This document shows positions 1 to 64,000 of a DNA stretch of 64,000 nucleotides, piece after piece (position 1 is the first letter of the stretch; each line of letters begins with the position of its first letter). A model generated the notes under the pieces. The model was not told the origin of the DNA and did no database searches. It saw only the letters and a program-made list of their open reading frames with translations. The stretch spans positions 24,490,001 through 24,554,000 of the forward strand of contig OX485804.1 in NCBI GenBank assembly GCA_950295325.1, given 5' to 3'. The position numbers were made by a program, and so were the translations under genes. The stretch comes from Polytrichum commune (Eukaryota; Streptophyta; Polytrichopsida; Polytrichales; Polytrichaceae).

Positions 1-350
1 CCATTTTGGTCGAGCAAGTCATCGTACCCAATCTACTCTTGTTGGCCTATGCTAAACTTTTGGGAAACAATTTCCTTAGATATTGGAGGAGAAATTGTTG
101 TGGTGCCCATGTACTCTATACTCTATCTTGTCCATACTTTTTGGGTTGTTGAAAAAGCTTAAGTTAGGGTCCTTCAAAAAGAAAGAAAAGGATGTTAATA
201 TTTTAAAATTGTCATGCGATGTGCATTCACCATCCCCTATCCATGTCAGTGTGGGCCTGTGTTTTTTTTAAAGGGGTGATTGTACAAGTGGTCCACACAA
301 ATAACTATGACATTCTTGATGTTTTGCAAACAGTTGTTCCAAAAACGCAA

Positions 351-396
351 CTTTGAAAGGCCAATGACCATGACATCTTTGGTTGGTGTTCAAAGT
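351..396 (+). repeat. Dispersed short repeat, copy 1
   Basis: About 46 bp beginning CTTTGAAAGGCCAATGACC and ending GGTTGGTGTTCAAAGT. It recurs with few changes at 2493-2539, and its first half recurs at 2642-2671, all on the plus strand. The spacing is irregular, so this is not a tandem array. It is probably a fragment of a decayed transposon present in several pieces. Confidence 0.6.
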
Positions 397-2492
397 GATG
401 GTAAAGTTGTTCAAACACATCACGTTTGTCGCTACGAACAATGCTATTATGCTAAGCTATTTAAGAAGGCACTTAAGGGGTAATAGTCAATGTTCCTAAT
501 TATAAGGGCCCACTTGATGGTCAAAGTGAGATTGTCAACATAACACAAAAGTTGTATGAAGCTTAATTAGTGACAACTTGAACTATAAGTTAGGTGTTTT
601 GGAAGAAAATTAAATGGATAGATGGGCACATGTGTTTAAAATAAGGCCCTTTATGTTCCATGCCCAAACTATAGAGAGGCTCCAGGTGTTAGGTTTCCAC
701 TGTTGATATTAATGAGTGTCGTAATTTTAAAATGGGTAATTGTCATATAGGTAAGGAGGTTTTGACTCCCATCATGCTGAAGGGGTAAAACTAGACAAAA
801 TGCGACACCATAGGATGACCTACTTGGGACCTAGGCTGATCAAAAAGTTGGGTAATGTGTTATGATATTCACACCATAAATCCTTCTATATGATGTTTTA
901 AAAATTGAATATAAAAAAAATAAAAATAAATTCGTAGTGATTAGATTAGCTACAAATGCAGGAGGGAGCTTGGTGTGAAATTGCCCCCTATTACGCAAGA
1001 TTGGGCTCCAATGCCCCCAAAGATTAATGGAACGTTGGGGAAGTTGGGTTTCTAGTTTGGCCAAATAGCATTGCGGGCAAGAAATTGGCCAAGGATTTTC
1101 AATTTATGGTGGACAATAATAAGTCTACCAAATAGAGTCCAATGGGCCAAGGTAAAAGAATTTTTGGCTTTTACAAATGGCTAACTTTGAGGAGTTTGGT
1201 TTCAAAATTGGTCCATCTTTTATTGGTTAAAGATGTTTGTTTTCTATTTCGATCCAAGATGATCATTTTGTAAGGTTAAAACCCTTGTTTCTGATTTGAG
1301 TTGACAATGAGCTTTTCTAACTAGTACAAGAGGGGCCAACCTTAAAACCAAGCTCTTCAAGGTTAAGCACATCTGAAGACCAAAAGTTTTCTACCTTGGT
1401 CCCACAAGCCCCTGTTTCAAAACCGGTGTTCAAACGTGTGTGGAGGCCTCTCCTTCATTCAATGACGCACCGTTCGGGTGAGGGGTTGGCCACCCAAGCC
1501 AACATTTCCTAGCATTTATTGGGCACCCCAAAATGACCTCTTGACCACGGGACTAGGGCTTACCCTTGTTAAACATGGCCTCCGATAACTTTTGCATCTC
1601 AAAGAAATGATGCATCTCACACAAGGACTCAAATGGCAATAATCTTCATTCACAATTGGATAGGGCAAATTTCAATCCAATCCAACAACTACAATCGTCC
1701 GGGGAGTTGGAAGTAAAGGGGAGTTGTGAGCAAAGTGACCAGAATCTGTGGTTGTTTGCATTTACATTTCCAACAACCTAGAGAGTGTGTCAAGGACATT
1801 GTAAGGGGCATAGGTGATGCTATTTAAAAGTGAGAATTATACTCTGAATTTTGTAATATCAACTTCCTTAATGTCGTTCCTTCTCTTATATCCTGAAACC
1901 CTAGGAATAAAAGTTCTCGGTTTACATTTCACTCTTTGTTGTCACATTTTCCTCCCATGTATCATGGGTTTGACATTACAATATACCACTAAAGAAATCA
2001 AACTACACTCTCACATGCATCAGGTTGTCATCATTGTAATTCGTAACATTATTGTAATGTTGACTTTGCGTTATTCCATAATGTCACATGCTGTACTAAT
2101 CCTTTATTATCATGCATCCATGTTAGCACTACAAAACTGCTTGATATCATATGCACTTTGGTTACCACGAGCGTGATATTACAGAGTTTAGAGTGTACAA
2201 CGTTTAATTCTCTTTTTTATCACCTAGTATAAAAAAGGTAAAGAAAATCCCTGTCACGTTACAAGTCTACTTGTGGTGGTCCTGGGCTACATGTTTGAGA
2301 ATTTTTTCTTCAAAAATTGGAATGGAAGTTGTTGTTATGATACCACATACCATTATACTCCTTACGCCATCTTTGACAAACATTTCGGGTTGTTCCAAAA
2401 GCACTGGTCTTTAATTGGTCCACACAATTGAAAGGCCAGCGATCATAAAAGCAGTTTTCTTCTTCCAATAAGTTAGTTTCCAAAACCACGCT

Positions 2493-2671
2493 ACATTGAA
2501 AGGCCAACCACCATGACATCTTTGGTTGGTGTTCAAAGTAATCTTGGAAAAGCATTGGCTTTAAGTGGTACACACAACTTTGAAAGGCCCGTGATCACGA
2601 TAGCATTGTTTTCCCCCAAATAGTCACTAAGAAAAAGTAATGTTGAAGCGCCAATGACCATGACATGTTTT
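2493..2671 (+). repeat. Dispersed short repeat, copies 2 and 3
   Basis: Copy 2 (2493-2539) keeps nearly the whole motif seen at 351-396. Copy 3 (2642-2671) keeps only the part around CCAATGACCATGACAT. A related TTTGAAAGGCCCGTGATCACG variant lies between them near 2580. The copies are diverged, which suggests age. Confidence 0.55.
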
Positions 2672-4354
2672 GTTCTAGGCTCCAAAGCAACACTACTAGT
2701 CTATGAGTCCTACGCAAATCGTCCCACATCGATGAATGAACAATGCAAATCTACCATCGTGCTAGATTTTCAAATCTCTAGTTACATAGAACAAGTTTCT
2801 AGTGACATAAGTCAATTGCCAAGGACTCATATGCTTGTAGTGTTATCATGATAACGTTGTTTAAACACACCACATTTGTGGCCAACAATGACCGCTTACT
2901 TTTTTATAGTGGAAGAATCATGAGCACTAAGGAGGATTGCATGGAGAATGCTCCAAAGTGGTCAACTGACCAGAGTGGCCTTGCTTCAGCCTTCAGCTTG
3001 ATGGCCTTGAAGAAATTAAAGTGTGATGTATAGATTTAACCCCACTTTCAAATTACGTGAGATTGCTCAAAATGATTGCAGCTTGTGGATCATAGAGGGA
3101 ACTTGTAGTGCTATAATCATAAAGCACTAAATTGTACACTGTGCTCTATAACTTCACTACAACCATACCAATCCCACTCAACACACGCAAATGGATGCTG
3201 TCAGTGCCATTACTTTAGCTACAAATGTAGTGGACCCACTGTGAAAAATATTGCTGGTGGGAAGAAAAACTTCAATCAAGTTCAGTTAGGTTGGCTTTTG
3301 GCAATGCGGCGGAGTCTAGAATTGTAACTCTAATCGCTGCATCAGGAAGGAAACACAAAAAGGAGAATGTGAGAGTGACCAAAGGCACAGCCAAATATCA
3401 CCTTGACTGACTCGATTGGCAACAATGAGAAACTTTGCCGTGCTGTGTGATAGATGGGTGGTCCCTGCAACCTGTGGTCTTTATTCGCTAGCATTTGGCT
3501 TAAGGTATATGGGTGGTATTCCGATACTTTTTCTTAACGATTGGACACTTGTATTTGATTGGTGTGCGGTTGGTAGGTGAGGATCAAAGAACAAATACCA
3601 AAAAAGACACATGTCTAAAAGAGGTTGGACTACGTCTTCAGGTTTTATTTAATACCAGTCCACACTTAACAATGAACGTAATAAGGTAATAGTGGACCTA
3701 TGTATTCAATTAAGGAATCAACACTCTCTATAATCAGTAACTAAATCAGGCAAGGGTCCCATCTGGATTCTTTAATTTTGCTGATGCTTCATTGTAAATT
3801 TGTTGCAACAGAGTGTTTTTGTGTCTAAATATAACTGGTTGAAGTTGGAGAACATATTAACCAACTGAAGAACACCCACATAACCTTACACACTTACAAT
3901 TAACATCTTTGCAAGAGCATTTATCAATCCAATGCTTTCACTGACTCATTCCCTTGGAGGTACGTCTTGCGACATACCACCAACCTCCTCTTGCTCATCA
4001 GACTCGGCTTCAAGAGCTCGTGAAAATCTGTGGTCATTATTGGCTACACGCCATCGGTAAATCTGGTTATTTGAGCACCGGCCACAGATGTCATGGTCAC
4101 TGGCCTTACAACTTTATCCATCTTTACAACAATTCATCAGCAAAGTCATCAGAATGTCACACCTGTTTGCGTGGCGTGTTTGAATACTTTTCCACAACAA
4201 TTTGAGCACCGACCAGAGACGTCCTCATCGTGGAGCTTTAATCTAGGTAACAACGCCTGTTTGAAGTAGTCTTGCAAACCAAAAAGTTTCTAAAGTTGAG
4301 GTCGTTTTATGTAGGCAGTACCACTAGAGCATATATTACATGACAATGCAAACT

Positions 4355-4372
4355 TGTGTGTGTGTGTGTGTG
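4355..4372. repeat. (TG)n microsatellite
   Basis: Nine TG units in a row. Confidence 0.95.
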
Positions 4373-4806
4373 AAAGGTGATGCAAGGAGCATGACATGTG
4401 TTGTGACGAAAGTCCCCCCTTACATACTTTGCAAATTGCACTTGACACCTAAAACCATTGTGCATCGGTAGAGTACATACTTGGAAACGGGCCTTTAGGT
4501 GAAGAGGCTCTTCTTGCTTCTTTAGAAAGACGACATTGAAAACTATCTATACAGCCAATATGAAATACAAAAATTCTTATCATCTACACAACCATTCACA
4601 TCCAAACTGTAGGAACAATAAAATGATGTGCAGTGTTTCTTGTGTTTCTTGATGGCCGTGACCTTTTAACTTGAACCTCTAAACTTGCACCTGAGCTTTT
4701 CGAGATGAAATGAGGGTTATATTGTTCTAGTAACACTAAAAAGTTCAAGTAGCAGTCTTCAACACAAAATGGGGTTGGGAATTTGCAAGATTAAGGGTTA
4801 ATTCTA

Positions 4807-4834
4807 AGGGGGAGGGGGGAGGGGGGGGGGGGGG
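4807..4834 (+). repeat. G-rich homopurine tract
   Basis: G runs interrupted only by single A bases. The tract could form a quadruplex. It is followed by GGTTCAAACCCC, which resembles a pol III B box, but no A box is visible upstream. Confidence 0.9.
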
Positions 4835-6231
4835 TTCAAACCCCTGCTTTTGGTTTCAACCTTTTATGATTTAAAATGATCCTTTCTTGTATAATACAAC
4901 CAGAGGATCAGCTAGAAGACCTGATCTGCACCTTTCATTATAAACCAAGAATCATGTGCATTTTTAAAATACTCTTAAAAACCTCTATATACAATTTGTT
5001 TCTTTCTCTCTTGTAAAACCAAGAATTACACGTATGATTTCAATGATAAAAATACAAGTGACAATATGTACACATTAAAAATTAAATTAAATATATATTA
5101 ACATAACTATATAATTTACTTTTGACTAACAATCAACCCCTATCATATGTAAAATGCAAAACCCTAGCATTCTTCATACAATTGTTGAAGATTTTTTATT
5201 CTTAGGATACAACTCATTAGCATCTAAGTCTATAATACATGTCATAAAAGCTAATGCAATTAAGTTTTTCAAAATGATCAGTAAGATGGTAAGTCCACTT
5301 GTTGTTGGCCTTTTTTAAATCCACATAAGCCAATCTCTATGTTTGATGGATGTCCATCAAGTCAATTGGACCCCTATACTCCACCTAACAATTACCAAAA
5401 CCTTAATTGAAGTTGCTTTTGTTGGTCTACCACTTTTTTGACAATTCTAGCTTCAGGTGTGTTCTTGTCTTGACTTTCCTTGCTTGCATCTTGTAATTAT
5501 GATACCAATCAACACTCAAAATATCTTGAACAAAAAAAGAGCCGCTTGACCCATTTTATTCCACTTGTTATTAGTCTCTACCAAGCATGCTTTAATGATA
5601 GCCAAAACTTAATTCGGAGACAAGACAAGCATTATGCTCTCTATTCAAAACCAAGAATCAATTGATGGAAGAATTTATCTTTAACCACCTATTGTTGCTT
5701 CCATAATCAAATACACAAAACTACAAATGTCACCTATATAACCTCTTTAGAGATAAGTTTCCATCACTATTTGAGAATGTAATTCTAGGGAGCCTCAAGT
5801 GTTTTCTTTCATATGGACCATCAAGTTTGCATTAGCCTCTATCTCATGGAGGCTACCACACTCTGCCACTCTAGAGAGTTAAGTGGTTTGAAACCATCCT
5901 GATGTACTTTCAATCCCATTAGTCTTTTTGACTTCTTGGACTTTAAAATCGATTTCATTTCATTTCGTTGGGTTTTTGAGAGTTCAAACTTGGGATCTGA
6001 CAATTCTCCATGTAAGATCATGATCCCTTTTGATCCCCTCCTAGCTCCCCACACACCACCAAATAATTTGCCACTAATATTTCTTCAAATATAGCATCTA
6101 GTAACCTTTCATTGAAGACAAAGCCAACATTTAATACCTAGTAGTAACACTTTGATAGAGTTATATAAATTCTATATAAATATCTATTTGTATCTATCTA
6201 TCTATATAGTAATCAATTTTCAATATCCTTA

Positions 6232-6729
6232 GGGTCACTTCACACATAAGCCAAGAGCTGTGACCATGAGATTGTGAGAGCCCAAAAGAAAGTGTCCAAA
6301 GACCATCCCAACATACCTCCAAAATCATATAGTGTGGTCACGGACCCTCAAGTGTAGTGTGAAGTCATATGTGACTGAGCCCTCAATCAAATGCTATTTC
6401 AATGAACTTCTATTCATGCGGGTCCTTGCACATGATAAAATGAAATAAATCAACAGTTGTGAGCATTTAGAGTGCCATGGTCTCCTGGTTTTGTGTTAGG
6501 CCTACCTCTGAGAAGTGGTTTTTGAAAATATTCCAAGTGACCATGAAACATGATCCATTCAATGCCATGTAGGAACCCATGTAGACTTTACATCCATCTT
6601 ACATTCACATACTCCGTTGGTCCCTCAAGCGTAGTGTGAAGCGAACTTGGACCGGCTCCGCCTTGTCCACCAATGAGAGTGCTTGAATGTAATGGTCACG
6701 GGCTCTCAGTCTCGTGTGTGAAGTGGCCC
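6232..6729. mobile_element. Putative MITE with long imperfect terminal inverted repeats
   Basis: The left end starts GGGTCACTTCACACATAAGC and the right end is its imperfect reverse complement, ending GTGTGTGAAGTGGCCC. The inverted similarity runs about 36-39 bp and includes TGACCAT at its inner edge. Two internal direct copies of a TCAAGYGTAGTGTGAAG motif lie at 6346-6363 and 6622-6640. No convincing target-site duplication was found, so the exact ends and superfamily are open. No coding capacity is visible. Confidence 0.55.
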
Positions 6730-7148
6730 TTTGTGTTTGTCAAATGCAAGTTCTTAAAACCAGAATCAAAGTCAAATTGGATCTTCTTAGAAAACTTTGA
6801 TTAAGTGATACTATGCATGTTTTTGTGTATGTATATGTTAATATTATTTTAATGTGTGGTTGAAACTTCAGGAGAGGGACATGGGGTAATTCTCTTGTAG
6901 GCTTATGATCACTTGCAATGAAGGGGAAGTTTTAGAGGGGCTAAAACTTTCACCACCTTAGTCCACCCAACTATGGTGGGGGGTCCTTGGACCTTGTTGT
7001 ATGGGTACCTCAAAGCCCTTTGGGGGAATTCCATGTCCGGTATCCTCAAGGCACTAATGAATAGCTAGGAACTAGTATAGTGTGTCACTATAGTGCCCAC
7101 CCTGAGAGGGGTTAATAATCCTGCACCACTGGTATTATGCCCTGAGGG

Positions 7149-7158
7149 TATAAATACC
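7149..7158 (+). promoter_or_regulatory. TATA-like box in a possible LTR remnant
   Basis: TATAAATACC fits a plant TATA box. A CT-rich stretch that could be a leader follows 50-90 bp downstream. No gene follows, so if this was ever a promoter it was probably that of a retroelement. Low certainty. Confidence 0.25.
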
Positions 7159-7210
7159 AAGGGTGGGTCGAACGGGCATTCCAATCACGCCGATCACATG
7201 GTCAACGTTT

Positions 7211-7248
7211 CTTCTTCTTCTTCTCTCTCTCTCTCTCTCTCTCTCTCT
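7211..7248 (+). repeat. (CTT)n/(CT)n microsatellite
   Basis: CTT units passing into about a dozen CT units. Confidence 0.9.
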
Positions 7249-8058
7249 AGTGCTGCATGTACATGGGATGTTCTGTATATTTGATGAGTATTTTTGAGAT
7301 ATACATAATACTCATCAAATATTTTGTTAATGAAATTTATGTATCCTGTGTTTATGTACTTATTTAATGAGTTTTTAACCTCACCATCAATTTTAATTTT
7401 TTACTTGTTCTTCATATTTTACAAAGTGTAACCTCTCGGCTAGATTCTGGCTAGTTTGTTTGCACCCGATCAATATGTCCACCTTTGAAAGGAGATAGTT
7501 TAAGGGCCCTCTAATTCTTGTAATGCCCGTTTTGGGATTACATAGACTCGCAACAACTCAAAATGAAGCAAAATGTATCATAATTCATGCCGGTGGCAAC
7601 ATCGGGGTCGTCTTTCTTTCTTGGTTTCTTTCTTTCTAAATGGGAGGGTGGCTCATTGGTTGACATAGATGAATGTTCATGCGTAAAGTATCCACTTTGT
7701 ATGCACGATCAAACTACTTTGGATCACTAAAATCAAGATCGCTTTCATAATCAAACATAAAGTATAAATTTGTGATTTCATAGGATGGGTAATTTATAAC
7801 TTGGACCACTAGGAATAAATTCACAAAATTAGGTTAATAAAGCAAGTCCCCATATGATTGAATTTGCTACAAACTTGAGGGGTCCCGGATATGCAACTCC
7901 CATATTATAGACAGGGGTTGCTATGAGGAGGCTATGAGAACGACCTAAAGGCTAGTTGTGTTTGCACATTGTAAAATAGAATTCTAAACAAGAAAGAATT
8001 AAAGCATTGGCCCCGATCTATATCAAATAAAAGAATCGGATTCTAGAGTTGTGTGTGT

Positions 8059-8070
8059 GGGGGGGGGGGG
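8059..8070 (+). repeat. Poly-G run
   Basis: Twelve consecutive G bases following a GT-rich stretch. Confidence 0.9.
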
Positions 8071-11000
8071 CACACTCGCAAAAAGTATAGAAGACATGAG
8101 TTAAAATGAAGGGCCTATTTAATCTCGGGAGGTACATATTATCCATAAAGTCAAAATAACAAAACATCAAGTAATTGCATGATTTGAAGTTATATGTAAT
8201 AATTTTTTATATATAATGCTTTATATTTTATATTTATATATTTAACTTGATGTATTATAGGGTTAATGAATGTCCATGGACACCCCCAGTAGTGTGATCT
8301 TGAAAGTTCTCACTATTATCATACTAGTAGGAGTATTTATCTTTATTGTGTACATCTACAATGGCTATTCATTTTTATTGAAGTGAAGGTAGATGTACAA
8401 AAGGGGACCCTAAGGTTTAGAGGAACACTTGACAATAGATGTGTCCATTTCATCCAATTCACGTTTTCATTCATTGTGATGGTATAATCACACCCCTAAA
8501 CGACTACCATGTATGTTCTTCTTAAGGTTTGCATAAATTAGATTTTTCATTGCTTGCTTTGTTTTGTAGTCTTCTATTGTTTTGTACTTAGAGTCAGATT
8601 TACTTTTCCTAGTGTTTATAAGTAATTCTTTATGCTTGAAAACAAAGGGCCCAAGGATTTGTTAGTAATCAAAGTGTACCAACAAACTAGGTCAAAGTGC
8701 AATTTATAATCCAAGGGTCTCAAGAATTCATAGAATCCCTATGATAAATAGCTCAATATGCCCCCTCTTTCCATCCCAAGAGAGAATAAATTAAAAAAAT
8801 CAATTTAGGGAATGTGAGCCTCATGTGGTAAACATTCTCAACCAAAACACCTATAGTTAAGTAGTATATGGTCCGCCTCGGAGTTAAGAGCAGCAACTGA
8901 AAAACACACGTTATGATGAGATTGGACAATGTGAACTCAAAATATGGACATCATTCCGTACTCAATAGTCAACACAATTAAAGATGGCCTATGTTCGGAT
9001 CCTTTAGAGAGAAAACAATTTATTCACTCTGCAAACACCTTAGAATAGCTCAACATGCATCCCGACTTCGATCTTCAAACTTGAAATGACATGAAGCTCA
9101 ATATGAGTGATTCACATATGCTAACGGGATGAGACGATTCCTGATCTTATCCAACCTCCACTATTCTTATACAGATTGGGAAGTGCCCTCAACTAAGGTA
9201 GAAATACCATAACCCGTTAACCACCCTCTAGCTGTGCACTAGACCGCCGTCATAATGGTGAAGTGCCATTTCCAAAACCGGTCATGGTTCGGCGGCAACT
9301 TCAATGCGTGTACACTTAGTGTAGCCAATGGGAGTCAAGTGTTAATGTACTCATGAGGTAACCGATTTAGGCGATGTTCTGTATGGAAATGTGGATTACC
9401 GTGTTCGGTGTAGGGAGAATCTACTGAACGAGTAGGGGTTTGGACAACTTTCCACTTTGAAAAATTGTAGCATTTTTTGTATAGGGCGGAAAAATATGAA
9501 ACAACTTGCATTCTTCATGAATCCTTCTCATCTATCTTGGAAAATTATCTCATGATTGTCAGACTGGATCTTCAATGCAAATCACCTTATTTTTATGGGT
9601 TATGGTATTTCTACCTTATAGGGCCACGGACATTACGTTACATGTGTCTGCCAGTACTCTTCTGCTGGGACAACGCTTGTGCCTCTTCAGCTCATCACTA
9701 TAGAACCCCTCATGGCTCCCTCACTCCTCCTTCAGAGAGCACCTTGGAGCCTGCCTTGGCTGCTGATCCTGAGCTTGCCTGCTCGCTGCACCATTCTAGC
9801 TTTTAGGCTTAGCTTCTGTCATGCATGTTGATTTGAGGCCTTGCGTCACTCTTCTCACTTGGGCAGGAGAGAATATTTCGAGGCCTTGTGTCTGTCTGTT
9901 TCCTTTTCTGCATCATCAGAGATGAACATCATGTGTGGGGCGTTAGAATGTAGAGACTTTTAGACAAACTTCTTGTAACTTTTTGTTTCAAGGCTCTGGA
10001 CGTGGGAGTGTGTGTGTCCATGTTGATTTAGATTGCATTGAAAATTTCCCCAGTGGCTTTAGTGAGGCTTCATTCTTATCTCCACACTCGATTTTAGTTA
10101 TCAATTCTATCAATTGTAGAAGAGATGTATATATATTGATTATAAGAGTTGTATTTTAATCTAACCGCAGTGTTGATCAAGAGTTGGTTGTTTTGGATAT
10201 TGTAAAGACTTTGTTCTCGCTGAGTTTTCCAATTGCAAAGTTGGACTCGGTGTGGTGGTTTGAACGAAGAACAACTTCTATTTGTTCATTAAGGGCCAAA
10301 CTCATTTTAGCACCTTGTTGCATGCCAAGATGAGTTTGACTATCAAATGAACCGATATATAAAATGTTCATTGTTCAAACCTCCACACCAAGTCCAAGCT
10401 TGCAATCGAGATTTCAATGAGCACGGAGCTTTTCAAGTATGCAAAACATCCAACACCCGACCAAAAGTCCAGTTGGATCAAAAAACGACTCTATGAATAG
10501 CGTCATATTGCTTTCTAAGGTACTATCTAGAAATGTTGTCCACCTGATTCTGCTTCAGTCAGTATTTCACTGAAGCTTTTGTGCAGATCCTTTTGTAAAC
10601 AGAATGTGAGATACACACAAGTCCCTTCCCTTGCTTAGGATCAGTGGTTCATATCCAAGTGACAATAGCATTGAAGATAACATTCTCTCCTTAAATCGCT
10701 TGTGTAGTAATCAGTCTCTGGTCTAAACAAATCCTTGTCTTGGTAATTGCTCATGGAGGACTTTTCGTTAGTCCCCATTCAACATGCAAAGACGTCTATT
10801 GAGTGCCGAAAATGATTATTTGTCAGTGCAAGAGAGCAAGGCACGATTGTAGGGTGCAGCTATCTCTGAATGGGGTGTGGAAATCGGGGAGGCTACTCTT
10901 GCAAATAGTAATCATTCCCTGATCATTCAATCACCTGTTCTCTTAATAGGTTTCAGTTTTTTTCTACTTTTGTAGCCACGATAAATTGCCACTTATACAT

Positions 11001-11816
11001 ATAATGTTATGGCCTGCATATTCTAGTTATACAATCTTCTAGTGCTATGAGTCTTAGTGCCAATTTCGTCACAGCAAATTAAGTCCCTGGCTTTCTTAGC
11101 CTCTGGGTTCAATATTCGGTGACTGACGGCATGCCCTCCTGTTTTTCTATATTCAACTGAGTCCTGAAATATATAGTTTCCACCCAGTTGTGATAAGTGA
11201 CGTTGGTACAATCTGAAAGTTGTGAGACTTACTAAGGTTGTGATGTTTCATATCCCAAATTATGGAAAGAATGTCAACTTCAACATGACCTTGACCGGGA
11301 ATACTAAAGGTATGTCTTCTTTCCTTTCTTTGTGGGACTGATCAACTGACTGCTGCTTATTGGGTTGACACTTGCAAGCAATTTTCTTTAAAGGTGAATA
11401 TTCAGCGATTTCTCAAGTTCCATCTTGAATGACTTCTTGCCTTGGCGATTGCTGATTGAGACTTTGGTACTCACTCGATTATTCAATGACGATATTTGAT
11501 TGGAAAACTGGTGAGTTGTTGTTGATGCAGGAGATTCACCAATTTGGCATGGCTGTGGAATAGCTGCTTGCCCACAATCTGGTGTTAGAGTCATGGAGCA
11601 AAACGTATCACGATTCAACAAGGCACAGGTGAGGTATGGAGCCACGGCCGTTGAGGCCCTTTAACTCCCACCCAACTCCAAGATAATGTAATTGTTGGAG
11701 CCCATTATCGCTTGCACCTCTTCAATGACATTTAAGAGGTCATGTGTTCTACATACTTACACCTAATATAGGTCCACCTTTGCTTTTGGCTTAGAATTCA
11801 AGACACCCATATCCAT

Positions 11817-11849
11817 GCGGGGGGTGTGGGGGAGGGGGGGGGGGGGGGT
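11817..11849 (+). repeat. G-rich homopurine-like tract
   Basis: G runs broken by a single GT and a single A. Like the tracts near 4.8, 8.1 and 21.6 kb, it could form a quadruplex and is likely to vary in length. Confidence 0.9.
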
Positions 11850-14309
11850 AATTGCATATGAGCGTACCTCTCAGTCATCCAACATAAAAAACCTTAAATA
11901 CAGTGTAATCCAAAGGTTACCACTTTTATTTGATTCAACATCAAAATTAGCTTCAAAGACCTAGAATTAATCTAGCCCATGTCATTTGAGATGAATTGAC
12001 AACAAACTTATACAGGTCAAGTTTTGATGTTGGATGGATGAGAGATACTCTTGTATGCGAAAATTCCCTGTCTCCTTAGAAGAGTATTAGGGGTTTCCTA
12101 GTGAAAACATGTTTCCTATATACTACTGAGAACTCAGTTTTTCTGAGCCTTGCCAAGTTCTAGTATTACGAGAAATGAGGTCTCGTATCACAGCCGGCAA
12201 CGCCTTTAGTATGTCGGACACCAACTGAGATTTGGAAAGCCTCTCCAACAACTCTTGATAACTTTGTCACCCAATGCTTTGGGCTTCATCACCTGAACAC
12301 TAACTAGATGCTTATTGGGACAGCTGAAGCTCTGAAAATTCAATGCATTTTTAGGCCCCAAGTTCACAGATGTCTTTCAGTATTTCTAGAAGTTGATATT
12401 AGACTACCGAGATTAAAATTTGTGAGATGATTTCAAAAATAGGATTGCACTTACTGTTGCACACCAAGAAGGATATCCGACTTGGATGAAACGGTTGTTA
12501 TTATTAGTTTGGCAGCATGAGATGGGTTTGCAAGTGGATATGTATAAGATGAACACATCTTTCAACAATTGCAAGGTCCAGGTGAAAATCTGGCTGTGGA
12601 GGTCCTTCAGATAACCGTCATTGTCTTTTCATTGAAGTCAAGCAAAACAATTGACCTCAGTAGCCTTTAATCATCCAACCGTTTCACAAATCATATTTTG
12701 AAGTTCAGTGAGAGATGCATTCACATATAACGAACATCTTTATCGAGCACACTAATATTACTTTGTTGTTCTAGTTTACTATGGACTTGTAATAGTTGTG
12801 GGTTGCATATCTTTGTGGAGTACATCTAGAATAATTTGTTGCCACATGATGGTGTGCGACATCAGTAGATGGACATATGAGCACATGGCTTGGCATGATT
12901 CATATTTTAACAGAAAGCTAGCAATGACATGTGGCAAGGTGTTAAGATTGGGAAATGACTCCACTTAACTATAGTAGAGACGCCTATTTCCAATGAAGAC
13001 CCCATCGGCAATTTATAGGGTACCGGAATTTCGATCATGCTGAGATTAAATTTCGATCATGATAGAATTAAATTTCAATCATGTTGGAACTAATAATGCC
13101 ATGACACATGTCCTGGTTTTGAGTATTAAAGTGAGGAGAAATGAGCGGTTAAAATGAGCAGTTATGACAGACTCTAGACATTGCTAATATGTTCAAGCCA
13201 ACTTTTGGCTTAAAAAAATCATAATAATTTCAATTCAAGGAATGAAATTATCAAAAAAATTGCAGACCTCCTAATTTCTATCTTCCTACACAAGAAAAAT
13301 TTGCACTACCTTGTACTTCTTCGAATCTGACACCAAATCTCTTGAGTGATATGCTATGGGCGCCTCTACTCTAAGTCTCTAAACTTACAAGCAAGACTTC
13401 TTTCAGTAATTGACTTCACAATTGACTCACCCATTTTCATTTTAATACCAACAGAACCTTATTTCCATATTGGAAGGATGGTCCAAGAGGTCAATTGGTT
13501 GTCGATGCTAAACCAAAGCTCCAAAAAAACCGCATTTTATACGAATTCAAACTCGTTGGCAATATTATTGCACAAAATTTCCATCCAAAACCAAGTCCTA
13601 AAAATCCAGATGACCTCATCAAGAAACAAAAATGCAGATTCCAACTAAACCCTAAATTCAAAAGCTAGATAAGCAACCACAAGAAGAACCACCTACGAGG
13701 TCTACCCTCGCTCTATTTGCCAGCTCCACAATGAGAAACCCTTAGGGTTTGCAAAGGATGGTCTTTTCCCCTCTCGTTCTAAACCTAAATTCTAGGGATG
13801 AATGTGGTTCACATATATTGGATGAAATATTCATTTGGACCTCTTGTAGATTACCCACTTCAATATAATGGAATATAGACCTAAAGGTAGAAATACAACT
13901 AGGATTTAATGCGTAATACACCTAGTATATTTACAAGCTACAATAAAGAATATATGTACCTTAATATCATTTTATATGTTTTTTGGGTGAAACTAGTTTG
14001 GAGTGCTCTACCCAAAGTGTTTTTGTTGATGAAGTTGGTGTTGAGTGCTCTACCATATGTGCTTATGTCCACACATAATAGATTTGGGATATTAGAACAT
14101 ATAATATATTTGAGATTGTTCTCAATATAGTTTCGGAACACAGAATGTTGTTTGATCCATATATTAATTTGAGACTAGAGAAAGTCTCAATTTAACGAAT
14201 ATAGTGTTTTATGTATATTTTGTAATCCCTAGGCACATTTAATACCCATTTTGTGCACCCACATGATTCTATATGAGCCACATTGAGTGCACCTATGAGG
14301 TGTTGGTGA

Positions 14310-14722
14310 CACTACATGGACAGTTTACAATTAGTATTGAGTGTGACAAATAGAATTGGCAACACTAAATACAATATTTAGTGTAGTTCAATTGGTATGA
14401 AATACTTATCGGAGTTATGTATTGCTATAATTTTTTTTACAAGTACAACACAAATGAGACACAATTATAGAGAACTTAATCTAGTTCAACATAAAATATT
14501 TCTGCCACACTATGTTATTTTTTTGTCCATGAGCTTGCATTCAAGTGTAACAAAACAGCTTATAGGCCCCCTTTAAACTACAATGATTATCCCCCTTAGT
14601 GAGGAAAGGCTACTAGTTTATGCTATGAAAGTGCATATGATATTTAGTGTCACCAAATCTAATTGTCTTCCTCAATACTAATTGTAAACCATGGTATAGT
14701 GTCACCAACACTAAATGTTAAC
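14310..14722. repeat. Imperfect inverted repeat built on GTGACACTA/TAGTGTCAC
   Basis: The left arm (about 14310-14390) contains TTTACAATTAGTATTGAG. The right arm (about 14643-14722) contains its reverse complement, CTCAATACTAATTGTAAA, together with TAGTGTCACC ends. The arms are about 80 bp and separated by about 250 bp. The structure suggests a MITE or two MITE ends. The terminal motif recurs in the elements near 15.0, 20.8, 21.9 and 33.7 kb. Confidence 0.55.
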
Positions 14723-15011
14723 CCAACATTATTTGTTATTCATTATGAATTTTCTAGGGGATTATAGGTCTGCAATGTTGCAATTACTATCACTTACTAA
14801 GTGATTTTTCATGCAAATTTCAATCATCCATGACAATATTTCATCACAAGTTGCTAACAAGAGAAGGTGGGTTTTGGCCAATGGATGAATTCATCCATTA
14901 TCTATGATAGTATTTGTTCACTTATTCATAAGAAATGTCATCTAAAATGTTATCATAGTGACATTAATTACCATATAACACTAAATATCATATGTAGTAT
15001 AGTGTCACCAA
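14638..15011 (+). repeat. Dispersed repeat, copy of 33,690-34,035 in opposite orientation
   Basis: Read on the opposite strand, this interval matches the one at about 33.69-34.03 kb. Shared blocks include TAGTGTCACC ends, CAATACTAATTGTAAA, GTTAACCCAACA-type sequence, TCATCCATGACAATATTTCATCA and a GAGAAGGT...TTTTGGCCA block. Identity is moderate with small indels, as expected for old copies of a nonautonomous element. No coding frame is conserved between the copies. Confidence 0.6.
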
Positions 15012-15325
15012 AGGATCTAAGAGACATTTTTCATCTTGGCATTATTCATTGAAAATACTATCCATAGAAACACTATCCACTGAAAGTATCAACATTATTT
15101 GTCTTGACACTATTCATTGATAAGCATGTGTTTGCATATAATTTCTTTTAGCACTCTACAAGCACCTTAGAGCACGCACTACTTTTCTTGAAATGTATAA
15201 TAATTGAGCATGTATTCATGAATTTAGTATCAATATAAATTTCAGCCCTTGCTAATTTTGAGACTTGGCAAAGTAGTGTGCATTTTGGGAATTTGTACTA
15301 TACATAGTAATTGGGATAATTAGTG

Positions 15326-15828
15326 TAGTGCTCAAGTTGAGAGCTCGAACTTGCAATCTTTGAGAGTTCAATACTTGGAGTTGACAAGCTTTCATCCAAA
15401 GCTCAAACTTTTGAGAGCTTGACCAATCTTCAAGCTCAAAATAGTTAGATCAAGAGTGGAGCAGCCATGCTCAAAGTGAGAGATCAAGGGAATTATAATA
15501 AGCAAAGAAGCCTTCATGACAAGCCAAAGAATGCTTGAAAGCCCATTGGCTTGGGGCCCGCAAAATAAGAGCTTGAGCTCTCGACCATTCTTAAACTAGC
15601 TTGATAAGGTAGCTTAGGATTTTGACCAAGAGCTTGTCATAGTCATTCCACATAGGATCCATCAAGGGGCCATCTATGCATTGTAAGTCTAGTCAAAACT
15701 TCAAGCTCTTAAATTAAGAGCTTCTGTATGAAGTGGATTTGAGTGAACAAGCACGTGTAAGAGGCACCACACTTATGAGAAGGTTCATTTCTTCGAGCTC
15801 TTAGCTCAAGCTCTCAACTTGAGCACTA
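15326..15828. mobile_element. Putative hAT-like nonautonomous element with terminal inverted repeats
   Basis: The left end reads TAGTGCTCAAGTTGAGAGCT and the right end is its near-perfect reverse complement, AGCTCTCAACTTGAGCACTA. The interior is full of further AGCTC/GAGCT and AAGCTCTCAA motifs and encodes nothing recognisable. The terminal sequence resembles that of the hAT element at 25,001 (CAGTGCTCAAAATTGAAG), so a hAT relative is possible. I could not find an 8-bp target-site duplication, which keeps the assignment tentative. Confidence 0.55.
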
Positions 15829-16904
15829 CCTAATCAACAACCATGTAAGGTGCCCATCCTCTCAAAATGATCATGGCCTAGACAAGTTACTACTAATAGC
15901 ACCCATTGTTCAACACATGACATGGTTCCGACACACAATTACAATCCAATAAGTTAGAGCTCACAAGTGGGCTTGTGGATGGATGAGGATGGTTGCACCT
16001 TGGAGGTTGGGGGTGATGACCATGTGGATGTGCAAATGTTTATGAAAAATATGTTTAGGATTGGTCATTATGCTTTTCCTTTTAGATACTTGGGTACTTA
16101 AGAGATGGATAAGGACTCATTAGATAGTAAAGAAAATGAAGACTCAGAGTTACAGAGTTTGTGTGGATTATTGAGGGTATCTTGAGATTGGTGAAAAAGC
16201 ATAAATTGGTGGACAAAATGCGTTATAGTAGTGCACTCAAGTGGTTATAAAATCTTATTTATTTAGCTTTGAAGACCCCAAATTAATCTTGAAGGGCCCA
16301 ATTGAGATCAGTTAGCCCACACTCCTATTTAACATGCATTTGACATGGATGGATAGGAGGTACGCTCACATGCAACATATGGTACTCACATGTAGAAAAT
16401 GTGGTGTGATTGAAAACCTCTCTTTGCTACAATCATTGTTACTTCTTGGTGGCGGGTCCTTTTGACACAGATTGATTAGACATGAAAACAAGGGTGTTAA
16501 ATCTCCAAAGTCGGATAAAGTTTGCGTCAAAGCTTTTAAGTGGAATATTGTCAATCCTACAGAACATTGTTATGGATCTGAATAATGTTATGCCTATAAC
16601 GGGGAGAAATATATAACAAACAAAAGTATGTCCTTGGTGCTAAATTTTAGAAGATGCCTCTCACGTGCATTACGTCTTCAAGTCCTCTTCAGTTTTAAGT
16701 TTCATGTTCCTTTTTCATGTGCCTCTCATTCGCCCACAAATTCAATCAATTATATGTCATGTACTTTTCAAAACAACAAGTTATTTACTTTCACAATGAA
16801 ACAGATGGTGATGGCATGCTGGTGTGCCCATTTCTGTACAACACAGTGATCATATATTGGGTCTATTTTGAGCGGCTACATGATGTTTTTGAAACTCAAG
16901 CTCC
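15829..16904. other. No supported feature
   Basis: AT-rich sequence without a recognisable gene or bounded repeat. Short open frames near 16.4-16.9 kb have no domain signature. Confidence 0.5.
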
Positions 16905-17017
16905 CTCACCCAGGCGATTTGGACGAACCATCCCATACACTCGTTCCTTCTTGGATTTTTGAACCCTTGCATCCAAGGAACTAGTGTATGGGTTAGTTCG
17001 CCCCAACCTCACCCAGG
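16905..17017. mobile_element. Small foldback element with 10-bp flanking direct repeats
   Basis: CTCACCCAGG occurs at 16905-16914 and again at 17008-17017. The 93 bp between them form an imperfect hairpin: the arm around CCCATACACTCGTTCCTT (16932-16949) pairs with AAGGAACTAGTGTATGGG (16976-16993). Direct repeats around a foldback are the expected footprint of an inserted nonautonomous DNA element. The 10-bp (or 9-bp) duplication would be compatible with a Mutator-like transposase, but this is inference from length alone. Confidence 0.5.
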
Positions 17018-17117
17018 TCCAATCTACAAGTTTCATGGGCACCTTGTCATGTAACTAAGACCAAAGATGTCATTTCTTAAGAATTACAACATATTTATTC
17101 CCGACCCTTCCCCAAGT

Positions 17118-17507
17118 TAAGGTAGGGGTGGCAATTTCTGTGCGGGTCCTAAAGTCAACCCCTATGTCGGAAGCACCTTTTTAGGTGCTTTTACCTGGGT
17201 TTACAAAAGCACCTATCAAGGTGCTTTTACCGTTCACAGCGTTGCCAACATTTCATTGGCTGCCAGCGGTCGGTTTTAGAAATCCACCATGTGGATATAC
17301 CACGTACCCTATGTGCGAGTGTTGGTCACTCTACAAGGTTTCCTTTAAAAATTTGTAGGAAATCATAAACATGTTGGAAAATTTTGATTTTTTCATAGTT
17401 GCTCTTGCACCAGCTTTGCGGAGCGCTCAAAATTTATAAAAAAATAGTTTAAGCATCCCAACTAGGCACATCTGAAATTTGGACGGAAATTGCCACCCCT
17501 ACCTTAG
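17118..17507. mobile_element. Nonautonomous TIR element of about 390 bp
   Basis: The left end TAAGGTAGGGGTGGCAATTT is matched at the right by its reverse complement AAATTGCCACCCCTACCTTA, giving inverted repeats of about 20 bp. The motif TAGGGGTGGCAA resembles ends seen in plant hAT-type nonautonomous elements. Inside is a short palindrome, AAAGCACCTATCAAGGTGCTTT. I cannot define a clean target-site duplication because the flanks extend the inverted repeat. Confidence 0.6.
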
Positions 17508-17694
17508 CCTCTTGCCTAGAGTAAATGGCAGGTTCAGAAGCTTTGCACCGATATATGTGGAGGAGACTCTTGAGAATTAAATTGTTTACAAAATTAAAGT
17601 TGGAACATGAGTTTGTCTTGTAACGGACCAGGGCTTCAATTCAGATGTCAAAATTTGCCTAAGATAGATGGGTCTTCGCTGATTACTTTTTCCA

Positions 17695-18045
17695 ACTAAC
17701 CCACTTCTCTTGGGATATGAAACACACTCAGGTAGTACAAGATGCTTAGCGTATCCAAATCAAGGCTGTAGGCTCCACTTTCCTCATAATTTTTGGAGCT
17801 CTTATGAATATCACACTCATTATCAAAGTGAATATTCTTGTGCAGCTCAATAAATGGTCATAAAGGTCCCCCCTGATTATGTTAACTATTAAGTCTAGCA
17901 CAGTGGTCATGTTTTGAGAAGCACTTAGTCCAATCTCTTTCAAACACACGTCTTTTTGGTATCCATTTTTGGAGCCACATATATACCACTCAAATATAGG
18001 TGTCCGACTCATAGAAGTAGCCAAATTAGGCACGCACGTCTACCT
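17695..18045 (+). repeat. Dispersed repeat, copy 1 (paired with 33,345-33,680)
   Basis: Collinear with 33,345-33,680 on the same strand. Shared blocks include GGGATATGAAACACAC versus AGGATATGAAACACGC, TTTCCTCAT, CTCATTATCAAA, AATGGTCATAAAGGTC versus AGTGGTCATATAGGTC, AATCTCTTTCAAACA, ATAGGTGTC and AAATTAGGCAC. The copies are clearly related but diverged by substitutions and small indels. No conserved frame is visible. Confidence 0.7.
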
Positions 18046-18129
18046 TATTCCAATGCACGGCTACTAAGAAATTTGTCACTAATTCCCGAGCAGTGTACGG
18101 AGAGATTTTTGGCTATAGACAGTCAAAAC

Positions 18130-18330
18130 CCTCGTGCTTCCAAGTCATGTTGTGATCTTTCTGTCTTCCTTTACTAACTTGAGGTACATTCCATAGATTC
18201 CTCTAAAACGATGCGTAGTTTTCCTGAAGTCTTGACCTTCAACCAGTTATTTCTCAAACTCAAGCGGTTCATCTGTAACTAACTGCCGGTTCTCCCCGTC
18301 CATTGTTCCCGAGTGGAGAGCGGTCGTAGG
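18130..18330 (+). repeat. Diverged direct repeat, copy 1
   Basis: Contains CCATAGATTCCTCTAAA followed by blocks CTTGACCTTCAACCAGTTAT and TTTCTCAAACTCAA. The same order of blocks recurs at about 19,400-19,610. The 1.28-kb spacing would fit LTR-like ends of a short element, but no primer-binding or polypurine site was identified. Confidence 0.5.
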
Positions 18331-19399
18331 AGGTACGTAATATGCAATCCTGGTAGCTGGTTGGGACGCTATAAATCATGGAAGCTACCATTCAGAGAGC
18401 CAGTCACAGGAACACAGGGGTGTCAGAAACCCTGAGACTCTAAGAAGCACCAATCCTGTCTGTGTGTGTCACTGCGAGCATCCTGCAACAGATTCGGCTT
18501 GTCTTCAAAATGGTGACTCCATTTTGCTGTCCATTTATGAAAGACCCTTTCCTCATCACTCGAAGAGAGCCTGAGTTGGCAGAATGTGATTTTTTTGGAA
18601 ACGTGTTCTCCGTGTCTGCACAACCTCTTCTTCTGATCATCATCGGCCGCTTTTCTCGGTATTTGAGCACGCTAGAGTTCGTGTATTTTTGACGTGAATG
18701 GCATATGCTTAACATCAGAATACAACGTCGTAACTCGGCATGGAAGGATTTTGTGTGCAACTAAAGTGCTTTCGAGTCTGCCTCTCCACTACCCATCGAG
18801 CATGGATTGATGCTGGACTGAGCTCACACAAGCTGATTCTTCTTCAGCCTGGAAGTCTTTGACTCTTCAAGCAGATTCTGTGAAGTTTGGTGTTTCATGA
18901 GTCCATGTCTCAAATTCGGCTGAAGAGCTACCTGGAATGGAAATTTTCCATGTCTTTGTTTGCAATAAAGTATAGATATGTATAGAAATATTTGTACTAG
19001 TTGCACACATGAATTCCTAATGGTAACTTATCCTCTGTCTTTGGTTGATACAGGCAGCAGCTATGACTGCAAGTAGGTTAGGCTCTGTGTTGTTTTCTCA
19101 GCATGAAAAAATATTCGACTTGTAAAATTTCCAGAAATATGTGCACCAATCTGTTATAACTATGATCTGCAAACTCGTGGGAGGGTTGTGGAGGATTTTT
19201 AAAAAGCAGATTCTTGTCATTAATGTACACTAGGTATCACAGTGATTGATGCCTTCTGTCAATAAAATCTTGGTTGGTGCTGATCAGATTGATTATATCC
19301 TGTCTTGGGAAGGCTGTGATTCTCTAATTGAGCTCGCTTGGGTCGTTGATACCTGTTCTTTTGCATGAGAGCCAGTGTCTGGGAGAGATTTTGGGCAAA

Positions 19400-19610
19400 A
19401 TCGGTTGAAATCCAAGTGTTTCCAAGTCCAACCGGTTGCAGGTTGATATCTTTGGTTTTCCTTCATTAGTTTAAGATATGTTCCATAGATTCCTCTAAAT
19501 GTTCAGCGATTTGCCTATAGTCTTGAACTTGAACCGGTCATTTCTCAAACTCAACTGGCCTATCTGTATATAGTAGTCGGATCTTCCCGTTCTTAGATGA
19601 GACTAGCTGT
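19400..19610 (+). repeat. Diverged direct repeat, copy 2
   Basis: Repeats the block order of 18,130-18,330: CCATAGATTCCTCTAAA, then GTCTTGAACTTGAACCGGTC, then TTTCTCAAACTCAA. The right edge is indistinct. Confidence 0.5.
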
Positions 19611-20771
19611 GGCGGATCTCTTTGGCAGACATGATTTTGTGAAATGAGGATACTCTGCAAGTTATATAGAGAACTTGTCAAATTGATATTTAAATTGCCT
19701 CTGGAATGTTTGCTCCTCGATTAGAGCCATCAGAGCATTTTGCAGTTTGTAAATCTTTCTAAAGAGTGATATAACCTCAAGGGCCTTCGAACCACATGTC
19801 ATCTGCAGAGAAATTTGTGGTCAATCTGATGGGCGTCAACCCTGCATCAACACTAAGGCCATCTAGTCATAGTAAATTGAATTGCACAATGTCCCTTTGA
19901 GAATTCACTGAGGAGAAGTACGGTTGGAGACATTCTCCAATTTATTCTCTTTCATCCATATACAGCCATACAGGAGAGTATGTGCACTTTCAATTGAATC
20001 TGTGCTATGTGGGTGGTTCGATTTAACCAGAATTAACATTCCTTAGAATATGTGTGAAGATCATTGTGAAAGGTGCCACACATAAAGTGACCTGTGCAAC
20101 AATCTGTCACTGAACTTAGTGCTGTGAAAATGAATGACATAGATGTGAAAACACAGATAACAATATCATAAAAGCTCTCCCATTCACATTGGCATAATGA
20201 TAAACACCGATGGGCTTTTATTTATTTATTCATTGCAGTTGACTGGGCAATGCCAGAGCTGATCTACACCAATATGGGCAATTAGGGTGCGTCACGCTAA
20301 TTTATCGACATTCCACACCATTTTGGAAATTTGTTACCAAAGTAAAAAACATATGATTTTTGTTCACGGTGGTTGTCATACGGATTGATGTACAAGGTTA
20401 TAAATTTTTGTGATCTGATTTTGACCCATGGTAATTTGCATGGATAAAGAGGCAACCTATTTGAGAACTTGGCAACCTACTTGCATGTTGTATCTGTGTA
20501 TAATCTTAAGGTGCTGGGAGCTCGACTTGTGAGGCTCATCTGCTTTGTCAGTCATTGTTACAAGTATGCAATGTTTGCTTATGCATACCAATTTGTCAAT
20601 ACTACCAGAACATGTTGTTGAATGTTAAGTGCCGTATTGGCATCAGAGAGTCACACTAATCCTCCCAACAATGAACCACAAGCCGTTCTTCCTTACACTA
20701 GTCATTTTTTACCAAGCAGCAAGGTAAGGTTACTTCCCTCCTATCTAGAGGTGGGCTCCATGGGTCAAGTG

Positions 20772-20994
20772 CTGCACAAAATATTGTATTTAGTGTCAAG
20801 TACTATATGGCATTACGCAATGTTATATCTACTTACCGCATATCTCATATTTAACCAACAAATGTTGAATTGGTTGTTTGGACATTGTAGAACATTAACA
20901 ACTTTACTTGGTAAAAATTTACATCAATAGAAAAAATCTATAGAATCGTGTAAGTCCAAATAGTAAGTGACATTAAACATCATATTTTGTGTAG
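20772..20994. mobile_element. MITE copy A (223 bp)
   Basis: The left terminus CTGCACAAAATATTGTATTT is mirrored by the right terminus ending CATCATATTTTGTGTAG, and AGTGTCAAGTACTAT is mirrored by ATAGTAAGTGACATT. The element has the same total length and terminal design as 21,900-22,122, about 0.9 kb away on the same strand. Nonautonomous, with no coding capacity. A target-site duplication could not be fixed. Confidence 0.6.
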
Positions 20995-21899
20995 TCCCTA
21001 CATCTAATTTAGGGGGGATGGTTAACCTCAGGGAGGGTCAACTAGGGTTTGTCTATTGTCCAACTTTCGTTTGTCTAGTACTAGGTGTGTGAGGTATTTT
21101 GATAGCTATTTAGTGTATATGTCAAAGGTTTTGTTATTTCGTTTGGAGGTATTTTGAGGTCAATGACACCCTCTTGTAAATGACACCTCTCGTAAATGAC
21201 ACCCTCTCCTCACTAACACCCACGGTGATGGTGACAAGAGGGTTGACTTTCTTGTCGTCTAGTCTAAGTTTTTGTATGAGTCCATTGGGGTCCACACAAG
21301 AATCATTCTACTCTTAGTCTAGTGCACAAATAGTGATCATTCACCATTCTCTGTGTTTCTGTTAGTCGCATGGAGTATAAGGTGGAGGGTGCTAAACCAA
21401 CACCCACCCAAAAGAAACGCTTATAAATGCCTCCCAATTGCCAATGCTATACTACCTTGAACCATTCCCCATGGAAAAGGAGTGTTGGGGCTCACAAAGT
21501 GATGGATTTAGGTGCCTTTAGTGCTGCCATCTCATACTTGCCTCCACTACCTCCATGTAGGGTAGGGTAGGTAGCATGCTCCACTCTATCTAGACATTCT
21601 ATTCACCGCGGGGGGGGGGGGAGGTTTTATCTATTTTATTCACAAAGCCAAGGAGGTAGGCCCACAAAGCACAAAGGGGGTCAGGTCTAGGCATAAAGGG
21701 GGTCAGTACTTGGGATGCAACCAAACCGGGTGAGATCATGGAGGTGGCCATTTGGCTTTGCACACTATTACTAGTTGGGCTTTGATCTAACTTGGGTCTG
21801 AAACCCCACTATGTTGTGTTGGTTTTGGACAATGAAGTTGGGGGTCCTCATCATATGCAAGGTCATCATACACCGGGCCTAGGGATTGGTTTAAGGAAG
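20995..21899. other. No gene; poly-G run
   Basis: No recognisable gene. A G run lies at 21610-21621, followed by paired GGGGGTCAG motifs near 21,680-21,710. Confidence 0.5.
21610..21621 (+). repeat. Poly-G run
   Basis: Twelve consecutive G bases. Confidence 0.9.
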
Positions 21900-22122
21900 C
21901 TGCACCATTTATGGTATTTAGTGTCACTTACTATTTAACATTACAAAGTGCTATAACTAATTATTGAGAATGTAATATTTTACCAAGCAAAGTCATTAAT
22001 GTTTTATAATATATGAACAACCTATACAACCTTGGAAAATAGAACTTGGAGTCTATAGTAAGAAGTTATTGTATTACATAATTCCGTATAGTAAGTGACG
22101 CTAAACACCATAAATGGTGTAG
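21900..22122. mobile_element. MITE copy B (223 bp)
   Basis: The left terminus CTGCACCATTTATGGTATTT and right terminus AAACACCATAAATGGTGTAG are imperfect inverted repeats. The inverted match continues through AGTGTCACTTACTAT against ATAGTAAGTGACGCT, giving ends of about 35 bp. It matches copy A at 20,772-20,994 in length and end sequence. The transposase family is not determined because the flanks show no clear duplication. Confidence 0.65.
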
Positions 22123-24992
22123 TGGTTTTGACTTTGAATATTCATCAAAAATTCAATCGAGGTTGCTTTTCTTTTTCTTTACACCTAGTATGTTTAGCAC
22201 AAAGGCTAATATGAATATGTATGTTTTTTTATATCAACCACATAGCCCATATGTATGTGCAATAGCTCAAGGTGTTGGTTTAAGCACCCTCTACCTTAGA
22301 TGCATCTGAGAGTGCCAAAGTATGCTTTAATGCAAGCAAGCTTGGTTGCTTCCTTTTGCTTACTTTAGGTTGAGCATAAAACTCTATAATCTGTGGCTTA
22401 GCTCCCTCTCTCGATTCTCACTTTGTGGAGTTCTGGTTACTGAGAAGGAATTTTGTTGTCTGAAACAGAATGCTTAGTGCTTACAAAAGTATCCAATGCA
22501 AGCCATTCCATCAACATATACTTTTTCAGAATGCAACTCTTACCCTACAAATTCATAGAACCATTAAAAAAGTTACATCTCGAGAAAATGTCTCCACATT
22601 TTGAAGTTGATGCATGGTTTTACATAATTTGGGATCCACAACGTCTACTAAAGCTCATCCGGTATGCAGATACATAAGTATGAAAGAACATTTGCATTAA
22701 AGAAATATGCTCACAGCATCACACAATATGGATTGAAAATTACTAGTCCTTCCATGATGATGTCTTCACCATATCACATACTACGAAAGTAATCAAAGTG
22801 TCTTTAATGATGGCACTTATTGTATTATGATGATTTTTGGTGATGTTAAAAATTGACATCTTGCTCAATGTATCCATTAAAAATGCATGTAAATCACATC
22901 AACAAAATTTGATAGCAATTGGACATACTCACAAGCTTAAGGAAGCTTGACTACTGGTGTTGGCTAGTCATCCACATCATTCCCTTTCATTGGCTCTTCG
23001 TTTAAATCAAAATTGGTTGGTTTTTGTTGTTAGCATCTCATTGCTTAAACAACAACCTGTACTACAAATGTAGAAATAAAAAACCATTTGATTGAAATAC
23101 AAATTCAAAGAGAACTATTTGGTTATTGGATGAAGGCCAAAACAAGTGAGTGCTAGTATCCACATTATAAAATTCCTACTTGAACCATGGCACATACTAA
23201 AGGGTTGACTGCTCACAAAAACCTCAATTTGTCTAAGAAGTTAGAGGATTTGTTCTCCAAGGTCCCCCTACATGTTCCAAAGTCCTAAACACATATGAAC
23301 TTTGAAATACATGTTGGTCCCACCATGTATGCACGTTAATTTCATGTCTTATATGACAATTTATTATTAAATATGTGAAAACCATCTTTTTAATTGAATC
23401 CAACATAGTGAGGATATATACATGTGGTCATAATCATAGGTCCTTCATCATGATACTAGTTACCAATTATTGGCTTGGATAAATATATGATATTTAATTG
23501 TAGTAATGTACATTAATTGTTGATACCCTAAATTGTTGTACCTGAACTTCTAATTACTAGGTTAAGTTATTAAATGACCAAAAGTTATGGTATCAACCAA
23601 GAGCTTATTTCATGTTAATACCCTAACTTATTATGCTTTGAACATCTAACTATTACGTTAAGTTACTAAATGATTGAAGGTTAGGGTATCAACCAAGAGC
23701 TTATTTTGTGATAATACCTTACTAGCATGTTGTGTGTAAATATTTGAACACAAATTTGTGTTGTTAAATGGCCAATATTAGAGTATTGTAAAAATAATAT
23801 TTCATAGATTATGAGATAATATGACCCGATGTTAGGATATTAACTCAGGGAGTTCACTATTCATTAAAACCAAGAATCACGTGCGTGCATGTCCCTTATT
23901 AAAACACCCCTGTATACATTTTATTTTTGCTAAAATCAAGCAATATACTTACAAATCTCATTGCTTCAAAATACATTTCCATACGTACACAAGGGTCCAA
24001 AAACAAATACATAAATTATGTATAACATGTGTACAAATGTTTGGAAATGCAAAAATATGGCCCTATTATATGTATAATATCAAATCATGGATTTTTAGTT
24101 ATAAAGTCGTTAAAGACTTTTTCATCACTTGGATGAAGTTCGTACGTGTCTGTTTCAGCATCATACGTCAAATTGGCCAAAGCAATAACCGTATCCAATT
24201 CTACCATAATATGATTTGTGAGATTTTAACTCCAAATAAGGTCGTTACTTAGTGGATGAAAAAACGCATCATTCTTGGTCCAGGTATGACTTGAACGCAT
24301 AAATGCGTAAACCCGTACTTTACATATATTTTTCTATAGCCTTATCTCCAGCCTCATGTATATCTACTTCCTGCTTAATAGCAATATGTCTCTTGTACAT
24401 ACATTTTGTACATGCTTGTTCTAAATAATACCCCTTTTGTGCACGCACGTGTATATTTACAGTACTTGAACAGTGCACTCCCTGGGGATATTAAAGAAAA
24501 CAAACAATCAAATGACTCACATTTTGGGGAGTTGCCAGTAATTATTTCATGTTCACATTTTATTTTGTTTTTAATTTTGATTTCAATTTCAATTATTGAA
24601 GTTGCAGAGTCGTCCAATATTAGGATACATGGGGATTTTTTTTTTAATGCTTACATGTTTTATCTTGTTGTATCAAAAATAAATTGCATTGGTAGAGGTT
24701 GCAAAGTATTCCAAGGTAAAGGTATCAGTAGATATTTAATATGAAACAAACACTAAATTTAAAGAAGTTCAATGCTATGAGAGATCCAAGAATTTTTTTA
24801 TAATCAAAATTAATGGAGATCAAAGATAGAATTGAGAGAGTAAAGAGAATAGAATATATCTGATATTATTTCAAAGTAGCAGACCAAAAAATTTCTAAAA
24901 TCAATTCAAAGCTAGAAATTTTTAAGTCTGCTAATAATTTTGAGAAAAGAAACTAAGGGAGAGATCTGAAACTAAGAGATGTTTGAGAAGGA
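22123..24992. other. No supported gene
   Basis: AT-rich sequence without a recognisable domain. Two related stretches at about 23,540-23,620 and 23,640-23,710 (ACTTCTAATTACTAGGTTAAG / ACATCTAACTATTACGTTAAG, then AACCAAGAGCTTAT) form an old local duplication. The start of the interval near 23,870 shares an AAACCAAGAATCA motif with about 4,945. Confidence 0.45.
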
Positions 24993-25000
24993 GATGAAAT

Positions 25001-26106
25001 CAGTGCTCAAAATTGAAGTCTTCAGTGCCCTTCAAATGGGTTTTGGGACATCAAAAAATACCTCAAGGAAAACAGCCCTTCAAAACATAATCCTCATGTC
25101 TAAGTGCTCCCTTCACTTGAAGTGCTGGATAAATAGTACCCTTCAAGTACTGTTCATCATCTCAAGTAGCCGTTTAACTCCGGCTGTCTAACTTTGGGCT
25201 CCAGATCTCAGATCCAGATGGGAATTAGTCTAGATGGGAATTGTATGTTGATAGGTTTGGTTGTGAGAAAGTGCATACTTTGCACTATGACTCTATGCAC
25301 AGGTGTGATGTAGGGGGCTCGTTGGAGGATTGCATCACCCTTGGTAGACTATACGTCCAAAAGGTTATTGACTCACTAAATGATCGCTTCCCCGACTTGC
25401 CCATTTTTAATGCGGCCAGGTTTTTTAGCCCAAAACACTATCCCATGGATGCATTGGATAGAGGCACTTTAATTGAGCAATGGTTGAACCGGTTGGTGAC
25501 ACATTTCAAGTGGAGCTCTGTTCTTGTTGATCAAGCCAATGCGGAGTTGCTCGAATTTGTGGAGATGTTATCTTCAACTTGTCAACACCGAAGTATGCAT
25601 GAAGATTGGGTTTTTTGTGGCCGTGACCCAGAGTTTAAGATCAATTGGCCAACCCTAATGTCGCTATGGCAAGCCATACTTGTGATCCCTACTAGCATTG
25701 TTGTTTGTGAGCGTGGTTTTTCAAAGCAGAATTGGGTTAAGAGCGAAAGGAGAACATGCCTAAACCTTGACACACTTGATGCATTGATGAGGGTTAGCCT
25801 AAACAGTTTGGGAGTTGAATTCATGGATTGGAATGGCACTTTTGACACTTGGAAAACCACTACAGTAACCAACAAGCGTAGGGCATTGTCACTTCAAGAG
25901 GTGGAGTTAGATAGTTGATTCTCCATTATTTCATTGTACTAGAAGCATGTACCATGCAAATCATGCATAATTTTAATATAAGTTTTATATTTCTTTGAAA
26001 ATTTTCCATTGACGTCCTAGATTTAGATATGCCCTTCAATTGCAATGCTGAAATTTCAGAGCCCTTCAAAATGAAATTCATATGAGGGCTTCAATTTTGA
26101 GCATTG
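25001..26106 (+). mobile_element. hAT transposon, internally deleted, with 8-bp TSD
   Basis: The element begins CAGTGCTCAAAATTGAAG (25001) and ends with the reverse-complement-type terminus CTTCAATTTTGAGCATTG (26106). It is flanked by identical 8-bp direct repeats GATGAAAT at 24993-25000 and 26107-26114. An 8-bp duplication and CARTG ends are hallmarks of the hAT superfamily. Related CCCTTCAAA motifs lie just inside both ends. Inside is the C-terminal part of a hAT transposase on the plus strand. At 1.1 kb it is far shorter than an autonomous hAT, so it is a deletion derivative. Confidence 0.85.
25241..25918 (+). pseudogene. hAT transposase, C-terminal fragment with dimerisation domain
   Basis: An open frame of about 225 codons ends at a stop at 25918. 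It has no proper start: its first codon is TTG and the upstream transposase is missing. The C-terminal half carries the hAT dimerisation signature: W-P-x-L-x-x-L-W followed by P-x-S-x-x-x-C-E-R-G-F-S and then K-S-x-R-R and L-D-x-L-M-R. The zinc-finger DNA-binding region and most of the RNase-H-like catalytic core are absent, so the fragment should be inactive. It lies inside a hAT element with matching ends and target duplication, which confirms its origin. Confidence 0.8.
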
Positions 26107-26114
26107 GATGAAAT

Positions 26115-27573
26115 ACAAAGAGAAATCTGAAAATGAGTAAAAATATGAGGCTATGAGAGATCCGAGACTAAAAGAGATCCAAGAATGATCCAAAGTTAGG
26201 AGATTAAGAAAAACATCAATGACCTAAAAGAGATCCAACAAAGAGATCTAATAATGATCCAAAAATAAGATAACAAGAGAGGTTCAATAATGATTAAAAG
26301 CTAATAGACTACAAGATATCACTTAGATACTAAAACTAGATACAAAAGCTCCAAGATCATAATCAAATGTCACAACCCCCAAGGGCACATACCAAGAGCT
26401 TTGCAAAGCATAAGCCAAGATTCACAAGTAACTCCTACACAAACCAAGAGTCATAAACATCTCCTTCACAAGGCATAAGCTACAAACACAACCACCAGAG
26501 CCTTAAAAGCATGAGCAAAAGAGAAAGAGGAGAGTGTCACAAAGGCCTCGTATGAAGTTTCTTGGGTGGAGGGTGGGACCTGAAGGGCTGATGGGTGCCC
26601 CTTATCAAGACTAAGAGCATATTATTTGTGGGTAGCTAAACCTATACATACGAAGTCAACAACCTATTAATCCAAATTTTAGTCATGATGAAATAAGAAC
26701 ACTTAGACCGTGGACCATCTGACAGTCTTGAGATAATCAAAAGAGCTACTTAGACTATGTTTGCACGCAATGAAAATCACCTCATTCAGTTTTATTAGAA
26801 TACCTAGATGTAGCAAAACCCAAGCCAATTAACATCGATGTTGGTCTAGTATTGTCTTCTTTTTTAACCATTGGGTATCTCTAATTAGGATTTCATTTTC
26901 TTTTGATACCAATAGGGTATGGGTACTTGATAGTATTATTGTCTTTTGTACCATTTAGGTTTATACACCATGCAAGAACCTTCATACCTAGGCAAAAGCA
27001 TCCTAATCCCAAATAGTTTCGAATGGTATTGACCTAAATAATAACTCACGTATACAAAGATTCTCTCACCTTGACATAACCACCAACTATCAATATGCAT
27101 TTGCTTGGTATTTCTTTGATACCATTATTTATGTCTGACACCATGCATTCAACTTTATACTGATCCAACATTGGTTTACACATTCTGGATATTCAGGGGA
27201 CACTTCCAAGTGGCATTTATAGTATGTTTCTGGAGACATGTAAAGATGGGTAAAGTATACCTTGAGTTGGTCGAACCAATTGTAAATGTAAAGGATACTA
27301 TGAATCTGCATAATCTGCAGCTTTGTAAGACACATAATGTAGTCTAAAGAATCATTTCTTCACCATGAGGAGACTTCAATTAGAAGTGCTAAAAGGCTCC
27401 CCTCCTAAAAGCCAAGGACGTATGGGACTAGTCATTGAATGAGTGGTGCAAAATACCACTACCTAAATAAATTTAGCAAAATAATCAACTATTGAATATT
27501 CTGTCATGAATAATACAAGCTTGAATTATACAAACATTCCCTTCATGCTAAGTTGTTGCTGCAGCATCATCAA
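26115..27573. other. No supported gene; 3' flank of the BAT1-like gene
   Basis: AT-rich sequence without recognised domains. The last few hundred bases before 27,573 should contain the 3' untranslated region of the minus-strand permease gene, but no clear polyadenylation site can be fixed from sequence alone. Confidence 0.45.
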
Positions 27574-30500
27574 TCAATCTGGAAGTTTAAAAATCTCCCG
27601 AACAGGACCTTTGAACCAGTGTCGAGCATCCAGTGTCCACCAACCCATCACAATAGTGAGCACAATACCAAGTGCAACCGGTGCATAATTAAAGGTTTCG
27701 AGTCGAATAGGGTATGTTGTGGGGACAAGGAAGATCACACACGTATAACAAATCCATAGGAAAGCAACAAGGCAAACTCCTCGGCTTGCGTGCCCAAGCT
27801 GAAATGGACCTGGCTTGAAATTCTCAGTTTTTATCACCATCCGTGCAAATATGGGGACTGCATATCCACCCACCCATCCTATCGTGCAGATAGAGGTGAT
27901 AGCTGTGAACACAACATCAAGTTTTAGAATAGGCAGGCCCAAAAGCATGGCACATATCGCAGCACACCAGACTGCGTTCACAGGAACCTGAGCCCTTGGA
28001 TCAACTTTCCGCAGTAATTTTGAATAGGGAACGCCTCCATCCCGAGACAATGCAAAAACCTGCCACAATGCACAGTGCACAATGGGATTTAGAGTACGAT
28101 TTACACAAGAACCAAAAAATTGGAAACTAATGTGGAGCTGTCAAAATTGCTTCCAAAAGTCTCATTATACAGTCCTTTTTTCCACGTTCCTTAGACACAT
28201 TCTATAACAAGCTCCTTGTTGATTTCCAGAAATTTACTTCAACCTTTATTGTTCAAAGGTTTTGTGCATATGATATCAGGAGAAAACGAACTCCTACTTA
28301 TGTTTCTTTATTGTAAATTTACTTCAATACTTTACACAGAATACCAGGTCACCTTGTAAGGTGTTGATTCTGTTGAACATTCAGTTTGTCTCCAATAGAA
28401 CCTAGTGTCCCAACAAAGTCCCAAGTGGATCACCGAGAATTCAATTATAAACGTGGATTCCACTTTGAGCCACCTGCATGATGCAGTTTTCTGTGGTAAT
28501 TCTGTTCAGTACTCTTGAAGAATGAGGATACCAGTAAACCAGGAAGGGTTCACTTTAACAGAGGACTTACAACACGGGCAGCACTTGTAGTGATAGAAAG
28601 TCCCCCAAAGAAGAACGAGCCCCAAATGATGACCAGGAAAATGATTGCTCCTGTGCCGCTTTGATAGCGCCCGTAAAATGCATCATATAAAATTTGAGCT
28701 GGAACAAATCGACCAGCTGTTTCATTCGTAATGTCATATAAATAACTTGGATCCTGGGCATGGCCAAAACACTACATTCAAAACCTTCATTTATTTTTAA
28801 CATTTATGCTAGCAACCAATACAAGACATCCATATACAGTTCCCTACAGTGCGCTCATCCTAATTACCAATTATGAATCTTGAAGCAGAATATTCAGGTC
28901 AAAGACAGGAAAGATAAAGATAAAGAAATATGCAGGTGGGAGCAAACTGGGAAACATAATAGAGCATGAAGGATTCACTTCAGATGATTTCTTTGTCTTT
29001 TCTCAGGCAGTGGCTTTCTCTTTATCATTTGCACAATACTTCCATGGTGTTGAAAACATAATAATACATCCCAAAAGCGAAGAATGAGAAAGTATGAATT
29101 ATACCTTAATACTGAACGTCAGAGCCAGAATGAAACCCCAACCAAACACAGAAATCATTCCAATGCTCGAAAGTATTGCAATTGGGCCATTGATATCAGC
29201 ACCTTTTGTTTCTTCCGTCAAGTGCGCTGCAGAATCGTATCCAAAAAGGGAATACTGGCTTACCAGCCACGACATAAGCACACCATAAACTGGGCTGGCA
29301 ACGCCTGTTGCTGGTGACATTTCAAATTTCGTGAACACATAGGAGGCAGATTGAGTGCTAGTAGCCACCAAGGGTAACATAATAACCATCAGAGTACCCC
29401 CAACAACCTGGAGAAAGAAGTCATTGTAAATTATTACTCAGCCCAGAAATTAAAATTCTGAAAATCCAAACACTTGAATAAGATTGTGACTTTAAAACAT
29501 AGCTAGAAGGTAAAGAAAGCCATTTAGAGAAACCTGTGCCACACTCTAACCCCTGCCGATGAGCTAAGATGACTACATCATTGCATTAGAATCTAGAATT
29601 CAAGTGGCAGACGAGGGCAAGTAATAATGGCACTACAAGAATTTGCAAATCGTACCTGCCAATACATGGAAACAATGTCAATCAGGGCGATAATATTGAG
29701 AGCAAAGCTGTTCAGCACCGCCCATATGAGACAAAGACCAATGTATATGGCTAAGAATACACCTCGAGGTGCAAAATATCCTCCATTCTTGTTCGTCCCT
29801 GTTGATAGAAGAATTATGTTTTGCAATGTTTGAGTTCCTGCATACGCCTAGCATCACCCAGTTTGTCAAAGAAGCCCTTACTGAAAAATTAATTGCAGTT
29901 TTAGCATAATCAGATGTGTTGTTAAATATGGAACTAAAAATGTACACATGCTTTCAGATTGCACTACTGTCAAATCATCTTGTATTTAATGCTAAACAGG
30001 TGCAACTATAAATCTATAAAACATGTTCAATCCATCAACTGTGAAAAGAGAAAGCAAGAGATTCCACAGTGACATTTAAAAATATGCTATATAAATGCGA
30101 AGTAACATCAAAGCAGCAAGCTGAAGCCCTCAAAGCCCAAACAGTTCGGATGTTCCAGAGTAAATACCTGAGTGCCAATTCCTGCAATTAAACCAATGGC
30201 TTCCAGCCAAGCACAAACCCATGATGCTAATGGGCCCCATTTGGGGCCTGATAAATGAGCCGCCCAAAAATAAAGTGATCCTGTAGTCTGCCAACACCAT
30301 CGACTTCGAAGTCAGGTTCACCACAGGATTCTTAAATTGATTGAAGGATAGCAGGGTTTATTCTTCCAAATACAGCAAACCTTTATTTTCCATACTTGTG
30401 CCTGACTCTTGCAGAAACTATAAACCAAGGCTACATGTGCAAGTATAAGATACCAAACCCAGCTGGTATCACATCCTTCAATACAAATATTGACACCCAC

Positions 30501-31888
30501 TTAATTATTTGCACATATACCATTGCAAAATTCCATGGAATCACCTCTATAACCTTGGACATTTAATGAATATTTTCAAGACCATGACCCACCAGATAAC
30601 AAATTATAAGTCTCTTTCAAAAACTGCTATAACTCGCAACCACTGACATCAACTATACCACTGATTAAAAACCAGACTTCGTGATTCTCAAAGTGACACA
30701 ACATCACATGTAAGGATTAACAAAGGTGACACCAGTTGAGAAAATTACAGGAAAAGAGGAGCAGATTTCTGCCATGGCGAAACCCACGAACCAAGTGAAA
30801 AAAGTAACCACCACCCAGCCCCAAACTAGTCCAGCCGGTCCAACATACAGGAGGCTGCTCCCATAGAGTGGAACTATACCCGTAAATAATGTCATGGTCG
30901 AAAACGCTATTGCAAGGCATTTGAATAGAGTCTTCCCAACAAACACCCACAACAACCCACCTCATCAATCTCCACATCATCATCCTTCACATCTTTACTT
31001 ACAGAATTTCACTGCGTCCACTTCGCACATTACTGCTACCCGAAACACACACATTCTCAAAAAGTAGCAAAACAGCTTGAAGTACTATCCTCTTCCTTGT
31101 CAGTAGTTACACTACACCTAGAAGACATCTGTAGTAACAGTTGATCACACTACACCTGCTTGAAAACTTGTCAGTCCTGTAATAACCCCACAATTGCCCA
31201 TCACATAACTGCACCAGGATAACTACATTGTTGGTTCTTGATAGTATCAGGACCTTGGTAATATATCAGCAATTCGACGTTGGCCATCAATGCTAATACC
31301 TCACAAGATCGGAGGGTGAATAAAATTTCATGAACATGTGTGTTTTTCAGAGCACAAACCTAATTTAAATTTTTTGCTTCCCAGTGCTAAGTGACTTGGG
31401 CTTGAAATCTTTTAGCAATCAAACTATGTCTGATCACAAACATATCTGCAAACTAGCCACTACAAAAAGCCCCTCTGATAAACTTTCCAACTTTAAATCT
31501 CTTGTGATCTTTGAGGAATAAAGAACCACATTCACAAGGTGACACTATGTAATGCTTAAGGTAGGTGCACCTATTTCAGTTTGCGACCTGATGTTTTTGG
31601 GTATTATGGACACATAGCATATATTCCATGGTTTTCTAATGAAATGAAAATAAAGTGGTGGAATAACATGACTTGTGTGCACATGCAATTGTTGCAATCG
31701 AGGTTTCCGATAGAATGAGGATTTACCATTTCACGGCGAAGCTCCTGCTTGTATCCGAGCTCGTTGAGGCGGCGCTCACCGGAATCCACCTCAATCTCTT
31801 GCACGCTGGTGGTAGAACCATATTTCTCAGATAGTACACCAAGGGATTGATCCATGCCATCGTAGTTTTCTCCATATCCGTTGCTCAT
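27574..31888 (-). CDS. BAT1-like: BAT1/GABP-type amino-acid permease, seven coding exons
   Basis: Coding exons on the minus strand: 31888-31727, 30931-30749, 30287-30168, 29847-29656, 29407-29105, 28753-28571 and 28059-27574 (stop TGA). All introns are GT-AG and all six are phase 0. The joined product is about 542 residues, close to the 516 of Arabidopsis BAT1. Family landmarks are the N-terminal ELGYKQELRRE, the AMAEICSSFP segment, SQYSLFGYDSAAHLTEET in the middle, ALSRDGGVP, and a C-terminal DARHWFKGP. About twelve hydrophobic segments fit the APC amino-acid/polyamine/choline fold. Known members move amino acids, including GABA, across plant membranes (plasma membrane or mitochondria). The ATG at 31888 is the first after an in-frame TGA; a possible acceptor (CTGTAG) just upstream suggests a leader intron. 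No disabling lesion is seen. Confidence 0.92.
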
Positions 31889-33344
31889 GTCTTTGAGCAA
31901 CGGGTCCTCCTCCTTAGAAATCAGCAGGGACCGCGAATCCAGATTGGAATTGCAACCTACAGATGCTCCAAAAGCTCGAATTCAATGTGAAGGCAGACAA
32001 CCATAATAGACTCTACGCCTCACCGAGCATCTAAATTTCATGTGTATTATTTTTCAGATTTAACGAACCCGTCACCAAGATAAATCTGCATTTTAGGCAG
32101 GAGGCATCTTTACAGAAATTTTTCTTTCTTTTTTCTTTTTCTTAACAAAAATTTCAATAAAAAATTTTAAGCTATAACATCTCAAGGGACACGATATTTG
32201 AATTTTTGTTTCTGAAACTCATGCAGACACATGACATTTAGGCTTCGGAGATTGCATCAGTTGCACTTCAACTAGTGATTCTCCAAGCCCTAAATTACAC
32301 TGTCTCCGAGTTTGAGAGAGAAGCGACAACCCAAAACAGCCCAACATGAACAATCCAATGTATCTATCTTAAGCACTACGTAGGTTCCTAAAACTTGACT
32401 AGAAATTGAGATTAATCTAAAGAAAGCTTCAGATGCAATTCTATCAATTTCTGAGACTCTTTCTGTGCCTTTTCACCTGTGTCTGCTCGCCCTTCCATTG
32501 CCAGCAAGAACGCTGCAACTGGCCCGAAACTCGGACAGACACAAAGTTACACTGAGAATTCTAGGAATGGAAACTTATAATAAGCTCCAAACCCTAACCC
32601 TCTACACCTCGACATCAACCAGTCGAATATATGCAGCTTCGCAGAAACGTGCAAAAGAGTTCACTTCGATCTAGACGCAAAGTGATGATTATATATGCAT
32701 TTACTGATATATATATATAAATCTCTTCAAGTCTTCTCCGATCTTCGAACTCTGTCCGTTTTCCCCACCAAATTGCTGCCCAAAGAAAACCCTAAATTCA
32801 GAAAGGAAAAACAGCTCCTCATCATTGAGCTACACCCACTTTTGCAACATGCTCCGAATCTTTACTTCGGTGGAGTAGGTAACATCAGTGCATCATATCC
32901 AAAGTTACGTAAAAACAAAAACTTTGGAATTCCTTTGGAATTCGTTTGGAAGTACCTTTGAATTTTGGTTCCTGCAGACTCTAATTCTCTCTAAAATGCT
33001 TAAACACTGAATTTAGCAGATTCTTCGAGGCTGCGAGAGAATCCGCCACACCTGCAGCTCTCGACACATCCAAAGAGCATCTAACAAAAGATCCCAGAAT
33101 GCATCACATGTGAGGAACAAGATCTTAGAGACACGTGTAAGTCAGTCAAGTGGCTGAACCCCATTGTGCTGACATGGACCAAAGCTTCGCCAGGTTGGAT
33201 TTCGGTGCCCACAGATTTGTGGCGGCTGCAGAGGATCATCCTGGATGGATGAAAAGGATCATTCAAAAATAGTTCAAACAATTCATCTCAATTGGGTCCC
33301 CCAATTCATCTAAATGTAAGTTAGAGCTGTGGTATGTGGATACT
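31889..33344. other. 5' flank of the BAT1-like gene
   Basis: No further coding exon is recognised. The interval should contain the promoter and 5' leader of the minus-strand permease gene. Several AAACCCTAA-type motifs, common in plant promoters and leaders, occur on the plus strand near 32,590 and 32,788. No transcription start can be assigned. Confidence 0.4.
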
Positions 33345-33680
33345 TTCTCTCTCCACCCATTTCTCATAGGATATGAAACACGCAATTAGTGCAAGATGAT
33401 TAGCAAATCCAAGTTGTGCATGTAGCCATTTCCCTCATGAATGTTGGAACTTATATGAGTTTCTCATTCATTATCAAATCAAAGATTCTCATGCTCATTA
33501 AGTGGTCATATAGGTCTCCCAATCATGTAGACCATTATTTAGTCTATAATGATTAGCATATTTTGAGTACATAATTCAATCTCTTTTAAACAGATGTTTT
33601 TGGGTGTCTGTTCTTAGATCCACACCAAATATAGGTGTCTACATTATTGATGTGTTGAAATTAGGCACATCTACTCTATC
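33345..33680 (+). repeat. Dispersed repeat, copy 2 (paired with 17,695-18,045)
   Basis: Collinear and same-strand match to 17,695-18,045, with shared blocks such as GGATATGAAACAC, CTCATTATCAAA, AATCTCTTT and AAATTAGGCAC. It abuts another dispersed repeat at about 33,690, so this is a nest of old insertions. Confidence 0.7.
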
Positions 33681-33689
33681 AAGTCAAAA

Positions 33690-34035
33690 GAAGGACACTA
33701 AATATGATATTTAGTGTCATATGATATTTTACGTCACTATGGTAACTTTTTGGATGACACTTCTTATGAAGAAGTGAGCATAAATTGTCATGGATGAGTT
33801 CATCCACTGGCCAAAACCTTACCTTCTCTTGTCATCAACTCATGATGAAATATTGTCATGGATGAAGAATCACTTGGTAAGTGACAGTAATTGCAACACT
33901 GTAAATCTATTATGCCCCCAAAAAATTACAAGGAGCGGCAAATAGTGTTGGGTTAACATTTAGTGTTTGTGACACTATACCACAATTTACAATTAGTATT
34001 GAGTAAGACAATTAGAATTGGTGACACTAAATGTC
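33690..34035 (-). repeat. Dispersed repeat, inverted copy of 14,638-15,011
   Basis: Carries the same GACACTAAATATGATATTTA-type end, the GGATGAGTTCATCCA palindrome, the GATGAAATATTGTCATGGATGA block and the TTACAATTAGTATTGAG block as 14.6-15.0 kb, in opposite orientation. The copies have diverged but remain alignable by eye over most of their length. Confidence 0.6.
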
Positions 34036-34177
34036 ATGTTTAGTGTAGTTTCTTATTTATGGAACGTCTCTTGCATTTTGACCTTGGACAAAATTGGATG
34101 TTCCTTCATTGCTTCTCACACATGTATACCCATAGTATAATATTGCAGTGATACAGGCCATGGATGGTGTTTTGAAT

Positions 34178-35348
34178 GGCAAACGATATGCTACCCCCTA
34201 CGAGCTTTTCGGGGGGGGAATATTCTGTCAGGGGGCAGCCCCCGACATTTTTCCTGCACCCCCCCGAAAACTGCTGCCCGCCCGCCCGATTTCAAAAAAA
34301 CTAGTGTACTTGCATTTTTGAAGGCTACTTGTCCACAAATCCCATATTGAGTGCACTTCATTTTCAAGGTCTCAAATGCAATATATATGTTTACTTCCAG
34401 TGAGTAAATAAGCAATTGACTAGATTTCATTTTCAAAGTGAAACCGTCAATAAAGCATGTAATTAACTTGGAAGTCAAAAATATTACAAAATCCTCATTA
34501 CCACTGAGGTTATAATTTTTGTCACTTACAATTGAAAGGGACTTTGTCATTCTAAAATGAAACTAAAATTTATGGTTCATTTTTATATTTTTATAATATA
34601 TTTAATACCTTCTACTATCACAAAGTTTTCATATGCATTTAAACTAGTTAAGTAAGATTGAATGCAACTAAGTCTAATAATTTCTGATTAATCCTAATTA
34701 TAGAAACATAGAAGGACACTGTATAGGGTGTAGTACACGGCTTTGGACATTGAGGAACACATAAGCACTGTGAAGAACATGGATGTCATTCATCGTCCTT
34801 CATCGTTTTTCATGTGTCCTTCATCGTCGCGAATATGTTAGACTTAGTTGCATTCAATCTTACTTAACTAGTTTAAATGCATATGAAATCTTTGTGATAG
34901 TAGAAGGTATTAACTATATTATAAATTATAAAAATATAAAAATAAATCATAAATTTTAGTTTCATTTTAGAATGACAAAGTCCCTTCAATTGTAAGTGAC
35001 AAAAATTATAACCTCAGCGGTAATGAGGATTTTGTAATATTTTTGACTTCCAAGTTAATTACATGCTTTATTGACGGTTTCACTTTGAAAACGAAATCTA
35101 GTCAATTGCTTATTTACTCAATGGAAGTGAACATATATATTGGATTTGAGACCTTGAAAATGAAGTGCACTCAATATGGGATTTGTGGACAAGTAGCCTT
35201 CAAAAATGCAAGTACACTAGTTTTTTCAAAATCGGGCGGGCGGGCAACAGTTTTCGGGCGGGTGCAGAAAAAATGTCAGGGGCTGCCCCCTGACAGAATA
35301 TCCCCCCCCCCCCCCGAAAAGCTCGTAGGGGGTAGCATATCGTCTGCC
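34178..35348. mobile_element. MULE-like foldback element, 9-bp TSD
   Basis: The element is 1,171 bp and almost entirely two inverted arms: 34178-34679 and about 34836-35348. It begins GGCAAACGATATGCTACCCC and ends with the reverse complement, GGGGTAGCATATCGTCTGCC. Flanking direct repeats GTTTTGAAT lie at 34169-34177 and 35349-35357. Long terminal inverted repeats with a 9-bp target duplication are typical of Mutator-like elements. The roughly 155-bp loop contains repeated CTTCATCGT motifs. Open frames of about 120 codons in each arm are mirror copies of one another and show no domain, so I treat them as non-coding. The arms differ by scattered changes and by the length of a C/G run. Confidence 0.8.
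35302..35315 (+). repeat. Poly-C run inside the foldback arm
   Basis: Fourteen C bases. The equivalent site in the left arm (34211-34218) has only eight G bases, so the run has changed length since the arms were identical. Confidence 0.9.
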
Positions 35349-35603
35349 GTTTTGAATTATGCCACACCCACAGATACCAGTTCATACCAATTCAACACAA
35401 GTACAAACCTGGCCTAAGGTTTCCACTACACACGTATACTCAATATCTGATAAAAAAAAATGGAGTATATTTAAACTATTCCATAAGTGGCATAGTAGGT
35501 TTATTCCAATTGGGAGTCCATGTTAAACAAATTTAACTTAGGTCTTTCCCTGCTATTCTCTATATTTTCTAACAGAGAGTAGGAGAGTTGTGAATCTATA
35601 TAA

Positions 35604-35996
35604 GAGCATCCTCAGTCGGTCAAGGTAAAGCTCACTGCAAACCAAGACCTATCTTGCTTAAAATTGCTCAAAATTTAGAGGGAGTGCACCAAATCTTGCT
35701 TAAAATGGACAGATCCTCCCACACTCCCTCTAAATGTCAAAAATTTGGAGGGAGTGTGGGAGGATCTTCCATTTTAAAGCAAGATTTGGTGCACTCCCTC
35801 TAAATTTTGAAAATGTGGTGTTTTCAATGAGGGATTTCACCTACGTCAAATTTTTACAATTCTTTTTTCTTGAGAAATATCTCACGTTTATTTCGGTGTG
35901 CTTCTAATGATGGTAATTTCAGTTTCTAATTTTAGGTCAGTCAAAAGATAGGTTTTGGTTTGCAGTGAGCTTTACCTAGACCGACTGAGGATGCTC
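35604..35996. mobile_element. Tourist-like MITE (PIF/Harbinger type) with nested hairpin
   Basis: The ends read GAGCATCCTCAGTCGGTC and, inverted, GACCGACTGAGGATGCTC. TAA lies directly outside both ends (35601-35603 and 35997-35999), the 3-bp duplication expected of PIF/Harbinger elements. The terminal match extends inward through GGTAAAGCTCACTGCAAACC. A second, internal inverted repeat of about 75-bp arms spans about 35,662-35,815, centred on AATTTGGAGGGAGTG-type sequence. No coding capacity. Confidence 0.8.
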
Positions 35997-35999
35997 TAA

Positions 36000-37204
36000 G
36001 CCCTAAGTAGTTTCCATTGGTAATCTTGGGTATAGTTTTCTAGATTTATCTACAGTGTTGTAAAAAGTCATGTGTGTCTATGTCTACTGTATGTATCTAT
36101 GTAAACCCTAATTTCAATTTCATTTGAAAATATGGCATTTCTACATATTGATACATTTTTAAATTATACAAGGTATTACAGTTTGAACTTTAATTTCAGA
36201 ATATATTGGATAGTGATTAACAGCTTTTAAACATGATGACACATTCTCACTTGGTTATGAAATCGAAGCATTCGTACTTGTTTACTGATCCATTTAGAAG
36301 GCACTCAATCAACAGGTCTCTCTCACCACAACATTGGTATCTATCTTAAATTCCCTGTACTGAAGATGTCATGATAAGCTGTGTACCAATGTGCTTCACT
36401 AAATTGTGTTCAAAACCCACAATGGACCATGACTGTTTGAAGATTGAGTAGGTAGTAATTAATTCCTCAGAGACACATTCAAAGGTTGCATTCATTGCAT
36501 CCTACTCTAATTGAAAGTATTCTAAAGGAATCAATATTCTGATGTCGGACCAATATCAACTACAGTAGTTGAACACTACCAGAATGGACACACAAACGAG
36601 CTAAAAAACACGTAAGTGGACACAATCGTTACAGTGACAGTTTAGAAACTGATTCCAGTGTATCCAAAAAAATCTGAACCATTGCGGAGCTCAAACCTGC
36701 TGATTACATCATTGTTCACTACAAGTCCTCTAGCCCACACCCTTCAGGATTCTATTAGACTTATGTGAGAAGAAAGCTTTGCGACATGAGTACAAGATGA
36801 AAGAAGTGAGATTGATATCACAAGACTCCATTAGCACATAAGACGCAGTGATGATTTGAAAGCAGAGATGCCCCAGCCGAATGCTCTGGGAGACTATCAC
36901 TGCATCTGAAAACCTTTTTGCCTGGCTTCTGAAGAATTTCTGAAGGTTTCAGCCAAAGTGGGCATGGCAGGTGGCACAAACTTGGGAAAATAATGAATTT
37001 ACACTGAAACTTATTGGCTTATATGGTTTTATATACTTGTTGAATACCTCTGATGAAAACAAGAGGAAATCTGTATGATTCTTTAATGCAGAAGAGACCC
37101 AAATTGATATTCTCAAGCCATCAATTCAGATATATTGTTAATGGGTATTTTAGCTCTTTTTTGAATTACAGCCTGTACAAATAGTGCACAGTTTACAACT
37201 CAGT
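36000..37204. other. No supported gene; 3' flank of the 37.2-kb gene
   Basis: No recognisable domain or bounded repeat. The right part should contain the 3' untranslated region of the minus-strand gene that ends at 37205. Confidence 0.45.
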
Positions 37205-38730
37205 TTAGTGTTGTACAGTTTGGCTCATGGATGTCTGTAACCTTGCCAGTGCTGCCTGCCCTCGTTCAACAAGAGCGTGTAGTGTGGAAACTTTGTCCAA
37301 CAATGGGCCCACTTCTTTGCTTGCAGATGCAATCAACTTATCAGCTGTTGTGAGCGTTGTGCTCAACTGCAACCAAATCAATCAATCAAATCTTAAGTCT
37401 CTTTGTACACATCAAACTAAAGAACCAGATGAAATCACATACTCCAATTGCATTAAAATGCATGTCAAAAGAACATTCTTCATACTCGAGCCCTCCTCAC
37501 ACTCAGTGGGCAACTGTATTTTGACCTCTCAGTAACAATCAGGCATTTCTGAAAGGATGCATGTACCTGCTCAGTCAAGCCTATCCATGTATTGTTATCA
37601 GAGAGCTCATTCATTACCTTCATCAAATCAGCAAATATTTTCTGCAAAACCAATCCAAGTGATGACTCCCATGATTTCATCAATTTAGAACCCATTCACA
37701 TATTCTGCTTCTCAGAAGCTCACAAATCCTGAAGCCTTTAAAAAGCCTTGGACATGTATGTAGGGTTACCCTAAGTTCCACCACATATCCTCTAGTACAG
37801 CCTCATCTGTGCTGCAGACTTCTTAAGCAATTTCACACTACTAGCATGGAAAAATGCTTCTTAGTGCCTCAAATACTTCTAAGACAGGTAAAACAACAGG
37901 CTAACAGGCTTGATGTGCTTGACGTGCTTGACAATTGTTACTGAAAGTCAGTTACATACGACAAAAAGTTACTATTCCTGTGAACTACATTGATCTTTTG
38001 ACAAAAGCATAAGATGGGTACGGTTTAACTGACCTCAAAAGCTTCCACTAGATTTTTGCCCTCCAAACCTTTCAGCCATAAATCCCATCAAATCAACAAT
38101 CCAATTATGAGAACTCCCTTCAGCAACACTACCTTGCATTTATGTTCAAGAACTCGAAGTGAGAACACAAGAGAACATCTCTCAGTTTCAAGTGGGATTC
38201 AAAATAGTCCAACAAACATGATCCATTCAGTTTCATTGAACAGTCAAATACTCCACACTACTCAGCCTTAGACACACAATCTAGGACATAATGAGGATTT
38301 ATTTGAGCCTAACTCCTATTCAGATCAAGCAAATGCTCCAGATTTTATGTGGTGCTTTCAGCAATCTCATTAGTTGCAAAGATGGCTTGGATACAGGCAG
38401 TAGCCAAAGGAGGAGACACAAAGAAAGAAAACTTGTACTGGCCAAGCCACCTCATTATGTCCATTTTTCAGAAAAACATTTCAAGCCATTACAAAATTAT
38501 GAACAGCAGAAACATGTACTTGACTGTGGCGGCAGAGTTGGAGCTTTGGCCTTTGGCAATTGTCCGTCTGGCTGGAGATACGACTTCAGGAATGCAATCT
38601 TTTTAGCCCGAATTGTTTCAGGAGAGTCAGGTTCCTCTTGTGATGGCCGTGGTGGAGATGGCCGCTCAGAGAGGTCACGCAACAAGTCTCCAATAGTAAG
38701 TAAAGGGGCTCCAGGAGCATGCCCAGCCAT
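37205..38730 (-). CDS. Small four-exon gene of unknown function (about 160 residues)
   Basis: Minus-strand coding exons: 38730-38520, 38068-38034, 37641-37567 and 37366-37205 (stop TAA). Introns are GT-AG with phases 1, 0 and 0, and the second exon is only 35 bp. The product begins MAGHAPGAPLLTIGDLLRDL and has a proline-rich, acidic stretch at about 24-37, then RAKKIAFLKSYLQ near 41-53. The rest (about 72-160) is likely helical, with heptad-like spacing of L, V and I, and ends in LARLQTSMSQTVQH. No signal peptide or membrane segment is visible. I do not recognise the family. The coiled-coil character suggests a small subunit of a complex, which is inference only. An AG acceptor (GGGGTGCAG) sits just before the ATG, so a 5' leader intron is likely. 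Confidence 0.72.
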
Positions 38731-41523
38731 TGCCTGCACCCCAAAATGTGATAGCTCAGAATTCAATGGCTAAAATACCATACAAAGGGTAAGGCTCAAC
38801 TGATTGAATATCAAAGTCCTCCGATCCAAGAGAGTGATCTTACTATTATCAAAACTTTCAACCAACATGATGCGACGTCAACAACCCTTAGGGTCAATAT
38901 TAAATTGATCGGTGCAGCAAGAACATACACACAAACACAGGCACCAAACAGAAAAGATACTAAAAAAGAGATAGGCGAAGAGGACATCAAGGTTTATTTT
39001 GCCATTGGGAACATAATGCTGTGCAGAATATTCTAGTAAATGCCAACAAATTAACTCTGCTGAGAAGATACTACATATTGCATCGTTGGTGAGGAGAGAG
39101 AACTTCAAAATAGATGTTTGGACAACCTTGAGAGCAAGGAGATAGAGAAAAAGACCTTCACGTGGTTAACAGTCAGATTGCTCGCTAAATTGCACCTTCA
39201 AATTCTCTACATCCGCTTATTCAGCTATCCCCTGTACTCACATCTCTGCATCCAAAAACAGCTCCAAATCATCAAAGAGAAGGCATGACAGATTAGGAGC
39301 AAAGAGAGACAGCAGCACGTCCGGATTCGATAATCTCTACACCGTCTATTACATGTTCTATACATCCAGAATCTTTGAACCTACACTGAAGCTTAAATAG
39401 TCCCTTGGATACACAACTACTGCAGCCATCATGGTCATCTCCACGTCACCAGAAATCTCTATTTATCCTAAGCTGCCACAAACGATAACTTTCTGCGATG
39501 CAGGATGAAATCGGTTCCTTCCCGACACATATCAACCTATTGCATAGTAGTAAAACTCTGCACCAAACCAAACCCTAAGAAATTCGAGCGTTAGCCACAA
39601 GCTTCATTACCAACTACCTATTGATTGACTTGGTTCTCTGGCACACTAAAACTATATTCACTAAACGACTTCTAAATCGAATCACTCTTCCTTCCCCTAC
39701 AGATAGTCCTGCCCTTGCAATTGAATAGCTGCTGTACGTTCCTTCAAAATAATACATCATGAAGAAATGAGCTCTTACTTCATCGACATTTAACAAAAAA
39801 ACCTACCACTTCAAATGACCTAAAGCAGACCTTTAGAAACTGGACCTGGCCAAGTTGGTTCATCCCATAGTAGGGCTTTTCAAGCAAGATCTCGATAAAA
39901 CTGGTTTCACGATTAAGAATAAACCAGCTACATAATTCTACAAGTCCGCTTCGATAGTGTCGAGTGCAACTCCTCAACACCCATAGAACATCCTAGGCAT
40001 ACCACACGAAAGATGTAAAGCTTATGCACGAATACGTATGGTTGAGTGAAGCCCTCAAAGAGAAATGAATGAATGCATAAGTGGGTTACCGCAGATTTAC
40101 AATGTTCCATCACATAATCATTAGCTGTGCAGCGATCTGCTCCAAAATGCAATCGTCTGTGTCGAGCTTCGGGTAACATCCGTTCCCTCGGCTACACCAT
40201 CATCGTCGTGATTCGTTACTCCTCACGACCCAACCCTAAGTTAACTTATTAGTATGGGAGCACCAATTCAGCTTGCCCTTCAATTTAGAAAAGCATAAGT
40301 ACCGTAAATAGTGTAAGTACATTCACAAGTTTTGACCATCAGTCATTGCCACTTGGCAAAGTAAACTGTAATTTTTATTCTATTTTGAATCAAATCATGG
40401 TGATTTCAATTGATACAGTAAAAATAAACCTCACAAGACCATTCGTTGACCCCAAGCCGGGTTTGAGAGAGCAGCAAGGAGACGACCCAAAATTGACCGA
40501 CTTAATGTACACGATGTTGTGTTATCAACATGAACTCTCACACCGAATTACAGTAAGTTCCAAGTAATATGAAGCAGAGGCCACAAACCATAATGGCAAG
40601 AGCCAACAACTCCCTCACACCACAGTTGGAGAAACTTAAAGTGCTTATAATTCCAACAAGATAGTAACTCCATCACAGCTTTAGATTAATCACTGGCGCC
40701 ATCTATATTTTGTAAATGTTCGTAGAATGTCAATTAAGTAAGTGGGCCTGAAAAACTACCACTTTTAGCTATGCATCCACCTCTTGGCAAATCCAAACCA
40801 TGGCCGTAGTTAATAAAATTTCTCTCGGTTTCTGGAGTGAGTCATATGAATATCTCTTTTCATTGTCAAAGACTTAGTGAAGATTTGGGTTCACTAAATG
40901 GTTGTTAATCATTCAATGAAATTTTTAGTGTAATCAGAAGGCACCTTACGTTGCATAATTGTATGCTGTCAGTTTCAAAGGGATTATTTTTGTACAATTG
41001 ATTATGAGCCGATGATCAATACTTGGATAGTAGTTCAAAATTAGTTCGTGAGTTTTATGCTCGATAAGGCCTCAAGCCATGGCCTTTTGTGATAGCAAAC
41101 CAACACTTAGGCTCCCGCCCTCCGGAAGCCCTTATTCACGGGATGCCTTGCCCTTGAGCCTTGATTGATTATGTAGTTAAAAGGTTCCAAATATGCTTAT
41201 AATAGTATCTCTTTGTCAAAGTATCCATGCAGCAATTTCCATAATTCTAAACAAATTCCAAGAGATTCAATTCAATATGAGTTTTGACGTGCCAGATAGA
41301 TAGATAGAAACTCCGGTCCCTTTTAGGGGCCGGCGTGAATAGAGTGTCCGTTCGTAATGCCAACAACCCGATGCCCACAGGACATGGGGAAGCTGGGACA
41401 AAGCTACTCTCCTCTTTCGAGGATGGACACTATAGTAACCGAGAAACAAATAACATGGGCTGATCATGGCCCACGGGGGTGCATGCCTTTTAAGTATAAT
41501 TAGTGTTTTTGTAATGAGAGTGA
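38731..41523. other. 5' flank of the unknown gene; nothing else recognised
   Basis: No coding region with support. The leader and promoter of the minus-strand gene probably lie within the first 1.5 kb. A (GATA)n-like short tract at about 41,292-41,307 adjoins a moderately GC-rich stretch (41,310-41,470) that may be a SINE or other element tail, but I could not bound it. Confidence 0.4.
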
Positions 41524-41720
41524 ACACCAAGTCATGATTCCTCGGTTGGTTGTGGGAGGATGTTTGAGTTAAGACGTTCCGGGTTCGATTCCAGTCGAGT
41601 CCGTATGATCGTCTAAAATGTAAGACGTGACTTGGTGCTGCAAGTGAGTAAAAGGCAGGAAATTTGTACCAACCAACCGGCACCAATCCCTTATTCTGAG
41701 TTGTAAATAGATATTAAATA
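41524..41720 (+). mobile_element. tRNA-derived SINE-like element
   Basis: A pol III internal promoter is visible. An A-box-like CTCGGTTGGTTGTGGGAGG (about 41541-41559) is followed at tRNA-like spacing by a perfect B box, GGTTCGATTCC (41582-41592). The 5' end is not tRNA-like enough for a working tRNA and no acceptor-stem pairing or CCA end is seen. A tail of unrelated sequence follows, as in tRNA-derived SINEs. CACCAAGTCA (41526-41535) and its reverse complement TGACTTGGTG (41628-41637) bracket the promoter region. It lies tail to tail with the minus-strand retrotransposon that starts at about 41,740. Confidence 0.6.
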
Positions 41721-41739
41721 TTATGTAAGTTTTTGGGTT

Positions 41740-42040
41740 TTATGGAGGGTCTAAGTTTTGGAGGAGCGGTTGGTGGTTTTCAATTCTCCTCTTATGGAGG
41801 AGGATGGACATGGCATATTGTATTGCAATGGTATTAATATTTTTAAAGGTATTTTTGATGGTAACCATGGGTATTTTGAGATTTTCTTCTAGTATTTTCA
41901 TAGATGGGATGTGGGCCGTAGCTTGGGCCCCAGCTTTGATGACAATAAGTGGTTCGATTTTCCATCCTCTGGAAGCGATACTATCAATCAATGGTTTGTA
42001 TTTGTTGTTTTTTGCTTCTATTGCTTCTGGGGAGAATCTG
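41740..42040 (-). pseudogene. Retrotransposon C-terminal tail domain
   Basis: The frame continues the RNase H polyprotein after a frameshift near 42,010-42,040. It reads LIDSIASRGWKIEPLIVIKA, followed by TAHIPSM and a basic HKRRIEN near the end, stopping at about 41,740. A tail of this pattern (KY-x-PL, GW, a G/A-rich turn, IH or AHIPS, then a KR-x-x-EN motif) is familiar from large RNase-H-bearing LINE proteins. Its role is unknown. Confidence 0.6.
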
Positions 42041-43730
42041 TCGTTACAATATGTGAATTCAATAAATTGTATGGTGAGGTTAGGGTCAATGTCAATGGGA
42101 GGGTCATTTTATATGGTAATCCTTTAACGCAGAGTATATCAGGTCGAAATCTTGCGTTGCAATGACATCTTTGTGTGTTACATGTGCAGGGGAGTAGCCA
42201 ATTGGGGACTGTATTTTCTTGGGGATTATTATTGAAGGTACCGGCATTCATGAGAGTAAAACATCGGGATTTTTCGGACGAGATTAGGAGCTTCCTAATT
42301 TCTCCAACTGCTATGTTATGTCTTTTAATTCGTAGTGAGTGTATATGTTGTTGGTTACATTTCAGTAGTACATGTAGCCAAGTGTCTGGATCATTTGAAT
42401 TGCATATAGGGCACGTGATAGAGGGGTACCTCTGGTGACCGAAGAACATTTGTTTTCTAGCATTACCCATGTATGTTCCTATGCGGAATTTAATAAGGCA
42501 TGATTTTTGTTTGTCTGTGATTAAGGAATTTGTCCAGAATTCGTTGGACAGTTCTTTGTCAATGTCTATATTTTCTGTCCATTTACATGTGTTGGGGGTT
42601 TGTGTGGCCACGATTGCTATATTGGTTTTCCTATCATATTTTTTAATTTGTTTTTCTAAGAATCTTACTGGGCCTTTGTCTGGGACGTCTGCCATCGAGG
42701 CCCAGACGTCCTTTTGATAATAGTACGGGGTGGCGTGGGCATGTTCGTATGGGTGGATGGCAATTCTGTGTTCTAATTCTAACCCGTATTTTGCTAGTTT
42801 ATCCGCTTTTTCATTACCGTCAATATTGACGTGTGCTCTGACTTTGTATAGTGTGATTGGCTGTATACGGTCTTGAAGGATTTTTACCATGGAGTTGAGT
42901 GTGGTTTGGTCTGGGTGACTATTATGGAGAGTGGGGTGTTTAATTTGTGTGTTGAGTAGGTATAATACGTTTAGACTGTCTGTGAATATAAATGCGGGTT
43001 CATTAGGGAATTGTGTATTGATGATTCTTAGTGTTTTGTGTATAGCCATCATTTCTGCACGTAGTATGTTTTGATGCCCATGGAGTCTTTTGGCGATATT
43101 TAAGCCTTTGGGGCTATAGATACCGTATCCAGCTCTTTCTCTTCTCCATACCCCAGGGGCAATTTCTTTGGATTTTATAAAGGATCCGTCCGTGTAGTAG
43201 CTAAATTGGGGGTGGAATTTTAGCGGTAAGTTAGTTTGGTAGTTTGGAAGTTGTGGGGTGGGGATATTATTGTATAGGGGTGTGTTTGGGTAGTTTGATT
43301 TAGCCCATTTTTTACTAGGGTTAACGGTGATGTTCGGAGGGGTGGGTGGTGCAATTTGAGTGTGGCTTTGTAGTATTTGAAGGTTATTTGCTATGTCATT
43401 TATTAACTTCATTTGTTCGTAGGTACCTATGTTATTATTTTGGTGATGGATACATAATATTTGCATGGTAGATGGTTCTTTCCTTGTGATATTGAGCTCG
43501 GGGGGTATTGTTGGTTCTTCATATGTGATTGTGTCAGCGGCAAAATGAGCAATGACATGTGTGTCTGGGAATGGGCCTGTGTGTGGGTTCGAGTTTTGGT
43601 ACCAATCAGTGTCTGGGGATATAATTATAGTGATTGTGTAAGGGTCATTTTGGGCCGCCATGCGTGCCCAGTGAATGGCTTGTTGTAGGTCTGTTGAGTT
43701 GTGAGGATGTGCGTATCTGATTCCTTGTCA
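42018..43730 (-). pseudogene. Linker domain end, RNase H and zinc-binding motif of the retrotransposon
   Basis: Open from an in-frame TGA at 43728-43730 to a stop at 42018. Counting from the ATG at 43661, the RNase H core spans about residues 153-295: YYTDGS (Asp158), RAEMMAI (Glu203), FTDSLNV (Asp228), and VRAHVNIDGNEKADKLA (His277, Asp287). All catalytic acidic residues are present. A zinc-binding C-x2-C-x9-H-x4-C follows at Cys417, Cys420, His430 and Cys435. RNase H removes RNA from the RNA-DNA hybrid during target-primed reverse transcription. Upstream (before residue 60) is the conserved end of an unfamiliar domain with ISPDTDWYQN. The frame breaks near the C terminus. Confidence 0.85.
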
Positions 43731-44712
43731 TTTATAGTCAAACACTTTACCTAAGGATCCAAATATTATGTCTCGTGAGAATGGTGAGTAGAATTGGGTG
43801 AATTGTGTAGGACATGTAACTGGGGATGAAAAATATGAGTGGTTAATATTGAATGTTGTAATTAGTAGATCCAATATTTGAGTTGGTATTGTATATTGGG
43901 CTCTTTTGAGTGGGTCGTTTTTTTGGGATACGGTATTTGTATATTTGGTATAGCCAAACAATTTCAGTTTCGAATGATTGGGTAGATGGTTCTAGACCAT
44001 GTGTGGTATTTTTTGCCAATTGGTATTGTTTCCATAGCCATGTTAGTCTAGCTTTCGGGATGGTAATGAGATGCCTTCCATTGTCTTCGTATATGTGAGC
44101 GACATCGAATTGTGTTTGGATAGTCTCAGAGTTTGTTTCAATGTCGTTTTCTGGGTTGCATTCACTAATAGAGATATGTGCTAGCAGAATTATTATGGTT
44201 GGTGTGATGTATCTTGTGTCTTGGTGTTGTTCTGTGGTGAAGTAGGCGTTAATGATGTTTGAAAAATGCTTGTGCTGTCTTTCTGTGTAATATTGGATAA
44301 GTATGTTTGTGTTGTGATTGCATATGTTGGCTTCACAATAGGGGTATAGGTCCCTTTGGGTTCGCCATTTATTATATGTGTTGTTATTTGTTGTGGTCCA
44401 TTGACATAGGTATGACGTGACTGTTCTTTTTATTCCATTATGGTCATTAGATTGTTTTTGTTTGTGATCGAGTATTTTGTGTATGGGGAATTGTCGGGGG
44501 TCTTTAAGCATGTTGTTGGGGGGAGGAGGTAGATGGGGGATGGGGAGGTTAGGGGGGTGTACGGGGGCGGTCGGTGTGCGAGGTAGGATGTTGTGATTTC
44601 TTATTATATATTTATTTTTTAGGGATCTTGTTGGGTGATGTTGTTGGCAAAGTAGGGAACATTGATTGCAAGGGGGGTGGCAGAATAGTTGATTAGCTAT
44701 ATTAAGTGCGCT
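43731..44712 (-). pseudogene. Region between reverse transcriptase and RNase H; cysteine cluster and linker domain
   Basis: Just after the reverse transcriptase stop, the same frame continues through a Cys/His cluster, CHPPCNQCSLLCQQHH (about 44,690-44,640), which could bind zinc, then a Pro-rich stretch. A 222-codon frame (44511-43843) follows, and a 1-nt shift moves reading to 43961-43728, which holds YSPFSRDIIFGSLGKVFDYK. This last part belongs with the ISPDTDWY segment downstream as one domain interrupted by a TGA. I recognise the pattern as recurring in large LINE proteins but cannot name it with confidence. Confidence 0.55.
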
Positions 44713-46532
44713 TTAGATAAGTTTAGAAGGAGTGGAGTGGTAGATTTTGAATTCGTCCTTGTTCATTAGAGTGGTACCATTAGGCATGGTAATTTGGTCT
44801 AGTGTGGTTATATTATGTATAAGTAGTTTGTGTAGTAGTTTAAGTGAGGTGTTGGGGTTTAGGTCATGTAGCATTTGTGCTTCTTGCATCCATGCAGTTT
44901 CAAGTGAGGATGGGATTAGTAGAAAGTTATTTATTGTGCTTTTTAGATGGACTCCGGCTTTATGTTTGAGCAAGAACAATGTTCTAGTGATGGGTGATCT
45001 AACACAGTAGTGGTATTTAATGCGAGTGATTTCTTGAGAGCCCCCATATGTGGCGAGTATGAATTGTAATAGACCAGTATATATTTTTCCAATTCTCCCT
45101 TTGTCATTGAGGGCATTTTGTAGTTGTTTTCCAATGCATCTTAGATAGGCATTTTGTAGTGAGAAAGCTTCAATTCCAAATAGGTTGTGTGGGAGTTGTG
45201 TAGCGATGTTAGATGTGCATTTGGGTATCCCGCAAATCGTTTTGTGAAGTGCTATGATTTTTTTATCTAGTTTTTTGATAGCTGGTATGGAGTAAGGTAC
45301 TGCGTAGAAGCTGTATGTTATTCCAGCGCGTATGACTGTATCTGCCATGTTTATTTTTTGTTTCATAGTAGCTGGGCATGTTGCAAGGGCTTGACATTGT
45401 TTGATGACTTTAGCTGTAGTAGTATTTATTTGTGTTTTCCATTTGAGTAATGCTGCAAGGTTTATTCCTATATACGTGTATGGTTCATGTTGGTTTAAGA
45501 TTGGTATAGGTTGATTCCTGTAGTTTATATTGGTGGATTGGATTAAGGCTTTAAAGGTTGTGGGGTGAAGTTTGGATTTGTTTGGGCAGCTAGTTATCGC
45601 ACACTTGGGTATTCCAAGGTCCATTCCTGCCCATTCGCAGAATTTGTCTAGTTTGTTGAGTTGTGTTTGCAATGTCTCTAGTTTATTGGCGATTGCTGCA
45701 AGATCATCTGCATATGCTGCTGATGAGATTTTTACTTTAGATGTGTCAAAAGTGTATCCATTATTTCCTTGTTGTAGCCATCTGAGGAGGGGTTCTAGGA
45801 ATATGATAAATAGATATGGGCTAAGGGTATCACCTTGTATTGTACCTCTTTGAATAGGGATTGGTGAGGTTTTTCCGAAGTGGTCGCCAGTGAATATTAT
45901 TGAGGATTGTGAGTATATATTTCCTATGAGGTTTATGAAATCAGTGGGATATCCCAGATCTTTCATTATGGCTAAAAGTCTGGTGTGATCAATGGAGCCA
46001 AATGCGTTTTTGAAGTCAATGTAGAGGATATATATATCTTGGTTCGTGAGTCTTGCGTCTTCAAGCGCTCCGATGAGTAGTTGGATTTGTCTGGAAGTGT
46101 TTCTCTCTGCTATGAAGCCTTCTTGACTGTCATGTAATATTTGGTATTTTTCGCCATATGTTGATAGAATAGAGGTTAGTATACTCGTGTAGAATTTATA
46201 TATGGTGTTAGGTAGCGCAATAGGTCTGTGGTTTGCTAGTTGTGATGGGTTTTCTTTTTTGTATAGTAATACTGTTAGACTGGTTTTCCATGATGCGGGA
46301 ATTTGTTTTTGTTTGTAACAGTGTTTAAAGAATAGGAAGAGTAATTTATGGAAGCATGAGGCATATTTTTTAGAATTGAATTAGGTATTTTGTCTGGGCC
46401 TGGGGCTTTGTTATTACTTAGGTTTTTAAGACAAAAGTCGTATGTTTCTTGGTCAAAATACGTGTGTAGAGGGGTGTGGGGTTCTCCTCGCTTGTCAATT
46501 ATGTATCCGTCTAGGTCATGCCATGGATATTG
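44713..46532 (-). pseudogene. Reverse transcriptase of the non-LTR retrotransposon
   Basis: Classic LINE reverse transcriptase blocks appear in order on the minus strand: NNKAPGPDKIPN (about 46,410-46,380), HRPIALPN, GFIAERNTSRQIQLL, YIDFKNAFGSIDH (palm motif A), QRGTIQGDTLSPYLF, then AYADDLA (motif C, Tyr-Ala-Asp-Asp at about 45,714-45,703). A frameshift near 46,350-46,380 separates the fingers from the palm, and the frame ends in a TAA at 44713 with the same frame open beyond it. The upstream end joins the endonuclease frame across a single in-frame TGA at 46533. The catalytic residues are intact, so the damage is recent or some of it is sequencing error. Confidence 0.88.
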
Positions 46533-48209
46533 TCAGAGTCCACAAGTGCAGTGTAGTGGGTATGTATTTTGGTATTGGCATGTGGGGACTGTAGGACGGT
46601 TACTGATGGATTGTTGTATGTAAATTGCTGATGCGATGTCTTCTGGGTTGGTTAGTATATTGTTTTGACTATCAATGATGGAGTCCAGGGGTGAGGTTTC
46701 AGTGTTTTTGAAGACTTTCCGATTTATTTTTTGGGGGCTTCTTTCGTACATTTGTCTGTATTTTGATACGGCTTTTAGAATCCAGTCTTTGGTATATTTT
46801 GTGGTGATTTTTCTGGCTTCTTTATTTGCTGTTTTTGCTATGATTGCTATGGTATTAATCCATTCAGTAGGAGGTGCCGTTGTGATAGGTGGGTGTGGGA
46901 TGTTTGTGTGTTGGTGGTTTCGTATATCGTTTAGGATGGGGTGTGCTTGCCAGAGTGGGTCGTGTTGTGCAATGTATATGGTTTTTCTTATTAGGTGGTA
47001 TGTGTTGAGGTGTCTTTTCCATTCTCTGGTCAGTTTTCGTGGCAGAAAACCACCTTGTTGTGATGTTCTGCTCGTAAGGCTTGGTAACGGGTCTGTTTTA
47101 CATGTTTTTTCAATTGTTTTTTCAATTGTGTTTAAAATATGGTCAAATGTTGTACAAGCTTCTATCCATTGATCCGGGCTTAAGTGTTGATGGTTTTCTA
47201 GTAATGTGGTAAGGGTTTTTATTTGGACAGAGTTTTCTTCGAAGAATGTTATGTTGAATTTTTCGATATTTTCTGGTGGTATTGGGTTTAGTATTCTAGT
47301 TGGTGACGTGTTTGTGGGGGGTGGGGATCTGGCTATAAGGGTGTTGTGGGGGATATGTAGTGCAACTGGATAATGGTCTGAGTTTAGATTCATATTTGTA
47401 TTTGTGGTGGAGATGAATTTGCTGTTGTCTGGTGAGTGGATGTAGAATCCATTTATTAGACTTGTTGATGTGTAATTATAGCCTCTTTGTCTGGAGATGC
47501 GAGTGTTAGTTGGGATATATTCTAGGTTGAGTGATGCAGTAAAAAATTTCCATTGGTAGTCTTCTTCTTGTGGGGGGTTGTTAATGTTGTTATTTTGCCT
47601 GCCCCTAAGTGCAATATCTCGGTTAAAGTCGCCACATAATGTGTATATGTGATTGGGGTTTATAGTGATTTGATTAGTGATTTCGTTCTTAAGGTGTGGG
47701 ATGAGGTGTATGTCTTCTAAATGTGTAGGCATATACATATGTATGATTAGCCAATGTATTAGTGAATGATTGTTTATTTTAATTATTTGTAGATATGGGG
47801 AGATATTTGCTGGTGTGGGAATTTTGGTAATATTCCCAGGGAATGCATATTTCTTGTGGATAAGTGTGAGTAGGCCTCCTCTTCCGGGTGTATAGGGCAT
47901 CCTTTGTTGTATGCATCTTGTGAGTGCATGTGTGTTGTTGAAAATGAATTTAAATTCTGGAAATAGATTTTGTATGTATTTTGTAGATTTGTTTGCAGTT
48001 AGTTTGGTTTCTTGGATATGTATGATTGCTGTGTTGTTTAGCGGATTGTTTGTTAGGCTTTGTAGGTTTGGCAGTGAAGTGTTGAGTGATGATGCATTCC
48101 ATGTTATTATGTTTGTTTTGTGTACAGTGTCTGTGTTGATTCTTATTGTTGGTGCGGGAGTAGCTGGGGTGGGGGTGGGTGCGAGTATTCGTTTATGCTT
48201 TCTAGGCAT
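46533..48209 (-). pseudogene. APE-type endonuclease of the non-LTR retrotransposon
   Basis: An open frame of 558 codons. The N-terminal 290 residues carry the AP-endonuclease-like nuclease: IITWNASSLN at 34-43, HIQETKL with Glu67, LCGDFNRD with Asp194 and Asn196, and NSDHYPVALHI with His279. These are the metal and catalytic positions expected of an active enzyme that nicks target DNA to prime reverse transcription. The remainder is the linker to the reverse transcriptase. The ATG at 48209 lies inside the last 67 nt of the preceding 2A-containing ORF, in the -1 frame relative to it. Expression could be by reinitiation or -1 frameshifting, or the overlap may be an indel in this copy. Confidence 0.88.
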
Positions 48210-48856
48210 CGAAGTGCTTCAGTGATCAATTGATTTGGGAGGAAGGTAAATTTGTTTTGAAGGGTGATGGGTGTGGGTGTAGTATCTTGGTTGTGAATGA
48301 ATTCATATATTTTTGTGTGTATTGAATTTTTTGGGAGTATTATATCTTGATTGTTTCCTACAAATGTTGTGTAGGGGTGAGGTGTCAATATGTGCCTTTC
48401 GGGGGGGTTGATGAGGTTAGCTAGTCTAATAATTAATGTGTTGGTCCATATGTCGTTAAAGTGGTAATTTTGGGGTTGGGCTAGTATGCTATTGCATGTG
48501 CCTGTTGAGGGGTGGATGGTGATGACTATAGCATATAACATATGGGTTAGTGGTGATTGCCTTTGTGTTTGGATGTATTGATGTAGATGTGGGTGGGTAT
48601 TTATTGCTTGATAGTGTAGTGGGTGTGTATTTTTTAGTATGGGAGCAAATGTATTTGCTATGTGTTGGTATTCAGGTTGTAGTTTTATAGTGTTTGGGAT
48701 GAAGTATATGTTGGCTCTCTTTTTGTGTGTAGCAGGATGTGTATGTAGGATGTTAGGCATTGGTCCGGGGTTGGATTCTATGTCCCCGCATTTTAGTAAT
48801 TCTAGCTTGGTAATGAAGTAGTATCCGTGGAAGTGGATTATTTTTGGATTTTCCAT
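48143..48856 (-). CDS. 2A-motif ORF at the head of the retrotransposon polyprotein
   Basis: The ORF is 237 codons from the ATG at 48856 to TAA at 48143. Residues 23-32 read CGDIESNPGP, preceded by KLELLK. This satisfies the 2A consensus (D-V/I-E-x-N-P-G-P with an upstream helical leucine stretch), where the ribosome skips the bond between Gly31 and Pro32 and releases a short leader. N-terminal 2A motifs are known in some non-LTR retrotransposons, for example trypanosomatid L1Tc. The remaining 205 residues are rich in H, T, P, N and I and I recognise no domain. The frame is also open upstream of this ATG to the LTR junction, and before that LTR inserted it was continuous with the low-complexity frame beyond it. 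Confidence 0.8.
   Translation of the reverse strand: MENPKIIHFHGYYFITKLELLKCGDIESNPGPMPNILHTHPATHKKRANIYFIPNTIKLQPEYQHIANTFAPILKNTHPLHYQAINTHPHLHQYIQTQRQSPLTHMLYAIVITIHPSTGTCNSILAQPQNYHFNDIWTNTLIIRLANLINPPERHILTPHPYTTFVGNNQDIILPKNSIHTKIYEFIHNQDTTPTPITLQNKFTFLPNQLITEALRCLESINEYSHPPPPQLLPHQQ
48761..48790 (-). other. 2A ribosome-skipping site
   Basis: Minus-strand codons for CGDIESNPGP. Every invariant 2A position is present: Asp, Glu, Asn, Pro, Gly and the final Pro (codon 48763-48761). A chance match to all of these in a frame that leads into endonuclease and reverse transcriptase is very unlikely. Function in this organism is inferred from the motif. Confidence 0.85.
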
Positions 48857-48940
48857 GTTTGTTTTTAGATATATTGTGATTGTGAATTTGGTTGTGGTAA
48901 AGAGGTTAGGTATAGCGGGTATGGTGTTTTCTATTTGTAT

Positions 48941-48945
48941 GGGTG
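48941..48945 (+). repeat. Target-site duplication, left copy (GGGTG)
   Basis: Identical to 50558-50562 on the other side of the left solo LTR. Confidence 0.85.
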
Positions 48946-50557
48946 TGTGAGCCCAAAATGGTGCCCACATGTGGTGATTAACTCTTCGAAACCAATTTTA
49001 GTTTGACTTTGATGTGTTATGATTATTCACAAAACATAAAAAGAATGAAGTGTGGTTTGGATTTAAGTTTAGGCTTTAGAATGTGTTGTGTGATTATTTT
49101 AAGGTTGAATTCAATAAGAGTATGCCTTGATATTGTGAGTAGGGGGTAAGGTGAAGCAAGGTGAGCTCCGCGGGTTAAATGCCCACTTTTGAATCCACCT
49201 TGGTAGTTTAGGAAGAAGGAAGCTTGGTGGAAGGGGATTAGTCCCTACTTTGAAGGTGAAGGTTAAGGGATTGTGATTGGAGGTGCTAATCCTCCCACCC
49301 TATCTTCTCCCTCTCTCCCTCTCTCCCTCTCTCCCTCTTTGCTACTTAAGGTGTTCTTTCTCTCATTTGCGACTCTCTCCATCAAGTGCTCTCAAGGGAG
49401 CAAGCTCTTAAGAGCTTGAGCTACGTGTGTGGGTGATTAGTGTAGTGAAGACAATTAGTTAAGCTCTCTCTCTAAATGCCTCCCAAGTGAGTGCACTTTT
49501 AGAGCTTGGGATTACCTAGGAAGATTAGATGGTTGTTAGTGAAGTGAGTATGGTAGGTTAGTTCCTTAGTTAAGGAGAGAAGAAAGAAAGAAAAGAGGAA
49601 AAAAAAAAAGGAAGAAAGAAAAAGGAAGAAGTAGAAATTAGAAGATGTGTGGTTAGTAGATAAGGGTGTGTTAATGGTTATTTAGTGACATACTGCCTAA
49701 GCTTAGTAGTGAGATCAGTAGCTGCTGGAGGGCCAGCCGAAGGCTAATGGCGCAGACTGCTGGAAGGGGAGCCGAAGGCTAATGGCACATACTGCCTAAG
49801 CTTAGTAGTGAGATCAGTAGCTGCTGGAGGGCCAGCCGAAGGCTAATGGCACAGATTGCTGGAAGGGGAGCCGAAGGCTAATGGCACATACTGCCTAAGC
49901 TTAGTAGTGAGATCAGTAGCTGCTGGAGGGCCAACCGAAGGCTAATGGCACAGACTGCTGGAAGGGGAGCTGAAGGCTAATGGCACATCTGCTGGAAGGG
50001 CCCAGCCGAAGGCTAATGGCACAGACTGCTGAGGTGATTAGTGCAAACCATTAGGCTACCTAGGGGTTATCAAGGCTAGGCCCAATTAATGGGTGTTAGC
50101 ATATAAAAAACTAGATTACATTAGGCCATTTAGTGGTGGCTAAGTAGTTAGACCTATTAGACTAGTTGTGGCATGTGTGGGTTTGTATGAGTGTGTTGAT
50201 CCGTGAAGAAAAGTGTTTTTCAACACTTGAATCTCTTGGTCAAATAACGCACTTGCATTATTAATGGAGAATGTGGGAGATCCTTGCAATGACAAGGAAA
50301 AGGGAGTGAAGATTAAACGAGCGAGGGGAATGTCCTTAAGGGCATGTGTGGCTAAATCCGCGGGTTGGACTCTTGAGAAGGCCAACTCTAGCATCAGCCA
50401 AGAGGCCAACATTAATAAAGTACAATGAGTAAGACAATACGTGTTCATTCGAACATGAAAAATTCCTTGCATATGGTTCAATGTTGTAATAGATAATGTG
50501 ATTCTCAAAGTCATCACCCGGACTAGGACGCTTAAGGGTGGTGGATTTGGCCTCACA
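48946..50557 (+). mobile_element. Solo LTR 1 (1,612 bp) inserted in the LINE
   Basis: Starts TGTGAGCCCAAAATGG and ends GGATTTGGCCTCACA, giving TG...CA termini and a short terminal palindrome TGTGAG/CTCACA. It is flanked by the 5-bp direct repeat GGGTG. No internal domain, primer-binding site or second LTR is present, so it is best read as a solo LTR left by recombination. It shares both ends and most of its flanking sequence with the inverted copy at 52949-54694. It contains a (TCTCCC)n stretch near 49,305-49,337, a purine-rich run near 49,580-49,630 and a tandem array at about 49,690-50,035. Confidence 0.85.
49690..50035 (+). repeat. Tandem array in solo LTR 1, 99-bp period with half-unit substructure
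   Basis: The 99-bp unit starts ACTGCCTAAGCTTAGTAGTG (49692, 49791, 49890) and contains two related sub-units built on GCCGAAGGCTAATGGCACA, one preceded by CTGCTGGAGGGCCA and the other by CTGCTGGAAGGGGA. There are about 3.5 copies. The array occupies the same place in this LTR that an unrelated array occupies in the other LTR. Confidence 0.9.
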
Positions 50558-50562
50558 GGGTG
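50558..50562 (+). repeat. Target-site duplication, right copy (GGGTG)
   Basis: Identical to 48941-48945. Confidence 0.85.
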
Positions 50563-52948
50563 AGAAGTGTGGTTTTGTATTATTTATAGGTTTTTGGCTT
50601 GTTATTGAGTTAGGTTTCCAATTATTTATGAAGTGGTATTTGTTATTATTTGTGTGGCGAGGCCGGTAGGCCGAGGCCATTGTGTTTTTTGGGTGGGGTT
50701 GGTATTTTGTATGAGGGCTTAATAGGTTTTTGATTTTGTGATGGTGTTCGAAGTTAGGGTAGGGTTTATTTTTGGAGCATTTGTTTTGTAGGTATGCTTT
50801 GGTGTTTGTTGAGAGGTGAGGTTGGTAGGTTGAGGTTGCTTTGTTTTTTGGGTTGAGTTTTTGTTTAGTGTGCAAATTTAGTTTTGAGTAGGGGTGGTTT
50901 CTGGGGAATGGTTTGTGGTTTTGGTGGGTGTTATATTTGGTTAAGAGGTGTGTATGGGAGTTGTCTTGGAGTACGTGTTTTGTAGTTGTGCGTGGTTTCC
51001 ATTTGGTTGTGATAGGGTTTGGCTTGTGGTGGAGATGGTAGGACAAGGTCATTTTGTAATTGTGATATGATTTGTATTTCAAGTGGAGGTTGGATTTGGA
51101 GCTAGGGTATGGTGTGCTTTTTGAGCGTAGGTTGGGATGTTTTTTAGATAGTGGGTGAGGTTCTAGGTTAGGTTGGGTTTCTTGTTTTGAGTGGGTATTA
51201 TGCTTTGGGCGTTGTTGTGGATGCACTTTGTTTTTAAGGTAAAGTCTAAGTTTTGAGCGGATTCTATATTTCGGATGAAGTTTATTCTTTGGATGAGAGT
51301 TGTGTCTTGGATGGAGTCTATGTTTTGGATGTGATATGTATTTTGAGTGAGGTTGGGGGTGTTTGTGGGTTGGATGGGTATTGTAGTGTAGTATGGATGT
51401 GATTTCTTCAAGTTGTTTGGGTAAGAGGTGTGTGTTGTAGATTGTTATTACTTTTGGTTTCTCTTCGTTTGTAGATTGGTATTTATAACTTTTATGGCGT
51501 GGCCGGTGGGCTAAAGCCTTTTTGTGTTTGGGTGCAATTTTGTGCTTATTGTGGGGATGGAGTTGTTTTTTGAGGTAAAGATTTGGGTTAATGTTTTGGT
51601 GTGATTTGAATGTTTGATATTTGTTTTTATTGGTTTTTTGGGGTGGAATGAGTATGGGTATGGATTTTATGTGTCCTGAGAGTGTGTGTTGTGCGTAAGT
51701 GTGATTTTTATTTGTTTTGTTAGGTATCCATTTGCTTGTGGATTGGTGTTGAGTATAATTTTTGTTGATTGTTTTTTGTTTTGTTTTGTGTTAGGTTAGG
51801 TTTGTTATACGTTTGGTTGTATTTATGATGGTAGGGTGGGGTAGGGATTGTGTTATATTTTTTGGTTGTTTAGATGTAGGTGGAGGGTATGTGTTGGCTA
51901 TAGGGGTGTACTTTGAGAGAAGTCCATGATGGGTATTTGATGTAGTGTTTCTTGGATTTCTCTTTCTTGATTTTTGGTGCTTGTTTTGTGTATATTTTAT
52001 ATTCGTTGTACTTGAGGTAGAGAGGTGATATCCATGTAGGTTAGTTGTTTTTGATTCTTGGTATTTAATGAGTGCGAGTTTTGTTGTAAAGGAGGTGTGT
52101 TTTAGGCTGGGTAGAATGATTTCTTGTCGTATAGGTAAGGGATGTGAGTTCACATAGTATTTAGGTATTTGCTTTGTTGTGCTTTTGGTTTGAGTTATGT
52201 TGGTAGGGTTTGGTAAAGTGTGTGTCATCTTCCTTAGTTGTCTAGATGTACGGGGGGGATATGGATTGATTATGGGAGTGTTCGTTGTTATTGTGTGAGG
52301 TTTTTGATGTGTGCTTGATGCATTTGATGTGGTGAAATGGTATTTATGTGGGTTAAGTATCTTTGGTTTTTTCTTTTTGATTTTTGTAATATTTTTAGTG
52401 TATGTTTTGTTGTAGGATGGGTGGTGGATGGGGTGGGTATTGTGTTTTTTATTTGTTTAGGTATGAGGTGTAATTTTGTATAGTTGTTTGTTGTTGATTT
52501 AGTTTTACAATAGTGTGTGAGGTTGTGTTTGTAATTAGTGTTAGGTTTATTTATGAAGTGGAATTTATTATTTGTGTGGCGAGGCCGGTAGGCCGAGGCC
52601 ATTGTATTTTTTGGGTGGGGTTGGTATTTTGGATGAGGGTTTGATAGGTGTTTGAGTTTGTGATGGTGTTTGGAGTTAGGGTGGGGTTTATTTTCGGAGT
52701 AATTGAGTATTGGGTGTGTATATTGTTTCGTTTGAATTTTGTCTTTGTGTATGTGTAAAGTAGAGTGATTGTATTTATATTTCATATGGTATTTTGGTCG
52801 TCGTAGGGTCTTATGACTAGTATGATGGTATCTTTTATTAAGTACGGACTTTGTTGTAGGTGTGTATATGATGCTTGGGTGTGGTCGGGCTTTGGTCTTA
52901 TTTATTCTTTGGTTATTTATGAGTATGTATTTGGTTATAGTGAAAGGG
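50563..52948 (-). other. A/C-rich low-complexity region with long open frames and internal repeats
   Basis: The minus strand is strongly A/C-rich and the plus strand G/T-rich, as in the adjoining retrotransposon ORFs. Minus-strand open frames (51226-50563 and on into the LTR, 51411-51163, 52228-51791, and 52948-52288) encode basic, His/Lys/Asn/Thr/Pro-rich low-complexity sequence with no domain. A block containing GTGTGGCGAGGCCGGTAGGC occurs at about 50,659 and 52,575 and, more diverged, near 51,498. Around it some 160 bp are well conserved, so the region is a degenerate direct-repeat array. Open frames may only reflect the scarcity of stop codons in A/C-rich sequence. Confidence 0.65.
52944..52948 (+). 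repeat. Target-site duplication, left copy (AAGGG)
   Basis: Identical to 54695-54699 on the other side of the right solo LTR. Confidence 0.85.
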
Positions 52949-54694
52949 TGTGAGGCCAAATCCACCACCCTTAAGCGTCCTAGTCCGGGTGATGGCTTTG
53001 AGAATCACATGTATCTCTTACAACCTTGAACCATGTCCAAAAGAACACATATTGTTTCCACTCATTGTGCTTTATTAATGTTAGCCTCTTGGCTTGTGCT
53101 AGAGTTGGCCTTCTCAAGAGTCCACCCCGCGGCTTTAGCCACACATGCCCTTAAGGACATTCCCCTCGCTCGTTTAACCTTCACTTCTTTTTTCTTGTCA
53201 TTGCAAGAGTCTTCCACATTCTCCATTAATAATGCAAGTGAGTTATTTTGACCGGGAGCTTCAAGTGTTGAAAAACACTTTACTCAATGGCTAAACACAC
53301 TCATACAAACCCACACGTAGCACAGACTAGCCTAATGGGTCTAACTACTTAGCCACCCCTAAAATGGTCTAATGTAATCTAGTTTTTTATGTGCTAACAC
53401 CCACTAATTGGGTGTAGCCTTGCTAACCCCTAGATATCCTAATGGTGGTTTGTTGCTAAGCCTCGCAGTTGCAGTTGGCCACGGCCTCGGCTGCCAAGGT
53501 AAACAGTAATCCCAGCTACAGTTGGCCACGACCTCAGCTACCTAAATAACCAGTAATTCCCAGCTGCAGTTGGCCACGGCCTTAGCTGCCAAGGTAAACA
53601 GTAATCCCAGCTACAGTTGGCCACGACCTCAGCTACCTAAATAACCAGTAATTCCCAGCTGCAGTTGGCCAAGGCCTTCAGCTGCCTAAGGTAAACAGTA
53701 ATCCCAGCTGCAGTTGGCCACGGCCTCAGCTGCCTAAGTAACCAATAATTCCCAGCTGCAGTTGGCCAAGGCCTTCAGCTGCCTAAGTAAACAGTAATCC
53801 CAGCTGCAGTTGGCCACGGCCTCCGTTGCCAAAGTAACCAGTAATCCCAGCTGCAGTTGGCCACGGCCTCAGCTGCCTAAATAACCAGTAATTCCCAGCT
53901 GCAGTTGGCCAAGGCCTTCAGCTGCCTAAGTAACCAGTAATTCCCAGCTGCAGTTGGCCACGGCCTCAAATATCCGAATGGGTAACCCACCTACTAGTTG
54001 CACCTTAATACAACCCCCTTCAATCACTAACCAAATGTTTTCTAAGTTTCTCTTACTCTTTCCTTTTCTTTGCTCCTAATGAACTAATCTAACACACTAA
54101 TTCCACTAACTACTAACTAATCGACACGTGCAACCTTAAACTCTAAGAGCTCACTCACTTGGGAGGCATTGAGAGGGAGAGTTTAACTAATTAACTTCAC
54201 TAAAAACTAATAACCCACACACGTGGCTCAAGCTCTTAAGAGCTTGCTCCCTTGAGAGCGCTTGATGGAGAGAGAGGAAAATGAGAGAGAAACCACCTTA
54301 AGTAGCAAAGAGGGAGAGAGGGAGAGAGAGGTGAGGATAGGGTGAGAGGATTAGCACTTCCAATCACAATCCCTTAATCTTCACCTTCAAAGTAGGGACT
54401 AATCCCCTTCCACCAAGCTTCCTTCTTCCTAAACTACCAAGGTGGATTCAAAAGTGGGCATTTAACCCGCGGAGCTCACCTTGCTTCACCTTACCCCCTA
54501 CTCACAATATCAAGGCATACTCTTATTGAATTCAACCTTAAAATAATCACACAACACATTCTAAAGCCTAAACTTAAATCCAAACCACACTTCATTCTTT
54601 TTATGTTTTGTGAATAATCATAACACATCAAAGTCAAATTAAAATTGGTTTCGAAGAGTTAATCACCACATGTGGGCACCATTTTGGACTCACA
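52949..54694 (-). mobile_element. Solo LTR 2 (1,746 bp), inverted relative to LTR 1
   Basis: Starts TGTGAGGCCAAATCC and ends CCATTTTGGACTCACA, the reverse complement of the ends of LTR 1, with 5-bp flanking repeats AAGGG. The different target duplication proves an insertion separate from LTR 1. Outer parts match LTR 1 closely, for example the GGCATTTAACCCGCGGAGCT block near 54,458. The middle carries a different tandem array at about 53,466-53,970. Both LTRs interrupt the same host retrotransposon, so they are younger than it. Confidence 0.85.
53466..53970 (+). repeat. Tandem array in solo LTR 2, about 47-49-bp period
   Basis: About ten units built on CAGCTGCAGTTGGCCACGGC followed by CTCAGCTGCCTAA and a spacer ACCAGTAATTCC. 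Units vary by CACGGCCTC versus CAAGGCCTTC, and alternation of the two types suggests a higher-order period. It is not related to the array in LTR 1 beyond short CAGC motifs. Confidence 0.9.
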
Positions 54695-54699
54695 AAGGG
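54695..54699 (+). repeat. Target-site duplication, right copy (AAGGG)
   Basis: Identical to 52944-52948. Confidence 0.85.
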
Positions 54700-55098
54700 T
54701 TAGTTTTGGCGGATGTTATGCTTTTTATTTGTTTGAGTAGGAAGTATGTGTATTTTGGATTAATTTTGTGTATTGTATGGTATTTGTATTTTGTTTGAGT
54801 ATAGTGTTTTGTTTGAGTAGAGTGTTTTGTTTGAGTATAGTATTTTGCTTGAGTATAGTGTTTTGTTTGAGTATAGTGTTTTGCTTGAGTATAGTATTTT
54901 GCTTGAGTATAGTATTCTGCTTGAGTATAGTCTTTGTGTACGTATAAAGCAGATAACTTGTATTTCATATGGTATTTTGGATATTGTAAGATACTATGAG
55001 TAATACGATGGTATCTAGTATTTATTCTATGTATAATAGTATATAAAATACTATGTTTAATACTATGTTTATTACTATGTCCAAATACGTGTATGTAT
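54700..55098 (-). other. A/C-rich region with 15-bp tandem repeats, 3' of ORF1
   Basis: The minus-strand open frame encodes a run of YTQAK/YTQTK pentads; on the plus strand this is a tandem repeat of TTTTGTTTGAGTATAGTG-like 15-mers at about 54,790-54,930. The neighbouring stretch (54,940-55,020) matches 52,740-52,850 beyond LTR 2, including TATTTCATATGGTATTTTGG. Removing LTR 2 and one duplication joins this frame to the one ending at 52288 without a shift. Confidence 0.65.
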
Positions 55099-56904
55099 CT
55101 AAGATAGTATTGAAGTAAATACTTTTGTTTTACCGGCGGTTTGTGGCCAATCCACATTTGGCAGGTCTTTTATCATAAGATTTGGGTTTACCAACCCGGT
55201 AATTTGTTGCATCCCGGTAAGTGCCATGGTTAGTGTGCTTTGTATGTCCAACATTTGCTTCTTCAATTTTTCGTTGATGTCATCAACATAGTTGTGGGCC
55301 TCTTTGACTATGTCATCCTTCAAGACCTTCATCTCTTCGTGTAGTTCAAGCTTGAGTTTCTTGTTACCTTCTTCAATGGCCTCCTTCATGATGGTAAAAA
55401 CTTCGCTTTTGGTGGCATTCTTCTCACCTTGGTTTTGGTTTTGGATTGCTTCAATGGTGTTCACCAAGCAAGTGTTAGTATCTTCAAATCCAAACTTGAT
55501 CAACAAATCTTTGGAAGGTTTGTCAATACCATCAAGACTTCTACAGTGTGGAGTGATTTCCACATGATAAACACCAATTTTTCCTCTTTTCCTACAAACT
55601 TTTTGTATACAAAGGGGTTGAGGCATTCAACATTTGCACTACCATTGTGTCTAATTCCATCTTGCTTATGGAACCAAATGGAGACAACATTCTTGGTTCC
55701 AATTATCTTGCAAATTTCAAGAGATGTGTCATCTATGCTCATCAAGATGGGAAGGTTGTAGAAGGTGAGAGTTAGAGCTTCTTTCCTTTGTTTTTGTTCC
55801 AAGGTGAGAAAATGCCCTTTCTTCACTTGTCCTTCCAAAATTTCATGGTGTGTTGCAACTTGGAGTTCTTGAATTTTCTTGGCTTGTGCGGGGGTTGGTG
55901 CAACAATGTAAGCATGGTTGTTGGAAGTGCCCTTTTGCACCTCCACAATCTCAAATTCATAACCTCTTCTAAAACTATTCTCTAAAACATCTTTGAAGAG
56001 CATATGTGAAAAGACATCAATCAAAGTTTCACTAGTGATTTTGATTGAAAGGTTGTTGTTCCTAGCTATGGAGTGGTAAGTCTTACATACCTTTTCAAGA
56101 GTACCTTGGGTTGATTTGGGGTCCAATTGTAGAATGAATGGACTAAGTCCTTTCAACAAAGCCACACCATCAATTTCGGGGTGGAGAAGGTGGAGTTTGG
56201 CAATTCCCGCCCAAACTCCTTTCTCCCCACCTCTCTTAACACTCATGCACATGATAAATATGGGCTCAATAAGGTTAGTGCCAAGTGGTATTTGCATCAA
56301 CTCAAGTCTTTTCCTTACTAGTTCTTTCACATGGTTATGGAGGAGAGGGGTGTTGGGTAAATGAAATTCAATAGCAACATGGAAGTCCAAAGAGAGACAT
56401 GTATTGGGATCGATTGGGATATCATATGGAATTTGTGTTAGGTTGAGGTGTTGTCCAAGGACACCATCTTCTCTCTTACCTGGGTAATAGATTTGGGGTA
56501 TCCTTGGGAAGGATATTGCGACCCCCCTCCATTTATTCCGCTTCCTTCCTTGGTACACCCCTAAGTACCCTATCTTCGATGGATTCACCATCGAAGAGCT
56601 CTTCCAACCCCTCTTCCATAGCCAATTTCTCCATGTTAGTGAAACCATACCAAAAATTTTGACGGAACCTTCGTTCCGGGAAGATAGAATTTACCTGTGT
56701 GGCTTGTGGGCGTCGTTGTGGGGTTTGGTGTAGAGATTTGTTCGGTTTTGTCTTCTCCCGGGTCCTCTTGGTGCCTATTTCCTTCGCAGCTTGATTCTCC
56801 TTTGCCTTCTCCGCTAAGAGCCGCATGAGGTTTTGTGTGGGTGTGTCTACCTCCATGTTGTCATCATCTCCCAAGATTGGTCGGAATGTGGACGGTGATG
56901 CCAT
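55099..56904 (-). pseudogene. ORF1-like protein of the retrotransposon, frameshifted
   Basis: Three minus-strand frames follow one another: 56904-56533 (from ATG, MASPSTFRPILGDDDNMEVD), about 56,545-55,585, and about 55,585-55,099. Switches near 56,530-56,545 (at a C run) and 55,580 (at an A run) look like single-base indels, so the ancestral protein was about 600 residues. The N terminus is acidic then strongly basic (TKRTREKTKPNK). The middle has two segments with alternating hydrophobic pattern that could be RRM-like, as in other LINE ORF1 proteins. The end has a charged helical, probably coiled-coil stretch around EGNKKLKLELHEEMKVLKDD. ORF1 proteins usually bind the element RNA. No named domain is certain. 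Confidence 0.6.
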
Positions 56905-58760
56905 GTTTTGCAGCACCGTATCCCAGCACCTCAAAACTCTTGGTCGGTTTGCTAGGCAGTGATAATCAAGCTTTGGAGGTGCTCCTCAGCAGCTCCACTC
57001 CTCCAAGCTCTCGAGTAGCTCCCTAGCAACCACAGGTACACAGCTTCGCAGGCCCTGCAGCTACACTTCGCTCTGCTTAATTCTTCACGGCTGCTGCTCT
57101 GGTGTTGCCCAATTTTTCGCAGCTTCCTCACCCTTTTTCGCAGTGGTTCTGTAGCTGATATAGTGCCGAGTAATTCTCCTACTTTGTCTGTCAACTACTC
57201 AGCTCGCAGCTCTCGCTTGGTTTTTCGCTGCCGTGTTGTGTATGCAAACCTTCTGAGTTCCGGCAGCAAGTCTCCTCCTGTCTTCTCAGAATTCAGCTTC
57301 GCAATGAGTCTGAGCTTCTCTCTGTCTGCGGTGGAGTTAGGCCACCTTCTTCTCAGGGACTTTTACCAGCCGCTTACGTTGCCTCCTCCTACACCGAGGT
57401 GAGAAGTGCGAGGTTGTGGGAGGACAGTGGCTCTCCCTTACCACAACTCCTAGTCTGTAGATTGGCCGTGCTGATAGCAGGGTGTGTCACTCTTGGGGCT
57501 GCTCAATCTGGGTGATCTATTCTAATCCAAATTATTTGCTTTTGGGACTAATCAACCAATGTAATCTATCCTAATCCAATATTTGTGCACTCCCTTAATA
57601 CACGAAGGATTCTGATTTCAAAAAATCAAAGAGGGTAGCGATCTCTCGTTGCAATGTCTAATCTCTATGGTAATTTAGTCAACAATTTCTAGTAGCATTA
57701 GTATCAGTATTACCCTCTACCATAGGCAGCAACCAGGTCAATAATGCCGCTCAGTCAGATCTGTGCAAAGGAGGCTTTAGTTGGTCTTATGTTGCGGGAT
57801 CTGTGACTTCTGTAGTATGTGCGTCGGCGGTGGGAGCAGGTTTGATTTCGCAGCTTTCGGCGTTGAATGTGTTGGTTATCTTCACGGGGGATTTCGGAGA
57901 CAGTCTTCGGTAGCGACAGATCTGCAGTGTATCTGCAGTGGGGGCAGATTTGATATCGCAGCATTCGCGTTGACAGTGTTGCTGGTCTTCACGGGGTAGT
58001 TTGGAGATGGTCTTTGGCAGCGACAGATTTGCGGTATGTGTGTCTGCAGTGGGAGAGATTAGATTTCGCAGCTTTCGGCGTTACCGGTGTTGCTTATCTT
58101 CGCAGGGGATTTTGGAGACGGTCTTCAGTATTTGCTGCAGCTCCGAATTTCGGTGCTCTTAACGGGTGGCAGCTTCTTCGCCTTCAGCCAGGACGAAGTT
58201 CTTCGAAGATCTTCAGTTACCATTGGCTTGTATCAGCGTGGATTTGTGGTAGCAGGGGGTGGATTCGTGGTAGCAGCGTCTTGATCTCAGGGTCAGTCTC
58301 GCCGAAGGTTGTTCGCCAAGTTTGCCAGAGTTCGGGGATCCCACCTTCCGTTGGTTCAGTAACATGAGTAGATTTGTGGCAGGTAGCAACTTTGTTGCAG
58401 CACAGTCTCCTTCACAGATTTTCTTTTCGGTGTTGCAACGTCACGCATCTTGTGATCTGTTGGTGAGGCTTCGGTGGAAGAGGTGGTAGTCTTGGTGAGA
58501 TCTAGGCTTTTATGCTGGGATGGTGGAGGTTGGGCTTCGTTAAGACGGCCTTCCGGTGTCTGAGGAGATGGGTGGCTGGGGAGAACGGCTAGAGGAGCAA
58601 CTGATTTAGCCGCTTCTACTCTTTGTCATTTCCCCTACCTCCGGCAGCCTCCTCGATCTACCAGGGCTTCGCCTCCGAAGCGTCGAACTCCTCACTCCAT
58701 CCCTCTCCACTGAACAACGATTGCCTAGGACTTACATGTTTGTAGTGTGTGGGAAGGTGT
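56905..58760. other. GC-richer interval upstream of ORF1 with a minisatellite
   Basis: Base composition is clearly higher in GC than the surroundings. The part next to 56,904 may be the 5' untranslated region and promoter of the minus-strand retrotransposon. Open frames lie on both strands but none shows a family signature. The tandem repeat at 57,787-58,140 is listed separately. Confidence 0.45.
57787..58140 (+). repeat. Three-unit minisatellite, period about 115-120 bp
   Basis: Three diverged units share TTTCGCAGCTTTCGGCGTT (or a variant), GTGTTGCTGGTCTTCACGGG and GCGACAGATTTGCAGT-type blocks in the same order. Units differ by substitutions and short indels, so they have diverged since duplication. 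Confidence 0.75.
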
Positions 58761-59269
58761 ACTACACTGCATCACAATGGATAATGATGTTTGACGTGCC
58801 ACAATTTAGATGTAGTGTTGAGTAATGGATATTTTACCAAGATTTTTGAGTGTTTCACATGAACTAGATGCTCAACATAATAGACACAAATAAAATTTGA
58901 ATAAGCCTAGAGGTCGTCACCATTCCACTACCACCTAAGAGGTTGTCCTTTGGGATTTTCTTTGATGGAATTATAACAAAAGTAAGAGTTCTGAAGAGCG
59001 TGCGTTTAGGATATATTGGATTTGAGACCTTCTTCACATTCGTAAAATTACTCAACCTAACACCAAGGTTTGGCGGGACTAGGAATTTCAAGGATTTATG
59101 TTGAGATCATTCTCTCTATATGCTTGCAAACTATAGGTTGAGGCTCCAACCAAGCAACACTTGCCATTTGTACTCATTGCTTAAGACCACTAAGAGAACC
59201 TACTTTCCAACGGAAACTCTTGTTAGGAACTAAATAAAGTTATGTTCACAAGTGCAATCACCACCAAAA

Positions 59270-59290
59270 TATATATATATATATATATAT
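59270..59290. repeat. (AT)n microsatellite
   Basis: About ten AT units. Confidence 0.95.
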
Positions 59291-59513
59291 TAGGGTTGTT
59301 CATTCTTGCCAATCAATTGTAAAATACATGTTATTTCAAGTTTTCCTCCTCAATGACTAGAGGAAATTGTTATATACAAACATGTTATTTCTCATCCATG
59401 ATTAATTCCATAAATGACCTAAAGTTGGAGATGGTTTAGTCATTTGGGTGAATTGAAAAATCTCAACGATGCTCGACCATGCTCAACCATGCTCAACAAA
59501 ACAAAACCAAAAG

Positions 59514-59516
<3 letters not shown>

Positions 59517-59548
<32 letters not shown>
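59517..59548 (+). repeat. (CA)n microsatellite
   Basis: Sixteen CA units in a row. Confidence 0.95.
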
Positions 59549-59549
<1 letters not shown>

Positions 59550-59610
59550 TTTGCTTAGGTACATTTCATAATTTAGATTTGAATTTTTTTGATGAAATTG
59601 ATGTTCAAGC

Positions 59611-59850
59611 TTTATAGATGTGGTAGTTGGAGACACCACATAACTTATGTCTAATAATGATAAATGATAGTTAACTAATTCAATTTTAGCTACTCATTCA
59701 AAGAATTTAATAGAGTAGAAGAAGCTTTGATGAAGCCGATGTTTGGGAATTTCGAAATGACTTGGTTAACTAATAAGTATAAGCAAGTTTTGGGCGTTAT
59801 AGATGTGGTAGTTGGAGACTTCACATAACTCATGTTTGATAATAGTAGGT
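59611..59850 (+). repeat. Short direct repeat pair
   Basis: TTATAGATGTGGTAGTTGGA and the following AGAC-x-CACATAACT-x-ATGT-x-TAATAAT-x-GTAATGG-type blocks occur at 59611-59670 and again at 59796-59860, about 185 bp apart. Confidence 0.6.
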
Positions 59851-61635
59851 AATGGTTCTTTAGTTTGTCCTTTCATTCCCCTTTCATTCAGCATGGTTTA
59901 TCTCATTGAGATAATGAATTATTGAAGTAGTCTATGAAATCCTATATTCTATAATCTTATAAAAGTATATAATTGTTGATTAATCTTACATATCACATGT
60001 ATCCATCATCCTTTGGATACTCTCTCAAGTGTTATCACTTATTGATATCTCAATGATAAGAGATATTAATTTTCTCAAAAGTTATGAGTGTCCAAATCTC
60101 AACACCCAAAATTCAACCTAATTGTCTCAATTCCAATTTATCTCAAACTCAATCAAATCATAATTTTGTATAAAGTAGACCAATTTTTTGGTAATTTATA
60201 TTCCACGACCTAAATTGGATACCATCAATAGTTGGGTGGAGCATCGCGGAGCCTTTAATTATTTAAAATTTGTGCTTGAATAACTGATTTGGTTTGTCGG
60301 AGTTGATCCATAATCAACTTTCCAAATCCTCTCATCCTTGCAAACAGTCTTCAACAACTATGCATACATTATGTTATTCACACATAATATGTGTTGCTTG
60401 TGGGCCTTGTGTTATTCATTTGTCCTTCTCTACTCTTTAATGCATAATCTTAGTAGTTTAAATCAATTGAGATGAAATGTTGTGTATTTTAGGGAGTGTC
60501 CGGTATTTGCAAAGTGCGCACATACGGTGTATGAAAACTACATATCACAAGGTGTATCTCTATGGGGGTGGGGTGGCTATGAGATGCCCAAACCAAAAGC
60601 ATAAACTTAAAGAAATGGGTTTAGAAACAAGGGCTCTCAACTTTTTGGGAGTTTTATAATTATCGCTTGGGGTAGCCTATGGGTAGCTGCAACAAGAGAG
60701 GGAAGGTGAGCGATGAGCGGTGACCATAAGAACATAGACATTTCTTTGATCTATTTTGAGTGTATTGTTAAACTTATAGCATTGTCTCCCTCATCACATA
60801 GATTGTGCCAGGTCAATAGTTGAACTATTTTCTTTGAATAACTAGCGGTTGCTACAGTGATTGTGTGGTTGTGATTTTGAGATAAAAGCTAATCAATTAT
60901 TTCAGAATATGAGTTATACTTGGATTGCCAATGTCCGATTAAACCATCTTCTTTGAGTCTAAAATTGAAAATAATTGTTTTGTGTAGTGGTTGCATTGAA
61001 TTGAATTTGTATTACCAAATGAAATTGATTAGGTCGAAGCTATGAGTATATTTGTCAATGTAAGATGAAAGATCTAAGATTAATAGGAATTGATTGAAAT
61101 TGTGAGAGTGTAACTTTGTATGAATGCATAATTGAGAGGCGAGCAAGAACAAATTGGCTTGACTGCGATCAAGGATTATGTGAAGATAAGGAAATAAGAA
61201 TCAGAGTGATTAGTATTCCATGTTAATGATAAAGAAGAAGTCAAAATTGAATTGAACTAATAGTGAGTGGATTTATCAACAAGTGATGAATGTACATTTG
61301 AAACTTAAGAGTTTCCATAAAACTAAGAAGGTGTTGATACAAAATGTCAAGTAAACCGTAGCCTACCAACGCTCAAAAAACAAGGAAGCTTGAATGACTA
61401 GGATAGAATGTGTTGAAAATTAATGGAATGGATGTGGAAAGCAAAGACCATTGTGAACTAAGATTGAGAAGGAGTCACCTTGTAAAAGGGAGGAATTAAG
61501 AGTTATTGACGATTACTTGGGAGATGAGCCACTTGAGTAACATAAGTCATGTGAAAGACAAAGGAAGTGTTTAAGACATAGAATGTTAAGGGTTAGTCTA
61601 CAAGAGGAAACTATTGATGATTTTGGAGACCACGT

Positions 61636-61935
61636 GTGTCGCCCACCTCTCCATGAGCACCGCCCGAAACACCACGGGCACAAGTGGGGACCCAGGAGTG
61701 ACACCCGGAATTTGTGGCACCATTGGTGAAAGGGTCCAAATGATCCTAGTGTGGGTGAGGGCCCCGGGCTTTGGGATTGCCTCCCACCCACGGAGACTAG
61801 GAGTCACGAGGGTAAGGCCATAAGCTATGAATAGCTAATGGCGTCCGGACTCTAAAATGCTCAAGAACACCTCAATCAGAGGTGTGAGCTAGGAGATATG
61901 GCAATTTGAGTGGGGCGTGTCACTCTGGGGTCCCC
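61636..61935 (+). repeat. Dispersed cassette, copy A
   Basis: Begins GTGTCGCCCACCTCTCCATG and runs through ATCCTAGTGTGGGTGAGGGC, GCCTCCCACCCACGGAGACT, CACCTCAATCAGAGGTGTGA and GAGATATGGCAATTTGAGTG. Copies B (62969-63120) and C (63121-63420) follow about 1.3 kb downstream. A short inverted piece (CCCATGGTGTTTCGGGCTCG) lies just after it at about 61,941-61,960. Copies A and C share the full length; B stops halfway. It may be a retroelement LTR or UTR. Confidence 0.7.
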
Positions 61936-61984
61936 CTTATGCCCATGGTGTTTCGGGCTCGTGCACGACACGGCCCTTGATCCA

Positions 61985-62880
61985 TAAAAACATAGGTAAT
62001 TCCTTGGCCTAGCCAATCACTACCGCCACTTCATTCAAGATTTTTCTAAGGTTGCTAGGAAGTTGTCGGACATGTTCGAAAAGTGGCTATCCCAAGAATG
62101 GGATGACCCTTGTCACCAAGCCTTTGGGGAGCTAAAAAACAAGTTGATTTTGCCATGTGTGCTCAAGTTCTCGGAGTTTGATAATTCTTTTGAGGTGCAT
62201 ACAGAGGCAAAGGACTTTGCCATTGGCATAGTGTTGATGCACGATGGATGGCCCATTGCATACGAGAACAAGAAGCTCCATGGTTGTCAAAGGAGATGGT
62301 CAATTCATGAGAAATATTTCTTTGCCGTAATGCATTGCTTGAAGATGTGATGACATTATTTGGGGTTGCACAAAGCCAAGGTCTACACGAACAATGTGTC
62401 GTTGAAGTATTTTGGGACACAAACGCAAGTGAGCGCCAAACCATTGCAATGGCATATTACCTTGGCTCTTATGAATGTGGATTTGATCCACAAACCAAGC
62501 CGTGACAATATGGTGTTGTACATCCTAAGTGGACATAAGGAGTTCCAAACAATGAGCACAATCCAAAACCTTGTGGCTAATCTACAATGGTAAATGAAAC
62601 TTGTAACGCAAGATAAGGGATGAGTACATCAACAACTCCAAAGCACAAAGGCTTCTAGGTGAGTTTCGCAAGGGCAAGGCGTTTAAAGATGTCAAGTTGG
62701 TGGACATATTGCTCAAGTGTAAGCAAAGTCGAGTGTATGTGCCATAAGGCCAATAAAATATATTGGTCTCGAAGGAAGAATATGATAGTTCCATTGCCGG
62801 CCATATAGGAGAAAAAACCACCATAGAATGATGTCAAGGAGGTACCATTGGTCGTGCATGAAGGAGTATATAACCCACTT
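61985..62880 (+). pseudogene. Decayed Ty3/Gypsy pol fragment (reverse transcriptase end, RNase H, integrase zinc region)
   Basis: Frame 62063-62350 reads through CHQAFGELKNKL, FEVHTEAKDFAIG, the RNase H pattern HDGWPIAYENKKL and a YTVHEKE-like IHEKYFFAVMHCL. A TGA then breaks the frame and the match continues with RHYLGLHKAKVYTNN, LQWHITLALMNVDLIHKPSRDN and, after further stops, VYVP and AGHIGEKT, which fits the H2C2 zinc-binding start of Ty3/Gypsy integrase. The first catalytic Asp of RNase H (usually TDAS) is replaced (TEAK). Many stops and indels make it a dead fragment, without LTRs that I can identify. Confidence 0.75.
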
Positions 62881-62968
62881 TGTCAAATCCCAACCGAACC
62901 AAGCCTCTTACCAAAAGTAAACTCGCATCTTGTAAACGTTGCCTATCCAGCCAATGCCATGGCTATCA

Positions 62969-63420
62969 TGCACCTCTCCATGAGGAGTGCCCGAAATACC
63001 ATGGTTACAAGGGGGACCCTAGAATGACACCTACGACTTGTGACACTATTAGTAAAAGGGCCCAAGTGATCCTAGTGTGGGTGAGGGCCCCAAGTGTTGG
63101 GAACGCCTCCCCACCCATGGTGTCGCGCACCTCTTCATGAGGAGTGCCCAAAACACCATGGGCACAAGGGGGACCCCATAGCGACACCTGGGACTTGTAG
63201 CGCCATTGGTGAGAGTGCCCAAGTGATCCTAGTATGGGTAAGGGCCCGGGCGTTGGGAATGCCTCCCACCCATGGAGACTAGGAGGCACAAGGATAATGT
63301 CATAAGCTATGCATAATTTATGGCGTGGTGATTATAGAATGCTCAAAAACACCTCAATCAAAGGTACGAGCTAGGAGATATGGCAATTTGAGTGGGACGT
63401 TGTTCTGGGGCATCGCCCTG
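62969..63420 (+). repeat. Dispersed cassette, copies B and C in tandem
   Basis: Copy B (62969-63120) and copy C (63121-63420) repeat the start of copy A: CACCTCTCCATGAGGAGTGC, then ATGGGCACAAGGGGGACCC, then CAAGTGATCCTAGTRTGGGT and GGGAATGCCTCCCACCCATGG. Copy C also has the tail with CACCTCAATCAAAGGTACGA and GAGATATGGCAATTTGAGTG. The B-C period is 152 bp. Confidence 0.7.
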
Positions 63421-64000
63421 ATATATCAGTGGCATGGGAGTGGCTCCTGTGACTGCCAAGGTTTGAACAAGCATAACTTCCTTAGTACTTGCCCAAATGA
63501 GGCAAGTGAGCAATCCATCATCATCTACGTGAAACGTAAATGACGATGAAGTAATTTTTTTTAGCATCAAAGATCATACAAAGAAGTTATGGTGTTCTAA
63601 AGTTGTTTAGGTTGGAAGCCCCAATGGCTAAGGGAGAATATCTACTTGGCTCCAACTCTTGGTAGAGAGGCAAAAGGTTTCTTGACGGTGGGATAGGGGC
63701 CCTACCAAAAGTTTAGAGGCTCATATGGGTGAGGTGGTGTGGCGCACCCACCCGAGGCTGAATGATATGGTTTTCATGAGCATTGGCCCAATGTGAGGGC
63801 ATAGTTGCCTAGTATGGTTCGGGTTGTTTTAATGTTGTTCCATCAATGCAATGATCAACATAAGATTGGACTTCCATGGATGAAAGTCCATAACTAAGAA
63901 TTGATTACCAATTAAGGGGTGAGTCCCGAAAGCAAAGTAGGATGGTTGGTCCCCTCCTGTGAACTATAAGGTTTGCGGTATGAGGAACTAACCATTTGCA
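63421..64000. other. No supported feature
   Basis: No recognisable gene or bounded repeat up to the window edge. Confidence 0.45.

Follow-up and report, generated by a model that had tools for sequence, protein, structure and literature searches.

The window, a stretch of 64,000 nt (G000:C2:24490001-24554000 of a 408-Mb genome), carries on its minus strand a copy of a very long LINE that spans ~13.8 kb when an insertion in its leader is left out of the count (Table 1). The sequence CGDIESNPGP, a 2A/StopGo octapeptide with the preceding CG, lies where the original prediction placed it, and the two features described ahead of it are also present: an ATG at 48856, 24 codons before the D of the core, and a leucine-containing segment, which reads KLELLKCG. 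The prediction further held that one ORF leads from the motif to the APE endonuclease, reverse transcriptase (RT) and RNase H. RT and RNase H do lie on the same strand, but the frames of the window copy are broken, since the frame holding the 2A ends at 48143 and APE, RT and RNase H are found in other frames. The window copy is a dead member of its LINE family. Beyond the insertion, its leader can be followed from 50558 as far as the ORF2 start at 55157. Its ORF1 has lost the stop codon that once overlapped the start of ORF2, while the relative L129 retains ATGTGGATTGA, its ORF1 ending at that TGA. Elsewhere in the window, an ORF at 62000-62350 on the plus strand, with the sequence FLGLANHYRHFIQDFSKVA, was recognised by eye as resembling a fragment of an LTR-retrotransposon polymerase.

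Table 1. Features of the element in the window, by window position
Feature	Positions	Strand	Basis or remark
RNase H frame, also with a CPIC zinc-finger-like motif	42018..43727	-	Pfam RNase_H, E 3.4e-13; motif positions
Reverse transcriptase frame	44713..46380	-	Pfam RVT_1, E 4.2e-31
Frame with APE endonuclease region, NIITWNASS at 48113-48087	46533..48218	-	No match in a Pfam search of this frame in the window copy
2A-to-APE region, ~210 residues without a known domain, common to families A, B and C	48114..48760	-	Crosses a frameshift in the window copy; structure model of relative L063 of low confidence
Open frame holding the 2A, stopping before the endonuclease	48143..48997	-	ORF list
2A/StopGo octapeptide and preceding CG, CGDIESNPGP	48761..48790	-	Core 48784-48761; sequence; 273 core sites in the genome, 0 for the reversed pattern
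2A leader under constraint: the core and ~50 codons ahead of it (start of the constraint approximate)	48761..48934	-	Third-position excess to ~-150 nt; dN/dS 0.27, then 0.13, then 0.11 at the core
Originally proposed start ATG	48854..48856	-	M in 14/35 family-A copies
1,612-bp insertion splitting the leader; solo-LTR-like, TG..CA ends, CACCC repeated	48946..50557	.	Alignment to relative L069
ORF2 leader beyond the insertion, MASAYRPRH at 50680-50654	50558..51790	-	98% identity to L069 over 1,105 bp
ORF1 relic belonging to this element, MASPSTFRPILG at 56904	55099..56985	-	94.5% identity to the L129 ORF1 region over 2,135 bp
ORF2 start MWIGHKPPV, former ORF1/ORF2 overlap	55131..55157	-	ORF1 stop lost in the window copy

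The host genome has the marks of a land plant. Contig C8 carries rbcL followed by accD, a plastid arrangement, and along its entire length the rbcL product resembles form I Rubisco chains, the top match being 9chz, which we take to be a hornwort enzyme. LEAFY, which marks the land-plant lineage, has domains in G000 and none in 14 control genomes.

Copies of the motif and the selection acting on it

Sites encoding the motif are numerous in this genome. A degenerate 2A core was found at 273 sites in 408 Mb and the reversed pattern at none; over the whole genome, a relaxed core with G11 was found at 425 sites (control, 0), the K14 version of the core at 17 and the H16 version at 13 (control, 0 for both). 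A chance origin of the motif is ruled out by the comparisons of 273 with 0 and 425 with 0. Contamination is likewise ruled out, as copies lie on seven contigs of 42-78 Mb.

Copies of three related families, designated A, B and C, were recognised, with B and C recovered both through the motif and through the region after it. A query of 237 residues around the motif gave identities of 61-100% among the 150 scored of 782 candidates, and in searches with the downstream region 150 of 720 candidates and 150 of 749 candidates were scored, the latter with 147 matches. The post-2A region is common to the three families; among 17 sequences of it, identity measured against the first is 28-86%. In the better-kept copies ORF2 follows ORF1 and has this order: a variable leader rich in Asn, Thr, His and Pro, the 2A, a region of ~210 residues, APE, RT and RNase H. 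All three enzymatic regions lie within a single ORF in L063, the ORF2 of which matches RVT_1 (2e-29), RNase_H (5e-13) and, below the curated cut-off, Exo_endo_phos (9e-4); the Exo_endo_phos match is similarly weak and under the cut-off in L067. The ORF2 frame is open across the 2A in L063, L064, L065, L135/L104 and L129/L072; open frames of 2625, 2663 and 2924 codons occur among the copies, and ORF1 frames, where seen, measure between ~490 codons (truncated by the end of the locus) and 1,257. Structure models were poor for the region after the 2A in L063 (mean pLDDT 52) and had a mean pLDDT of 41 for the segment between RT and RNase H. In a phmmer search against PDB chains, the best matches were R2 proteins (E 3e-30), and at E 0.01 no chain named as L1 was returned from this set, which may hold none.

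Much of the leader is only ~5% G, and against this background we noted a G/C-rich string of 19 nt, TCGGCCTACCGGCCTCGCC, at window positions 50656-50674 and 52578-52596 (minus strand). It occurs exactly in 25 of the 88 fetched loci; its frame sometimes differs, and a copy often has two of them.

To describe variation in the motif we tabulated 75 sampled copies (35 from family A, 20 each from B and C). The family A copies were matches to a query including the 2A that aligned across it, and five matches that did not align there were left out; of these, L059 and L061 have a canonical motif with a frameshift just downstream, in L058 and L060 the motif is altered and does not share the frame of the downstream region, and L062 has unrelated DNA upstream. 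Copies of B and C were chosen by the downstream region alone, with long open frames favoured. In one locus, L105, the frame of the motif differs from that of the downstream region.

The canonical D(V/I)ExNPGP is present in 43 of the 75 copies, which, like the window copy, conform to the StopGo core (D/G/C/N)(V/I)ExNPGP; another 13 have H14 or H16, 11 have K14 or Q14, and 8 are otherwise changed. Most positions are nearly fixed: G11 in 72, D12 in 74, I or V at position 13 in all 75, P17 and G18 in 72 each, and P19 in 74. The exceptions are position 14 (E 52, H 11, K 7, Q 5) and, to a lesser extent, position 16 (N 71, H 4). Thus the claim that all invariant 2A positions are present is correct for the window copy, but E14 and, less often, N16 vary among other copies. 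The sequence ahead of the core is also kept, with L8 in 66 copies and C, S or G at position 10 in 69, and this leucine-rich context ending in G11 agrees with the description of StopGo flanks in the available text of PMC12846837. Long open frames are found in some of the copies that have an altered motif. Those of the K14 subfamily extend over 2663 (C1:51775411), 2924 (C4:34919556), 1249 (C3:41257862), 1881 (C5:46487703) and 2107 codons (C6:27637367), and L053 has P17L despite a frame of 2327 codons.

The conservation is of the protein rather than the DNA, in that wobble positions vary while core residues are kept: two to four synonymous codons are used at positions 11-13 and 16-19, with four for each of P17 and G18. 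We estimated dN/dS in family A from 9 representatives (36 pairs) of the 21 copies with the MASAYRPRH start motif. The ratio is 0.11 in the core, 0.13 in the last ten leader codons and 0.27 before those, compared to 0.78 and 1.02 in the two blocks that make up the first 60 alignment columns from MASAYRPRH. Similarly, the excess of changes at third positions among 32 copies (pairs >45% different within a 30-nt window being dropped) is absent at -180 to -150 nt (ratio 1.00), ranges from 1.30 to 2.15 across -150 to 0 nt, and rises to 5.12 in the window that opens with the core. When we asked whether the D, E, N, P, G and P codons drift neutrally, we found D, N, P and G kept in most copies, while E varies groupwise (to H, Q or K). 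The original proposal of a 2A/StopGo-type sequence in a land-plant non-LTR retrotransposon is supported, and across many copies of this LINE superfamily the motif is under purifying selection.

Tandem motifs and the start of ORF2

One family bears several 2A motifs in frame, up to four in a copy. Among the 94 matches listed on C1, there are 14 same-strand neighbour pairs within 1.5 kb, and the spacing is divisible by 3 in 13 of them (binomial P 6e-6) or, counting distinct spacings only, in 11 of 12 (P 5e-5); these P values are nominal because the copies are related and the spacings are not independent trials. In L134/L126, GDIQLNPGP, GDIELNPGP and GDIHPNPGP share one open frame, and in L018 four motifs (GDIQLNPGP, RDIELNPGP, GDIYTNPGP and GDIHPNPGP) lie in one frame with no stop over 500 codons. 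The order of the variants is recurrent: in the 12 clusters among the matches listed on C1, Q14 comes first in nine and H14 last in nine. In L123 and L126, moreover, a leader of the family C type is joined at the 2A to a different type of downstream region.

The start of ORF2 is seen at seven loci (L129, L064, L067, L068, L132, L133 and L136), in which its ATG overlaps a stop codon as ATGACTAG, ATGAATAG, ATGGATAG or ATGTGGATTGA. In six of the seven, an ORF1 frame terminates at the overlapped stop after 492 to 1,257 open codons; L067 has just 27 open codons ahead of it, its ORF1 frame being decayed. This arrangement suggests coupled termination and reinitiation. Starts by termination-reinitiation in other LINEs resemble the overlap seen here. 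In three subfamilies no stop interrupts ORF2 between its ATG and the first 2A, a distance of 165-166 codons in L135/L104 (where a second motif follows after 319 codons from the ATG), 551-552 in L064 and 888-889 in L129/L072. The frame is broken between the two points in L067, L068, L133/L103 and L136, and an ORF2-frame ATG at the overlap is absent in L063 and L066. Over its first ~60 residues ORF2 shows moderate hydrophobicity at six of the seven loci (best 19-residue mean 1.1 to 2.0), L129 having 0.26.

The long open leaders consist of A/C-rich, low-complexity sequence, which makes open frames easier to maintain, and their third-position excess is weak; the other two frames nevertheless hold many stops, and the L072 leader has ~500 open codons compared to at most 249 in 500 Markov simulations. 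An alternative is that translation starts internally, at a conserved ATGG(C/G)CTCGGCCTACCGG mostly 86-95 codons before the core, so that the released leader would be ~100 residues and the A/C-rich sequence above it a spacer. Of the 20 family A copies with ~1.7 kb of upstream sequence, 18 have the ATG of M(A/G)S(A/V)Y(R/Q)P (16 at 86-95 codons and 2 at 134 codons before the core; L079 and L080 are without it), and the sequence above it is poorly conserved among subfamilies and has only a weak third-position excess. However, the conservation is at the nucleotide level, and L013 and L058 carry the same 19-nt string in a different frame while several copies contain it twice, so that MASAYRPRH is doubtful as a conserved peptide start; moreover, ORF2 is open from the ORF1 overlap through the 2A in three subfamilies. 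We consider such an internal start unlikely.

Proposed role of the motif and comparison with known systems

We propose, with a probability of roughly 77%, that StopGo sets the APE-RT-RNase H enzyme free from the leader of ORF2, building on what can be read directly from the copies: their number, the continuity of the frame, purifying selection and the in-frame spacing of tandem motifs. The better-kept copies would express ORF1 and then ORF2, from the ATG that overlaps the ORF1 stop, with ORF2 translation probably starting by termination-reinitiation. The leucine-rich stretch and GD(I/V)(E/H)xNPG would, in the exit tunnel, keep the last Gly-Pro bond from forming, so that the leader would be released and translation would resume at the final proline to yield a separate enzyme protein. 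The presumed benefit is an enzyme freed from its leader, which in six of seven loci begins with a moderately hydrophobic part. In the family with tandem motifs, an ORF2 with two to four in-frame 2As would yield three to five proteins. A more elaborate, tentative version, which we regard as possible but not probable, is a multi-2A polyprotein in which up to four StopGo sites differing at position 14, usually with Q in the first and H in the last, give graded skipping, so that leader, middle and enzyme proteins would be made in fixed proportions, with the 2A also serving as a seam for recombination between the leader and enzyme modules of different families.

The viral 2A/StopGo sequences (FMDV F2A and relatives) described in the available text of PMC12846837 include a class whose leucine-rich upstream segment closes with (A/S/C)G just ahead of D12, and H14 or H16 in natural viral sequences is reported there to leave ~90% activity or more. 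The plant motif shares with these the core D(V/I)ExNPGP, the flank and the H14 and H16 variants, but differs in its land-plant host, its LINE context and in K14 and Q14, which are absent from the variants flagged in that text. K14 and Q14, the core changes in 8 of the 75 copies and P17L in L053 would argue against skipping. The octapeptide could instead be conserved for another reason, as a protease site or as a turn or contact in the ORF2 protein, with ribosomes reading through it, and the K14 and Q14 motifs in copies with long open frames, together with P17L in one such copy, would fit this explanation. We judge it improbable, as the residues that are kept and the leucine-rich flank with G11 are what StopGo requires, H14 and H16 are variants tolerated in viruses, and the motif is repeated in tandem in frame and lies between swapped modules in L123 and L126. 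Skipping at the motif stays our preferred reading of its conservation.

The original prediction had the motif at the N terminus, releasing a 31-residue leader that starts at ATG 48856, and this we dismiss as highly improbable: although the ATG exists, M is found at its site in only 14 of 35 family A copies (K in 17, T in 2, I in 1, a stop in 1) and in none of 39 family B and C copies is there an in-frame ATG at exactly the equivalent position (the nearest is 22 codons away, in L120), while constraint, including the third-position excess, reaches ~25 codons farther upstream, several copies have hundreds of open ORF2 codons ahead of this position, and the first 2A lies instead ~166, 552 and 889 codons into ORF2 in three subfamilies.

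Names for the clades of 2A-bearing LINEs reportedly come from Odon 2013, and L1Tc has its 2A at the N terminus of its APE-RT protein. This N-terminal placement in Ingi/L1Tc is not found in the plant element, which keeps a separate ORF1, has its first 2A 166-889 codons inside ORF2 (three cases) and in one family has tandem 2As; with a leader longer than 31 residues, it is therefore built differently from the trypanosomatid L1Tc. LINEs with a 2A-like motif are on record in the available text of PMC4981915, and the plant element is like them an APE-type LINE with an in-frame 2A-like motif. The same text describes sea-urchin NLR proteins with N-terminal 2A signal sequences, in which the 26-residue 2A is itself the signal (Roulston 2016, PMC4981915). 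There too, the 2A is in the first part of the protein and the start can be hydrophobic, so that in the plant element skipping could decide the destination of the downstream protein; here, however, a leader of hundreds of residues precedes the 2A and its hydrophobicity is moderate.

The plant LINEs listed in the available text of a 2022 review belong to the L1 and RTE superfamilies (PMC9033089), and the element described here, likewise a non-LTR retrotransposon with endonuclease and RT, differs in its PF00075 RNase H, in ORF2 frames of up to 2,900 codons and in R2 proteins as the best structure matches; it adds a LINE type outside that list. In the text available to us, a 2026 survey calls natural StopGo largely a viral feature, one very rare in the coding sequences of cells, and reports no evidence for its natural use by plant viruses (PMC12846837). 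We found no 2A retrotransposon of a plant in the open-licence literature, and surveys beyond it may contain plant cases.

A survey of eukaryotic 2A sequences has reportedly been made by Rao in 2025. If the motif works here as in viruses, it would represent a natural plant use of ribosome skipping. The motif is real and selected, in an element with an anatomy unlike that first predicted, and we infer its function from the sequence. A land-plant LINE superfamily with hundreds of sites provides a natural plant test bed for StopGo, with H14, Q14, K14 and H16 each shared by groups of copies and with tandem arrays, and it may supply plant-derived 2A sequences for multigene expression.

Several additional features were noted in relatives of the window copy. 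Between RT and RNase H, residues 1871-1964 of the L063 ORF2 match PF12237 (PCIF1_WW) above the cut-off (E 5e-8; L063:1742-3277, minus strand), as do residues 1849-1933 of the L067 ORF2 below the cut-off (E 7e-6). PCIF1 is the cap m6Am methyltransferase, which has an NPPF motif; NPPF was not seen in the segment matching PF12237, and AHPH or AHPK stands near the place. A search of the open-licence literature for a PCIF1_WW match in a LINE found nothing. Beside the triple-2A ORF of L134, positions 2-1595 (minus orientation) were recognised by eye as a Copia-like polyprotein fragment. Finally, residues 1683-1728 of the L067 ORF2 give a weak Pfam match to Chromo (E 0.12), and the YLCQW...W segment around this match is common to families A, B and C.
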